Source of the DNA: Candidatus Kuenenia stuttgartensis
GTDB lineage: Bacteria; Gemmatimonadota; Gemmatimonadetes; Gemmatimonadales; Gemmatimonadaceae
Reading direction: 5' to 3'
Length of the DNA: 57,415 nt
Assembly (NCBI GenBank): GCA_943330235.2
Contig: CALQGY020000010.1
Span: 1-57,415, forward strand
The position numbers and the translations under genes are program-made. The notes beneath the pieces are model-generated. The model was not told where the DNA came from. It ran no database searches and saw only the letters and a program-made list of their open reading frames with translations. Positions 1 to 57,415 of this stretch are shown here, piece by piece. Position 1 is the stretch's first letter; each line of letters opens with the position of its first letter.

Positions 1-559
<559 letters not shown>

Positions 560-576
<17 letters not shown>

Positions 577-1381
577 CGCCGTAGGCGCGGGAGCTGGTCG
601 CGCCAGGCTTGAAGGCGATCCAGACGCGGGCACCCACGACCTCGCGGAGCGGCGACGGTAGCTCGGAGAGAGCCTTGCTGCCGGTCCCGTCAGTGAGTTG
701 CAGGGTGTAGCCCGTCTGTGGCGTGCCACTGAGCACGCCATCGAAGGCCGGCACCCCATCGGAGGCGCGCACCGAGAAATCGGAGACCACGATATCACGC
801 GGCGCGATACGCACCCCGCGAATCACGACCTCCATCCCGACGAGTCGGGCCATGCCGGCGGTGGCCATTCCGCTGAGCGAGACGATCGTGCCGACGGTGC
901 TTCGGAGCACGACCCGCCGGGCCGGATCAACCCCCGTCATCTCGAGGACGCCGCGCACGGTGTCGGCGCGGGAGCGCCCAGTGGCCTCCACGCGTCCGGC
1001 TCGCGCACGCGCGAACGCTTTGGCCATGGAGTCGCCGCGCGCGTGCGCCCGTGCCGTCATGGGATTGACCCCCGGCATGGACGGCGCGGCGGCGCTTAGG
1101 CTCGCGCCGGCCTGAGGCACGGCTCCCGTGCGACTCCCCTGGTCGGCGACCGTCGACGGCAGGTCGACGCCGAGCGGCGGTCGTCCCGCGCGCGCGATGA
1201 GCGAATCGCCACGCAATCCGATGGTGTCGAGGCCCGCGACGTCTCCGCTGATGGTGACACCGCGCTCACCGCGCGAACACGCGGCCCACAGGCTGGCGAC
1301 GCCCAGCGTGCAGACTGCACGCCTGACCGCGTGGATACGCCGGAGTTGCCGCGGAAGCGCAGGACCCATGGACCCCATCAT
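560..1381 (-). CDS. Hypothetical lipoprotein
   Basis: I do not recognise the family. The N-terminus has Arg residues, a hydrophobic stretch and Cys in a context (LWAAC) that fits a lipobox, so a membrane-anchored periplasmic lipoprotein is likely. Residues ~30-110 are Ala/Gly/Arg-rich and look disordered. The second half has beta-rich segments (VVLRSTVGTIVSLSG, MEVVIRGVRI, YTLQLTDGTG) that could form a small OB- or barrel-like domain. Several Met codons at the start (residues 1, 2, 5) leave the exact start open, and no clear ribosome binding site is visible. It converges on the ABC ATPase with a short 3' overlap. Confidence 0.6.
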
Positions 1382-1642
1382 GACTGAACGCGGAAATGCA
1401 TTGAGTGGCTACGCGCCTAACCTAGCGGTCTCGCGGATGCCGTCAAACGACGAACTCAGCAGCGGCCCGTCGGAATTAGCCTCGGAATTGGCCGTGGAGC
1501 CGCCGCGCTTGGCGTCGCGCTAGGCGTCGCGCCGCGGTTCGGATCGCCTCATATTCCACGCTCTACACACTACCGACTTCTCCGTTTTGGACGAGGTCCG
1601 TCATGCGCTCGTGCACCACCGTCACCCTGCGGGCATCACGCG

Positions 1643-3502
1643 GTGACGAACCCGTTCACGACGCGTCAATCCCCCGGCATGCACGCACCGACACTTCCCC
1701 AGAGCGCACCGCGCTCCACCGCTGAATCCTGGGCCGACGACAACGAACGTGGACTGACACTTGCCGCCGAGGGCGAGTGGTCGGCGGCCGCCGACGCATT
1801 CGCCGCTGCCGCGGATGACGTCTCGCTGAACGTGAATGTCGCGTCCCATGAGGCGATGGCGCTGCTGCTGAGTAATCTGGCGCAGGCGTGCTTTCGCGCC
1901 GGACGCCGAGACGACGGCATCAAACATGCGCAGCGCGCCTGCTCACTGCGTGCCGCGCTCGTAGGCGAGGACGCCGTGACCGTGGCCCGCGCGCGCGCCG
2001 ATCTGGCGGTGATGCTGGGATCCGTTGGTCGTGCCGATGAAGGTCTCGGCCTGATCGCGCGCGCGATCGGCAGCATCGAGCGCTCGGCGGGTGAGGACGA
2101 TCGGCATCTCCTGTCCGTCCTGGAAAACGCGGGGCGACTGGCGTTGGCGGCGGGACAGCCGTCAGCGGCGGAGCCGTACTTGCTGCGCCTGCACGCGTTG
2201 CTGGCCGACCACGAGCGCCCCACGGACGTGGCGGAGCGTCTGCTGGCGCGAGTTGCGACCGCGCGCCGAGAGCTTCCAGTGGCCGCGCCAACCCCGGACC
2301 GTGGCGAGGTGCCGGCGAACCTCTTCGTCGACGCCTCAGCGGACGTGCCGGCTGACGCCTTGGCGAGCGATTTTGCGGACGACTTGGCCAACGGATTGGC
2401 GGCCAGCCTGCCGAGCGCTGTTCGCGTGGACGGTGGCACCGTCCAGTCCGTCGAGATGCCTTTGATGCGGGACACCGAATCGCAGGACACGCCTGAGACC
2501 GCGCTCATTGCAGACTGGGGCATGACTGCGTCCGAACCAGCCGTCGCTCCCGTCACCCCCGAACGCAGCGCGTCCATTCCCTCGTTCGATGACGGCCTGG
2601 ACTTCGACGATCAGCCGCTCCGCGATGCGGTCGTCGTCACCGATGTACTGCTCCGCAACACGCCGGTCTCGTCCCGCGCGATCCTGCCGTCGATGGATCT
2701 GATCAGCGACACGCCCCAGGACACGGAGCATGGGACTGAGCACGGCACGGAGCAGGACGCCGCACTGCACGCCGCGCTCCAGGAGATGCCGCAGGACACG
2801 TTGCGGACGCCGAGCAACGTCGTGGGCGTCGAGTTCGATCTGGCTGATGAATTCGCGTCGGCGCAGGGATCGCCGGCGCTACCGCCGGCGATCCAACCGG
2901 ATGTGCACGCCGATGTCGGCGACATCGTTGGCGAGTCGCGGTCGCCCGAGTCCGAGGGACCGGACGGCAGGACACCGCGCGCCGCGGCTGAGGACGTCTA
3001 CGGAAGCGTGATGTTCGACCTCGTGGACGCGCCCGCACCGACGCCGACGGCCTCTCCGGCGTTTCGCCCGACCGAGATGCCGGTGCCGTCACGGCCCGAT
3101 TCGTTGGGCGACATGCCGCCGTCGTTGCTGCCGGCGCACGACAGTCTTGGCTTCGCGTTCGACTATGGCATGCCGTCCGACGCCTCGCCGTTGAACGTGG
3201 ACGACGTGGTGATTGCGCCGCCGACATCGGTGCGCGTCCCCACACCGCCGTCGATCCCAGCGATGCCTGGGAACACGCCGGTGCCTTCGCATGGGGCATC
3301 GCGCGCGTCCTCGCCCGCGCCCGTACCACCGCGTGCGACCGGAGACGAGTCGGCGCCCGCGCGCGCGCGTGAGCCGCGCGGCCCGCGGCCAACAGTGCGG
3401 CCCGAGGCACCGCAGCGTTCGCGCGGCGTCCTCGTGGCAGTCGGCGTCCTGGTGCCCGTCGCGGCCGCGGTGGGGTGGTTCTTCCTGCGGGGCGGCCTCT
3501 AG
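1643..3502 (+). CDS. TPR protein with C-terminal membrane anchor
   Basis: About 619 residues from GTG; an ATG 12 codons in (1679) is an alternative start. Residues ~30-190 have the helix pattern of tetratricopeptide repeats of the kinesin-light-chain type (AMALLLSNLAQACFRAGR, LRAALVGEDAVTVARARADL, LLSVLENAGRLALAAG). The middle ~350 residues are acidic and Pro/Ala-rich, probably disordered. The last ~22 residues form one hydrophobic helix (VAVGVLVPVAAAVGWFFL) preceded by Arg-rich sequence. This predicts a tail-anchored protein with its TPRs in the cytoplasm, suited to holding partner proteins near the membrane. The function is unknown. It is monocistronic and ends at a palindrome facing infA. 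Confidence 0.7.
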   Translation: MTNPFTTRQSPGMHAPTLPQSAPRSTAESWADDNERGLTLAAEGEWSAAADAFAAAADDVSLNVNVASHEAMALLLSNLAQACFRAGRRDDGIKHAQRACSLRAALVGEDAVTVARARADLAVMLGSVGRADEGLGLIARAIGSIERSAGEDDRHLLSVLENAGRLALAAGQPSAAEPYLLRLHALLADHERPTDVAERLLARVATARRELPVAAPTPDRGEVPANLFVDASADVPADALASDFADDLANGLAASLPSAVRVDGGTVQSVEMPLMRDTESQDTPETALIADWGMTASEPAVAPVTPERSASIPSFDDGLDFDDQPLRDAVVVTDVLLRNTPVSSRAILPSMDLISDTPQDTEHGTEHGTEQDAALHAALQEMPQDTLRTPSNVVGVEFDLADEFASAQGSPALPPAIQPDVHADVGDIVGESRSPESEGPDGRTPRAAAEDVYGSVMFDLVDAPAPTPTASPAFRPTEMPVPSRPDSLGDMPPSLLPAHDSLGFAFDYGMPSDASPLNVDDVVIAPPTSVRVPTPPSIPAMPGNTPVPSHGASRASSPAPVPPRATGDESAPARAREPRGPRPTVRPEAPQRSRGVLVAVGVLVPVAAAVGWFFLRGGL

Positions 3503-3541
3503 GCGTTGAGCGCTGGGCCACAGCCCGTCGCTGCAGGTCGC

Positions 3542-3573
3542 ACAACGGTCGACGCCATGGCGTCGACCGTTGT
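3542..3573. terminator. 32-bp perfect palindrome, probable bidirectional terminator
   Basis: The 32 bases are a perfect inverted repeat centred between 3557 and 3558 (half-site ACAACGGTCGACGCCA). It lies in the 88-bp gap between two convergent genes, the TPR gene and infA, where a bidirectional terminator is expected. Neither strand has a clear T-run after it, so it could instead be an mRNA-stabilising hairpin or a protein-binding site. Confidence 0.55.
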
Positions 3574-3590
3574 CGCATGGCGATCCGTCG

Positions 3591-3812
3591 CTAGCCTTTG
3601 TGCCGGAAGGTGATGCGCCCACGCGTGAGGTCGTACGGCGAGACTTCAACGGTCACGCGATCGCCGGCCAGCACGCGAATGCGGTTCCGACGCATATTTC
3701 CGGCGAGCGTCGTCAAGACTTCGTGGCCGCTTGGCACCGTCACGCGAAACGTGGCATTCGGTAGAATTTCACTGACCGTGCCGTCCAATTCGATCGCGTC
3801 CTGTTTCCCCAT
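3591..3812 (-). CDS. infA: Translation initiation factor IF-1
   Basis: 73 residues, the usual IF-1 length, and a single OB-fold. Seen: the family hallmarks [19 protein letters not shown], then [20 protein letters not shown], then [20 protein letters not shown] and a basic end (RHKG). IF-1 binds the ribosomal A site with IF-2 and IF-3 during initiation. It is encoded alone, divergent from the SDR gene and outside a ribosomal-protein operon, which fits a phylum where infA is often separate or duplicated (inference). Confidence 0.97.
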
Positions 3813-3869
3813 GAATGCGTAGCTCTCGCGTTCTCTGGTTTCACGGCCGCGCCCGTCGCGTCCGCAACG

Positions 3870-3883
3870 ATAAAAATTTATAT
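3870..3883 (-). promoter_or_regulatory. AT-rich block, candidate -10 region for infA
   Basis: A 14-base A/T-only block stands out in GC-rich surroundings between infA and the divergent SDR gene. Read on the minus strand it contains TATAAA about 65 bases before the infA start. On the plus strand it sits directly before the SDR ATG. No good -35 box is visible, so this is tentative. Confidence 0.3.
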
Positions 3884-4814
3884 GCTCGATCGGCGGGTAG
3901 GCCAGCAGCTGCTGGTCGTAGGACCGGGGTGGTTAGGCAGAGCGGCGGCGCTCGCCCTGTCGGCCGAAGGCGCCGACGTATGGACGTTACAGCGGAGCGC
4001 GATCACACCGCCGCTCACGTCGCGTCCCGTCGCAGGCGTCGACGGCGCGTACGGGACGATCACCGCGCTGCGCGGCGACATCCGGACGGGCGTGGAGCCG
4101 TCAGACTGGCTGAGCGCACTGCCCAACCGCCTGGACGGGATTGTGTTGTGCATCGCGCCGTCACGCGCCGCTGGCGACAGCCATCAGAGCACCTACCCCG
4201 CCGCCGTCCGAGGGGTGCTGGCGCTGGCGCGCGCGCGCGCGTGTCGATGGTTGGTCTACACCTCCAGCACGGGCGTGTATGGCCGTAGCGACGGTGGTGA
4301 GAGCCGCGAGTCCGATACGCTGGTGGCGCACGATGAACGGCAACAGGCGTTGATTGACGCGGAACGTCTGATGCTGAACGAGGTGTCGGAGGCCGCGAGC
4401 CACACGGTCCTGCGTGTGGCGGGGCTCTATGGGCCCGGACGTGATCCCGCGGCCCGTTTCCGGACGGCGGTGCCATCTGGCGCCGACGACGTCTGGTGCA
4501 ACTTTTCGTGGCGCGATGACGTGATCTCGGCCATCGCATTCGTGATGACCGACGCATCGGCCGTCGGCACGTCGCGCGTCTACAACTGCGCGGATGGCAC
4601 ACCGCTTCGCTCGTCAACCATCGCGCGCGCGCTCGGAGCACCCGACGTCGCCGAGGGCGCGTCCTTCCCTCCGGCCCGCTCGCCATCGGGGCGATCGAAT
4701 CAGCGGATCGTGACGGACGCGCTCCGCGCCACGGGCTGGTCACCACAGATGCCGACGGTGCTTGATGGCCTGCGCGCACTCGGCCATCACCCCACCGAGG
4801 ACGCGACGCCGTGA
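3882..4814 (+). CDS. NAD(P)-dependent epimerase/dehydratase family protein (YeeZ-like SDR)
   Basis: 310 residues. The N-terminus has an atypical Rossmann glycine motif ([17 protein letters not shown]) and a substrate-side motif [14 protein letters not shown] conserved [16 protein letters not shown] segment and a late [10 protein letters not shown] segment match extended or atypical SDRs of the YeeZ type. The classical YxxxK pair is not obvious: after VYG the expected Lys position is not conserved, so catalysis may be altered. The ATG follows an A/T-only block with no Shine-Dalgarno, so the message may be leaderless. The gene is followed after 7 bases by a small unknown gene, probably co-transcribed. 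The substrate is unknown. Confidence 0.8.
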
Positions 4815-4821
4815 TCGGTCG

Positions 4822-5250
4822 ATGAGTACGTCCTCGGGGCCACGCGCGCCGTACGGACCGGCCACCGCGCACGTGCGATTCTTTCTGGTGCGGCTGGCGG
4901 GGCTAGGGAAGGCCGACCGTGACGACGTGGTACAGCGTTACGCCGCGCAGTGCTTGCGCGCCGAGTATCTCGCGGCGGAAACGCTGCTGGGGGAAACCCT
5001 CGAGCGCTCCGGACGAACCGATGCGCGGGATGCGCTGGCCGGTCCGCTGATGCAGCTGGTGCGCCAGCCCGATTCGGCCAACGAGGCGTCAGACGCCGGA
5101 GCGCCGGACGATGATTTAGCGAGCCTCCATCCCATCGCGGAGCCGGCGCTCGCCGCGCTGCTGGCGCTGTTGGTGGCGGATCTGCTTCCGGCCGACGTGA
5201 CAGCGCTCTTGTACGCACCGTTCGCCGAGCGCATACCGCGCCCGGCGTAG
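4822..5250 (+). CDS. Hypothetical protein
   Basis: 142 residues from ATG (MSTSSGPRAPYG), chosen because it lies just after the SDR stop; a longer in-frame start would overlap that gene by about 50 bases. The sequence is helical, with DRDDVVQRYAAQCLRAEYLAAE and an Ala/Leu-rich C-terminal helix PALAALLALLVADLLPADV. No family is recognised and no signal peptide is present. Tight spacing suggests co-expression with the SDR protein. Confidence 0.6.
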   Translation: MSTSSGPRAPYGPATAHVRFFLVRLAGLGKADRDDVVQRYAAQCLRAEYLAAETLLGETLERSGRTDARDALAGPLMQLVRQPDSANEASDAGAPDDDLASLHPIAEPALAALLALLVADLLPADVTALLYAPFAERIPRPA

Positions 5251-5251
5251 G

Positions 5252-5281
5252 CCGTCAGGTTAGGAGACCGTATCCTGACGG
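5252..5281. terminator. Hairpin between convergent genes
   Basis: CCGTCAGG (5252-5259) and CCTGACGG (5274-5281) can form an 8-bp stem with a 14-base loop, between the small plus-strand gene and apaG. It overlaps the apaG stop codon. There is no marked T-run. Confidence 0.4.
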
Positions 5282-5673
5282 GGTTCGGCGGCCAACGCGA
5301 AGCGGGGGATGATGGCTTCGAACGAGGATCCGTCATCCCGCACGAACCGATAGGTGCCTTCCATCCAGCCATGGGGCGCCTTGAGCACGCAGAACGATCG
5401 GTACTCGTGCACCGATCCGGGCATGAGATACGGCTGTTCGCCGACGACGCCCTCCCCTTCGACGACCGAGTCGCCAACGGATTCGTCATGGATGAGCCAC
5501 CGACGGGTGCGCAGCTGCGCGGCCTGCTCGCCCACATTCTCGATGCGAATGTGGTACGCAAAGACGAACTGTCCGAGCATCGGGTTGGAGCGTTCCTGCA
5601 GGTACGACGGGCGCACCGAAATCCGAATGCCGGCGGTGATCCGATAGAAAAACGGCGCGCGCTCAGCGGCCAT
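5260..5673 (-). CDS. apaG: ApaG family protein
   Basis: 137 residues, a normal ApaG length (about 125). Seen: the immunoglobulin-like family core GIRISVRPSYLQERSNP, QFVFAYHIRIENVGEQAAQL, RRWLIHDESVG, VVGEQPYLMPG and the ending MEGTYRFVRDDGSSFEAIIPRF. ApaG-fold proteins are small FN3/Ig-like proteins, linked historically to cobalt and magnesium tolerance; the biochemical role is uncertain. I chose the ATG at 5673, preceded by a GAGG-type site, over an upstream extension. It overlaps the end of the GH10-like gene by 11 bp, so the two are likely translationally coupled. Confidence 0.93.
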   Translation of the reverse strand: MAAERAPFFYRITAGIRISVRPSYLQERSNPMLGQFVFAYHIRIENVGEQAAQLRTRRWLIHDESVGDSVVEGEGVVGEQPYLMPGSVHEYRSFCVLKAPHGWMEGTYRFVRDDGSSFEAIIPRFALAAEPRQDTVS

Positions 5674-7330
5674 CGGAGGGTCCTCGATCTGATAACGAAA
5701 TGGAGATGGGCGGGCTTTCAACGCCCACCCGATTAATGGCACGGACGGTCAGCTTGCTGACCCCTGACGACGGTATTTGCACCAGCGTCTGTGTGCCGGG
5801 CAAGAGCGTACTTTCCCATCCGTTGACGGTGCGCCACTGCACCAGCCACTGCCACGGGGCAGCCTTGCCGTAGGTACCGAGCGTGACGGAGGACGCCGGC
5901 GATCCGCGGCCGAGCGTGAGCGAGGGCGTTGGCGCCGCGCTGGAGGTCAGCCATGGCGTAGCCGGAATCAGGGCGGCCTCGGCGTACGGCCCCACCGCCA
6001 GCGAATCGTTCATGCTGCCCTGATTGGTCAGGAACGACTTCATCGAGAAGTGCACGTTCCCCGAGGCACCCTGTTGCAGGCGCGTCACGCGGATCTGCTC
6101 CACGAGTTCGCTGACGGGAAAGGCGCTGGATCCCGCGCCGCCGGCGCGTGACGTGAAATTGCCGGGCCACAAGTGACGCGACTGCGTGTTCTCGTCCGCC
6201 CACCACTGCAGCAGCACGGGGTACGACTGCTCCGCCTTGGTGGTGGGCCAGTACAGCTGTGGCGTGAAGTAGTCCACCCATCCCTCACGCAGCCACTTCC
6301 GCGCATCGGCGTACAACTTCTCGTACGAGTCGAACCCGCGAATCTGCGCGGGGAATCCGGGGCGCCAGATGCCGAACGGACTGATGCCGAATTTCACCCA
6401 CGGCTTGAGCTTGTGCACACCGACGTCGAGCGCCTGCACGAGTTGATCGACGTTCTGCCGTCGCCAGTCCGCGCGCGCGAGCGTCCCGCCGCTCTTGCGA
6501 TATTTCCGCCAACTCGCGTCATCGGGAAACGGGATCTCCTGTTTGCGCTTGTTGAGTTCTGGATACGGGTAGAAGTAATCGTCCAGATGCACGCCATCGA
6601 CGTCGTAGCGTTTGACCACATCCAGCACGACGCGCACGGTGCGTTCACGCACGGCCTTCTCGCCCGGATCCATCCAGAGATAGTCGCCGTACTTTTTGAC
6701 CAGCGACGGATTCGTGCGGGCGATATGATTGCGCGCGAGCGGGCTGTGGCGGCCCTCATGCCGCGCGCGATACGGATTGAACCACGCGTGTAATTCGAGG
6801 CCGCGCTTGTGTGACTCGCGCACGGCAAATTCCAGCGGGTCCCAGAACGGCTCGGGGGCACGTCCCTGTGTTCCGGTGAGGTACTCCGACCACGGTTCGA
6901 TACGCGACGCGTACAAGGCGTCGGCGGCGGGACGCACCTGAAAGATCACCGCGTTGAGCTTGAGCGCCGCCGCGCGATCGAGCAGCGCGATGAGCTCCTG
7001 CTGCTGCTGCGCCGTGGTGAGCGTCCGTGAAGACGGCCAATCAATGTTCGCGACGGTCGCCACCCACACGCCCCGAAACTCACGCGTTGGCTCTGGGGCG
7101 GTCTCGCTGATCACGACGGGCTTGGCGGCCGTGGACCGTGATGCCGGCGACGGTTTCGCAGCCGGCTTGGGCGGTGGCGCGACGATGGGGTCCCGTTCCA
7201 CGCTCGTGGTGCCGCGCGACGTCGCGGACACCGCTGGATGCGTACGGCAGCCACCAAGGCACAACGCCGAGACAATCGCCGACGCGTGCGCCAGCGCACG
7301 GAGCGCGCCCCTCGGTCGCAGACTACTCAT
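5663..7330 (-). CDS. Lipoprotein of the glycosyl-hydrolase-like family 10 (GHL10/DUF187, YngK-type)
   Basis: 555 residues starting with a lipoprotein signal (hydrophobic stretch ending SALCLGGC), then a Pro/Ala/Lys linker. The TIM-barrel core begins at FRGVWVATVANIDWPSS and includes LNAVIFQVRPAADALY, LELHAWFNPYRAR, YDVDGVHLDDYFYPYP and WVDYFTPQLYW, all hallmarks of GHL10 proteins. The C-terminal ~90 residues look like an FN3-type module (WQWLVQWRTVNGWE, LTVRAINRVG). Characterised relatives act on glycans or peptidoglycan; the substrate here is unknown. The ATG overlaps the aminotransferase stop by 4 bp and the 3' end overlaps apaG, so the three genes form a coupled unit. Confidence 0.9.
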   Translation of the reverse strand: MSSLRPRGALRALAHASAIVSALCLGGCRTHPAVSATSRGTTSVERDPIVAPPPKPAAKPSPASRSTAAKPVVISETAPEPTREFRGVWVATVANIDWPSSRTLTTAQQQQELIALLDRAAALKLNAVIFQVRPAADALYASRIEPWSEYLTGTQGRAPEPFWDPLEFAVRESHKRGLELHAWFNPYRARHEGRHSPLARNHIARTNPSLVKKYGDYLWMDPGEKAVRERTVRVVLDVVKRYDVDGVHLDDYFYPYPELNKRKQEIPFPDDASWRKYRKSGGTLARADWRRQNVDQLVQALDVGVHKLKPWVKFGISPFGIWRPGFPAQIRGFDSYEKLYADARKWLREGWVDYFTPQLYWPTTKAEQSYPVLLQWWADENTQSRHLWPGNFTSRAGGAGSSAFPVSELVEQIRVTRLQQGASGNVHFSMKSFLTNQGSMNDSLAVGPYAEAALIPATPWLTSSAAPTPSLTLGRGSPASSVTLGTYGKAAPWQWLVQWRTVNGWESTLLPGTQTLVQIPSSGVSKLTVRAINRVGVESPPISISLSDRGPSDGR

Positions 7331-8535
7331 CCGGCACGGGTACCGATCGCCTGATCCCGCTCGGCGACCATGACATTCAACAAGGCGCCGGCACGCCGAG
7401 CCGCTTCCGTGATGCGCTCGGGCGACTGGATGAAGGAGATGCGGAAGAACCCTTCTCCGCCGGCACCGAAGCCAGATCCGGGGAGCACGATCACCCCCGA
7501 CTCCTCGCGCAGTCGATCGGCGAAGTGCGCGCTCGCGATCCCCTCCGGCAGCGGCATCCAGAGATACATCGTGGCCATCGGCGTGTCGGCGGCGAACCCA
7601 TTCGCGCGGAACGCCGTCACGGCCGCGTCGCGGCGCGTCTTGAACGTCTCGAGATTCTGCGGCACGAACTCCGCCCAGCTCTCGATGGCCGCAACGCCCG
7701 CGGCCTGAATCCCCATGTACTGCCCCGTGTCGGTGAAGGACTTCACCTTGGTCAGCGCGGATGCAATCTCGGGCTTGGCGACCGCCCAGCCACACCGCCA
7801 CCCCGTCATGTTGTACGTCTTCGAGAGCGAATGAAATTCGATCGCGACCTCGCGTGCGCCGTCAATCTCAAAGATGCTCGGGGGGACGTATCCGTCGAAG
7901 CCCATTTCGGAATACGCGTTGTCGTACACGAGCAGGATGTCACGCTCATGGCAGACCTGCACGACGCGTTCGAGGTAGTCACGCGGCGCGATAGCCGCCG
8001 TGGGATTGTTGGGGTAGTTGAGATACAGCATGCGCGTGCGGCTCAGCACATCGGACGGGATTTCGTCGATGTCCACCAGGAAGTTCGTGCGTGGGCGGAG
8101 CGCATAGATGTACGGCTGCGCATCAGAGAGCAGCGTGCCGCCGAGGTACGCCTGATAGGCCGGCTCGGGAATGATGCCCACATCCCCAGGACCGACGTAC
8201 GCGAAGGCGAGATGTGCCAAGCCTTCCTTGCTGCCGAGCAACGGAACGATCTCGGTCATGGGATTAAACGACTGGCCGAAGCGGCGTTCCATCCACGCGG
8301 CGACGGCCTCACGGTACGGCACGTAGCCCATGCCGAATCCGTAGCGCTGCATGGCGGGCACCTCGGCGGCACGCTGCAGCGCCGCCACCGCGGCGGCCGG
8401 CGGCGCGAGATCCGCGTCGCCGGCCCCTAAATCGATCACATCAACGCCCGCTTCGATTAACGCCTTCTTCCGCGCCGGAATGTGCGCTAGTGGATAGGCA
8501 GGGAAACCAGAGAAACGTGCAGAGAAACGCGGCAT
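7327..8535 (-). CDS. Class I/II PLP-dependent aminotransferase (LL-DAP aminotransferase-like)
   Basis: 402 residues from ATG at 8535 (MPRFSARFSGFPAYPLAHI). Fold type I aminotransferase. Seen: MQRYGFGMGYVPYREAVAAW, the PLP-contacting LYLNYPNNPTAA, VYDNAYSEMGFDG and the PLP lysine motif SLSKTYNMTGWRCGW, ending with an Arg that binds substrate carboxylate (FFRISFI). The closest style is that of LL-diaminopimelate or aspartate/alanine-type aminotransferases. It lies 47 bp after hmgA in the same direction, so it could instead supply 4-hydroxyphenylpyruvate from tyrosine (inference from context). Substrate specificity cannot be read here. Confidence 0.9.
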   Translation of the reverse strand: MPRFSARFSGFPAYPLAHIPARKKALIEAGVDVIDLGAGDADLAPPAAAVAALQRAAEVPAMQRYGFGMGYVPYREAVAAWMERRFGQSFNPMTEIVPLLGSKEGLAHLAFAYVGPGDVGIIPEPAYQAYLGGTLLSDAQPYIYALRPRTNFLVDIDEIPSDVLSRTRMLYLNYPNNPTAAIAPRDYLERVVQVCHERDILLVYDNAYSEMGFDGYVPPSIFEIDGAREVAIEFHSLSKTYNMTGWRCGWAVAKPEIASALTKVKSFTDTGQYMGIQAAGVAAIESWAEFVPQNLETFKTRRDAAVTAFRANGFAADTPMATMYLWMPLPEGIASAHFADRLREESGVIVLPGSGFGAGGEGFFRISFIQSPERITEAARRAGALLNVMVAERDQAIGTRAG

Positions 8536-8582
8536 GGAACGTCGGGTGGAGGCGAAGAACGTGTGCGTGATCGCCGCAGCGA

Positions 8583-9776
8583 TCAGGACGTGGGCGGACG
8601 GTACTGCGCGTGCTGTGCGTCGATCCAACTCTTGTGATACGCCGGATCTTCGATGGGCATGGCGGTGGTTGCCACGTGCAGCGGCTTGAAGCTGTCCATC
8701 ATGACCGCGAGTTCGTTCGTGTACTTCGCACCGATGGACGCTTCGGTTCGTCCAGGATGCGGACCGTGCGCAAGACCGTCGGGGTGCAGCGTGATGGAGC
8801 CGTACTCGATGCCTTTGCGACTCATGAATTCGCTGGACGCGTAGAACAGCACCTCGTCGGAATCCACGTTGCTGTGATTGTACGGTGCCGGAATGGCTTG
8901 GGGATCGAAGTCATATGGTCGCGGACAGAACGAGCAGATCACGAACCCATCACCTTGAAACGTCTGGTGCACTGGCGGTGGCTGATGAATACGACCGACG
9001 ATCGGCTCGAAGTCGTGGATGTTGAAGATCCACGGGTAGTAATACCCATCCCATCCGATCACATCGAAGGGATGGTGGTCGAGCACGAGTTCGTTGAGCG
9101 CATTGTACTGCTTGACAACGACTGGGAACTCGCCGCGTTCCTCATGCGTGTTGAGCTGCGACGGTCGTCGGATGTCGCGCTCGGAATACGGTGCGCCCTC
9201 CAACAGTTGCCCGAACTCGTTGCGGTACCGCTTAGGCGTGCGGACGTGCCCACGGCTTTCCATCACCAGAAACTTGCTTCGTCCAGCAGACGCGTCCAAT
9301 CGCCAACGATGCGTGATGTTGCGGTGAATAACGACGTAGTCCCCCGCCTTGTACGGCAGCTCACCAAAGACGGACTCGAGCACGCCGCTACCTTCCACCA
9401 CGTATACCACTTCATCGGCCTGACTGTTGCGGTAGAAGTGCTCATCGGTCACGTCTGGCTCGACATACAGCATGCCGATGTCGCTATTGAACAGCAGCGG
9501 GGTGCGATCGAGCGTGGGCGAGCCGCCGCCCGCCACGCGCGACGTCAGAAAATGCCGATGCCGCAACGAGGTGTCGGCGTCGGCAATCCAGCGCACGTCA
9601 CGGATTTTGCGCGCCGACAGATAGGTGGTGGGCGGATGCACATGATAGAGCAGTGACGAGGTGCCAACGAACCCCTCGTGCCCCATCAGTTCTTCCGCGT
9701 ACAAGCCGCCATCCGGCCGACGAAAGACGATATGCCGCTTACGCGGCACCGAGCCCATCACATGGTAGTTCGGCAT
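8583..9776 (-). CDS. hmgA: Homogentisate 1,2-dioxygenase
   Basis: 397 residues. It opens homogentisate to maleylacetoacetate in tyrosine and phenylalanine breakdown, using Fe(II). Seen: the N-terminal cupin region (MPNYHVMGSVPRKRHIVFR, LLYHVHPPTTYL), ADEVVYVVEGSGVLESVFG, the central DVIGWDGYYYPWIFNIHDF and the iron-ligand segment LAHGPHPGRTEASIG (His and Glu ligands). The ATG at 9776 follows a GAGG site by 6 bases and lies 7 bases after the hppD stop, so the two enzymes of consecutive steps are co-expressed. Bacterial homologues are often a little longer, but no part is visibly missing. Confidence 0.95.
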   Translation of the reverse strand: MPNYHVMGSVPRKRHIVFRRPDGGLYAEELMGHEGFVGTSSLLYHVHPPTTYLSARKIRDVRWIADADTSLRHRHFLTSRVAGGGSPTLDRTPLLFNSDIGMLYVEPDVTDEHFYRNSQADEVVYVVEGSGVLESVFGELPYKAGDYVVIHRNITHRWRLDASAGRSKFLVMESRGHVRTPKRYRNEFGQLLEGAPYSERDIRRPSQLNTHEERGEFPVVVKQYNALNELVLDHHPFDVIGWDGYYYPWIFNIHDFEPIVGRIHQPPPVHQTFQGDGFVICSFCPRPYDFDPQAIPAPYNHSNVDSDEVLFYASSEFMSRKGIEYGSITLHPDGLAHGPHPGRTEASIGAKYTNELAVMMDSFKPLHVATTAMPIEDPAYHKSWIDAQHAQYRPPTS

Positions 9777-9783
9777 GATCGCC

Positions 9784-10908
9784 TCAGAGGTTTCCGCGCA
9801 GTTCCTGCTCGCGCTCGATGGATTCGAATAGCGCCCTGAAGTTGCCCTTCCCGAAGCTCTTGGCGCCCTTCCGCTGGATAATCTCAAAGAACAGCGTCGG
9901 ACGATCTTCGACCGGCTTGGTGAAGATCTGCAGCAGATAGCCGTCGGGGTCGCGGTCCACGAGAATGCCGAGTGCGGCAAGTTCTTCGATGGGCTCGTCG
10001 ATGGTCCCGACGCGCTCCTGCAACTCAGCGTAGTAGGACGTGGGCACCGACAGGAACTCCACGCCCCGATCGCGCAACGCCGTCACGGTGGCGAGGATGT
10101 TGTCGGTGGCCAGCGCGAGGTGCTGCGCACCGGGGCCGCCGTAGAAATCGAGATACTCCTCGATCTGCGACTTCTTCTTGCCGGAGGCAGGCTCGTTGAT
10201 GGGGAATTTGATCTTATCGTTCCCGTTGGCCATCACCTTCGACATGAGCGACGAATACTCGGTGCTGATATCGGCATCGTCGAACGTGATCAGATTGCGA
10301 AAGCCCATCACCGTGCCGTAGTAGTCGACCCACCGGTTCATCTGCCCCAGTTCGACGTTGCCGACGCAATGATCGACATACTTGAGGCCAACGTCGCTGG
10401 GCTGATAGTGCGGCGTGACGGCCTTGAAGCCGGGGAGAAAGAGGCCGTGATAGTTCCGGCGTTCCACCAACGAGTGAATGGTGTCGCCGTACGTGGCGAT
10501 GGCCGCGATCACCACGTCGCCGTGTTCGTCTGACTCTACGCGGGGCTCGTGCACCGCAATGGCTCCGCGCTCAATCGCCGTCGCGTAGGCCAGTCGTGCG
10601 TCATCCACCCACAGCGCGTAATCCTTCACGCCATCGCCGTGCCGATGCAGTTGCTCGGCAATGGACGACGTGGGATGAAGGGGCGTCGTGAGCACGAGCC
10701 GAATCTTGCCCTGCTGCATCAGATAGCTGGCGCGATCGCGGACACCCGTTTCCGGACCGCGATAGCCGATGAGCTGATACCCGAAGGCCGCTCGATAGTA
10801 GTGACTGGCCTGCTTCGCGTTCCCGACATAGAACTCGACGTAGTCGGTTCCATTGATGGGGAATGCATCCTGCTCGATGCTAACCTCTGGAGCGGTGAGC
10901 GTCGCCAT
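9784..10908 (-). CDS. hppD: 4-hydroxyphenylpyruvate dioxygenase
   Basis: 374 residues. It converts 4-hydroxyphenylpyruvate to homogentisate with Fe(II) and O2. Two vicinal-oxygen-chelate halves are visible: N-terminal VEFYVGNAKQASHYYRAAFG, then the catalytic C-terminal half. The three iron ligands are present: His in KYVDHCVGNVE, His in GAQHLALAT and Glu in LFFEIIQRKG. The C-terminal gate helix region FGKGNFRALFESIEREQ is complete. I chose ATG 10908 (MATLTAPEV) because an AGAGG site stands just ahead of it; ATG 10926 is the alternative. It heads the hppD-hmgA pair after a terminator hairpin, so its promoter probably lies in 10909-10985. Confidence 0.96.
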   Translation of the reverse strand: MATLTAPEVSIEQDAFPINGTDYVEFYVGNAKQASHYYRAAFGYQLIGYRGPETGVRDRASYLMQQGKIRLVLTTPLHPTSSIAEQLHRHGDGVKDYALWVDDARLAYATAIERGAIAVHEPRVESDEHGDVVIAAIATYGDTIHSLVERRNYHGLFLPGFKAVTPHYQPSDVGLKYVDHCVGNVELGQMNRWVDYYGTVMGFRNLITFDDADISTEYSSLMSKVMANGNDKIKFPINEPASGKKKSQIEEYLDFYGGPGAQHLALATDNILATVTALRDRGVEFLSVPTSYYAELQERVGTIDEPIEELAALGILVDRDPDGYLLQIFTKPVEDRPTLFFEIIQRKGAKSFGKGNFRALFESIEREQELRGNL

Positions 10909-10985
10909 GTATGCCTCTGAAGTCATGTGTGATCGGAAAGGAACGAAGGGTCGTTGCGCAGTCCGACTGACTCAGATGTGAGAAC

Positions 10986-11017
10986 GCGGCAGCGCGCCAA
11001 TCCAGGCGCGCTGCCGC
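10986..11017 (-). terminator. Strong GC hairpin after the HHH gene
   Basis: A 13-bp perfect stem (GCGGCAGCGCGCC with its complement) and a 6-base loop lie 70 bases past the HHH gene stop and 78 bases before hppD. The minus-strand sequence after it (TTCTCACATCTG) has only a weak T-run. It probably separates the HHH gene transcript from hppD-hmgA. Confidence 0.6.
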
Positions 11018-11087
11018 TGATCCTCGTCTCCACCCACTCGGCATTGTTTCATGGGTGCAAAGCTAATACCGCGTGACCGCTGCCCGC

Positions 11088-11450
11088 TTACTGCTTGGCG
11101 ATCACGAGGTCTTTGATCTTGTCATACAGCGCCTGCGTCAAGATTTTCCGCTGGACGAGCTGAGCCTTGTTCGCGTACGGCCGCCCGCCGATGATCTTGG
11201 CGGAAAATGCTTTGCCGATACCGGGAATTGCTTCAAGCTCGGCGGCGGTGGCGCGGTTCAGATCGATCGGCGCGGCGGCGGCAGCGGCCGGCATGGCGGC
11301 AGCGGCCGGCTTCGCGACGGCAGCAGCGGCGGCTTTCGTCGCCTTCCCCGCCTGTGCCGACACGGTCGGCGCGGTAACGGCGACGGCGGCGAGCACGAGC
11401 AGCGTGCGCGTGATCGCCGAGAGACGAGTCAAGCGGGTGACGGTCTGCAT
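11088..11450 (-). CDS. Secreted helix-hairpin-helix protein (ComEA-like)
   Basis: 120 residues from ATG 11450, preceded by GGAG at good spacing. Residues ~1-33 form a signal peptide ([19 protein letters not shown]), followed by an Ala/Lys-rich linker of low complexity. The C-terminal domain is one HhH unit of the ComEA/T2SK type: [36 protein letters not shown] and a closing helix [13 protein letters not shown]. ComEA-type domains bind double-stranded DNA at the cell surface or in the periplasm; a role in DNA uptake is plausible but not shown. It lies between acetoacetyl-CoA synthetase and hppD, probably as a functional outsider. Confidence 0.85.
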
Positions 11451-11509
11451 AGGGCGTTTCTCCGGAATAGTGAGATGGCGGGACCCGACGATCAACTTCC
11501 AGTGCCTCA

Positions 11510-13527
<2,018 letters not shown>

Positions 13528-13531
<4 letters not shown>

Positions 13532-13838
13532 TCGAGTGCGGCGTCGCGAGCCAACTTCACGGCGGCGCACTGCGGTCCATGCGCCTCGCAATACCACCCG
13601 TGCCGATCGTGAAACACGAGATGCGGCGCATCATTGGGACGCGGACGCACGCGCACCAGATGCTCGACGCCGGTGCGCGCGCCGACAACGGCCCGTGGAT
13701 CGAGCACGTCAACCACCGGCGCGACCGGGAACAGATCGATTTGGGTTGACACGTGCAGGGACGTGTCATCGGCCTTCGGCCGCGCAGATCGTGCCACTCG
13801 AGTTGCCACTCAGGGAACGCGTAACCTTCGAGGATCAC
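13528..13838 (-). CDS. Small hypothetical protein with probable frameshift near its start
   Basis: Two frames share this gene. A GTG at 13838 has an excellent GGAGG site 6 bases ahead and begins MILEGYAFPEWQLEWHDL with good third-position G/C. That frame then degenerates and stops at 13557. The second frame becomes codon-typical from about 13790 on (PKADDTSLHVSTQIDLFPV, then HDRHGWYCEAHGPQCAAVKL) and ends in a 4-bp overlap with acetoacetyl-CoA synthetase. The simplest reading is one ~100-residue protein interrupted by a 1-base frameshift near 13785-13790. Alternatively, translation starts in the second frame at GTG 13809 or 13752. The family is not recognised; the C-terminal Cys/His content could bind a metal. 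Confidence 0.5.
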
Positions 13839-13922
13839 GGCGATCCTCCGCAGGGATTATACACCTGAAACACCGGCGGTCGACCGCCTCCGCGGTCCTC
13901 ATGAGACTCAGTAGTATTCAGC

Positions 13923-14843
13923 ATGACTGAACCCGCAGCTCCCATCGGCTCCGAGGCCACGCACGCGTCCGCTCAACCGGCGACGCATTCGGCTGCACCG
14001 GGGCGACTGCGATGGTTGCGGGCCGGCGAGTCGGCGCCCCCGACGCGTCGGAGACGGCCCTTGGTCCGCCTGATCCTGGCGCTCACGCGCACGTCGGCGG
14101 TGCTTGGCGTCGCCGGATTGGCGGCCGCTGCGGCGATAGTGCCACCGATTGGGGCTCGGCGCGCGGCGCGCGCGGCCGCGGAGGGCGAGCTGCAGGCGCA
14201 GCTCGTGGGTGGGGAGACGCTGGTCGCGTCGGCCTTCGCCTCGCAGCGGCGCTGGACGGATATGTTCCGCGAGTCGTACGGGGTGGTGGTGGCGACGGAC
14301 CAGCGCCTGCTGTATGTCGGCGCGCCGCCCACGCCGTTGCTCCGTCCACGTGATGACGGCCCCGAAGAGCTGCTCGTGGAGAGCTATCCGTACGACATGG
14401 CCTTCACGCTTGAGCCCCGCACTGTCTTGCGCGGTTTCGCGCGAGGGCTGGAGCTCCGCACACCGGGGGCGCACGTGGACTTCATCGTCGCGGACGCCGA
14501 CTGGGCGAATGCCGAGCAGGTTGCGACGCTCAGCGCGACGGCTCGCCGCGCCGTGACGCGCCGCGATGCCGACTTTGACGAAAGCAACCGAGCGCCCGCG
14601 CCGCCCGCAGCCGAATACGTCGTGTACACGGTCCAGCGCGGCGAGACGTTGATCGGCTTGGCGCGACGCTTCAACACGTCGCCCGATGTGCTACGGCAGT
14701 TGAATCAGCTGACGGCGGACGACATTCGCATCGGTCAGCGCCTTCGCGTGCCGAAGGTGGACGAGACGCCGGAAGCCGTGACGCCACCGACTGCGGCGGC
14801 GAGGCCGACTGCCACCGCACCGCTACTTCGCCAACAGCGATAG
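13923..14843 (+). CDS. LysM-domain membrane protein
   Basis: 306 residues. A Pro/Arg-rich cytoplasmic N-terminus of ~45 residues is followed by one transmembrane helix (TSAVLGVAGLAAAAAIVPPI). Residues ~85-215 are an unrecognised domain with PH-like strands (GVVVATDQRLLYVGAPPTP). A LysM domain lies near the C-terminus: VVYTVQRGETLIGLARRFN and LTADDIRIGQRLRVPK. LysM binds peptidoglycan-type glycans, so the protein probably spans the inner membrane with its C-terminus in the periplasm. The 3' end overlaps the convergent VirJ-like remnant by 21 bp. Confidence 0.8.
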   Translation: MTEPAAPIGSEATHASAQPATHSAAPGRLRWLRAGESAPPTRRRRPLVRLILALTRTSAVLGVAGLAAAAAIVPPIGARRAARAAAEGELQAQLVGGETLVASAFASQRRWTDMFRESYGVVVATDQRLLYVGAPPTPLLRPRDDGPEELLVESYPYDMAFTLEPRTVLRGFARGLELRTPGAHVDFIVADADWANAEQVATLSATARRAVTRRDADFDESNRAPAPPAAEYVVYTVQRGETLIGLARRFNTSPDVLRQLNQLTADDIRIGQRLRVPKVDETPEAVTPPTAAARPTATAPLLRQQR

Positions 14844-15062
14844 AACGTGCGCGACCAGCGCGTCGGTATCACGATCGAAATGATGCCCGCCGTTTCGCGC
14901 GTCCTTCTTCATGAGCCCCTCGGGTGCGTCGCGGCAGCAGGACGCCTCCTCCTCGCGTCCGTAGACACACAGCATGCGCACGCTGCGCAGCTTCTCCAAC
15001 TCGGGGAGGATCGGAATGTCCGTCGGGCGTGAGTACCATCCTACCGTACCGCACAGATGCAC
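14823..15062 (-). pseudogene. Remnant of a VirJ/AcvB-type alpha/beta hydrolase (C-terminal part only)
   Basis: In an otherwise gene-free 304-bp stretch, one minus frame encodes ~79 residues matching the C-terminal end of the bacterial virulence protein VirJ family: PILPELEKLRSVRMLCVYG, then REEEASC, then ARNGGHHFDRDTDALVAHVL. The GGHHF segment carries the catalytic His of that family. The N-terminal ~110 residues, including the nucleophile serine, are absent, because only 65 bp and a hairpin separate it from the deoxyhypusine synthase stop. A GTG at 15062 could start a short peptide, so expression is not excluded. I read it as a decayed gene, from the conserved motif order. Confidence 0.6.
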
Positions 15063-15065
15063 AAC

Positions 15066-15096
15066 GGGTCCGCTCGCGTTGGCGCGAGGCGGACCC
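15066..15096 (-). terminator. Terminator-like hairpin after the deoxyhypusine synthase homologue
   Basis: On the minus strand GGGTCCG-C-CTCGCG pairs with CGCGAG-CGGACCC around a 4-base loop, giving 13 pairs with one bulge. It lies 53 bases after the deoxyhypusine synthase stop and is followed by a T/G-rich stretch (GTTGTGCATCTG). Confidence 0.6.
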
Positions 15097-15148
15097 GTGT
15101 GAATTGAACCCAGCGACCTTGCGCCGTGATTAACGCATGGAGGTGCGC

Positions 15149-16135
15149 TTACTGTCCCAACACCAGCGCGAACACCAACGGCGCGACGATGGACGCATCC
15201 GACTCGATGATGTACTTCGGTGTCGTGATACCCAGCTTGCCCCACGTGATCTTCTCGTTGGGCACGGCACCGGAATACGAACCGTAGCTGGTGGTCGAGT
15301 CGCTGATCTGGCAGAAGTATCCCCACAACGGCACTTCTTCGCGCTTGAGATCCTGATGCAACATCGGGACGACGCAAATCGGGAAGTCGCCGGCGATGCC
15401 GCCACCGATCTGAAAGAACCCGATGGTCGTGTCCTTCGTGGTCTGCGTGTACCACTCGGCCAGGTACATCATGTACTCGATGCCACTGCGCACCGTGTGC
15501 ACGTTCTTGATGTTCCCCTCGATGACGTGCGACGCGAAGATGTTGCCTGTCGTCGAATCTTCCCAACCCGGCACGATGATGGGCAGGTTCTTCTCGGCCG
15601 CCGCCAACATCCACGAGTTCTTCGGGTCGATCTGGTAATACTGTTCCAGGCTGCCGCTGAGCAAAATGCGATACATGAACTCGTGCGGGAAATAGCGCTC
15701 GCCGGCCGCGTCGGCCGTGGTCCACTCGGTGAGGATAGCGTGCTCGATGCGGCGAATGGCCTCGCCTTCGGGGATGCACGTGTCGGTCACGCGATTCATG
15801 TGCTTCTCGAGCAGCAGTTGTTCATCCTGCGGCGTCAGATCACGATAGTTCGGCACGCGCTCATAATGATCATGCGCGACGAGGTTGTAGATGTCCTCCT
15901 CGAGGTTCGCGCCGGTGCACGTGATGGCGTGCACCTTATCCTGACGGATCATCTCGGCGAGTGACAGACCCAGCTCGGCCGTGCTCATGGCACCGGCGAG
16001 TGTGACCATCATCTTGCCACCTCCATCAAGATGGCGGACGTAGGCGTCGGCCGCGTCAATGAGCGCGGCCGCGTTGAAATGGCGATAGTGGTGGCGGAGA
16101 AACGCCGAAACCGGCGCGGACGACGACGCAGTCAT
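15149..16135 (-). CDS. Deoxyhypusine synthase family protein
   Basis: 328 residues from ATG 16135; a GTG 3 codons upstream is possible. Seen: GGGKMMVTLAGAMSTAELG, THE segment ITCTGANLEEDIYNLVAHD, IIVPGWEDSTTGNIFASHV, FQIGGGIAGDFPICVVPM, SDSTTSYGSYSGAVPNEK and ITWGKL, where the Lys aligns with the catalytic lysine of eukaryotic deoxyhypusine synthase. The archaeal/eukaryotic enzyme modifies eIF5A, which bacteria lack. Bacterial homologues are thought to act in polyamine metabolism, such as homospermidine formation, using NAD and spermidine-type substrates (family knowledge). No other polyamine gene is in the window, so the substrate is open. Confidence 0.9.
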   Translation of the reverse strand: MTASSSAPVSAFLRHHYRHFNAAALIDAADAYVRHLDGGGKMMVTLAGAMSTAELGLSLAEMIRQDKVHAITCTGANLEEDIYNLVAHDHYERVPNYRDLTPQDEQLLLEKHMNRVTDTCIPEGEAIRRIEHAILTEWTTADAAGERYFPHEFMYRILLSGSLEQYYQIDPKNSWMLAAAEKNLPIIVPGWEDSTTGNIFASHVIEGNIKNVHTVRSGIEYMMYLAEWYTQTTKDTTIGFFQIGGGIAGDFPICVVPMLHQDLKREEVPLWGYFCQISDSTTSYGSYSGAVPNEKITWGKLGITTPKYIIESDASIVAPLVFALVLGQ

Positions 16136-16233
16136 GAGCGGCACTCGAATAGTGGCGACAGAGCGGGCGCCGAATCAGACATCGGCTGCCACGGGCTGGC
16201 GGTGTTTTCAACGCACCGTCAGCCGCGCGGAAT

Positions 16234-18120
16234 CTACTGCGACACGCTCCGCTCGTGGGTCCGGTCACGCGTCTCGGCTCCGTCACCCTCGCCACGAGCC
16301 TGTGGGCTGGGATCCCCGCCACCGCGCAACCCCATCCACGCCGCCCCGGCCGCGAGGCCGATCGCGATGACGCCATGCCCGGTGGCCATCGCAACCGTGG
16401 CGATGACCACGAACGCGATCGCGACCGCCCGCATGCCCGTCTCGTCCGACCGGCTGGAGAAGATGGCCAGATCCCCCGCCTGCCGCGCTGCGCCCCAGCC
16501 TCGGCCGTCGATCTCGACGTTCCCGATGGGCCGGCCGCTCGAATCGCTGACGATGCCGACCAGTGCATCGCGCCCCGCCGTCGGCGTGGTGACGCCGTTC
16601 CAGACGACGGGGCGCGCATCAAACGCCGCGCGTGTGGCCGGTGTCTCCTCTAAGAGCGCGAGTCCCAGTCGCGCCGGCACCACCGAGGCGCGCTCCTCGC
16701 GGTCATGGATGACCGCGTCCCCCTGGACGACCACGCGGGGGTCTGCCACCGGCTCGTCTGGGTGCTCGCCCGCCACCGGGGCGACCGTCGCGGGTAGCGG
16801 ATTCGCGAGGGCCGCGCCGCGCACCACGGCCAGCAGGAGCCGACCGATCGGCTCACGGGCCATCGCGCTCTGACGGCGGACAACACGATCCGCGTCGTCG
16901 ACGCGTCCCTCGCGCAACAATGGCACGAGTTGCTCCACCATCGTGCGGACCGGCTGCGGCACGTCCGCCAATTCGCGGGTGGCCACGCCCAGCAAGGTCG
17001 TCATCACCACGCGCGCCGCATGCGCCTGTTCGGGGCGCGTCGCCGTGGCCAAGGTGCCGCCCGCGCTGAACGCACGCAGGAGCACCCGCGCCTCGCGCGC
17101 CACCTCGGGCAACGGCCGCGTCGCGACACGAGCGCCGAAGCGCTCCAGCGCCGAGGTGGCGACATCTGGGGACAGCCCCTCCTGCCCGAGGGCCGTGGAC
17201 GCCGCCTCGAGGAGTTCGGCGTCCATCGGTTCCTCGCCGTGCTGGCCCACGCCGACCTGGCCGACTCCGGCCTGGCCGACGCCTGCATGGCCGACGCCTG
17301 CATGGCCAGGGGTGCCGCCTTCGACGGGCGCCGAACGGGACCCGTCTGGCGCGGAATCCACCATCGCGCTGGGCCAATCCGTCGGCGTGGTGCGCGAGCG
17401 CTGGCGCGTGGCATCCGCCACGATCGTACCGAGGGCGCCACGTCCCCACTCGACGGCGGGATGATCCGGCCACGCACGTTCGAGGCGCGTCAGCGTCGCC
17501 TCGGCGCCCCGCGCGTCGCCCTGCCGAGCCTGCACGAGCGCGTGCTGCGCCTGCAGGACCGGCTCCGCCGGGGCGCGCAGCAAAGCGGGCTGCAAGACCG
17601 TCTTGGCGCCCGCGACATCACCGACCGCCAAACGGGCTACGGACTGGAAGAAGCGGAGGGCCAGCGACGATGGCCACTTGGCCAGCCCTTCCCCCGCCAC
17701 GCGATCCGATTCGACCGGTAATCCCAACACCGACAGCGCGGCGCTGCGGAGATACCAGCCCTCTTCGCTGCGGCGTGCGCCCTCCCAGATGCCGTCCAGC
17801 AACGCGAGGGCCTCGCCGGGGTGATTCCGCAGCAGCGTGCCGCGCGCCTGCTCCAACCCCACCTCTCGTGCGACCGTGCCGGTCGCCTCACGCGTGGTCA
17901 CCAGGTCGGTGGTCGCGAGCAGGTCGAGCAGATCCAGCCCACTGCGCCCGAGCCCGGGTGAGGACGGCGACGCCGGATTCCCCGTCGGTGAGCGCGGGGC
18001 CACCGGCGCAATGCGCGCTAATGACTTCGACGTCGAAGACGGCGCGGCGCCCGTTCCCGCAGCGGGGGACGAGACAAGGGATCGATCGACAGCGGACGGA
18101 CCGGAGATGTCGGGTGGCAC
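16234..18120 (-). CDS. TPR-like protein with two C-terminal membrane helices
   Basis: 628 residues from GTG. The N-terminal ~60 residues are Ser/Pro/Ala-rich. Residues ~80-235 have the alternating helices of tetratricopeptide-like repeats ([56 protein letters not shown]). A low-complexity block of pentapeptides ([15 protein letters not shown]) near residue 275 comes from a 15-bp tandem repeat. The last ~90 residues include two adjacent hydrophobic helices ([38 protein letters not shown]) and a charged tail. Together they suggest a membrane-tethered scaffold. No known family; the gene stands alone between hairpin-poor gaps. Confidence 0.65.
17242..17301 (-). repeat. 15-bp tandem repeat, 4 copies
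   Basis: Four near-identical 15-bp units (plus-strand form CTGGCCGACGCCTGC) lie inside the TPR-like gene. On the minus strand they encode repeated Gly-(His/Gln)-(Ala/Val)-Gly-Val. The unit length preserves frame. Confidence 0.85.
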
Positions 18121-18206
18121 GCGGACGGTGAGGGGAGGACCACGACACCCGCTTGGCGGGTCAGTACCCTATTCAAGTCTCGGCAGCGAGACCGAGTTCC
18201 TTGCGT

Positions 18207-18488
18207 TCAGCTCAAGACATCGACCAGCGCCGCGACGACACTCACCTTGCTGAAGCCGGAGAAGTCCGCCATCCAGCGGTAGGCCCCCCCTTCCCGATCG
18301 AGCACGAGCCGACGACGGGTCCCGCTGTGCTCGTATTGCCGCAGTTCACCGATATCGGCCGGCCCCTCAACGAATCCGATAAACCAGAACGCGCCGGTCG
18401 CCCCGATGGCATCGTCGCCAAACTCCGCAGCGAGCGCACGCTGGAGCGGTGCCCAATCGGGCGGTCGGTAAGTTGAGGTCATGAGCAT
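18207..18488 (-). CDS. Small hypothetical protein
   Basis: 93 residues from ATG 18488 (MLMTSTYRPPDW), chosen because a GGGGG site stands about 7 bases upstream; a longer frame begins at 18527. The sequence looks like a compact alpha/beta protein: LQRALAAEFGDDAIGATGAF, then WFIGFVEGPADIGELRQYEH, then a strand-rich RRLVLDREGGAYRWMADFSG. There is no signal peptide and no recognised family. It is oriented like its neighbours, but 119 bp separate it from the TPR-like gene's likely promoter. Confidence 0.6.
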   Translation of the reverse strand: MLMTSTYRPPDWAPLQRALAAEFGDDAIGATGAFWFIGFVEGPADIGELRQYEHSGTRRRLVLDREGGAYRWMADFSGFSKVSVVAALVDVLS

Positions 18489-18574
18489 ATAAGTGCCCCC
18501 TTGACGCCTGTCTGTTACGACGGTCACGATTCGTCACACGCTGGGAACGTCGTATTCAAATGTGCGAGTGCCGA

Positions 18575-18619
18575 GAGCGGCGAGTGCGCGAGCGGCGAGT
18601 GCGCGAGCGGCGAGTGCGC
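18575..18619. repeat. 15-bp tandem repeat, 3 perfect copies
   Basis: Three perfect copies of GAGCGGCGAGTGCGC lie in the 141-bp gap between the esterase stop and the small hypothetical gene. Unlike most repeats in this window, they are not inside a called gene. Confidence 0.9.
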
Positions 18620-18629
18620 TCGTGCCCCC

Positions 18630-19631
18630 TCAGGGTGTGCGACTCCGTGTCTGCTCGCGGATGAAGCGCACCGTGTCTCGCAGGGACTCGGCGGCTTCGG
18701 GCAGCACCGCCGCAAAGAACTGCCAGACATGCGGCACGCGGTGCCACAGCCGGAGCTCCACCGGCACGCCGGCGTCCTGCGCACGCTGGGCCACACGAAT
18801 CGCGTCATCGCGCAACACTTCGTCGTAGCTCGCGTGCAGCAAGAGGGGCGGTAGCCCGCGAAAGTCACCGTAGAGCGGCGAAACATACGGATGCCGCGGA
18901 TCGGCCGACCCGAGATAAAACTGCGACGCCCTCCGAATGGTGTCCCCAGCAAACATCGCGCAGCGGTCGGAGTTTTCATCAAGCGAGGCGCCGGTGGCCG
19001 CGAGATCGGTCCACGGGCTGAACGCTACGACGGCCGCCGGCCGCGGGGCGCCTTCGTCGCGGAGCGCCAACGCCAGCGCCAAGGCCAATCCGCCACCCGC
19101 CGAATCCCCGACAAGGACGATCTGTCCCGGCACCATACCGCACTCGTCAACGAGATAGTGATAGGCGTCGAGCGCATCATGCAACGCGGCCGGATGCGGA
19201 TGTTCCGGCGCCAGACGGTAGGCCGGTACGAACGCACGAGCGTGTGTACGTCGGACCAGCGACGAGACCAGCGGCCGGTGCGTCTCGGGCGAGCACGCGA
19301 TGTACCCGCCGCCATGCAGGTACAGCAGCACCGGCGCCGTGGCGGCCGCACCGGGCCACGAGACGCACTCGCCGCCGGGCCATCGCCCCGTGGGTGGCAA
19401 CGCGTGCGTCGTTGCGCCAGTGAGTCGCGCCATCCACCGACGCGCACGGCGCGGACGTCCCATCTGTGCACGCACCCACACCGGGTCGATGGGGGCCAAC
19501 GCATGTGGGCGCATCCGCGCTGACACGAGCAGATGCACCCACCGCGATTGCCAGCTAGGCGTCGCGGAAACCGAAGTCACCCCCGTCGTCATCATCGCGA
19601 ATGGTACTCCGGTGACGCGCCCAAGAGCCAC
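18630..19631 (-). CDS. Alpha/beta hydrolase of the HSL (hormone-sensitive lipase) family
   Basis: 333 residues; the start could be a later Met (residue 13). It is probably a cytoplasmic carboxylesterase. Seen: the oxyanion-hole motif YLHGGGYIACSPETHR, the pair VPAYRLAPEHPHPAALHDAL, the nucleophile elbow LVGDSAGGGLALALA, the catalytic Asp in SYDEVLRDDA and the catalytic His in RVPHVWQFF. This is the full catalytic set of bacterial family IV esterases. The N-terminal helix region (VSARMRPHALAPIDPVWVRA) resembles the cap of mycobacterial Lip-type members. It acts alone, with no pathway context. Confidence 0.92.
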   Translation of the reverse strand: MALGRVTGVPFAMMTTGVTSVSATPSWQSRWVHLLVSARMRPHALAPIDPVWVRAQMGRPRRARRWMARLTGATTHALPPTGRWPGGECVSWPGAAATAPVLLYLHGGGYIACSPETHRPLVSSLVRRTHARAFVPAYRLAPEHPHPAALHDALDAYHYLVDECGMVPGQIVLVGDSAGGGLALALALALRDEGAPRPAAVVAFSPWTDLAATGASLDENSDRCAMFAGDTIRRASQFYLGSADPRHPYVSPLYGDFRGLPPLLLHASYDEVLRDDAIRVAQRAQDAGVPVELRLWHRVPHVWQFFAAVLPEAAESLRDTVRFIREQTRSRTP

Positions 19632-19652
19632 TCGACCCGGTCAGCGGCCCTA

Positions 19653-20639
19653 TCAGACCCCGACCTTCTTCTCCACGTGTTCCCGGTAGTGGCGGCTCAG
19701 CCGCAGGCGTGTACCGTCTTCGAGAATGACGACATAGTCGCCCGAGAACCACTGCTGCATCTCACGCACGCGATTGAGGTTGACAATCGTGGACCGATGA
19801 ATCCGCGAGAAGACACTGGGATCCAGCGTCTCTTCAAGATGACTGATCCGCTCGCGAATCGTGTGCGCCACCGCGCCGACGTGCAGTCGCACGTAATTGC
19901 GATCGGCCTCGATCCAGTCAATCTCGGCCGTCTTCACAAAGAACATGCGCCCGTCGTGTTTGACGAGAATGCGCGTCGCATACTGTCCATTGGACGCGAT
20001 CGACACGCCGCTAATGCTGTTGCTGTCACTACCCGCGTGGCTGCCGTTCGAACCATTGGCGGGGTGCGTGCCGTTGGCCCCGTTCGCCACAAACGTCCCG
20101 CCCAAGCGGCTGAGCCGATTCAGGGGCGCGTGTGGCGCACCGTTCCTGAGAAGGCGGTCGACGTCGCTGCGCGTGGGCGCAAGACGGTCGGTGTCCACAT
20201 GATACTCCGAGGCCGCGCGACCGTTGGACAGTACGCGGGCCGTGGCCGCGAGTTCATCCAATCGGGCCGCAGCGATCGCGTGCGCCTGCTGCGTCCGCGC
20301 GCGACCAAAGGCCGCATGGAACCGATCGGCCTCCAGCGGTTTCAGCACGAAGTCCACGGCGTGCACGTCGAACGCCCGCTGGGCGTGCTCGTCGTGCGCG
20401 GAGATGAACAGGACCATCGGCACCTGCTCGCCTTCGAGCTGCTTGAGCACACCGAAGCCGTCCATCCCCGGCATCTGCACATCGAGGCAGACCAGATCGG
20501 GCTGATGCTGGCGGATCATGGCGACCGCCTGCGCACCGGTCTCCGCTTCACCGACGATCTCGACGCCCGCTTCCAACTGCAGCAAAAGCCGAACGCGCTG
20601 ACGCGCTGTCGCCTCGTCGTCCACAATCAATACCCGCAT
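19653..20639 (-). CDS. LytTR-family response regulator
   Basis: 328 residues from ATG 20639, with a GAGGAG site just upstream. The REC domain is residues ~1-118: acidic pair VDDEA (D8, D9), phospho-acceptor Asp53 in LVCLDVQMPGMD, and Lys100 in VDFVLKPLEADR. A long Asn/Gly/Ser linker follows (around ANGANGTHPANGSNGSHAG). The C-terminal LytTR DNA-binding domain includes VKTAEIDWIEADRNYVRLHV, HLEETLDPSVFSRIHRSTIV and the ending RLRLSRHYREHVEKK. Such regulators usually pair with a LytS/YpdA-type membrane kinase, but no kinase is adjacent here. The linker is longer than usual for the family. Confidence 0.95.
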   Translation of the reverse strand: MRVLIVDDEATARQRVRLLLQLEAGVEIVGEAETGAQAVAMIRQHQPDLVCLDVQMPGMDGFGVLKQLEGEQVPMVLFISAHDEHAQRAFDVHAVDFVLKPLEADRFHAAFGRARTQQAHAIAAARLDELAATARVLSNGRAASEYHVDTDRLAPTRSDVDRLLRNGAPHAPLNRLSRLGGTFVANGANGTHPANGSNGSHAGSDSNSISGVSIASNGQYATRILVKHDGRMFFVKTAEIDWIEADRNYVRLHVGAVAHTIRERISHLEETLDPSVFSRIHRSTIVNLNRVREMQQWFSGDYVVILEDGTRLRLSRHYREHVEKKVGV

Positions 20640-20752
20640 GTGTTCTCCTCGGTGATTGGCCGTTCCGTGATGTCTCGCATCGGGTCGACCGCGCGTCCGA
20701 CCGTCCCAACGCCCGTCCCCACCGCATGGTAGCGTCCGCAATTCGAAAGGAG

Positions 20753-20770
20753 GATGCAGCCATTTGGCTG
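20753..20770 (+). promoter_or_regulatory. Small hairpin in the leader of the nuclease gene
   Basis: TGCAGCC and GGCTGCA flank a short ATTT core, forming a 7-bp stem about 80 bases before the secreted nuclease start, right after an AGGAGG box. It may be a leader hairpin. No regulatory class is recognised. Confidence 0.3.
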
Positions 20771-20850
20771 CACCTCGTCCTCGATGAGGCCCGCCCCGAG
20801 ATCTCTGCCGTGCCGCGCCACACGTCCGTCGCGATGTAGTATTTTCGGGT

Positions 20851-21768
20851 ATGACTCGATTCTCAGCCCGTCGTCTGGCCGCGCTCCTCTGCGCCGCCGC
20901 CCTCGTTGCCGTCCCGGCGAACCTCGCCGCCTGGGGCGACGCCGGACATCGCATGGCGGGGCTTGCCGCCGCGCAGCGGCTCCCCGATGATATGCCGGCG
21001 TTCTTCCGCGCCGCGGCGCCGCAGCTCGCGTACCTCAACCCCGAGCCGGATCGCTGGAAGGACCGCGCCGAGCGCACGCTTGATCCCGCGCTTGAGGGAG
21101 GCACCTCGTCGGATCACTACATCGACATGGACCTCGCGACGCCTAGTGTCCTCAAGGCCGCGCTGGCCGCGCCCAACCGGTTCGCGTTCGCGGACACGTT
21201 GCGTGCCGCGGGGATTGCCGCCAACACGATGGGACTGCTGCCGTTCGCGATCCTTGAACAGACACAGCGCCTCCGCGGCGATTTCCGACTCTGGCGCATC
21301 GCGCCGGACTCCACAGTGCGCGCGTGGATCGAAGCCCGCATCATCGACGATGCCGGGATTCTCGGGCACTTCGTCACCGACGGCTCCAACCCGCACCACA
21401 CCACCAAGCACCACAACGGTTGGGTCGGTGAGAATCCCAAGGGCTACACCAGCGACAACCGATTTCACTCGCGCTTCGAATCCGCCTACGTACAGGCTCA
21501 CATCACGCTGCCCGACGTACTCGGCGCGATGTCGCACGCGCCCAAGGTGCTGCCCAATGTGCGTGACGGCGTCGTGGCGTATCTAGCCACCAGCTTCGGA
21601 CAGCTCGATCGCTTGTACGAGATCGACAAAGGCACGCCGTTTCAAGCGGAAACAAGCACCGCGGAGCAGAAGGCCTTCGCGGCGGCGCGGTTGGCGGCGG
21701 GCGCCGAAATGCTGCGCGATGTGTGGTACACCGCGTGGATTACGAGCGCGCCGGCCACGTCGCGGTGA
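20851..21768 (+). CDS. Secreted S1/P1 nuclease / zinc-dependent phospholipase C-like protein
   Basis: 305 residues with a signal peptide (LAALLCAAALVAVPANLAA). Predicted cleavage before Trp28 leaves WGDAGHRMAG as the mature N-terminus. In this superfamily the N-terminal Trp itself ligates zinc. Further candidate ligands are His33, His89/Asp92 (DHYIDMD), His173 and Asp177 (ILGHFVTDGSNP), His182/183 and His206/Glu210 (FHSRFES), matching the tri-zinc S1/P1 and bacterial PLC layout. It should act outside the inner membrane on nucleic acid or phosphodiesters. It is divergent from the LytTR regulator with a 211-bp gap, so it is a possible regulatory target (inference). Confidence 0.85.
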   Translation: MTRFSARRLAALLCAAALVAVPANLAAWGDAGHRMAGLAAAQRLPDDMPAFFRAAAPQLAYLNPEPDRWKDRAERTLDPALEGGTSSDHYIDMDLATPSVLKAALAAPNRFAFADTLRAAGIAANTMGLLPFAILEQTQRLRGDFRLWRIAPDSTVRAWIEARIIDDAGILGHFVTDGSNPHHTTKHHNGWVGENPKGYTSDNRFHSRFESAYVQAHITLPDVLGAMSHAPKVLPNVRDGVVAYLATSFGQLDRLYEIDKGTPFQAETSTAEQKAFAAARLAAGAEMLRDVWYTAWITSAPATSR

Positions 21769-21819
21769 CCATGAGGCCGCGATAGTCCCGGTGCGCGCTT
21801 CGCACGATCAGGCCCACGC

Positions 21820-22551
21820 ATGAGTGCCTTGGTGAAGGTGCTCGGCAATCTGGGGTATGGCACGCGACGCGAGGTCACGTGGCTGTTCGATCAGCGCCGC
21901 GTCACAAACGCGGAAGGACAGCCCGTCACGCCGTCGGCACCGTATGAGCATGAGGCACTGCGAATTGATGGCCTCCCGCTCGACGCGCCGGCGGGGAGCG
22001 TGATCGCGCTCAACAAGCCCGTCGGCTACGTGTGCAGCACGACCGACGGCAGCAATCCGACGGTCTATTCACTCCTGCCGACGCGCTTTCGTGCGCGCAC
22101 GCCCATCGTGGCGCCGGTGGGGCGGCTGGATCTCGACACGTCCGGGCTTCTGCTACTGACCGACGATGGCGCGCTCAATCATCGGCTCACGTCGCCCAAG
22201 TCGCACCTCCCGAAGGTGTACGTCGCGACGCTGGCGAACCCGTTGCACGGCGATGAAGCTGCGCAGTTTGCGAGCGGCACGATGCACCTCGCCGGCGATC
22301 CGGATCCGCTCGCGCCAGCGGTGCTTGAAGTCGTCGGTCCGCAGGAGGTGCGCGTGACGTTGCACGAGGGGCGCTATCATCAGGTGCGACGCATGTTCGC
22401 GGCCGTCGGGAATCACGTCAATCATCTGCAGCGCATCGCGATTGGCGGCCTGTCGCTGGGCGACCTCCCCGCAGGGACGTGGCGCCTGCTCAGCGCCGAC
22501 GAATGTGACCGACTTCGCGACAACGCGCGCGCAAAACCGGCGCCCCGCTAA
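21820..22551 (+). CDS. rRNA pseudouridine synthase, RsuA/RluE family
   Basis: 243 residues. An S4-like N-terminal segment (VKVLGNLGYGTRREVTWLF, DQRRVTNAEG) is followed by the catalytic core: VIALNKPVGYVCSTTDG, then APVGRLDLDTSGLLLLTDDG with the catalytic Asp in GRLDLDTSG, then KVYVATLANPLHGDEAAQF and the RNA-binding EGRYHQVRRMFAAVGNHV. This places it in the RsuA/RluB/E/F family that modifies one uridine in rRNA. The exact target base is not assignable. It ends in a 4-bp overlap with the convergent methyltransferase. Confidence 0.93.
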   Translation: MSALVKVLGNLGYGTRREVTWLFDQRRVTNAEGQPVTPSAPYEHEALRIDGLPLDAPAGSVIALNKPVGYVCSTTDGSNPTVYSLLPTRFRARTPIVAPVGRLDLDTSGLLLLTDDGALNHRLTSPKSHLPKVYVATLANPLHGDEAAQFASGTMHLAGDPDPLAPAVLEVVGPQEVRVTLHEGRYHQVRRMFAAVGNHVNHLQRIAIGGLSLGDLPAGTWRLLSADECDRLRDNARAKPAPR

Positions 22552-23774
22552 GGCTTCACCGCCCCCAGCACCTTGAAGCGACGGCCATCATGCAGCGTCT
22601 GCACTTGGCCGAAGGCGTCCTGCACCACCCCCTCGTAGGGGAGCGTCCGGTTGGCGACGATGCGCAGTCGTCCACCCGGCCGTAGCACCTCGAACGCGTC
22701 GCGAATAAACTGTCGCGGCACTTCGAGATCCGTGTGCTTGCCGACATGAAAGGGTGGGTTGGCCACCACGACGTCGAACCGCTGATCGAGCACAGCAGAC
22801 GCGATGTCGCTGACGACGGCGCTGGCGTTGGACAGCCCCGCTGCCTGTAGCGTGCGATTGGCGCAACGCACCGATTCCACATCGGCATCCACCATCACGA
22901 CCTCGCCGGTCCGCGATTGCCACGCCGCCAGCGTGCCAAGCGCCCCCGCGCCGCAGCCGATATCGAGCACGCGCTCGCCGAGCGACACGTCCAGCAGTTC
23001 CGACAGGACCGCACTCGCCTCATCCAGATGCTCCCACGAGAAGACCCCGGGTCGCGTGAACAGCGTGAACTGGAAGCCCTGCACCGCCACGGGAATCTCG
23101 TGGAAGCGATGAGGCTCGAGGTACTCGCTCTCCAACTCGGGGGGCAGCGGCGGCAAGGACTCCGGGCGAATCGCCGACACCAGTCGATGGCTGGAATGCT
23201 GCGCGATCACATGCGCCGATCCGAACATCTGCTGGAGCGCCCGCGCCGCCGTTTTGGCCCCTTCGGCATTCGCGCCGGCCACCAAGCAGATCCCGCCGGG
23301 GCGGAGGAGTCGCCGCGCGTCATGCAGCAGCTGCTGCATGGGCAGGCGCTCAGGGACGACACGAATGGCCACAATGTCCGCCACGAGATCCGCCGGCAGC
23401 GGGCCCGCCCCATGCCCGAGACGCACGTCAACGCCGGTCGTGATCTCCATTTGCTCCAGCGTCCGGCGGGACGCCTCGGCGCCGATCACGTTCCGGTCGG
23501 TCATCCAGACGGCGGCAGCCCCGTGCGTGGCCGCCACGGCTCCAACAAGGCCGTTTCCGCTTGGCATCGAGACAACGACGCCTCCAGCGGTTGCCTCGCG
23601 CCCCAGCGCCGCCACGACCGCCTCGGCGAGCATCAGGGTGCCGGGATCGTCGTGGCCATGCGCGGCGAGGCCCGACTTGGTCGCGACGCCGTAGGCGCGG
23701 GAGCCCACGACGATGCGTCCGCGCTGCCAACGTCGGTAGTCGAGGCTCCGTGATCCGTCACGCGCATCGGTCAT
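22548..23774 (-). CDS. RsmC/RlmG-like methyltransferase
   Basis: 408 residues from ATG 23774. The N-terminal half is a degenerate methyltransferase-like domain (VVVSMPSGNGLVGAVAATH, LHDARRLLRPGGICLVAG), as in RsmC and RlmG. The C-terminal half is catalytic: LTGF-type lead-in TLFTRPGVFSWEHLDEASAV, SAM-binding VLDIGCGAGALGTLAA, VMVDADVESVRCANRTL and the NPPF motif DVVVANPPFHVGKHTDLEV. NPPF/NPPY methyltransferases modify exocyclic amines, here probably N2 of a guanosine in rRNA. It lies downstream of the tRNA-Ile terminator and faces the pseudouridine synthase, so both neighbours are RNA-modification genes. Confidence 0.88.
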   Translation of the reverse strand: MTDARDGSRSLDYRRWQRGRIVVGSRAYGVATKSGLAAHGHDDPGTLMLAEAVVAALGREATAGGVVVSMPSGNGLVGAVAATHGAAAVWMTDRNVIGAEASRRTLEQMEITTGVDVRLGHGAGPLPADLVADIVAIRVVPERLPMQQLLHDARRLLRPGGICLVAGANAEGAKTAARALQQMFGSAHVIAQHSSHRLVSAIRPESLPPLPPELESEYLEPHRFHEIPVAVQGFQFTLFTRPGVFSWEHLDEASAVLSELLDVSLGERVLDIGCGAGALGTLAAWQSRTGEVVMVDADVESVRCANRTLQAAGLSNASAVVSDIASAVLDQRFDVVVANPPFHVGKHTDLEVPRQFIRDAFEVLRPGGRLRIVANRTLPYEGVVQDAFGQVQTLHDGRRFKVLGAVKP

Positions 23775-23829
23775 CGGACGCACCGGAAGAGTTGGCGCGA
23801 TCCAGCAGGACCGAGCCCATACAAAACGA

Positions 23830-23859
23830 GACGGGACCGTCGCAATCGACGGTCCCGTC
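23830..23859 (-). terminator. Rho-independent terminator of tRNA-Ile
   Basis: A 13-bp perfect stem (GACGGGACCGTCG and its complement) with a 4-base loop begins 14 bases past the tRNA 3' end. On the minus strand it is followed by TCGTTTTGT, a clear T-run. Confidence 0.85.
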
Positions 23860-23873
23860 AACGAACCAGCAAA

Positions 23874-23947
<74 letters not shown>

Positions 23948-24061
23948 GTCGAACCAGCGCTGCAGCAGAACCGCCCCGCATGCAGCGCCATTCGTCCAGA
24001 GTCGAGTAATTAAACCAGAGCGCTACCGACCGTCAACAGTCGAATTCGCTCCAAAGGCTCA

Positions 24062-24388
24062 TCACGCGTCCGGATCGTCACCGGTGTCGTCAAAATCCGT
24101 CTCGAGATCGTCGATGCTTTCGAATTCCGGCTCGTCATCATCGTCGTCGTCGTCATCATCGTCATCATCGTCATCATCATCATCGTCGTCATCATCGTCG
24201 TCGTCGTCGTCGTCATCATCGTCGTCGTCGTCGTCGTCGTCGAAATCGACTTCATCATCATCATCGTCGTCGTCATCATCGTCGATGTTTTCATCATCGA
24301 AGTCATCGTCGCTCGCCAACGCAAACACCGCGTGCGACAACGTCTCTTCGAGCGCGTCTTCGGTCGACGACCCGAACATCTCCAACAT
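24062..24388 (-). CDS. Poly-aspartate small acidic protein
   Basis: 108 residues from ATG 24388 (MLEMFGSSTEDALEETL), chosen for an AGGAG site 9 bases upstream; ATG 24406 is an alternative. After a ~30-residue helical head come acidic residues only: a first run of ~10 Asp, EVDF, then a run of roughly 40 Asp, ending EPEFESIDDLETDFDDTG. Both GAT and GAC are used, mixed along the run, so it is not a single triplet expansion. No family is recognised. Such a chain could bind Ca2+, Mg2+ or cationic protein, or act as a solubility or stress protein (inference only). It lies between tRNA-Ile and typA, with 187 bp to typA. Confidence 0.65.
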   Translation of the reverse strand: MLEMFGSSTEDALEETLSHAVFALASDDDFDDENIDDDDDDDDDDEVDFDDDDDDDDDDDDDDDDDDDDDDDDDDDDDDDDDDDDEPEFESIDDLETDFDDTGDDPDA

Positions 24389-24575
24389 GGGACGATTCTC
24401 CTGCATGATGTGATTGGAAAGACCTCCGGCCGTTGTCCGGAAGGTCGCAGCAGCTCGTGACCTGACGCGGTCATCCCCTGCAAGCGTAGGCAAGTATCAG
24501 CAGGGACGCGCCGGTACGCAACTGGTCACGCGACGCGTTCCTCCACTGATTTACGGCCCCGCCAACAACTGGCGC

Positions 24576-26408
24576 TTAGTTCGCGCGGTCCCGCTTGGCT
24601 TCGCGATTGGTACGCTTGCGATCGCTCGTCGCCAGCAACCGCTTCCGCAGCCGAATGTTCAACGGCGTGATCTCGATCAGCTCGTCGTCTTCGATGTACT
24701 CGAGCGCGCTTTCCAGCGTGAGTTCACGCGGCGGCTCGAGCGTGATGTTTTCGTCGGTCGACTTGGTCCGAATGTTGGTGAGCTTCTTTTCCTTCGTCGG
24801 GTTGACGTCCATGTCCCCCGGCCGGGAATTCTCACCGACGAGCATGCCTTCGTATACCGCATCACCCGGTGCGACGAACAACGTCGAGCGCTCCTGCAGA
24901 CTGAAGAGCGCGAACGCGATGATCGTCCCGTTCTCCATGGACACGAGCACACCACGCGACCGACCCGACAGCGGTCCCGCCCACGCCCCGTACTCCAGGA
25001 AGCGGTGGTGCAGAATGCCGGTGCCGCGCGTGTCGGTCAGGAACTCGCTGCGATAGCCGAAGAGACCGCGCGCGGGGACTTTGTACAGCAGACGCACGAG
25101 CCCCTGACCGGGATTCTTCATCTCGATCATTTCGGCCTTACGCGGACCAAGCTTCTCGATAACCGTCCCCAAGTACTCCTCGGGGACGTCGATGGCGAGT
25201 TCTTCGAACGGCTCGAGCTTCTCGCCGTTGTCCCCGACCCGGGTGATAACGCGCGGACGCGACACCTGGAACTCGAAGCCTTCGCGGCGCATCGTCTCCA
25301 TGAGAATGGAGAGGTGCAACTCGCCGCGTCCGGAAACGCTCCACGCGTCGGTGGTGTCGCTGTCTTCGACCTTGAGTGCGACGTTGCGCTCAAGCTCCTT
25401 GTACAGACGCTCACGCAGCTGACGTGAGGTGACGAACTTGCCGTCCTTGCCCGCGAACGGCGAATTGTTGACGAGGAAGTCGACGCTGATGGTCGGCTCT
25501 TCGACGCTGATGCCGGGCAGCGGTTCCTGCGCTTCAGGATCGGTAAGCGTGCTGCCGATGTCGACGTCTTCGAAGCCCGCCAGCAGGACGATTTCGCCGG
25601 CCGAGGCTTCCTTGATCTCAACGCGCTCAAGCCCTTCATAGCCGTAGAGCTTGGACACGCGTCCACGCTGCACGGGCTTGTCGCTCTCGAACGGGACCAG
25701 CGTGATGGAGTCACCATGATGCACGGTGCCTCGCTCAATACGCCCGATCGCCATGCGGCCGAGGTACGCCGAGTACTCGATGGTGGAGACCAGCATCTGG
25801 AACGTGCCCTCCGCATCAGACGGCGGCTGCGGGACCGTATCCACGATGATCTTGTACAGCGGCTCGAGATCAACCGCCGGCACATCGAGATCCATGGTCG
25901 CGACACCCTGCTTCGCGCTGGCATAGATGACCGGGCAGTTCAGCTGCTCTTCCGTCGCCTCAAGCTCGATAAACAACGACAAGACCTCATCGTGGACGCG
26001 CAGCGGATCCGCGCCCGGACGATCGATCTTGTTAATGACAACGATGGGGGTGCGCCCGAGTTCGAGCGCCTTCCGGAGCACGAAACGGGTCTGCGGCATC
26101 GGGCCGTCGAATGCATCGACGACGAGCAGCACACCGTCTACCATGCGAAGAATACGTTCCACTTCCCCGCCGAAATCGGCGTGCCCGGGCGTGTCCACGA
26201 TGTTGATCTTCGTGTCCTTCCACCGGATGGAAGTGTTCTTCGCGAGGATGGTAATGCCCCGCTCTTTTTCCAGCGGGTTGGAATCCATCACCCGCTCTTC
26301 GACGACCTGATTATCACGGAAGGCTCCGCCCTGGCGGAGCATCTTATCGACGAGGGTGGTCTTCCCGTGGTCGACGTGCGCGATGATGGCGATGTTGCGA
26401 ATCTGCAT
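24576..26408 (-). CDS. typA: Ribosome-binding GTPase TypA/BipA
   Basis: 610 residues, full family length. GTPase domain: [20 protein letters not shown] (G1), RGITILAKN (G2), [18 protein letters not shown] (G3) and [13 protein letters not shown] (G4). EF-G-like domains follow, then the BipA-specific C-terminal region with [40 protein letters not shown] and a basic tail. BipA/TypA binds the ribosome and aids 50S assembly and stress or cold adaptation. It is monocistronic, 64 bp downstream of pdxA's stop. Confidence 0.97.
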
Positions 26409-26472
26409 AGCCTAAAAAGATAGCGGGTATCGGAAGGAGTATTCAATGCCTCCGGTTACGAAAGACGCTCCG

Positions 26473-27396
26473 TTACCGTGCTGAGACCGAAGTTTTTTCG
26501 ATCTTCGACCGACGCACCACCAACTTCACGGCGAGTTGCATGGCCGCAATCATGCTGTCGGCAGAGGCAATGTCCTTCCCGGCGATGTCGAGCGCGGTGC
26601 CGTGATCCGGGGAGGTACGCACGAAGGGAAGCCCGAGCGTGACGTTCACGGCCTCGCCAAAGGACGCCACCTTGATGGCCGTCATGCCCACGTCGTGATA
26701 CGGCGCGATCACGGCATCAAACTCGCCGCGCATGGCGCGCACGAAGACCGTATCCGCAGGGAACGGCCCCTCGAGGCCCGCGTCACGGGCGGCTGGCGCG
26801 AGCAGCGTCGTATCCTCGGTGCCGAAGCGACCGCCGTCACCGGCGTGCGGATTCAGCGCACACAGGGCAATCCGCGGCTCCGCAATGCCGAATCCCTGCC
26901 GCAGTCCGGCGCGCGTCGCCAACGCCGCCTGCACGATGGCGTCGTGTGTCAGGGCGGCGGGCACCTCTCGCAGCGGCACGTGCGTGGTTGCCAGAACCAC
27001 GCGCAGGCGATCGGAGGCCAGCATCATGGTGGTCGGCACGCCGGCCAGCGCGCCGAGCATTTCGGTGTGGCCGGGGACGTCAAAGCCACCGGCCAGCAGC
27101 GCGGCCTTATCCAACGGCGCGGTGACCACGCCGTCCACCAATCCTGCCAGTGCGCGCTCGGCGGCACGCTGCACCGCGAGCCCCGCCAACCGGCCCGCCT
27201 GCGCCGCGTCGGCTCGCGCATCGCCGGTCGGCGACCAGTGGCCGACCGACTCATCCACCGGCAATTCAGTCCCCGTGGGGCCGATGAGCACCCACGTCGC
27301 GCCGAGCGTCATAATGCGCTCGTCCGCCAATGCTTTCCGCACGATCTCGGGGCCAATGCCCCGAGGATCGCCCAACGTCACCGCCAACCGCGTCAT
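26473..27396 (-). CDS. pdxA: 4-hydroxythreonine-4-phosphate dehydrogenase
   Basis: 307 residues from ATG 27396 with GGAGG 6 bases upstream. It oxidises 4-phosphohydroxy-L-threonine in DXP-dependent pyridoxal phosphate synthesis. Seen: the start RLAVTLGDPRGIGPEIV, VVTAPLDKAALLAGG and the three metal-binding His in DVPGHTEMLGAL, IAPYHDVGMTAIK and TSPDHGTALDIAG. Two PLP-type genes occur elsewhere in the window, but pdxA itself is grouped with periplasmic folding factors, 28 bp after surA, an arrangement also known from enterobacteria (surA-pdxA). It is the last gene of the mfd-ppiC-surA-pdxA series. Confidence 0.96.
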   Translation of the reverse strand: MTRLAVTLGDPRGIGPEIVRKALADERIMTLGATWVLIGPTGTELPVDESVGHWSPTGDARADAAQAGRLAGLAVQRAAERALAGLVDGVVTAPLDKAALLAGGFDVPGHTEMLGALAGVPTTMMLASDRLRVVLATTHVPLREVPAALTHDAIVQAALATRAGLRQGFGIAEPRIALCALNPHAGDGGRFGTEDTTLLAPAARDAGLEGPFPADTVFVRAMRGEFDAVIAPYHDVGMTAIKVASFGEAVNVTLGLPFVRTSPDHGTALDIAGKDIASADSMIAAMQLAVKLVVRRSKIEKTSVSAR

Positions 27397-27424
27397 ACGT
27401 GCCTCCACCGCGACGGCTTCACCG

Positions 27425-28861
27425 CTACGGAACGAGCGCGGCCTTCGCGGGATCGTACCGCACCGAGATGTACGTCAGCTTCTTCAGGTTGTCGATCAGC
27501 CGACGCATGCTCCGCTCCTCCGACAGCTGCGACCGGATCCGCTCGCGCATCTCCGCCAGCGTGAAATCCCCCGCCTCGTCCAGGAACGTGATCTGCGCGA
27601 TCACGAACTTGCTGATTCCGGCCTGACCGCTGGGGATCGGAAACGGATCGATAATTTCATTAAGCTTTTTCGCTTCGATCGCGTTGCGATACACCTCCGG
27701 CAGCGAATCGCGCGGATACTCGGGGATGGTTTTTTCTTCACCGCCCGCGATATCGTGAAACTTGAGGCTGAGCGAGTCAAAGCTCGCGCCCTTGCGCCAG
27801 ACGCCGGCGATGGAATCCGCTTCCTTCTTGGATCGCGACTCGTCCGCCGAATCGAGCGTCCAGCTCACGAGGATATGGCGCGCCTTCACTTCGGCCGGCT
27901 GCACCCGATCGACGCGAATGATGTGGAAGCCGAACGCGGTTTCTACCACGGGGCTGATCACGCCGGGATTGAGCGCGAACATCATGCGATCGAATTCGGG
28001 CACCATCTTGCCACGCCGATTCCAGCCGAGGTCACCGCCGAGCTCCTTCGAGCCGGGGTCCATCGACTCCTTCTTCGCCATGGTTTCGAAGTCTTCCGGA
28101 TGCTTCTCGAGTTCGGCACGCAGCGAATCGATTTTCGCACGGGCCCGCTTCTTCGAAGCATCGGACGGCTTGGTGGCGAGCACGATTTGCCGCAGTCCGA
28201 CGCGCGCCGCCTTCTTGGGCAGTCGCGTCTTGTTCTCTTCGTACGCGGCCGTGACCTCGGCTTCGCTCACATTGACGGCCGTCATCTTGCCGTCGCGTTT
28301 GAGCTTCGTGATGAGGTCACGCTGCAAGTTGTCCCGACGCAGCAGATCGGTCTGCATCTTGCGCCACTCGTCATACGACCCGAAGCCGTTTTCCTTAAGC
28401 GCCTGGCGGAATTCGGTTTCGGTATTGAACTGCACACGAATGCGCTTTTCGTTGTCATCCACCGAGCGCTGCAACTCGGCGTCATTGACTTCGATTTTTT
28501 CGAGCTTGGCCTTTTGCACGAGCAACTCGGTCTCGAGCAATTGGTCGCGCACTTCGGTTTCGAGCTTGATGAAGTCCTCGCGCGTACGAATCTGCGCGCC
28601 GCCAGAGCGGCGACGCAGCGCCTCGGCGGTGACTTCGGAAATGAGGACTACCTGATCTCCGACGATGGCGGCGACGCCATCGATGGGGAGGCTGACCGGG
28701 ATGGTGTCCTTGTCAGCAGGCTTGTCCGCAGGCTTGTCCGCCGGCTTGGGCGGCGCGACCTGCGCGGTGGCCGACGTCGCGAGCGTCGGCATCAGAAAAA
28801 CTGACAGCGGCGCCGCATACATCGCGGCGCCGGTCAGAAAGCGAGAAAAGGTGCGGGGCAT
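27425..28861 (-). CDS. surA: SurA-type periplasmic peptidylprolyl isomerase
   Basis: 478 residues with a signal peptide (GAAMYAAPLSVFLMPTLATS) and an ADKP-type repeat linker encoded by 12-bp repeats. The SurA N-terminal chaperone domain starts at GVAAIVGDQVVLISEV and carries EVRDQLLETELLVQKAKLE. Parvulin features follow: GLRQIVLATKP, then GGDLGWNRRGKMVPEFDRM, then GVISPVVETAFGFHIIRVD. A second, weaker parvulin-like stretch begins at VKARHILVSWTLDSA. It chaperones outer-membrane proteins in the periplasm. It lies 24 bp after the PpiC lipoprotein gene and before pdxA. Confidence 0.92.
   Translation of the reverse strand: MPRTFSRFLTGAAMYAAPLSVFLMPTLATSATAQVAPPKPADKPADKPADKDTIPVSLPIDGVAAIVGDQVVLISEVTAEALRRRSGGAQIRTREDFIKLETEVRDQLLETELLVQKAKLEKIEVNDAELQRSVDDNEKRIRVQFNTETEFRQALKENGFGSYDEWRKMQTDLLRRDNLQRDLITKLKRDGKMTAVNVSEAEVTAAYEENKTRLPKKAARVGLRQIVLATKPSDASKKRARAKIDSLRAELEKHPEDFETMAKKESMDPGSKELGGDLGWNRRGKMVPEFDRMMFALNPGVISPVVETAFGFHIIRVDRVQPAEVKARHILVSWTLDSADESRSKKEADSIAGVWRKGASFDSLSLKFHDIAGGEEKTIPEYPRDSLPEVYRNAIEAKKLNEIIDPFPIPSGQAGISKFVIAQITFLDEAGDFTLAEMRERIRSQLSEERSMRRLIDNLKKLTYISVRYDPAKAALVP
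28709..28744 (-). repeat. 12-bp tandem repeat, 3 copies
   Basis: Three near-identical 12-bp units (CTTGTCCGCAGG type on the plus strand) encode the repeated Lys-Pro-Ala-Asp linker just after the SurA signal peptide. Confidence 0.85.
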
Positions 28862-28885
28862 CCCGTCTGTTACCCGATCAGTCGA

Positions 28886-30340
28886 TCAGGGTTTCGTGGT
28901 CGCCGGGGGCGCAGCCGGAGCGGCAGCGGCCGGAGGCGCACCGGCGCCCGGAGGAGCACCCGGTCCGGCTGGCGGGCCATTCTTGGCACGCAGCGAGTCG
29001 GCGGTGGCACGGACGGCCTTGGCGCGCTCAACGGCCTTGTCCAAGCCGACGTCGTTCACGGAGTAGTCGTACTTGTGCTGCAGCGCGCGGGCGAGCGGAT
29101 ACGGCACGTCCACGAACTGCGCTTCGTTCTTCACGAGCTTGTCGAAGTAGGCTTCGATGCGCCCTGCGGCGATCTTGGCCTTGTCGCCGCCCGTCTTCGC
29201 GCTGTCGGCCAGCTTGGCGGGCTCGATACCCAGCCCCGTCCACGTCTGGGTGACGGCGTTCTTGAAGTTCAGGTACAGGTTGCTGACTTCGGCCGTATCG
29301 ACCTGCATCTTGGCGCTGTCGGCGGCGCGCAGCATCAACTCATTGCGCACGATCTGACGGACGAACTTTTCCACCAGCGAATCCGGCGCCGAGATGAGCT
29401 GCGGGCGCACCTGCGACTGCGGCGGGTACGCGGCGAGCCAATCGGCAAATTCCGAGGCGGTCAGTTCGCCGCCGCTGTACTTCGCGATGGCGCCATTGTC
29501 CTTCGCATAGCCAAGCGGGTTCCGCGCGATGGCCTTGGCCTTGATGGCCGAGCCACTCTCCAGCGCGACCTTGGCGTTCTTTTCCGCGTTCGTGAGGTAG
29601 ACGCTGTCCGCGATCGCTGAATTCCGCTGCTTGGCGAGAGGCGCGAACTTGTCCTTCACTTCGTTGTACGTGGAGCGATAGATGATGTGATAGCCGAAGG
29701 ACGACAGGCACACGGGCGAGATCTCGCCCGGCTTGATGGCCATGACGCACTTCTCGAACTCGGGCACCATCATGCCCTTGCCGAACAGGCCCAGATCACC
29801 GCCACGCTCGGCCGCACCCGGCTCATCGCTCTTGGCGGCGAGCTTGGCGAAATTGGCCGCGGTGGCTTCGGCGCGGATGGCTTCCGCCTTCTTGCGCGCA
29901 GCTTCCTTCTGCTCCGGCGACGCCGTGGCTTCGACCTTCACGAGGATGTGACGCGCGGCCATCGCTTCGCCGCTGTTGAAGCGCTCTTCGTCCGTGCCGA
30001 CCTTGACCGTGTCCCACGTCTTCTGGTACGTGTCGTAGAACTTCTTCACCTTCATGTTCTCGACCTGCGACCAGAGCGCGTCATCCATGGTCTTCTTGTC
30101 GCTCATGGAGTCGCCCTTCGCGGCGGACATGCCCACCAACTGGTAATTCACCCACAACTCGGCGATCGAGCGCGCGACGTCCTTCTCGAGCGGCGCTTGG
30201 GAGTTGCCGATGATGTCGGCGAGGCGCGTGACGGAGAGCTGCTCGCTCCCGACCTTGGCGGCAACATCAGGATTGGACGCGGCACCGCACGCAATGGCGA
30301 AGGCGACAGCGGCAAAAGCAGGCAGACGATACGATTTCAT
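28886..30340 (-). CDS. PpiC-type parvulin peptidylprolyl isomerase, lipoprotein
   Basis: 484 residues. The lipoprotein signal ends AFAIACGAASN, placing it in the periplasm. The N-terminal SurA/PrsA-like region contains SEQLSVTRLADIIGN and VARSIAELWVNYQLVG. The central parvulin domain is AARHILVKVEATASPEQKEA, ERGGDLGLFGKGMMVPEFEK and GEISPVCLSSFGYHIIYRS. The long C-terminal region is helical and ends in a Pro/Ala/Gly tail. It is probably an anchored PrsA-like foldase working beside SurA. It lies 41 bp downstream of mfd and 24 bp upstream of surA, the same operon. Confidence 0.9.
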   Translation of the reverse strand: MKSYRLPAFAAVAFAIACGAASNPDVAAKVGSEQLSVTRLADIIGNSQAPLEKDVARSIAELWVNYQLVGMSAAKGDSMSDKKTMDDALWSQVENMKVKKFYDTYQKTWDTVKVGTDEERFNSGEAMAARHILVKVEATASPEQKEAARKKAEAIRAEATAANFAKLAAKSDEPGAAERGGDLGLFGKGMMVPEFEKCVMAIKPGEISPVCLSSFGYHIIYRSTYNEVKDKFAPLAKQRNSAIADSVYLTNAEKNAKVALESGSAIKAKAIARNPLGYAKDNGAIAKYSGGELTASEFADWLAAYPPQSQVRPQLISAPDSLVEKFVRQIVRNELMLRAADSAKMQVDTAEVSNLYLNFKNAVTQTWTGLGIEPAKLADSAKTGGDKAKIAAGRIEAYFDKLVKNEAQFVDVPYPLARALQHKYDYSVNDVGLDKAVERAKAVRATADSLRAKNGPPAGPGAPPGAGAPPAAAAPAAPPATTKP

Positions 30341-30381
30341 CGAGTCGGACTCCGCAATCGGAGTGAGATAAAGGTGTGCCG

Positions 30382-33300
30382 TCAGGGTGCTAATGCACGC
30401 AGCGCGCGCACCAGTCCCTCGAGCATTTCCGCCCCACCCAACCGGGTGAGCTTGAGTGCCAGCGGCTGCGTTCGACGAACATCCAATTGGAACTGGACAT
30501 CGTGGAAAGCCGCCGACAGCCCTTTCAGGCGCGGAATGGCGTCAGCCCTGAAACTAACACGCGCTTCGGACGCGCGCACAAGCACCCCTTCCACGCCAAG
30601 GGCCGCGCCCAGCACGCGCAGCAAGGCGGTGCCAAAGAGCGCCTGGGCGGGCGGCGGCAGGGGGCCGAAGCGGTCCCGGACCTCGGATTGCAGCGCCTCG
30701 ATGTCTTTGGGCAGCCGGAAGGAGGTCAGGCGGCGGTAGACATCGAGCTTGGCGTCCTGGGTGGTGATGTAGTCGTCGGGCAGGTACGCCGGGAAATCGA
30801 GCGAGACGTCGGAGGGCACCCACGCCTTCTGGCTCCCGCCATCGGCCATCTGGTGGACCGCCTCATCAAGCAGGCGCAGATAGAGGTCGAATCCGACCGA
30901 GTGCACGAATCCCGACTGCTCCGGTCCCAGCAGATTGCCGGCGCCGCGCAGTTCGAGATCCTTGAGCGCGACGCGGTAGCCGGACCCCAGTTCGGTGTGA
31001 TGCTCCAGCACCGACAGGCGCCGTTCGGCGTCATCGTCGATGCGATCGGGCACGAGGAGAAAGCAGTACGCGCGACGGTGTGAGCGTCCGACACGCCCGC
31101 GCAGCTGATACAGCTGGGCGAGCCCCAGATGGTCGGCCCGATTGACGAACATCGTGTTCGCGTTGGGGACGTCGAGACCGCTTTCGACGATGAGGGTGGA
31201 GACCAGAATGTCCACCTCCCCCTCGACGAACTGCCGCATGACCGTCTCGAGCTCTCGCTCCTTCATCTGCCCGTGGCCCACGGCCACGGTCGCGCGCGGG
31301 ACGATGCGTTTGAGATGATCGGCGATGGCCAGGATCGTCTCGATGCGATTGTGAACGAAGAAGACCTGCCCGCCGCGATCGAGCTCGCGGGAGATCGCTT
31401 CTTCAATCAACGCGTCGTCCCACGGCTCGACGAACGTCAGGACGGGAGAGCGATCGCGTGGCGCGGTTTGCATGATGGTGAGATCACGCAGCCCGGCCAG
31501 CGACTGGTGCAGCGTCCGCGGGATGGGCGTGGCCGTGAGCGTCAGCACGTCAGTCTCCAGCTTGAGCTGCTTGAGCCGCTCCTTGTGCTTGACGCCGAAC
31601 CGGTGCTCTTCATCCACCACGATCAGCCCGAGGTCCGCGAACTGCACATCGGGGCTGAGCAGGCGGTGCGTGCCGATCACAATGTCGATCTGCTTCTTGC
31701 GGAGCTTCTCGACCACCACGGCCTGTTCCTTGGCCGTCTGGAAGCGGCTCATCACTTCGACGGTCACCGGGAAGTCGGCCAGCCGATCGCCGAAACTGCG
31801 GGCGTGCTGTTCGGCCAGAATGGTGGTGGGCACCAGCACCGCCACCTGCCGTCCGCTCTGCACCGCCTTGAACGCGGCACGAATGGCGATTTCGGTTTTG
31901 CCGTAGCCCACGTCGCCCACGAGCAGGCGGTCCATCGGCCGATCGCCCTCGAGGTCCTTCTTAACGTCGACGGTCGCCTTGCGCTGGTCGGGCGTGTCCT
32001 CGAAGAGGAACGAGCTTTCGAGCTGTCGCTGCCACGCGCCGTCGACGGCGTGCGGAGGGCGCGTGGTGATCTTGCGCTTGGCATACAGCTCGAGCAGCTC
32101 TTGCGTCATCTCGAGAATCGCCATGCGCGTCTTTTCGCGCTGCTGCTTCCAGCGATTGCCGCCCAGCTTGTGGAGGCGCGGGGCCGGTGCGTCTTCCGAG
32201 ATGTCGTGCGCGCTGCGATACCGCTCGATCTGATCGATGCGATAGAGCGGCACGTTCAGTCGGTCGCCGCCTTCGTACTCGATGACGGCCGCTTCGATCG
32301 TGCTTTCGCGGACGAAGATCTTTTCGATGCCGCGATAGATGCCGATGCCGTGCTCGAGATGCACGACATAATCGCCGGGCTTGAGCGCGCCGAGCGTATC
32401 GAGGGCGGCGCCGGTCGTGTACTTGCGCGTGCGGCGGAGTCGCCGGTCGCGTCGGAAGATTTCGTGGTCGGTGAGGACGCGAACGACGTTGGGCACGATA
32501 AAGCCGCCGCCCAGCACGCCGATGGCCAGCGAGGCGGAGACCGGCCCGTCTTCCCCCAGCAGTTCATCGAGGCGTTCGGCCTGTCCCGCGTTGTCACACA
32601 GGATGACCGTGTGCAGCCCGTCGCGTTGCAGGCGACGGAGCACGCGCAGGTCGCGCGAGATGGCCTCGGGCGGGCGGATGGGGAACGAAATGTCGGGCGT
32701 GGGCCCCGAGGGCTGCACATCGGCCGACGCACTACTGACCGCGCGCTGCGGCGGCGGCGCAATGCGCACGGTCCCGAAGCGCGCCAGACGCGACGCCATG
32801 TCGGGCGGCGCCATGAATAACGTGTCGCGCTTGACGAACTCCTCGAACCGACGACGCGCCAGCTCGATATGGTGCGCCGCTTCCTCCCAGGTGCGCACGA
32901 GCTCGGGGAGCACAGCGCTTCCGGACGGCATCACCACCAGCGCATCGGGGGGCCACAGGTCGGGGAGCGTCACGCGCTCGACGGGGACATCGGAGTCCTC
33001 GACCCGCACGTCCACCGGCAGGATGAGCGCGAGGTCGGCGTCGCGTGTGCTGCGCTGCGTGTTCAGGTCGAAGTGGCGCAGCTCGACGATGTCGTCGCCC
33101 CAGAATTCGAGACGGACCGGTTCGGCCATGCCGAACGAGTAGATGTCGACAATGCCACCGCGCACGGAGAACTGCGCAACATCCTCCACCATCGAGACGC
33201 GCTCAAACCCGATGGAGACCAAGTGCGTCGCCAGATCCTCGGGGCGACGGACGTCCCCTTTGCGCAGTTCAAGACGCGCGCCGGCGAGGGCGCGCGGCAG

Positions 33301-33693
33301 CGCGGTCCGCTCGAGGACGGCGCGGGCGGTGGTGATCAGGATCCGCACGCCGCTCCGTCCGAGCTTTTCCAGCGTCTCGACACGTTCGCCGGCGACTTCG
33401 GCATGCGGTTCTACCTCGCCGAACCCTTCGCGCGGCGGATAGAACGCGACCGGCACGTCATCGACGAGGGCCTGGAGGTCGGCGAGCCAGCGTTCGGCAT
33501 CCCCGACCTGATCCGCAATGACCACCACGAGCCGCTGGGGCAGCGCGCGGGCGAGTGCGGCGATGAACACGGCGTCGCTGCTGCCCGCGAGCCCACCGAC
33601 GCGCAATGACATGCCCGGCCCGGGAACCGCTTTCGTAACCCGCGCGAACGCCGGCAGGGCCTCGACGGCATCGAGCAAACGGGGCAATCCCAT
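30382..33693 (-). CDS. mfd: Transcription-repair coupling factor Mfd
   Basis: 1103 residues, typical for Mfd. The N-terminal UvrB-like module contains FYPPREGFGEVEPHAEVAGE and REGGI-type VRGGIVDIYSFG. The RNA-polymerase-interacting CarD-like domain is near residue 440 (LKPGDYVVHLEHGIGIYRG). The RecG-like motor has Walker A at ~590 (LLVGDVGYGKTEIAIRA), DEEH at ~693 (LIVVDEEHRFGVKHKERL), TLTATPIPRTLH and the helicase motif GRVGRSHRRAYCFLL. A C-terminal TRCF domain follows. It removes stalled RNA polymerase and recruits UvrA. Its ATG shares one base with the BatA-like stop (TAATG), showing translational coupling. Confidence 0.98.
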   Translation of the reverse strand: MGLPRLLDAVEALPAFARVTKAVPGPGMSLRVGGLAGSSDAVFIAALARALPQRLVVVIADQVGDAERWLADLQALVDDVPVAFYPPREGFGEVEPHAEVAGERVETLEKLGRSGVRILITTARAVLERTALPRALAGARLELRKGDVRRPEDLATHLVSIGFERVSMVEDVAQFSVRGGIVDIYSFGMAEPVRLEFWGDDIVELRHFDLNTQRSTRDADLALILPVDVRVEDSDVPVERVTLPDLWPPDALVVMPSGSAVLPELVRTWEEAAHHIELARRRFEEFVKRDTLFMAPPDMASRLARFGTVRIAPPPQRAVSSASADVQPSGPTPDISFPIRPPEAISRDLRVLRRLQRDGLHTVILCDNAGQAERLDELLGEDGPVSASLAIGVLGGGFIVPNVVRVLTDHEIFRRDRRLRRTRKYTTGAALDTLGALKPGDYVVHLEHGIGIYRGIEKIFVRESTIEAAVIEYEGGDRLNVPLYRIDQIERYRSAHDISEDAPAPRLHKLGGNRWKQQREKTRMAILEMTQELLELYAKRKITTRPPHAVDGAWQRQLESSFLFEDTPDQRKATVDVKKDLEGDRPMDRLLVGDVGYGKTEIAIRAAFKAVQSGRQVAVLVPTTILAEQHARSFGDRLADFPVTVEVMSRFQTAKEQAVVVEKLRKKQIDIVIGTHRLLSPDVQFADLGLIVVDEEHRFGVKHKERLKQLKLETDVLTLTATPIPRTLHQSLAGLRDLTIMQTAPRDRSPVLTFVEPWDDALIEEAISRELDRGGQVFFVHNRIETILAIADHLKRIVPRATVAVGHGQMKERELETVMRQFVEGEVDILVSTLIVESGLDVPNANTMFVNRADHLGLAQLYQLRGRVGRSHRRAYCFLLVPDRIDDDAERRLSVLEHHTELGSGYRVALKDLELRGAGNLLGPEQSGFVHSVGFDLYLRLLDEAVHQMADGGSQKAWVPSDVSLDFPAYLPDDYITTQDAKLDVYRRLTSFRLPKDIEALQSEVRDRFGPLPPPAQALFGTALLRVLGAALGVEGVLVRASEARVSFRADAIPRLKGLSAAFHDVQFQLDVRRTQPLALKLTRLGGAEMLEGLVRALRALAP

Positions 33694-35600
33694 TAGCGCG
33701 ACCCTGCCGCACTGGTGATGGCCACGCCGCGGGAGAACCAGGCCTCAAGCAGCAACGCGAGCAGCGCGATGGCCACGAGCGCGGTCAGCAGCGACCGACC
33801 GGCGGCTTGATCGAGCGTACGCCGTCGCCAATCCGCCGGGAGGGTGTCTACGGCGACCCGCTGCCCACCGACGCGCGCGGTAAACCCGGTGCCGATCAAG
33901 CCCGCCCCTTCAGCGCGCAGGTCAGACTCCTGCGGCTCGGGGTTCACGACCACCGCACCGATGCGAACGGCCTGTCGTCGGAGGAAGTACACGCCACTCT
34001 CATTCGGGACCGTCAGGCGATCCCCCGCGAGCGGAACGAGCGAACCGTCCGGCCGTTCGAGGGCCGATGCGGCGGAGAGCGCATGGTTGACCAGTTGCGC
34101 GCCCGGCGTCGCCGTCAGAATGCTCCCCTCGTCACCGAGGCGGCGCGACAGCGCATCCAGCAGCCACGGCACGAAGGCGGCACGAAGGGGGAGATCGGTG
34201 GCATCCGGATCAATCGGTGACGCCAGGAGCACGTAGCCATCGCCGGCCACGGCCCAGGCGGCCCCGCCGGCGGTGGCCAAGGTGTCCGAGACGGCCGACG
34301 CGGCGCCGCCCGGTGAACGCTGCAACGGATAGCGCACCCGCACCTGCGCGCCATCAAGTGCCGACGCGCCGCGCGTCAGCACGAGATCGCGCGCGATAGC
34401 ACCGAAGCGCCACGGAATGCCCAACCGCGCCAGCGTCCGATTGGCTTCGCCCACGCGAACCGGATCCGCGGGTGCGGTGAGGAAAACGGGACCGCTCGAG
34501 ACCGGTGCGTCGGCACCAGCAATCGTCACCACTCCACGCGTCCCTTCGGTGCCGCGTGCCAAACGCTTTTCCTCCACCAGCGTCGCCAAGGCGGCCGTCA
34601 GGAACGGTCCGGATTCCGCACGGGTGGCCACCGTTGGGGGCGGCGCGACCCGAATGGCGAACCAGCGCGCATCGTCACCGCGCAGTTGGTCCGCGTCAAC
34701 TTCCACACTCCCCCGCACCCACCCGGAGGCCGCACTGGCGAGCTTCTGCGTGAGGCGCGCCGGCGCGTCGCCCGTGCCGGCCGGGACGGTCCCGCGCGCG
34801 ACCGTGCGCCCGTCCAGTGCGATGCGCCACGGCGTGGAATCGGGGGCTGAGATCGCCAAGGCGACGGCGCCGGTCGGTGTCCACCGCGTGGGCTCCGCTC
34901 GCGCGTCGAGGACAGCGGCGTTGCGCCACGGGCTTTGCGAGCGACTGAGCAGTCGCACGGGAGTACTCCCGGCGTCGATGACCACCGTTGCCGTGGTGTC
35001 GTCGAGCGCCGCGCGCCATGCGGTTGCCTGACCGTCGCCGGCGATGGCGACGACGGGCGCCCGCGGCGCACCGCTCTGCACCAGCGTCAGTGCCCGCTGC
35101 GTCGCCGAGGCAAGATCACCGCGACCGCCCAGCGGCTTCACCGCCGTCAGGGCCTGATCGAGCACGGTCAGCGAACCGCCGATGACCCGCCCGTCGGCGG
35201 TCACCAGCCACGCGCGGTCATCGGGCGTCAGCGAGGCGAGTACGCTCCGCACATCGCTACGCAGGTCATCCAGCACCGCGCGCCCATCGCGCACGGCGCC
35301 ACTGCTCATGGAGTTATCGAGGACGAGCGCAATCGCCACCGGCGCGTGTCCCAGCCCGGCGAGTCGCGCGATGGGGCGTGCCGCTGCGAGCGCGAGGGCG
35401 ATGACGGCGAGCATGCGCAGGAACAGCAGCAGGCGATGGCGCAACTTCCGCTCACGACTGTGCTCCTGCTCCATCCGCGTCAGATAGCGCACCGCGGGGA
35501 AGTCGATGGTCCGACCCACGCGACGTCGCAGCAGGTGGACCAGGAGGGGAACACCCGCGAAGGCCGCGAGGAAGAGGAACGCCGGTGCGAGAAACGCCAT
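33693..35600 (-). CDS. BatA/VWA-type membrane protein
   Basis: 635 residues. The N-terminus is the aerotolerance-regulator BatA domain: membrane helix AFLAPAFLFLAAFAGVPLLV, then HLLRRRVGRTIDFPAVRYL and a second helix RMLAVIALALAAARPIARL. A VWA-like domain follows with a partial MIDAS (VLDNSMSSG). The middle is a long beta-rich periplasmic part, and a last helix (LLTALVAIALLALLLEAWF) ends the chain. In other bacteria such proteins occur with MoxR ATPases and DUF58 proteins. The DUF58 partner is immediately upstream here, but no MoxR gene is in the window. The exact function is unknown. Confidence 0.85.
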   Translation of the reverse strand: MAFLAPAFLFLAAFAGVPLLVHLLRRRVGRTIDFPAVRYLTRMEQEHSRERKLRHRLLLFLRMLAVIALALAAARPIARLAGLGHAPVAIALVLDNSMSSGAVRDGRAVLDDLRSDVRSVLASLTPDDRAWLVTADGRVIGGSLTVLDQALTAVKPLGGRGDLASATQRALTLVQSGAPRAPVVAIAGDGQATAWRAALDDTTATVVIDAGSTPVRLLSRSQSPWRNAAVLDARAEPTRWTPTGAVALAISAPDSTPWRIALDGRTVARGTVPAGTGDAPARLTQKLASAASGWVRGSVEVDADQLRGDDARWFAIRVAPPPTVATRAESGPFLTAALATLVEEKRLARGTEGTRGVVTIAGADAPVSSGPVFLTAPADPVRVGEANRTLARLGIPWRFGAIARDLVLTRGASALDGAQVRVRYPLQRSPGGAASAVSDTLATAGGAAWAVAGDGYVLLASPIDPDATDLPLRAAFVPWLLDALSRRLGDEGSILTATPGAQLVNHALSAASALERPDGSLVPLAGDRLTVPNESGVYFLRRQAVRIGAVVVNPEPQESDLRAEGAGLIGTGFTARVGGQRVAVDTLPADWRRRTLDQAAGRSLLTALVAIALLALLLEAWFSRGVAITSAAGSR

Positions 35601-35643
35601 CAGGGTGCCCTGAAACCAGAAAGCTGCAAGAGTCGTGACACCG

Positions 35644-36552
35644 TCAGATCATCGCTCCACGCCCGTTTGATCCGACGAGGTGCCGCAAGGGTCGCCCGAA
35701 GGGCTCGTCGGTCATCGCCAGCGCGTAGCGTGCGCCGGCGCGGCCGAGCGCGCCGCGCCACTCATCGAGCGCCTCGCGCACGGTGACCTGATAGGATTCG
35801 CGCACGTCGGACGGAGCCGCCGGCACTTCCTGATGCGATTCCATGTCCCGATACAGCGCCTCCCCCGACTCGGGGAAATCACGCTCGGCGGGATCCATGA
35901 CGTGCACCATCAACACCTCGTGCCCGCGCGCGCGCAGCGTGCGCGCGGCATCCGCCACCGGTGCGGAATCGACCAACAAGTCGGACACGACCACCACGAA
36001 GCCCGGTCGCCGGACGATGCGTCCTGCTTGGAGCATGGCGCCGGCCACGTCGGAGGACTCGCCGCCGCCGGGCTCGTCGAGGGCGGCCACGAGCCGACGC
36101 CACTGGGCCCGCTGGGCCCGCGGCGGAATGACATTGCGCAGCCCGGCGTCGAATCGCACGAGACCCACGGCGTCGCGCTGCCGAATGAGCAGCAGCGAGA
36201 TCGCGGCGACCAAGCGTTCCGCGTACGCGAGCTTACTGAGGCGCGAGGGATCGCCGGTCCACTGCATGGACTTGCTGGTATCCAGCACCACGACCGCACG
36301 GGCGTTCGTTTCCTCCTCGAACTGTTTGACGACCCAACGGTCGGCCCGGCCGGCAATACGCCAGTCGAGGTAGCGCAGGTCGTCCCCAGGCATGTACGGA
36401 CGGTGCTCGGCGAACTCCACGCTGAACCCTTTGCGCGGAGAGCGGTGCAATCCCGTGATAAAGCCGTCGACGACCCAGCGGGCCACCAGTTCGAGGTGGC
36501 CGAGGGCGGCGAGGACGGAAGGATCGAGTTGGTCGGCTCGTGGCGCGGACAT
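35644..36552 (-). CDS. DUF58 / VWA-like protein
   Basis: 302 residues from ATG 36552. The AGGAGG box abuts the ATG with no spacer, which is unusual, but no better start follows. Seen: the DUF58 core GLHRSPRKGFSVEFAEHRPY, PGDDLRYLDWRIAGRADRW, KQFEEETNARAVVVLDTSKS (MIDAS-like DxSxS) and FVVVVSDLLVDSAPV. DUF58 proteins work with MoxR AAA+ ATPases and BatA-type membrane proteins in poorly defined protein maturation. It is first in the DUF58-BatA-mfd-ppiC-surA-pdxA series, 43 bp before the BatA gene. Confidence 0.9.
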   Translation of the reverse strand: MSAPRADQLDPSVLAALGHLELVARWVVDGFITGLHRSPRKGFSVEFAEHRPYMPGDDLRYLDWRIAGRADRWVVKQFEEETNARAVVVLDTSKSMQWTGDPSRLSKLAYAERLVAAISLLLIRQRDAVGLVRFDAGLRNVIPPRAQRAQWRRLVAALDEPGGGESSDVAGAMLQAGRIVRRPGFVVVVSDLLVDSAPVADAARTLRARGHEVLMVHVMDPAERDFPESGEALYRDMESHQEVPAAPSDVRESYQVTVREALDEWRGALGRAGARYALAMTDEPFGRPLRHLVGSNGRGAMI

Positions 36553-36620
36553 CCTCCTAAAGTGGCACGGTGGCGGGCTGAGGACCATGCCCTTCGCGGC
36601 GGAAAGCACCGAAAGCGATT

Positions 36621-36656
36621 CCGAATGCGATGCCGAATGCGACGCCGAATGCGACG
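36621..36656. repeat. 12-bp tandem repeat, 3 copies
   Basis: Three copies of CCGAATGCGA(T/C)G lie in the 243-bp divergent gap between the DUF58 and PEP-CTERM genes, in the expected promoter area of DUF58. They are not in a called coding region. Confidence 0.85.
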
Positions 36657-36795
36657 CCGGACGAGCACGGCGGCGCTCGTCCCATGGGCTTCGTCCCACC
36701 TTATTGCCTTCGCCGAGAGGGCCCCGTAGCGATGACGTTCACCGCGCAGCACCTGCGTGAATGTCGATATCAATTCCACTACCGGAGCTCCTCAC

Positions 36796-37575
36796 GTGTC
36801 CACGCGAATGCTGGTGATGCTCACCGCGGCGGCGGCCGTGCACGCCGTCACGCCGTCGGCTGCGACCGCGCAGTTTGTGCGTACGGGTGGGGCGACGACC
36901 GCCGCCTGCGCCTCGGGCATCAGTGTGTGTGATGTGAACTGGTCGGTGAGCTGGTTCGATACCGCGGGGCCTTTCCGGGGCTCGCTCGGGAATGCCGCGA
37001 TTCTCACCAGCATCCCCGCGCCGCCATGGGCCCCGAACCAGCCGGGGGTGCAGCAATGGATCGGCGCGAACAGCGCGGGATCGGTGGGCGGGTCGACCCG
37101 GTACTTTTTCCAGACGACCTTCACCCAGACTGTATCGGGCGTGCTCTCCTTTGGTCTCGGGTGGGACAACCGCATGGTCGGGGCGTATGTCGGCGGTTCG
37201 GTCAATATGACCACAGGACTCTTCGAGGGTGGCGTGTCGCTGTTGCCCGGGACGTCCCCGTCGACGCCGTATCTTGGCGGGGCGGCCGGCTTCTGCCGCG
37301 GTGACGGCGTCTTTCCGAGTGCTCAATGGCCGGACTGCGTGCTCAACGTCGCGCTGGGCGTGACGGCCGATCAGGCGAATACGCTGACCTTCGTGGTGGA
37401 AGGCGATGGCACGACGGACGGCCTGCTGGTCGGATCGGCGACCGGCACGAACGATCCGCCGGTGATCGACGCGCCGCCGTCGACGACGGTCCCCGAGCCC
37501 TCGACCGTTGTCCTGTTGACGTCTGGCCTGCTGGTTCTGGCGTTCGGCGCCCGATTCAAACGAGCGGCCCGATAG
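36796..37575 (+). CDS. PEP-CTERM sorting domain protein
   Basis: 259 residues from GTG 36796, preceded by GGAG at 9 bases; GTG 36757 is an alternative. The signal peptide is MLVMLTAAAAVHAVTPSAA. The body is a beta-rich secreted domain with Trp/Gly (VNWSVSWFDTAGPF, YFFQTTFTQTVSGVLSFGLG, LTFVVEGDGTTDG), resembling the structural domains of other PEP-CTERM proteins. The C-terminus shows all three sorting elements: VPEPST, a hydrophobic helix VVLLTSGLLVLAFG and basic ARFKRAAR. Such proteins are recognised by exosortase (EpsH) and tied to surface or EPS export. No exosortase is in this window. Confidence 0.9.
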   Translation: MSTRMLVMLTAAAAVHAVTPSAATAQFVRTGGATTAACASGISVCDVNWSVSWFDTAGPFRGSLGNAAILTSIPAPPWAPNQPGVQQWIGANSAGSVGGSTRYFFQTTFTQTVSGVLSFGLGWDNRMVGAYVGGSVNMTTGLFEGGVSLLPGTSPSTPYLGGAAGFCRGDGVFPSAQWPDCVLNVALGVTADQANTLTFVVEGDGTTDGLLVGSATGTNDPPVIDAPPSTTVPEPSTVVLLTSGLLVLAFGARFKRAAR

Positions 37576-37674
37576 CGGTCGTCAGGACGCGGAGGCGGCG
37601 CTGGTCCCTTTCCGACGGCTGGATCCATTAGCTTCCGACTCTAGCCGCCCGAATTCCCATCAGCCCGACCTCCG

Positions 37675-39471
37675 TTGCAGCTCAGCCACATCCGCAACTT
37701 TTGCATCGTCGCCCACATCGATCATGGCAAGTCGACCCTTGCCGACCGCCTGATCGAGAAGACCGGCACGCTGCAGAAGCGTGAAATGAAGTCGCAAGTG
37801 CTCGACACGCTTGACCTCGAGCGCGAGCGCGGCATCACGATCAAGCTCAATGCCGTGCGCATGAGCTATAAGGCCAACGACGGGCAGTCGTATGAGCTGA
37901 ACCTGATCGACACGCCGGGGCACGTGGACTTCACGTACGAGGTGTCGCGCTCGCTGGCGGCCTGCGAGGGCGCCATCCTCGTGGTGGACGCGTCGCAGGG
38001 CATTCAGGCGCAGACGCTCTCGAACCTGTTCCTCGCGATGGATGCCGGGCTGGAGATCATTCCGGTGCTGAACAAGATCGACCTGCCCGGCGCCGAGCCG
38101 GAGCGGCGTCGTCAGGAAGTGTGCGACTTGATCGGGTGCCTCCCCGAAGACGTCTTGCAGGTGAGCGGTAAGGAAGGCACGGGTGTGCCGGAACTGCTTG
38201 AAGAGATCGTGAAGCGCGTGCCGCCGCCGGGTGGCGATGTCACGGGCCCGCTGCGTGCGCTCATCTTCGATTCGTACTACGACAAGTACCGTGGCGCGAT
38301 CCCGAGCGTGCGCGTGGTGGACGGTGAGCTCAAGAAGGGGATGAAGATCACCTTCGGCGCATCGGACAACATCTACGAGGTGGCGGAAGTCGGGTATCTG
38401 CAGCTGCGTCAGGTGCCCAGTGAGACGCTGCATGCCGGCGAAGTGGGCTACGTCCTGGCCGCCGTGCGCTCGGTGCGCGAGACGCGCGCGGGCGACACGA
38501 TTTTTGATCAGGACAATCGCGCCCCGGAAGCCCTCCCGGGCTATCAGGAAGTGAAGTCGTTTGTGTTCGCGGGTATCTACCCCACGGACACGACGCAGTA
38601 CGAAACGCTGCGCGATGCGCTTGAGAAGATGAAGCTCAACGACGCGTCGCTGCAGTACGAGCCGGAAACGTCCACGGCGCTGGGCTTCGGCTTTCGCTGC
38701 GGGTTTCTCGGACTGCTGCACATGGAAATCGTGCAGGAGCGTCTGGAGCGCGAGTACAACCTCGATCTCGTCACCACCGTGCCGAGCGTGGAGTACCACG
38801 TCACGAAGACGGACGGCTCGGAGATGTTGGTGGAGAATCCGGCGCTGATGCCGCCGGCCGTTGTGATTCAGCGCGTCGAAGAACCGTACGTGCGTGCGCG
38901 CATCATGTGCCCCACCGACTACATCGGGCCCATCATGACGTTGGGCATGGAGCGGCGCGGCATTTACAAGAACATGCGCTACCTCGATACCGTGCGCGTG
39001 GAGCTGGAGTGGGAGTTCCCGCTGGGCGAGATCATTCTCGACTTCTTCGACAAGATGAAGACGGTCAGCCGCGGCTACGCCTCGCTGGATTACGAGATTC
39101 TCGAGTATCGCGAGAGCGAGCTGGTGCGCCTGGACATGCTGATCAACGGCGACGCCATCGACGCATTCTCCGTCATCGTGCACAAGGACAAGGCGTACGA
39201 GTGGGGCCGCAAGGTGGCCGAGAAGCTCAAGGAGCTCATTCCGCGTCAGCTGTTTGAAGTGGCCATTCAGGCGACCATCGGCCAGAAGGTCGTGGCGCGT
39301 GAGACCGTGAAGCCGCTCCGGAAGGACGTGTTGGCGAAGTGCTACGGCGGCGACATTTCGCGGAAGCGGAAGCTTCTCGAGAAGCAGAAAGAGGGCAAGA
39401 AGCGCATGAAGCAGGTCGGCAGCGTCGAGATTCCGCAGGAAGCGTTTTTGGCGGTGTTGCAGGTCGACTGA
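37675..39471 (+). CDS. lepA: Elongation factor 4 (LepA)
   Basis: 598 residues, the usual EF4 length. It begins with TTG, the only possible start since a stop lies 54 bases upstream in frame and no ATG or GTG intervenes; no Shine-Dalgarno is seen. Seen: G1 [21 protein letters not shown]2 [17 protein letters not shown]3 [20 protein letters not shown]4 [15 protein letters not shown] and the EF4-specific C-terminal region [20 protein letters not shown]. LepA back-translocates or remodels ribosomes. It is first in the plus-strand array and lies 8 bp before the GT9 gene. Confidence 0.98.
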
Positions 39472-39478
39472 GCCCCTC

Positions 39479-40531
39479 GTGGTGTCCTGCGTGCTTCAGA
39501 CCGCCTTTCTGGGCGACATGATCCTCACCACGCCGCTGATCACGCGGCTGGCGGAGGACGGTCCGGTGCATGTGGTGGCGACGCCGGCGAACGCCGGCAT
39601 TCTGCTCAATCACCCGGCGGTCGCGTCGGTCATCGTGTTCGACAAACGCGGACGCGATCGCGGCGTGGGTGGCATGCGGCGCGTGGCGCGTGCGGTACGC
39701 GCGACGGGCGCGTCGCGCGCCGTGCTGGCGCAGGGCTCGGTGCGCACCGCGGCCATTGCGTGGCTCGCCGGCGTGCCGGAACGCGTCGGGTTCGATACGT
39801 CGCCGGGCCGCCTGCTGTACTCGCGTCGCGTGCCCTTTGACGGTGCACGGCACCACGCACAGCGCCTCTGGCAGCTGGCCTCGCCGCCGGGCACGACGCA
39901 CACGGCCCCGCCGCTGCGGCCGTCGCTCTTCCCTTCCCCGGCTGACGTGGCGCTCGTGGACTCCCTGTTGCGGGAGCATGAGGTCACCGCCGACACGCCG
40001 TTGGTGGCGCTGGCCCCCGGCAGCGTGTGGGCGACCAAGCGCTGGCCGTTCTTCGATGCGCTGGCGGCGCGGCTTCGCGAGCACGCGGGCGCGACCTGTC
40101 GCGTGGTGGTGCTGGGCGGTCCCGGCGACCGGGCGCTGGCCGATACGATTGCGGCCGCCGTCGCGGCGGCTGGGGGTGCCCCCGTGATTGACGCCACCGG
40201 TCGCCTCTCGCTGCTGGCGTCGGCGGCGTTGCTCGCGCGCTGTCGCGTGCTGGTGACCAATGATTCGGCGCCGCTGCATTTGGCGTCGGCGATGAACACG
40301 CCGACGGTCGCGCTGTTCGGGCCTACCGTGCCCGGCTTCGGGTTCGGCCCGCTCGCGGAGCGACATCGCCTCGTGGAGCACACGGACCTCCCGTGCCGCC
40401 CCTGCGGTGCCCACGGACCCATGCGCTGCCCGCTGGATCATTGGCGATGCATGCGCGACCTCGACGCCGTCATGGTGGCGGATGTTGTGAGGGCGATCGT
40501 GACCGATGCGCCGAGCACACCGGTGTTCTGA
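39479..40531 (+). CDS. Glycosyltransferase family 9 (heptosyltransferase II-like)
   Basis: 350 residues from GTG 39479, 7 bases after lepA. Seen: the GT9 start LQTAFLGDMILTTPLITRLA, then VLAQGSVRTAAIAWLAGVPE and RVGFDTSPGRLLYSRRVPF, and in the C-terminal Rossmann half LVALAPGSVWATKRWPFFDA, LVTNDSAPLHLASAMNTPTV and ALFGPTVPGFGFGP. This set is typical of ADP-heptose:LPS heptosyltransferases (WaaF/RfaF), which build the inner core of LPS. The sugar donor is inferred from family only. Confidence 0.9.
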   Translation: MVSCVLQTAFLGDMILTTPLITRLAEDGPVHVVATPANAGILLNHPAVASVIVFDKRGRDRGVGGMRRVARAVRATGASRAVLAQGSVRTAAIAWLAGVPERVGFDTSPGRLLYSRRVPFDGARHHAQRLWQLASPPGTTHTAPPLRPSLFPSPADVALVDSLLREHEVTADTPLVALAPGSVWATKRWPFFDALAARLREHAGATCRVVVLGGPGDRALADTIAAAVAAAGGAPVIDATGRLSLLASAALLARCRVLVTNDSAPLHLASAMNTPTVALFGPTVPGFGFGPLAERHRLVEHTDLPCRPCGAHGPMRCPLDHWRCMRDLDAVMVADVVRAIVTDAPSTPVF

Positions 40532-40594
40532 GAAGCGGTGGCGCGACGTCAGCGCCCAATGGCTGTCGTGAGGGAGGCCGTTATCTTATCCGCC

Positions 40595-41590
40595 ATGCCT
40601 CACAACCAATTCATCGTCGGCGTGGATCTCGGTGGCACCAACATCGTGGTCTGCGCCATGTCCGCCGACGGCTCGCAACAGCACGGCCTGCACTCCGAAC
40701 CCACCCGCGCGGAGGAGGGCGCCGATGGCGTCATCGCGCGTATGGCGCGCATGGTCAATGAGACCATCGACATCACGATGCGCGAGACCGGTGTGGATCG
40801 CTCCGCCTTTCGCGGCGTCGGGATCGGTGCACCGGGGCCGCTCGATCGCGAGGCCGGCATTGTGCTGGTCGCGCCCAACCTCGGCTGGCACAACGTGCCG
40901 CTGCGCGATCGCATCACCGCGTTGACCGGCTTGCCGGCCGCGCTCGATAACGACGCGAATTGCGCCACGTACGGCGAGTGGTGGATCGGTGCGGCCAAGG
41001 GGGCGCGCAACGTCATCGGCGTGACCATCGGCACCGGCATTGGTGGCGGACTGATTTTCGACGGCAAACTGTATCATGGCTCCAGCGATGTGGCCGGCGA
41101 GATCGGCCACACGACCATCGATCAGACCGGTCGTCGCTGCGGCTGCGGCAACTACGGGTGCCTCGAAGCGTACGCCTCGGGAACGGCCATCGCGGAACGC
41201 GCGCGCGAGGCGCTGGCGTACGAACCGGTGTCCATCCTGCCCGGGCTGGTGGGCGGTGACGTGTCCAAGATTACGGCGGCCACCGTGTATGAAGCGGCGG
41301 CCAAGGGCGATGCGGTGGCCACGGAAGTCGTGCGGGACACGGCACGCTTCCTCGGCACGGGGCTCGCGAATCTGTTGAACATCTTCAATCCCGATGTGGT
41401 GGTGATTGCCGGCGGCGTCACGCAGGCGGGCGAGGCGCTCTTCGGGCCGCTGCGCGCGGAAGTCCGGCGTCGCGCGTTCAAGCCGGCCGTGGACGCGTGC
41501 CGGATTGTTCCGGGGATGCTGCCGGGAACGGCCGGCGTGGTCGGCGCCGTGGCGACCTTCCTGGCGCAACACGGACCGTCCACTGTCTGA
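40595..41590 (+). CDS. ROK-family glucokinase
   Basis: 331 residues from ATG 40595 (MPHNQFIVGVDLGGTNIVV). Seen: phosphate motif VGVDLGGTNI, substrate region GVGIGAPGPLDREAGI, ALDNDANCATYGEWWIGA, VIGVTIGTGIGGGLIFDGK and the ROK zinc motif RRCGCGNYGCLEAYASG preceded by EIGHTTID with the metal His. The Glu-x-Gly-His motif and length fit bacterial ROK glucokinases. It would phosphorylate glucose or a related hexose in the cytosol. It is next to a second sugar kinase of a different fold (PfkB), separated by 7 bases. Confidence 0.94.
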   Translation: MPHNQFIVGVDLGGTNIVVCAMSADGSQQHGLHSEPTRAEEGADGVIARMARMVNETIDITMRETGVDRSAFRGVGIGAPGPLDREAGIVLVAPNLGWHNVPLRDRITALTGLPAALDNDANCATYGEWWIGAAKGARNVIGVTIGTGIGGGLIFDGKLYHGSSDVAGEIGHTTIDQTGRRCGCGNYGCLEAYASGTAIAERAREALAYEPVSILPGLVGGDVSKITAATVYEAAAKGDAVATEVVRDTARFLGTGLANLLNIFNPDVVVIAGGVTQAGEALFGPLRAEVRRRAFKPAVDACRIVPGMLPGTAGVVGAVATFLAQHGPSTV

Positions 41591-41597
41591 GTCGGCG

Positions 41598-42671
41598 ATG
41601 GGCGGCGCGGGCGCTGCCTCGGGGAACGCCTCGGGGAACGCCTCGGCGCCGGTCGCGCGCAAAAAGCGCGTGGGGGTGATCGGCACGTTCGTGTGGGACG
41701 TCATTCACGGGCGCGACCGCCGGTCGGTGCCGGTGGAGGAATGGGGCGGGATCACGTACTCGCTGGCCGGCTTGGATGCCGCGCTCGCGGACGATTGGGA
41801 GATCGTGCCGCTCTGCAAGGTCGGGAGCGATCTGGCGGAGCGCGCCCGCGCGCACTGTCGCACGCTGCGTCATCTCGCGCCCGATGCGGCCCTCATCGAG
41901 GTGCCGTATCCGAACAACCGCGTGGAGCTGCGGTATCTCGATGACGAGCGGCGCAGCGAGTACCTCTCGGGTGGCGTGCCCGGATGGACCTGGGTGGCGC
42001 TCAAGCCGGTGCTCGATGACGCGCGGCTGGATGCGCTGTACATCAACTTCCTGAGCGGCTGGGAGCTCGACCTCCCGACCACGCAGATGATCCGCGCGCA
42101 TTTCCAGGGGCCCATCTACTGCGACCTGCATATGCTGGTGATGGCCGTGCAGTCCGACGGGTTGCGTGTAGCGCGTCCGCTGCCGGATGTGGCGGCCTGG
42201 TGCAGCTGCTTTGACGTGCTGCAGGTGAACGAAGACGAGATGCAGATGATGGCGCCCGACTCGATGGCGCTCGCGGCCACCGCGATGGCCGCCGGCGTCT
42301 CGTGCCTCTGTGTGACGCTGGGCAAGCGCGGCGCCGTGTACGTGGCGGCACCGGGTGTGGATCGCTTGTCCGATATCCCCCGTCTGTCAGGTCACACTTC
42401 CTCGCTGTCCACATCACCGCGTGGCGGTCAGGGGGCGCTGGGGGCGGTCCGTACGGGGCTTGTGCCGTCCGTGCCTCCGCGTGTTGACGGCCCTGGCGAT
42501 CCCACCGGATGTGGCGATGTGTGGGGCTCCACCCATTTCTCGCGACTGCTCGCCGGTGATATGTTCACAGAGGCGATTGGCGCGGCCAACCGTGCGGCGT
42601 CACGCAATGTGGAACACCGCGGCGCCAGTGGACTCGCGCAACACCTCCGGGGAGAGCTCAGCACGACGTGA
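41598..42671 (+). CDS. PfkB-family carbohydrate kinase
   Basis: 357 residues from ATG 41598. The N-terminal ~18 residues are a low-complexity Ala/Ser/Gly/Asn stretch (ASGNASGNASAP) from a 12-bp repeat. The core begins RVGVIGTFVWDVIHG and includes EEWGGITYSLAGLDAALADD, PYPNNRVELRYLDD, CVTLGKRGAVYVAAPG and the catalytic anion-hole motif DGPGDPTGCGDVWGSTHF with its base Asp. PfkB enzymes phosphorylate ribose, fructose, adenosine and others. The substrate cannot be assigned. The stop overlaps the next gene's GTG (GTGA), so the kinase is coupled to the GHKL-STAS protein. Confidence 0.88.
   Translation: MGGAGAASGNASGNASAPVARKKRVGVIGTFVWDVIHGRDRRSVPVEEWGGITYSLAGLDAALADDWEIVPLCKVGSDLAERARAHCRTLRHLAPDAALIEVPYPNNRVELRYLDDERRSEYLSGGVPGWTWVALKPVLDDARLDALYINFLSGWELDLPTTQMIRAHFQGPIYCDLHMLVMAVQSDGLRVARPLPDVAAWCSCFDVLQVNEDEMQMMAPDSMALAATAMAAGVSCLCVTLGKRGAVYVAAPGVDRLSDIPRLSGHTSSLSTSPRGGQGALGAVRTGLVPSVPPRVDGPGDPTGCGDVWGSTHFSRLLAGDMFTEAIGAANRAASRNVEHRGASGLAQHLRGELSTT
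41616..41646 (+). repeat. 12-bp tandem repeat, 2.6 copies
   Basis: GCCTCGGGGAAC is repeated twice perfectly with a third partial copy, encoding the repeated Ala-Ser-Gly-Asn tail at the PfkB N-terminus. Frame is preserved. Confidence 0.85.
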
Positions 42672-43618
42672 CCACCGTGATCAGCGTGCCGCCATCGCTC
42701 GACGAGCAGTCGTTCGAAGTCATCTTCGAGCAGTTGGCGACGGTGCCCATCGGGCAGAAGATTCTCGTGGACGCGCGTCATGCCCGTTGGGCCTCGCCGT
42801 ACGGGCTCACCTCGCTGTTATGCGTCGCGCAGTCGCGCCCCGACCGCATGGCGTTCGCGGTGCCGGAGCACCCCGATACGCTGTCGTACTGGTCGCGCAC
42901 GGGCTTCTTCCGTTACGCCGGCGAACTGTTCGAGTTGCACGGGACGGTGCCGCGCGCGCGTGAGGCGCACGAGTCCGATGTGCTGCTGGAGATCACGCCC
43001 ATCGTGCAAAGCGATGACGTGCACGGCGTAGTGGGGCGCATTCAGCAAAAGGCCGCCGACATCCTGCACGGACAGCTGGGGCTCGATACCGCCATCACCG
43101 GCGCGTTCGGCATGACCCTCAGTGAGTCGTGCCAGAACATCGTGGAGCACGCGGGACAGGGCGGCTGGGTGGCCGTGCAGACGTACAAGTATCTGCGTCG
43201 CCTGGGCCGCCGCGTGGTGGTCATCGCGGTGTGCGATGCGGGCGTCGGATTCAAGCGCTCGCTGGAGAGCGCGCCCGGTCATCGACGCAGTGATCGCTGG
43301 GACGACGCCATGGCACTGGAAGATGCGGTGCTGCGTGCAGTGAGCCGCTTCCGGCATGGAGACAAGGGGCGCGGCCAGGGCTTGGCCGGCATTCGTCGCT
43401 TCGTCGGCCGCTGGCACGGCAAGCTGTCGGTTCGCAGCGGCACGGCGCGGCTCGCGATTTCGCCCGGCTGGGATGAAGACGTCCCGATGACCGAGTCGTT
43501 GCCGTACTTCCCCGGCTCGCAGATGCAAATCACGATTCCCGAGCGTATCGGGGATCCGACGCCGCGCCCCGGCGCGGCAGTGGCCTCACGGACGCGAACC
43601 CGGGAGCGATCATCATGA
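42668..43618 (+). CDS. STAS-like + GHKL ATPase protein (anti-sigma-factor-like)
   Basis: 316 residues. Residues ~1-92 look like a STAS-type domain (VPIGQKILVDARHARWASPY, then YWSRTGFFRYAGELFELHG). Residues ~115-270 are a GHKL ATPase of the anti-sigma-factor type: N-box MTLSESCQNIVEHAGQGG (Glu153, Asn157, His161), G1 ICDAG-type VCDAGVGFKRSL (Asp190) and G2 GDKGRGQGLAGIRRF. It lacks a phospho-acceptor His domain and membrane helix, so it is unlikely to be a conventional sensor kinase. It is fused with a STAS-like domain and coupled by ATGA to a second STAS-like gene, suggesting a partner-switch pair. The target is unknown. Confidence 0.75.
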   Translation: MTTVISVPPSLDEQSFEVIFEQLATVPIGQKILVDARHARWASPYGLTSLLCVAQSRPDRMAFAVPEHPDTLSYWSRTGFFRYAGELFELHGTVPRAREAHESDVLLEITPIVQSDDVHGVVGRIQQKAADILHGQLGLDTAITGAFGMTLSESCQNIVEHAGQGGWVAVQTYKYLRRLGRRVVVIAVCDAGVGFKRSLESAPGHRRSDRWDDAMALEDAVLRAVSRFRHGDKGRGQGLAGIRRFVGRWHGKLSVRSGTARLAISPGWDEDVPMTESLPYFPGSQMQITIPERIGDPTPRPGAAVASRTRTRERSS

Positions 43619-44172
43619 CGCACCGGATCGACGTGAGCAGCGTCTTGCGGTCGACGGTGACCAGCCTGTATTCGAATCTCGTCACGCGCCCCACTGGGGC
43701 CGCGGTGCGCACGGCGATCGAACAGCAGGTCGTGGACATCGGCGTGCCGGTGGTGACGACGATCGATTTCTCGCAGGTGAACCTGCTGGACTTCTCGTGC
43801 GCCGACGAGATCGTCGCGAAGCTGCTGCTGCGGTACGCGGACGTGGACGGTCCGTCGGGGTACTTGCTGTTCCTCGGGATCCATGACGGCCATCTCGATC
43901 CGATCGAGACGGTGCTGGAACGGCACGAGCTGGCGCTGGTGGCACTGCACGACGGCCGCGCCGAACTGTACGGCTGCGCCAGCGAGGACGAGCGGTGGTT
44001 GTGGGAGGTGGTCCGCGAGGACGGCCCCATTACCGCGTGGGATGCGGCGCGCGCCATTGACGCCCCGTTAGCGGACACCGAAGTGCTGCTGGACGTGCTC
44101 TGTCGCCGTCGCTTGATCATGCACGGCGATCAGGGGTATGTGATTCCTGGGGCCATTCCCTCGATCTCCTGA
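43615..44172 (+). CDS. STAS-like (DUF4325-type) protein with winged-helix domain
   Basis: 185 residues. The ATG overlaps the upstream stop by 4 bases. Residues ~30-110 form a STAS-like domain: VPVVTTIDFSQVNLLDFSCA is the strand-helix signature, followed by DEIVAKLLLRY. A middle segment is acidic. Residues ~125-180 look like a winged helix (LWEVVREDGPITAWDAARAI, LLDVLCRRRLIMHGDQGYV), which could bind DNA or protein. With the preceding GHKL protein it forms an ATPase/STAS pair of the kind used in partner switching. No sigma factor is adjacent, so the output is unknown. Confidence 0.7.
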   Translation: MTHRIDVSSVLRSTVTSLYSNLVTRPTGAAVRTAIEQQVVDIGVPVVTTIDFSQVNLLDFSCADEIVAKLLLRYADVDGPSGYLLFLGIHDGHLDPIETVLERHELALVALHDGRAELYGCASEDERWLWEVVREDGPITAWDAARAIDAPLADTEVLLDVLCRRRLIMHGDQGYVIPGAIPSIS

Positions 44173-44179
44173 GCTTTCC

Positions 44180-44479
44180 ATGGCCAAATTCAGCTTATTC
44201 TCGCCGCCGCTTCAGGTGGTCGGCTTCATCGCCACGCGGTCCGGCGATCCGGAACGTGGCCCGATGGTGCGCATGCGCCCGGACGACGCCCTCATCCGCC
44301 TCGTGTCGGACGGGGAGTTGGTGCGCGTGGTCTCTGAGCGTCGCTCGGAGATCGCGGTGCTGGAAATCGACGAAACCGTGCCCCGCGGCGGTGTCGTCCT
44401 GCGCGACGTGGCCGGCGCGTCACCGTCCGAAATCGTGCGCATCGTCAAGATGGAGACCGACACCCACCGTTACGCCTGA
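44180..44479 (+). CDS. Small beta-rich protein, DPBB-like
   Basis: 99 residues, 7 bases after the STAS-like gene. The sequence is strand-rich: FSLFSPPLQVVGFIATRSGD, VRMRPDDALIRLVSDGELVR, VVSERRSEIAVLEIDETVPR and GGVVLRDVAGASPSEIVRIV. The pattern (DDALIRLVSDGELVRVVS followed by VPRGGVVL) recalls the double-psi beta-barrel end domain of molybdopterin oxidoreductases, but it is free-standing here. This resemblance is weak and by eye. It lies between the switch pair and the PLP-type gene and is likely co-translated. Confidence 0.6.
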   Translation: MAKFSLFSPPLQVVGFIATRSGDPERGPMVRMRPDDALIRLVSDGELVRVVSERRSEIAVLEIDETVPRGGVVLRDVAGASPSEIVRIVKMETDTHRYA

Positions 44480-44492
44480 CGCGGAGCCGTCC

Positions 44493-45599
44493 GTGCATCG
44501 CGAAACGGTACTGCTCCACGGGGGGCGCGACCTGGGCACGGGGGTCCACTCGCCAGCGGCGCGTTTGGACGACGGTGGGAGCACCGACTACCTCGGCCGC
44601 CGACTGGCGGCGCTGGACGGTACCGACGCCGCGGTGGTGCTGGCGAGCGGCATGGCCGCGACCACCTGCACGCTGCTCGCGCTGCTCGGATCGGGCGACC
44701 ATCTCGTGGCCAGCCGTTGGCTGCCCGGCCGCGTGCGCCGGTTTCTGCAAGAGGAGTTGGCCGCGCAAGGCATCGACGTCACGTTCGTCGACCCCACCGA
44801 CGCGCGTGGATGGCGGCGCGCCGTGCGTCAGACGACGCGCGTGCTCTTTCTCGAATCGCCGGCCGACCCGTCGACGCGCGTGATCGATCTGCAGCCCACC
44901 AGCGCGCTGGCGCAGGAACATGGAATCGCCCTCGTCATCGATTCGACGTTCGCCTCGCCCATCAATTTTCGGCCGACGGAGCATGGCGCGGATGTCGTGA
45001 TCCATGCCTCGACCACGCTGCTCAGCGGATCGGCCGACGCCGTGGGCGGTGTCGTGTGCGGGAGCGAGTCGCTGGTGGACGAAGTGCGCCGCAAGATGGC
45101 AATCTGGGGCCCAGTGCCCGACCCCGCGGGTCTCGCGCTCTTGGCGCGTGGCCTGACGACGCTGGCGGTTCGTGTACGTCGTATGGAGGAGAACGCGATG
45201 CAGCTAGCCGAGTGGGCGAGTGCGCACCAGGCCATCAGGGCGGTGCACTATCCCGGATTGGTAACGCATGCGGATCACGAGACGGCGCGCGCCACGCTGG
45301 ACGGCTACGGCGGTATGCTCGCGATTGAACTCCTCGGCGGACCGGACGCGGCGACGCGGATGATCGCGCGCCTTCAACTCGTGGCCCACGCCACCACGGC
45401 GGGTAGCGTCGCCTCGTCGGCGTGCGAAGCACGTGAGAGTTCGCATGCGCCATGGAGCAGCGAGCCATGGAGCGGCGAGCCGTCGAGCGGCGAACCGCGC
45501 GCCGCGGTCGGGGTACCGGACGGCCTCGTGCGACTCAGTGTGGGACTGGAGCACGTTGACGATCTCATCGCGGATCTGGCACAGGCGTTGGAGTCCTGA
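44493..45599 (+). CDS. Cys/Met metabolism PLP-type protein lacking the PLP lysine
   Basis: 368 residues from GTG 44493 (GGAG 7 bases upstream). Architecture follows cystathionine gamma-synthase/lyase: ASGMAATTCTLLALLGSGDH, then LVIDSTFASPINFRPTEHGA, then GADVVIHASTTLLSGSADAV, then GGVVCGSESLVDEVRRKMAI, ending LVRLSVGLEHVDDLIADLAQ. In the family the fourth segment reads SATKY and its Lys holds PLP. Here it is STT, with Thr at residue 175 (bases 45015-45017). The YSRxxNPT phosphate-binding segment is also shortened to STDYLGRRL. A Ser/Glu/Pro insertion replaces the usual catalytic loop near residue 310. It is probably not a PLP enzyme. The stop shares a base with the ftsE ATG. Confidence 0.85.
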   Translation: MHRETVLLHGGRDLGTGVHSPAARLDDGGSTDYLGRRLAALDGTDAAVVLASGMAATTCTLLALLGSGDHLVASRWLPGRVRRFLQEELAAQGIDVTFVDPTDARGWRRAVRQTTRVLFLESPADPSTRVIDLQPTSALAQEHGIALVIDSTFASPINFRPTEHGADVVIHASTTLLSGSADAVGGVVCGSESLVDEVRRKMAIWGPVPDPAGLALLARGLTTLAVRVRRMEENAMQLAEWASAHQAIRAVHYPGLVTHADHETARATLDGYGGMLAIELLGGPDAATRMIARLQLVAHATTAGSVASSACEARESSHAPWSSEPWSGEPSSGEPRAAVGVPDGLVRLSVGLEHVDDLIADLAQALES

Positions 45600-46315
45600 T
45601 GGCCGGTATCCTGCGTTTGATGAACGTGACGAAGGAGTATCCGCGATCGGGCGCCGCCCTGCGCGATGTGTCGTTCGAGCTCGACAAAGGAGAGTTCATC
45701 TTCTTGGCGGGGCACAGCGGCGCGGGGAAGAGTACGCTGCTCAAGCTCATCTCCATGACCGAACGCCCCACGTCGGGCGAAGTGCGCGTGTCGGGCTATT
45801 CGTCGCTTGGCATCAAGCCGCGCGAAATCCCGTCGTTGCGTCGTCGGTTAGGGATCGTGTTTCAGGACTTCCGTCTCCTCCCCGATCGCACCGCCGAACA
45901 GAATGTGGCCTTCGCGCTTGAGGTCACCGGAGCGCCGCGCGCCTCCATCGGCCCGAAGGTGTCGCGCCTGCTCATGCAAGTCGGGCTCGCGTCCAAGGCC
46001 ACGTCGTTTCCGCATGAACTGTCCGGCGGCGAGCAGCAACGGGTCGCCATTGCCCGCGCGCTCGTCAACGATCCGTTTGTGTTGCTCGCCGACGAGCCCA
46101 CCGGCAATCTGGACGAAAAGGCCACACACGCCATCTACCTGCTGCTGCGCGAGATCAACGCGTCGGGCACGGCGGTGGTGATGGCCACGCACGATGTGGC
46201 GCTTATCGAGCGCACGGGGCTGCGGTTCCTGGAGCTCGACCGCGGCGTGCTCAAGTTCGACGGCACCGACGTGGCGCGCCTCAAGGCCGACTTGCGCGGC
46301 GGGGGACGGCGATGA
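45599..46315 (+). CDS. ftsE: Cell division ATP-binding protein FtsE
   Basis: 238 residues. ABC ATPase: Walker [18 protein letters not shown]-loop [20 protein letters not shown], signature [16 protein letters not shown], Walker [17 protein letters not shown] and H-loop [10 protein letters not shown]. FtsE binds FtsX in the septal ring and drives an ABC-like switch that activates peptidoglycan hydrolases rather than transporting substrate. The ATG shares its first base with the PLP-type gene's stop (TGATG), and the stop overlaps ftsX by 4 bp. Confidence 0.96.
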
Positions 46316-47172
46316 GACTCGCCTGGCGTGAAGTGCTGCTCGCGTTCCGGCGGTCGCCGGCGTTGGCCGTGCTCAGTGTCACCACGATCGCGTTTTCCCT
46401 CTTCGCCTTCGGTCTCTTCGGTCTGGTGGCGATCAACATTCAGTCCGCCCTGCGACAAATTGAGAATCGCGTGGAGATCCGCGCGTTCCTCGTTGACGGC
46501 GCCACCGAAGTGCAGGTGAACGAGTTGCTGGCTGCGGTGCAGCGACTGCCGCAGGTGGCCGACGTGGGGTACGTCAGCCCGGACTCCGCGTTGCAACGGG
46601 CGCGCGCCGAGCTCTCGGAGTTCAGCGACGTGATGGACGGGGCGTTGCTGCCGGGATCGGTGGAGCTGCGCCTCAAACCTGGCACGCGCGATCCGGAAAC
46701 AATGCAGCAGATCACCGGACGCCTGCAGACGTATCCGGTGGTCGAAGAAGTGCGCTACGGCCGCGAGTGGGTGGAGAAGTTGTATCGCGTGCGCACCGTC
46801 GTCGGCGTGGCGGGGACGGGGCTGGGGCTGGTCTTCGCGTTGGTCGCCGTGATCATCATTGGCGCGACCATCCGGATGGCCATTCTGGCGCGCACGCGCG
46901 AAATCGAGATCATGCGGCTCGTGGGTGCGACGAATGCCTTCGTGCGTCTGCCGTATCTGATTGACGGGACGCTCAAGGGGATTGCCGGCGGGCTCATCGC
47001 GCTGGCGCTCGCGTGGACTGCCAATCGGGTCGTGACGGAATCGTTCATGGCCACGGAGTTCTTCACCACCGAGCAGATGGCGCTTGGTATTGTGGCCGGT
47101 GCGGTGATTGGCCTGCTGGGCAGCTGGATCTCCGTGGGACGACACCTGCGACGCGTCTGGAACGAACCGTGA
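46312..47172 (+). CDS. ftsX: Cell division protein FtsX
   Basis: 286 residues. Four membrane helices: an N-terminal one (PALAVLSVTTIAFSLFAFGL), a large periplasmic loop of ~120 residues (VQVNELLAAVQRLPQVADVG), then VVGVAGTGLGLVFALVAVII, a coupling segment RMAILARTREIEIMRLVGAT, and two C-terminal helices. The LARTREIEIMRLVGATNAFV motif is the FtsX/MacB coupling helix. The periplasmic loop recruits the hydrolase activator encoded next. It shares a stop/start base with the envC-like gene (TGATG). Confidence 0.95.
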   Translation: MRLAWREVLLAFRRSPALAVLSVTTIAFSLFAFGLFGLVAINIQSALRQIENRVEIRAFLVDGATEVQVNELLAAVQRLPQVADVGYVSPDSALQRARAELSEFSDVMDGALLPGSVELRLKPGTRDPETMQQITGRLQTYPVVEEVRYGREWVEKLYRVRTVVGVAGTGLGLVFALVAVIIIGATIRMAILARTREIEIMRLVGATNAFVRLPYLIDGTLKGIAGGLIALALAWTANRVVTESFMATEFFTTEQMALGIVAGAVIGLLGSWISVGRHLRRVWNEP

Positions 47173-48401
47173 TGGGCGTGCGTGCGATCGGGCGGGCGGC
47201 CGGCCTGCTCGCGCTGGTCGTGATGTCGGCGATGGTGCCGCGCGCGCTGGCGGCGCAGGGGGCCGGTGGCGCCGCGGCCACCACGCCGGAGCAGCGTCTG
47301 CGTCAGCAGCAGGACGAACTCGACAAGCTCCGCCGCGAGCGCGCGGACCTTGAGGCCAAGATGGCGCAACTCCAGCGGAGCGCGCGGTCGCTGGCGGACG
47401 AGGTGAACAACATCGAGGCGCAGCGCAGCACGACGGCGCGTCTTGTGGCGGCGCTGGATCAGCAATTGACGACCATCACGCGCGAAGTCGAGACCGCGAG
47501 CGCGGGGCTGTCGCGCGCCGAGCAGGAGATCGTCAACAAGCGCAACGCGCTGCAACGCCGCATGGTGGACATCTACAAGCGCGGGCAGCTGTACGATGTG
47601 GAAGCGCTGCTGTCCGCGCAGTCGTTCGCCGCGCTGGTGGCGCGCTATAAGTATCTGCACGATCTCGCGCTGCATGACCGCACGTTGGTGCGACGCGTGG
47701 AAGCGTTGCGCAACAATATCGTCGCGCAGCGAGAACTCCTCGTGCGTCTGCAGGATGATGTCACGCGCAATCGCACCGAGAAGGAGCGCGAGGCGCGCCG
47801 CCTGGCGAGTCTGGAAGGCCAGCGTCAGCGCAACCTCACGCTGGTGCAGCGCAGTGCCACGCAGACGCGCGAGCGACTCACGCAGATTGCACGCGATGAA
47901 GCGCGCGTGGCCAGCGTGATCGCCAGCTTTGAAACGGCGCGACGGCGCGCCGAGATGTCCCCCAATGCGAAGCCCGCTGCGCCGTCCACCATTCGCACGT
48001 CCGATCTCGGGCGCCTCGACTGGCCGGTGGACGGGGACATTCTGTATCGCTTCGGGCGCGTGGTGAACCCGAACAACACCACCACGCGATGGAACGGATT
48101 AGGGATTGGTGCGAATGCCGGCACGCCGGTGCGCAGCATTGCGGCAGGCGAGGTGGTGCTGGCCGAGAACGTCGGCACGTACGGGCCCACCGTGATCGTG
48201 CAGCACGGCGGCGGTGACTACTCGGTGTACGGCTCGCTGGCGCGGATTGATGTGAAGAAGGGGCAAGAAGTGCAGAAGGGGCAGACGTTGGGAACGGTGG
48301 GGGCGGCGGACCCGGATCTTCCGCCGCATGTGCACTTGGAGATTCGCCCCAAGGGGCGCGCGGTCGACCCGCTGGAGTGGTTGCGGGCGCAGAAGCGCTA
48401 A
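47172..48401 (+). CDS. envC: EnvC-like murein hydrolase activator
   Basis: 409 residues with a signal peptide (LLALVVMSAMVPRALAAQG). Two coiled-coil regions follow (RQQQDELDKLRRERADLEAK; REARRLASLEGQRQRNLTLV). The C-terminal degenerate LytM domain (~300-405) starts at LDWPVDGDILYRFGRVVN and contains RWNGLGIGANAGTPVRSIAA, then VQHGGGDYSVYGSL. The HxxxD zinc motif of active LytM peptidases is absent (WNGLGIG), as in E. coli EnvC, though HVHLEIR is retained. EnvC does not cut; it is gated by FtsEX and activates amidases. The position directly after ftsEX supports this. Confidence 0.92.
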   Translation: MGVRAIGRAAGLLALVVMSAMVPRALAAQGAGGAAATTPEQRLRQQQDELDKLRRERADLEAKMAQLQRSARSLADEVNNIEAQRSTTARLVAALDQQLTTITREVETASAGLSRAEQEIVNKRNALQRRMVDIYKRGQLYDVEALLSAQSFAALVARYKYLHDLALHDRTLVRRVEALRNNIVAQRELLVRLQDDVTRNRTEKEREARRLASLEGQRQRNLTLVQRSATQTRERLTQIARDEARVASVIASFETARRRAEMSPNAKPAAPSTIRTSDLGRLDWPVDGDILYRFGRVVNPNNTTTRWNGLGIGANAGTPVRSIAAGEVVLAENVGTYGPTVIVQHGGGDYSVYGSLARIDVKKGQEVQKGQTLGTVGAADPDLPPHVHLEIRPKGRAVDPLEWLRAQKR

Positions 48402-48416
48402 CGCGCAGAAGCGCGA

Positions 48417-48442
48417 GCGCGCGGTCGCGCGGTCGCGCGGTC
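48417..48442. repeat. Short tandem repeat, 8-bp unit, about 3 copies
   Basis: GCGCGGTC is repeated three times in the 87-bp gap between the envC-like and endonuclease IV genes. No coding is involved. Confidence 0.7.
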
Positions 48443-48488
48443 GCGGGTGATCCACTGCAGACGCGCGGCGTTCCTCTTACTTTCCGTG

Positions 48489-49433
48489 ATGCCTGCCAAG
48501 AAAGCGCCTTCGACGCGCAAACCCGCGTCGCCCCCTGCCCCGCCACTCGACGCCCCGATTCTCGTGGACGCCGGTGACTGGTCCGCCGATCGCGGCCCGC
48601 TGGGCGCACACGTGTCCGTCGCCGGCGGCACGTGGGAATCCGCGGCGCGCGCGCGCGAGATCAGCGCGACCGCGTCGCAGATCTTCACCAAGCAGGCCAA
48701 CCGCTGGTTGGAGCGCGACATCGATGCCGTTGAGGCCGAGCGCTACCGCGCCGCGATGCGCGAGACGCAGGTGCGCTGGACGTGCGCACACGATTCGTAT
48801 CTCATCAATCTCGCGTCGCCCGACGACGCCTTGCGCGCGAAGTCGCAGGAGAGCTTCCGCGCCGAACTGCGACGGTGCTATGCGCTGGGGCTGGATGCGC
48901 TGGTGTCGCACCCCGGCAACTTCATGGACGATCGCGCCAGCGGGATTGCGCGCAACGCCGACGCGATCACCGAAGCGTTAGAGGCGGAGCCGGGCCCGAC
49001 GCGACTGCTCATGGAGCTGACCGCCGGTCAGGGCACGGTGCTGGGCTCGACGTTTGAGGAGATGGCGGACCTGCTGTCGCGCATTCCGGCCACACTGCAG
49101 CATCGGCTGGGCGTGTGCCTCGATACGGCGCACATCTGGGCGGCCGGCTACGATGTGGCACAGGATTACGACGGCGTGTGGGCGCGCTTCGGCGACACCG
49201 TGGGCTTTGCGCGACTGGGCTGCCTGCACCTCAATGATTCCAAGGCGAAGCTGGGATCGCACCTGGATCGCCACGAACTGATTGGCGAAGGCACGATCGG
49301 CAGCGAGGCGTTTGGCCGCATCATGCGCGACGAGCGGCTGACCGCGGTGCCCAAGATTCTCGAAACCCCGAAAGGCGATGCGCCCGCCGAAACCGACGGG
49401 CGCATGCTCAAGCTGCTGCGGAGTCTCGCGTGA
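48489..49433 (+). CDS. nfo: Deoxyribonuclease IV (endonuclease IV)
   Basis: 314 residues from ATG 48489 with a ~35-residue Lys/Pro-rich N-terminal extension beyond the ~280-residue family norm. It cleaves at apurinic/apyrimidinic sites in base-excision repair with three zinc ions. Seen: LGAHVSVAGG, CAHDSYLINLASPD, DALVSHPGNFMDD, LLMELTAGQGTVLGSTFEEM, CLDTAHIWAAGYD, LHLNDSKAKLGSHLDRHELI and ILETPKGDA, supplying the His, Asp and Glu zinc ligands. It is downstream of the FtsEX-EnvC group, after an 87-bp gap, and may have its own promoter. Confidence 0.96.
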   Translation: MPAKKAPSTRKPASPPAPPLDAPILVDAGDWSADRGPLGAHVSVAGGTWESAARAREISATASQIFTKQANRWLERDIDAVEAERYRAAMRETQVRWTCAHDSYLINLASPDDALRAKSQESFRAELRRCYALGLDALVSHPGNFMDDRASGIARNADAITEALEAEPGPTRLLMELTAGQGTVLGSTFEEMADLLSRIPATLQHRLGVCLDTAHIWAAGYDVAQDYDGVWARFGDTVGFARLGCLHLNDSKAKLGSHLDRHELIGEGTIGSEAFGRIMRDERLTAVPKILETPKGDAPAETDGRMLKLLRSLA

Positions 49434-49443
49434 GTGCGCGCGG

Positions 49444-51777
49444 CTAGAACAGCAGCTTATACACCACGCTGAGGTTGCGGCCCGGGTTGTAGGCGAACCG
49501 CTTGATCCGACTGGTGGCATCGCGGTACTGCGCGTCCAGCAGGTTGTCCGCGCGAAACGTGAGTGAATGCACGGTGCTGCCCGCCGCGGAGAAGAGCCAC
49601 ACGACGTTCACGTTCAGCAGCGTGTAGGCGGTGGTCGGAATATCCAGGGCATCGCCGCTGACGTGAGTCTGCGCGAAGACGCGCCGTGCATCGCCGCCCG
49701 CCGACCAGCGTCCGTTGTCGAAGCGCAACGAGGCGCCAACACGGCCAGCCGGAATGTACGGCAGGTTCTCGGATCCATCCCGCAGCGTCGCCCGCGTGAA
49801 GTCCCCCATCACCCCCGCCACGAGATGATGCGGCAGCTGCGTCTCGACCTGCCCTTCGAGGCCATACAGGGCGGCGTCGTCCTGCCGGTAGTTCACCAGC
49901 GGCACCGCGGTGCCGTCCACGTCCTCTGCGCCGACGGCAACGGGACGAATGTACTGATCGATGCGGTTGTAGTACGCGTTGAGCTGCGCGAAGGTGCGTC
50001 GTGTTTGCGCGCGCAGGCCGGTCTCAAGCCCGAGGCTTTTCTCCGGAGTGAGCGCCGTATTCCCGACGTCAAAGGTTCCCGCCGCCGCGTGGAATCCGTT
50101 CGCGAACAGCTCCTCGACCGTTGGGGCACGGAATCCGCGCGACGCATTCGCGGTCACCGAGACATCCCGCGCCACCGGCACACTGAGCCCCACGGAGCCG
50201 GCCAGATTGTTGTAGGCGCGCGACTGCGCGCGGCCAAAGCGCGCGAGCTCCTCTGACGACTCGGGTCGCGTGCTGAGCGAGAAGCGATCGAAGCGCGCCC
50301 CGAGTTGCAGGCGCGCGGTCTGGTCTTCCGCACGGCCGGACGACAGCGCGATTTCCTGAAACGCAAACACGGCGACGTTGTTGTTGTCCGAACCGGGCGT
50401 GAAGGCCTCGTCACCCGTAGGCGTGTACTGACGCAACAGCCCCTGCGCGCCGATGGCTCCGGTCGCCGATCCCACTTGGGTACGGGCGGAGAGGTTGGCG
50501 GTCTGCGTGTTCAGCGCGAACCGCGTCCCGACGTCGCCGCTGGGCTCGATTTCGCTGTGCCGATACCACTGCGCGGTGCCGTCCACTTTGATCGTGCTGA
50601 CGGGTAGATAGTGTGTCCCGACAGTCGACTGCAGTTGCAGCATGCGACGGTTGCCATCCAAGCGCACGGCCTCCTCGTCCTCGGCGTGCGGCAGCCCATA
50701 CGCAAAGTCCATTTGCCGGTAGACCACCCCCACCGAGGCGTGGTCACTCACAAACCCTCCGCCCAGCGTGGCGTTGTTGGTGTTGCCGTGGGTGTTGTCC
50801 TGAATCGCCCCGCCACCGACGCGCATGTCCTTGAACTGGCGCACGCCGCCCCGCGCCGTGACCGCAAACTGACGCCCCAGCGGTAGTGTCAGCCCCATGG
50901 CGCCTACGCCACCCGGCGTGACCGACTCGCCCTGCCCCAGCAGATAGCCGGATGCGCGCCGCGGAATACTCGTGGGGATGTCGCTGGAGATGACGTTGAC
51001 CACCCCGCCCAACGCGTTGTTGCCGTAGAGCAAAGACGCAGGGCCGCGGATGACTTCGATGCGCTCGGCGCTGCTGGGATCCACCGCGTTCAGATGATCG
51101 GCGGCCGCCGAGGACAGGTCGCCGGCACGGTCGCCGTCCTGGAGCACGAGCACGCGCTCCCCCGTGAGTCCACGAATGACCGGCGCACTGGCCATCGGCC
51201 CGTTGAAGCGGGTGGACATCCCCGGCTCTCCCGAGAGCGTTTGGCCAATGGAGGAGCTGAGGGAGCGCTGCAGCTCCTTCCCCGACAGCTGCACCGTGGC
51301 CTGTGTCACGTTGAGCGGATCGGACCCATTGGGGGTCGCCGTGACATTGACACTGGAAAGACGGACGGTCGCGACGCGCATGACGATCGTGATCCGCACC
51401 ATCGGGCCGTCGTCCGGCACCGTGAACACCTCGTGCTCGGCGACGTACCCGATGCGCACCAGATTCAGATGATACGTCCCCGCGGGCAGACCACGCACGA
51501 TGAACTCGCCCTTCTCGTCGGTGGTGGCGACGCGATTGACGCCGCTGACCACGACTTGGACGTTACTGAGCGGATGTCCGGCGCTATCGCGCACCACACC
51601 GGATACGGCGCCTTCACGCGTAATGGCGCCCGGCGCAATGGCGCCCAGCGCCCTAGCGCGACTGGGCACGGGGGACGGGGTCGGCTCGGTAGCGCGCCCG
51701 GTCGCTGGGGCCGCGATGACGAAACCGACAGACAGCACACGCAGCGCCTTGCACAGGCGCGCGATACGTGACGGCAT
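49444..51777 (-). CDS. TonB-dependent outer-membrane receptor, ZnuD-like
   Basis: 777 residues from ATG 51777 with GGAG 8 bases upstream. A signal peptide is followed by a carboxypeptidase-regulatory-like domain (SGVVRDSAGHPLSNVQVVVS, GEFIVRGLPAGTYHLNLV). The plug is typical (SSIGQTLSGEPGMSTRFNGP, APVIRGLTGERVLVLQDGDR, ERIEVIRGPASLLYGNNALG), then a beta-barrel ending in YNPGRNLSVVYKLLF with terminal Phe. In the barrel, FAYGLPHAEDEEAVRLDGN resembles the acidic/His loop after YGLP in the zinc receptor ZnuD (by eye). The adjacent Cys/His-rich protein also suggests metal uptake. Confidence 0.88.
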   Translation of the reverse strand: MPSRIARLCKALRVLSVGFVIAAPATGRATEPTPSPVPSRARALGAIAPGAITREGAVSGVVRDSAGHPLSNVQVVVSGVNRVATTDEKGEFIVRGLPAGTYHLNLVRIGYVAEHEVFTVPDDGPMVRITIVMRVATVRLSSVNVTATPNGSDPLNVTQATVQLSGKELQRSLSSSIGQTLSGEPGMSTRFNGPMASAPVIRGLTGERVLVLQDGDRAGDLSSAAADHLNAVDPSSAERIEVIRGPASLLYGNNALGGVVNVISSDIPTSIPRRASGYLLGQGESVTPGGVGAMGLTLPLGRQFAVTARGGVRQFKDMRVGGGAIQDNTHGNTNNATLGGGFVSDHASVGVVYRQMDFAYGLPHAEDEEAVRLDGNRRMLQLQSTVGTHYLPVSTIKVDGTAQWYRHSEIEPSGDVGTRFALNTQTANLSARTQVGSATGAIGAQGLLRQYTPTGDEAFTPGSDNNNVAVFAFQEIALSSGRAEDQTARLQLGARFDRFSLSTRPESSEELARFGRAQSRAYNNLAGSVGLSVPVARDVSVTANASRGFRAPTVEELFANGFHAAAGTFDVGNTALTPEKSLGLETGLRAQTRRTFAQLNAYYNRIDQYIRPVAVGAEDVDGTAVPLVNYRQDDAALYGLEGQVETQLPHHLVAGVMGDFTRATLRDGSENLPYIPAGRVGASLRFDNGRWSAGGDARRVFAQTHVSGDALDIPTTAYTLLNVNVVWLFSAAGSTVHSLTFRADNLLDAQYRDATSRIKRFAYNPGRNLSVVYKLLF

Positions 51778-51869
51778 GTTGGAGCTCCGCAGAGAGAGAG
51801 TGGGCGCGCGCACGTCGTGCGCCGCGATGGGTACCGGGATGCGTCCGGCAATCCGCGGTACGGACGGAC

Positions 51870-52217
51870 TCAGCTCTCTGATGCGGGGGGTGCGCGTGGT
51901 GTCGACGGCGATGCCCCGACGCGTTGAACGGCGTGCGCACGCTCGGATCTGACGGGGCGCCACACATGGCAGTCGCGCAGCGGCTCGACTTGCGATGGCG
52001 CTTCCCCGGTGGGCGCGGTCGCCACCGAACAGAGCAAGCAGTGATGGTTGTGCACCACCACACACGTCGACGTCGACTCCGACTCGAGGTGCACATAGGC
52101 TTCCCGACGGTCCATGCGCCATGCGTCCGCGATCGCCGCCACCGAGGGCGCGACGAGCTGAAAGACCGCAAGGAGGACCAGAATCCGCGACCAATACGGA
52201 CGTCGAGCGAAGCGCAC
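51870..52217 (-). CDS. Small exported Cys/His-rich protein
   Basis: About 115 residues from GTG 52217; a longer TTG start exists at 52271. A membrane or signal helix SRILVLLAVFQLVAPSVAAI is followed by DAWRMDRREAYVHLESESTS and the metal-site-like CVVVHNHHCLLCSVA, then a Pro/Ala/Ser tail. Three Cys and three His within 15 residues could bind zinc or copper, or mark a redox site. It lies upstream of the TonB receptor in the same direction, 93 bp away, so a periplasmic metal-handling partner is plausible. The family is not recognised. Confidence 0.6.
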   Translation of the reverse strand: MRFARRPYWSRILVLLAVFQLVAPSVAAIADAWRMDRREAYVHLESESTSTCVVVHNHHCLLCSVATAPTGEAPSQVEPLRDCHVWRPVRSERAHAVQRVGASPSTPRAPPASES

Positions 52218-52392
52218 GGGGGACACGAGGAGGGAGAGGACCACGCCGCAGCGACCAGCGGCGCTGCACAATGGCTGCCGAATCGTTCACGACAAGAGTA
52301 ACGTCCACCAGCGACTCGGGCGAGCCGACCTGCCCCACCTCATTCTCCTGGAGCCTCTCCTGCGCGCACGTGTCCGGTGCCTCTCCTTCCTC

Positions 52393-53034
52393 GTGTCTGC
52401 CGTGGTGTGTTCCGGCGTCCAGGCCGAGGCGCAAGATCGACGCGCCTCACATGATGATCGCTGGCACATAAGCGGTGAAGCCGGTGCCGCCCTCGGTGGC
52501 ACCTGGCTGGCCAGCGAGAGCGCGCCAACCGTGTCCTCGACGACCGGCGCCATGCTCTCGCTGACCGCGTCGCGCGAGACGCACCTCGGCGTGCGAGCGG
52601 GCGTCGCCGTGCGCGTCGCCAGTCAGCCGCTGACGCTGCGCGAAGCCGACGTTCAATGGGATGGCGGCACGCTGAGCGACGCCGAGCTCCTGGGGACGGT
52701 CGCGGTGGCACTGCGCCGCGGCCGGAGGATCCGCAGCGACCTCGAAGCCGGCGCCGGGTTAGTCGCGCTCTCCGGGGCGCGCACGCTCCTCCCGTTCGCG
52801 ACCGCGTCGCGCATCGCCACGGTCGGTGAAGCGGGGATCTCGCTCCGACGCGGCTCAGGTCTCGATGCCGTGGCCCGGCAATCGGCATTCGATCTGCGCT
52901 CGCTGGCCCTCTTCGCGCGCTACAGCGTGATGCGCCTCGATCCGGGTATCGACGCGTCGGCGGTCGTTGGGGACACGCCGGGTACCACGGGTTGGGTTGG
53001 ACGCATCGCCATTGGCCTGCGGGTGCTGAAATGA
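52393..53034 (+). CDS. Outer-membrane beta-barrel-like protein
   Basis: 213 residues from GTG 52393. The open frame continues ~40 codons upstream with a basic-hydrophobic stretch (LLRARVRCLSFLVSAVVCSG) that completes a signal peptide, but no ATG, GTG or TTG exists there, so the true start may be an atypical CTG. The mature part is strand-rich, with alternating hydrophobic residues (TGAMLSLTASRETHLGVRAG, LLGTVAVALRRGRRIRSDLE, AGAGLVALSG) and the end TGWVGRIAIGLRVL. It resembles small outer-membrane barrels by pattern only. Its stop overlaps the metalloprotease ATG by 4 bp. Confidence 0.55.
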   Translation: MSAVVCSGVQAEAQDRRASHDDRWHISGEAGAALGGTWLASESAPTVSSTTGAMLSLTASRETHLGVRAGVAVRVASQPLTLREADVQWDGGTLSDAELLGTVAVALRRGRRIRSDLEAGAGLVALSGARTLLPFATASRIATVGEAGISLRRGSGLDAVARQSAFDLRSLALFARYSVMRLDPGIDASAVVGDTPGTTGWVGRIAIGLRVLK

Positions 53035-53798
53035 GGCCGGCCGCCATGCGCTCGCGTCACTCCTCGCTGCGCGCCTCGCGACCCGCCTCGCGACCCGCCT
53101 CGCGACCCGCCGCGTACACCGGTGCGCTGATCGGTGCGCTGCGCCGAGCGGTGTGCGGTGTGGCGGGGGCGACCCTCGTGCTGGCCGCCTGCGAGGCGCC
53201 CGCAATCACGCGACCGGCCGCCGCGTACAACCCCACCACCCTGACCGGCGGGCTGCTGTACCGTTGGCGCAGCGGCACGACGGTGCACGTCTGGACGGTC
53301 ACCGAAAGCGGCGCCCCGATGGATCTCGCGCTTGCCGTCCGCCAGGCCATCACCCAGTGGAACGGTGTCCGTCAATTCGCTGAGTTCACGTTGGTGCCCG
53401 CCGCGACCATCGGCGAGGCCGATATCGTGGTGTATGACCGCGCCAGCGCCGCGCCGGTGCTGGCCGGCAGCTGCCCCTTCGACGCGCGCAGCGCGGCCGG
53501 CTACACGTACTTCTGTCCGGGGAGCGGTGTCCCCCAGCGCGCGCAGCCGCTCTCACTCGCCGCGGGTGGCACGTCCGCGGCACGCGTCGTCATCCGGGTT
53601 GATCGCGGCCGCGTGGATGCGCAGCGCGCGTACAACGCCATCGTCGCCCACGAATTCGGGCATGCGCTGGGCATCGGCGCGCACAGCGACCATGCCGACG
53701 ACCTGATGTTCGGTCTGCCCACCGCGGAGCGACCCACCGCACGGGACGCCGCCACCCTCCGATTCCTCCTCGGTCAACCGGCGGGGCTGACGCTCTAA
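53031..53798 (+). CDS. Matrixin-type zinc metalloprotease lipoprotein
   Basis: 255 residues from ATG 53031. The N-terminus has an Arg/Pro/Ala/Ser repeat, then a hydrophobic lipoprotein signal ending TLVLAACEAP. The catalytic domain shows VVYDRASAAPVLAG, then the extended zinc motif AIVAHEFGHALGIGAHSDHA (HExxHxxGxxxH with Glu as base) and a likely Met-turn DDLMFGLP. This is the metzincin/matrixin pattern, with a short substrate-binding region. It should act as a membrane-anchored protease in the periplasm or on the surface. It is translationally coupled to the upstream barrel-like protein, a possible partner or substrate. Confidence 0.85.
   Translation: MRPAAMRSRHSSLRASRPASRPASRPAAYTGALIGALRRAVCGVAGATLVLAACEAPAITRPAAAYNPTTLTGGLLYRWRSGTTVHVWTVTESGAPMDLALAVRQAITQWNGVRQFAEFTLVPAATIGEADIVVYDRASAAPVLAGSCPFDARSAAGYTYFCPGSGVPQRAQPLSLAAGGTSAARVVIRVDRGRVDAQRAYNAIVAHEFGHALGIGAHSDHADDLMFGLPTAERPTARDAATLRFLLGQPAGLTL
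53073..53108 (+). repeat. 12-bp tandem repeat, 3 perfect copies
   Basis: Three perfect GCCTCGCGACCC units encode a repeated Arg-Pro-Ala-Ser stretch before the lipoprotein signal of the metalloprotease. Frame is preserved. Confidence 0.9.
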
Positions 53799-54058
53799 CG
53801 GCCGCTCAGACGACGGGCAGACCTCCGCAACCGCTTGAACCTCGGGCAGTTATGCGTCATGTTCCTTCTCCCGCCGTCTCGGTTGCCGAAGGGCTGCCGA
53901 GACGTCCTACAGAAAACCGTCCGTCCGAAGGTCCGCACATTTTCCGCTGAACGCTTCGTCGCGCATGACACAATGGTCCTGCGTCGGCCGAAGCGTTCTC
54001 GTTCATTTCGGAGGCGACAGTCAACGCCTCCGTTGTCCTTTGCAAGAGGGTCGCAGTC

Positions 54059-55681
<1,623 letters not shown>

Positions 55682-55707
55682 GTTCGACGAGTCGTCTCGG
55701 GGATGCG

Positions 55708-55743
55708 AAACGGGGGGCATGGACGAGTCCATGCCCCCCGTTT
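55708..55743. terminator. Strong bidirectional terminator
   Basis: A perfect 16-bp stem (AAACGGGGGGCATGGA with its complement) closes a 4-base loop between pckA and the convergent last gene. A-run and T-run flank the stem on both sides, so it can terminate transcription in both directions. Confidence 0.9.
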
Positions 55744-55761
55744 GTTATCGACGCCCCCTCA

Positions 55762-57415
55762 TCACTTCACGATGCGGGTCTTCTCGATGAACATCTCGCG
55801 GCCTTCGCGAGCCGCGAGGTAGATCGTGCCGTTGGTGCCGAAGCCGGCCAGCTGGCGTCCGGCGGGCAACTGCACGCGCTGGACGAGTTCGCCGCTGCGA
55901 TTGACGACGTCGTAGACCAGCGGTGCCATCATCGCAGCGGTCATGCCCGCCGGCAACATGGCCGCCATGCCCGCCATACCGCCGGTATCACCACCGCGTC
56001 CGCCACGGGCACCGCGTCCAGCGGAATCACCGGCCGCGCGCGCGCCAGCAGGCGCACCGCCCGCCGCGCCACCAGGCGCGCCACCGGGCGCGCCACCGGG
56101 GGCACCACCAAACCCGCCGCGGCCGCCGCCACCGCCCATCATCGACTGGGCGAGCTGCGCCGACAGATTCGACGTGGACGGCAGGATCCACAGATTCCCG
56201 TCACGGTCGGCCATCGTGGAGCCGGCCCGAATGGGCGGGTAGTAATCCGGCAACTTCTCGGCCGAGATGACTTCGAAGTTCATCCGCATGCCGGTATTTC
56301 CGCCGGCGGCCGCCCGATCGGTGATGCCCTTCGCCATGGTTTTGAGCGAATCCACCATCTTGGTCTTGTCGTCGTCGGAGATGCGCTTCCAATCGAAGGG
56401 CAGACGCGGCGAGGAGGTGCGCGTGCCGTCGGCCGCGAAGTAGTCCACGTGGTAGTCCAGCACGCGAATGACGGCGACGGTTCCGTCGCTCAGCAGCGCC
56501 CAATCGTCGCCCTGCGGGAGCGGGTTGATCTTGACGGTGAAGCGCATGCTGCCGTCCTCGCCACGCGTCATGGCCGTTTCGCTCTTCGGCACTTTCACCC
56601 ACGCCACGCTGTCCGCCTTGCGCGTGTCGAAGTTCACCCGAACGACGGGGAGGGAGTCCGGCTGCGTCTGCGACTGGTTCCCACGGCCGCCGGGGCCGCC
56701 GCCAAATCCGCCCTGTCCACCGCCGCCGAATCCGCCCGGCTGACCACCACCAAAGCCGCCGTCGGATCCTCGACCGCCCTGCTGCCCACCGGGCGCACCA
56801 CCGCCACGCTGACCGCCGCTCTGTCCGCCGGGCTGGCCACCCGTCTGTCCACCACGACCGCCGCGATCGTTACCGGACCCGAACATCTGGGCCATGCCCC
56901 CGCCGCCGTTGGACTGCCCCTGGCGATAGACCAGCTGGCCCTTCGTGTCGAAGGCGTTGGACCCAAGGTTGGTCGAGGCCAGCAGATTGATGTCGTTATT
57001 GCGCGGCGACGCCATGATGCGGACGACTTTCCCCTCGGCGTTCAGCACGACCAGCGCGGAGGTCGACGGATCGACGATGATGGTCGAGTCGCCGAGGTAC
57101 GGCATCAGGCTGGACGACCGCTGTCCGTACGGGAGCGGGGCGCCCGGCGCCGTGTCGGCGATGATGCGCACTTCCTTCAACGCCGCGTCGAAACGCAGCA
57201 TCTGTCGACGCTGCCCGTCGTTGACGTACAGGCTGCCATCGGGAAGCGCGCGCAGCGTCGAGACCGCCGACAGGCCTCGCGTGGAGCGGGCCTCGACGGG
57301 CGCGAGCTGCTTGACCGGCACCTTCACGGTGGAGGAATCCTGCGCCGACGCGGACGAAGCCGCCGCGGACGCGGCGACGAGCGCCATCCCGGCGCTCAGG
57401 CAGCTCGTCCGGAGC
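55762..57415 (-). CDS. Secreted Gly-rich beta-propeller-like protein, 5' partial
   Basis: 541 residues are visible from an ATG at 57387, but the open frame continues to the window edge and adds RTSCLSAG before it, giving a better signal peptide (GMALVAASAAASSASAQ); the real start is probably outside. The N-terminal half has NHL/propeller-like blades (TLRALPDGSLYVNDGQRRQM, DSTIIVDPSTSALVVLNAEG). Two Gly/Gln/Ala-rich low-complexity inserts (~residues 160-235 and ~420-475) interrupt it. Further blade-like pieces follow (MADRDGNLWILP; FGTNGTIYLAAREGREMFI). No enzyme motif is seen. It is likely periplasmic or surface-exposed, with unknown function. Confidence 0.75.
   Translation of the reverse strand, partial: LRTSCLSAGMALVAASAAASSASAQDSSTVKVPVKQLAPVEARSTRGLSAVSTLRALPDGSLYVNDGQRRQMLRFDAALKEVRIIADTAPGAPLPYGQRSSSLMPYLGDSTIIVDPSTSALVVLNAEGKVVRIMASPRNNDINLLASTNLGSNAFDTKGQLVYRQGQSNGGGGMAQMFGSGNDRGGRGGQTGGQPGGQSGGQRGGGAPGGQQGGRGSDGGFGGGQPGGFGGGGQGGFGGGPGGRGNQSQTQPDSLPVVRVNFDTRKADSVAWVKVPKSETAMTRGEDGSMRFTVKINPLPQGDDWALLSDGTVAVIRVLDYHVDYFAADGTRTSSPRLPFDWKRISDDDKTKMVDSLKTMAKGITDRAAAGGNTGMRMNFEVISAEKLPDYYPPIRAGSTMADRDGNLWILPSTSNLSAQLAQSMMGGGGGRGGFGGAPGGAPGGAPGGAAGGAPAGARAAGDSAGRGARGGRGGDTGGMAGMAAMLPAGMTAAMMAPLVYDVVNRSGELVQRVQLPAGRQLAGFGTNGTIYLAAREGREMFIEKTRIVK

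Follow-up and report, generated by a model that had tools for sequence, protein, structure and literature searches.

A predicted PLP-less pseudoenzyme of the Cys/Met-metabolism family is retained next to ftsE in Gemmatimonas, with likely recurrent loss of the catalytic lysine

The window, by which we mean the whole stretch of 57,415 nucleotides that was analysed, contains a cluster of genes on the forward strand in which a homolog of the Cys/Met-metabolism PLP enzymes is located immediately upstream of ftsE. The features of the cluster are listed below, and active-site residues are numbered with methionine gamma-lyase (MGL) from P. putida, structure 3vk2, as the reference.

42668..43618, + strand: 316-aa HATPase_c protein (PF02518, 26.6 bits, cut-off 26.4)
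43615..44172, + strand: 185-aa protein (no Pfam or NCBIfam match)
44180..44479, + strand: 99-aa ORF (Molydop_binding, 29.7 bits, cut-off 26.8)
44483..44486, + strand: Shine-Dalgarno-like GGAG before the GTG of the pseudoenzyme ORF (sequence)
44493..45599, + strand: predicted PLP-less Cys/Met-metabolism pseudoenzyme ORF, 368 aa, GTG start (PF01053, MGL alignment, AlphaFold2, Foldseek)
44547..44588, + strand: approximate site of the missing N-terminal arm, YPRYGN, MGL Y59/R61 region (by eye; breakpoints inferred)
45015..45017, + strand: codon ACG, Thr175, at the PLP-lysine position, MGL K211 (alignment)
45449..45493, + strand: 15-bp in-frame tandem repeat (Ser/Glu/Pro), three copies (repeat and alignment)
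45599..46315, + strand: ftsE, one-base overlap with the pseudoenzyme stop (TIGR02673, 280.3 bits, cut-off 264.85)
46312..47172, + strand: ftsX (FtsX and FtsX_ECD Pfam domains above cut-off; TIGR00439, 219.1 bits, under the cut-off of 255)
47013..48401, + strand: EnvC/PcsB-like M23 peptidase ORF, start codon not settled (PF01551, 93.2 bits)

The pseudoenzyme frame consists of 368 codons with no internal stop. The GGAG motif sits 6 nt 5' of the GTG start, and the TGA stop shares one base with the ATG of ftsE in the sequence TGATG. In the window's family, the gene order is HATPase, 185-aa gene, 99-aa gene, the gene studied here, ftsE, ftsX and M23 peptidase, as far as the stretches reach. Other families of the order have the same gene order but no match to the 99-aa ORF, which among the genome loci examined is present only in the window's family. 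The 99-aa protein, whose gene separates that of the 185-aa protein from that of the pseudoenzyme, matches a molybdopterin-dinucleotide-binding domain just above the cut-off.

The window protein matches PF01053, the family of Cys/Met-metabolism PLP enzymes, over residues 31-367 with 296.1 bits (cut-off 27, E = 3.7e-88). It is thus homologous over nearly its full length to methionine gamma-lyase, O-succinylhomoserine sulfhydrylase and cystathionine gamma-synthase. It differs from these enzymes in lacking the PLP lysine and the YxR arm, and in the changed equivalents of Tyr114, Asn161, Ser208 and Ser340. The 25 listed of its 58 NCBIfam matches all fall far under their cut-offs, the best with 283.5 of 600 bits, and for the Lys-bearing, ftsE-linked homologs at L006 and L010 none of the 25 matches listed per protein is to an equivalog above its cut-off. 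The AlphaFold2 model has a mean pLDDT of 87.3, with residues 1-26 unordered, and the fifty Foldseek hits listed for it are methionine gamma-lyases and close kin, the best being 2rfv (TM 0.86, 1.6 A over 340 columns, 34% identity). A second non-Lys protein, from L127, was predicted with a pLDDT of 92.3. Both AlphaFold2 alignments contain Lys-bearing relatives, and the confident fold therefore does not count as independent evidence; L145, which has a stop within its stretch, was removed from the structure alignments. Membership in PF01053 as an active enzyme was judged by the profile, the PLP lysine, the Tyr59*/Arg61* arm, the phosphate contacts and the fold, and naming such genes after active Cys/Met enzymes from the profile match alone would mislead.

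The original prediction had described a homolog of the Cys/Met PLP enzymes in which Thr175 replaces the PLP lysine, the YSRxxNPT phosphate clamp is missing and the C-terminal loop is replaced by a Ser/Glu/Pro repeat. The profile match bears out the first of these points and the alignment to MGL the second, and a comparison by eye with Lys-bearing relatives and the repeat itself agree with the other two. The PLP lysine of MGL, K211, aligns with T175, and further changes are seen at S208 (A172), Y114 (P78), N161 (D125) and S340 (T302), while D186 (D150), G89 (G53), T210 (T174) and R375 (R347) are retained. In MGL, Tyr114, Asn161, Asp186, Ser340 and Arg375 have roles in contacting PLP or the substrate, and Asp186 pairs with the pyridine nitrogen. 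Three of the four positions that correspond to PLP-phosphate contacts (A172, T174, G53 and M54) are as in MGL; of these four, positions 172, 174 and 54 are variable genus-wide. According to PMC9087591, the phosphate is contacted in MGL by the side chains of Ser208 and Thr210 and the backbones of Gly89 and Met90, and is held across the dimer by the Tyr59*/Arg61* arm. By eye, this arm, which reads YPRYGN in Lys-bearing relatives, is absent from the window protein, and a remnant of the N-terminus, LHGG..SP, survives just upstream of the missing segment. The three in-frame copies of the 15-bp repeat occupy the place of the loop that follows EPRxTSH in the Lys-bearing relatives.

To see how widespread the replacement is, we surveyed all 30 genomes available for the window's genus, Gemmatimonas, and found the gene at the locus in 27 of them. 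The PLP-lysine position is replaced in 26 of the 27 copies, by ten different residues (five A, five V, four T, four L, three M, and one each of R, G, H, F and E), and the single Lys-bearing copy is that of genome G007. For all copies but this one, the answer to the question, raised with the original prediction, of whether the clade is conserved as non-Lys is thus affirmative. Chance, a sequencing error or a local mutation is ruled out, since 26 of 27 copies are non-Lys, among them those of the single-contig genomes G020, G028 and G029, which carry F, L and A at this position. For each of 31 genomes from other genera, the best copy has Lys; ftsE is in the stretch in 30 of the 31, and every one of these 30 ftsE-linked copies thus keeps the lysine. 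The original prediction held that ftsE-adjacent homologs with Lys would point to an error or a local mutation. Such homologs occur in other genera and, within Gemmatimonas, in G007 only, but this dates the change instead of indicating an error. Among 73 named loci, 56 have Lys, 16 lack it and one is without data at the site, the 16 being from genomes already among the 26 and thus not independent. L103 and L104, both titled "Gemmatimonas sp.", retain Lys and were not counted as genus members because a quick neighbour-gene tree placed them outside the genus clade of the window. The paralogs at L002-L005, and L062, which has no ftsE in its stretch, were excluded from the ftsE-linked sets.

Other active-site positions differ in how they fared. 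Asp (D150 in the window protein) and the Gly89 equivalent are both present in 26 of 26 non-Lys rows, and Arg (R347) is present in 22 of the 24 that reach that column. The MGL N161, S208, T210 and S340 positions vary widely across the genus, and the Tyr114 position, which is Tyr in 17 of 17 other-genus copies, is Tyr in none of the 26 non-Lys copies. In the literature searched, with subscription journals mostly out of scope, we found no description of a lysine-less, ftsE-linked gene in Gemmatimonas.

To count the losses, we compared trees of the neighbouring genes with that of the gene itself, all of which are quick trees. In the neighbouring-gene trees, the window genome, G002 and the Lys-bearing G007 form one group inside the non-Lys lineages (SH-aLRT 99 and 97, FastTree 1.0). 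The flanking-gene tree (ftsE, ftsX and envC; 32 rows) rejects a single non-Lys clade with an AU p-value of 0.000217, and a tree made to unite the non-Lys genomes is worse by 53.6 log units; this test omits L041 and L154, where contigs end, and uses 7 of the 17 outgroup rows of the earlier neighbour tree. In the gene's own tree a single loss is not rejected (p = 0.40), and the copies of G007 and the window are placed together (89%) at the base of the genus, the genus clade having a support of 98%. This placement inside the genus clade leaves a recent transfer of a Lys-bearing copy into G007 unsupported. Searched for as an independent species marker, rpoB gave no match in G007. The branch length is 0.43 for the window copy vs 0.10 for that of G007, and the raw identity of the G007 copy is highest to Lys-bearing copies of other genera (0.716) and lower to that of the window (0.64). 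Slow evolution of the G007 copy would produce this pattern, although the pattern is also a caution.

The copy in G007 keeps the motifs SATKYLNGH, SLGG and EPRxTSH, and a regain of the lysine is therefore not credible. Taken together with the flanking-gene tree, this implies at least three losses, a count that rests on one Lys-bearing draft genome, which is 79% complete with 5% contamination and in which the contig starts inside the gene. On this count, the losses would be one in the G018/G008 pair, one or two in the group of the window and G002, and one in the large clade; the branching order of the window, G002 and G007 is poorly resolved.

We then asked how strongly selection acts on the lysine-less copies. 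The tree-based omega is 0.124 in non-Lys clade A (7 taxa) and 0.075 in clade B (8 taxa), with likelihood-ratio statistics against omega = 1 of 596.1 and 936.2, respectively, compared with 0.042 in the Lys-bearing clade (8 taxa) and 0.029 for ftsE in all three clades. Estimated separately, the core and the C-terminal part have omega values of 0.103 vs 0.186 in clade A and 0.064 vs 0.091 in clade B. Compared with the Lys copies, the non-Lys copies thus show an approximately two- to threefold relaxation of selection. The selection is still strong, and it is weaker in the C-terminal part. These fits comprise 7 of 9 clade-A rows, 8 of 13 clade-B rows and 8 of 17 Lys-bearing rows, and they contain no row from the window, G002 or G018/G008. 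The clade-B rows left out are L126, L044, L055, L133 and L051, four of which are among the most divergent copies. Pairwise maximum-likelihood estimates for 11 close, unsaturated non-Lys pairs, which share taxa, range from 0.008 to 0.191, each with a likelihood-ratio statistic of at least 69.9, and those for three Lys-bearing pairs range from 0.027 to 0.035. Pairs with saturated dS (L052/L053, L001/L042, L034/L057 and L028/L032) were set aside. For the tested clades, the clade fits and the close pairs rule out a plain neutral pseudogene. For the window copy by itself, the evidence for purifying selection is weaker than for the two clades. The pair of the window and G007 has an omega of 0.087 at a dS of 2.9, and under simulated neutral drift the chance that the window copy has no stop is 6.5% at 0.2 and 1.5% at 0.35 substitutions per site, so that a long constrained phase followed by a short neutral drift is still conceivable for this copy.

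A comparison of 17 Lys-bearing rows from other genera and G007 with the 26 non-Lys rows identified 51 columns that are conserved in both groups and 44 that are conserved only with Lys. The latter include the lysine, the equivalents of Met90, Asn161, Ser208, Thr210 and Ser340, and part of the late loop. The family-specific positions, computed from 17 non-Lys and 28 ftsE-linked Lys rows against 23 outside homologs, that are common to the Lys and non-Lys copies include R105, R108, A146, E197, V198, K201, M202, W205 and P209. Each occurs in at most 35% of the outside homologs, and W107 occurs in 30% of them. The stretch 197-209 reads EVRxKMxxWGxxP regardless of the presence of the lysine, and R105, W107 and R108 are invariant in 20 aligned genus copies (19 of the 26 non-Lys copies and G007). 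This set would fit a role that is independent of catalysis, and a lineage-specific structural solution would look alike. The Lys-bearing orthologs of other Gemmatimonadales genera share R105/W107/R108, EVRxKMxxWG and the neighbourhood with the window protein. They differ from it in having SATKYLNGH, the YPRYGN-type arm and the EPRxTSH loop, in addition to the low omega of their clade, and from these sequences they appear to be active enzymes.

The linkage to ftsE is close within the genus. ftsE is in view downstream of the gene at 24 of the 26 non-Lys loci, the other two contigs ending inside the gene, and in all 24 the gap is no more than about 30 bp. At loci from other genera, the gap is at most 25 bp in 25 of 30 and more than 90 bp in five, reaching 1.1 kb in L007. 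In three related Gemmatimonadota loci, L116, L117 and L125, the Lys-bearing gene is located behind the HATPase/185-aa pair, and no match to ftsE was found in the examined stretch of these loci; the pair may therefore be the older neighbour. In L137, the pair is located about 3.7 kb from the gene. The pair resembles a regulatory switch pair.

The genomes G027 and G011 (loci L193 and L194) have the 99-aa gene and ftsE with no copy of the gene between them, and ftsX is kept as well. The distance from the 99-aa gene to ftsE is about 115 bp in L193 and about 60 bp in L194, where the start was chosen by eye. G027 adjoins G016 within non-Lys clade A (0.996), and G011 falls inside the genus at a poorly supported place. 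A third genome, G003, which is 59% complete, gave no match to ftsE. The ftsE of G011 is unusually divergent, with 60-64% identity. The absence of the gene from two Gemmatimonas genomes indicates that the role of the pseudoenzyme is dispensable in some lineages, and of all observations it weighs most heavily against the protein being important for FtsEX function. It also makes it unlikely that the frame serves only as a spacer for translational coupling. From its coupling to ftsE, the protein had originally been predicted to have a role linked to FtsEX and cell-wall turnover. The adjacency to ftsE is conserved, with a gap of at most about 30 bp at 24 of 24 non-Lys loci and of at most 25 bp at 25 of 30 other-genus loci, but the role itself is not established by it, and both the three loci without an ftsE match and the two genomes that keep ftsE and ftsX without the gene speak against it. 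The link to FtsEX is only genomic.

We suggest, with a probability of roughly 0.6, that the gene product is a PLP-less pseudoenzyme that arose from the Cys/Met (fold type I) group and is kept for a non-catalytic role, probably an interaction, that predates the loss of the lysine. That the protein is dead, as far as its sequence tells, and yet conserved is well supported, and recurrent loss of the lysine is likely. A non-catalytic job is probable because selection still conserves the lysine-less protein. The earlier proposal of a binding, scaffold or regulatory derivative thus holds for a catalytically dead and retained protein (26 of 27 copies non-Lys, contacts lost, purifying selection), and we infer the binding role and its partner. 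Before the loss, the enzyme would already have had a second, non-catalytic role, most likely the binding of a partner encoded in the same cluster, which could be the HATPase/185-aa pair, FtsE or the protein itself as a dimer. The reaction would then have become superfluous, with other Lys-bearing paralogs remaining in the genome; the window's own genome contains four. The active site would have decayed, probably several times, as selection for the binding role maintained the polypeptide, and the gene would subsequently have been deleted in at least two lineages. LCB1/SPTLC1 of serine palmitoyltransferase is of fold type I. Similar to the window protein, it belongs to a PLP-enzyme family, lacks the PLP lysine and is evolutionarily retained, according to PMC3794620. 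It differs in being of another family and in partnering an active protein, LCB2.

A more specific and tentative reading, which we consider rather unlikely, is that the enzyme had already taken up a moonlighting function throughout Gemmatimonadota, either in regulating the cell-wall hydrolysis that FtsEX drives or in the linked HATPase switch, and that catalysis was shed repeatedly and in parallel in Gemmatimonas with the regulation persisting. Pseudoenzymes are often treated as single old events, and if this reading were true, the locus would be a natural replicate series for the conversion of an enzyme to a scaffold. Within one genus, the same locus beside division genes shows a relative that keeps Lys, numerous dead versions in which ten residues replace the lysine, in what look like several independent losses, and deletions of the gene. 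It is therefore testable which part of the enzyme survives the loss of catalysis, as is the contact of the cluster-bound protein with FtsE or the HATPase pair.

It is doubtful that we are instead looking at a dying gene, in which catalysis is no longer needed and the frame is slowly lost, with residual selection only against misfolding or against polar mutations upstream of ftsE. Such decay would agree with the two lineages without the gene, the eroded arm and C-terminal loop and the two- to threefold rise in omega, and because the gene nearly touches or overlaps ftsE, an open frame could be favoured. However, omega is 0.064-0.186 in the core and tail of the two clades, far below 1, no internal stop was matched in any of the 27 Gemmatimonas copies, and the residues R105, W107 and R108 are invariant. 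Moreover, ftsE is intact directly after the 99-aa gene where the pseudoenzyme is gone, which shows that it does not need the pseudoenzyme frame.

The protein could also act as a regulatory subunit in mixed oligomers with a Lys-bearing Cys/Met paralog (MetZ-like or cystathionine gamma-synthase-like), which we regard as improbable. The conserved stretch 197-209 presumably corresponds to the region of MGL that reaches the site of the neighbouring subunit, and suitable paralogs are present in the genome. A precedent is the lysine-less LCB1 as the partner of LCB2 (PMC3794620). Against this, the pseudoenzyme lacks the arm needed to complete the partner's site, the gene is linked to ftsE and not to a paralog, and three paralogs are present in G011 even though it has lost the gene.

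There is a slim chance that the PLP-free pocket is a ligand sensor, in which the retained Arg (R375) and Asp (D186) would still bind an amino-acid-like ligand and the signal would be passed on to FtsEX or to the HATPase/185-aa pair. The retention of D150 in 26 of 26 and of R347 in 22 of 24 non-Lys rows would fit such a pocket, but both residues may be structural, and the wide variation at the N161, S208, T210 and S340 positions is not what a conserved binding site would show.

There are fold-type-I enzymes that do without the lysine, such as the His-bearing dehydratases ColD and E1, and all 26 non-Lys rows retain Gly89 and the Asp partner of the pyridine nitrogen, but a PLP enzyme that uses another residue is very improbable here, as the substitute differs by species (T, L, A, M, R, G, V, H, F or E), Tyr114 is gone in all 26 and the arm is absent. 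The position of Tyr114, residue 78 of the window protein, is occupied by Arg in 20 of the 26 non-Lys copies and is missing from the columns conserved only with Lys because these copies share this residue. The Arg is derived and may have been fixed once or selected.
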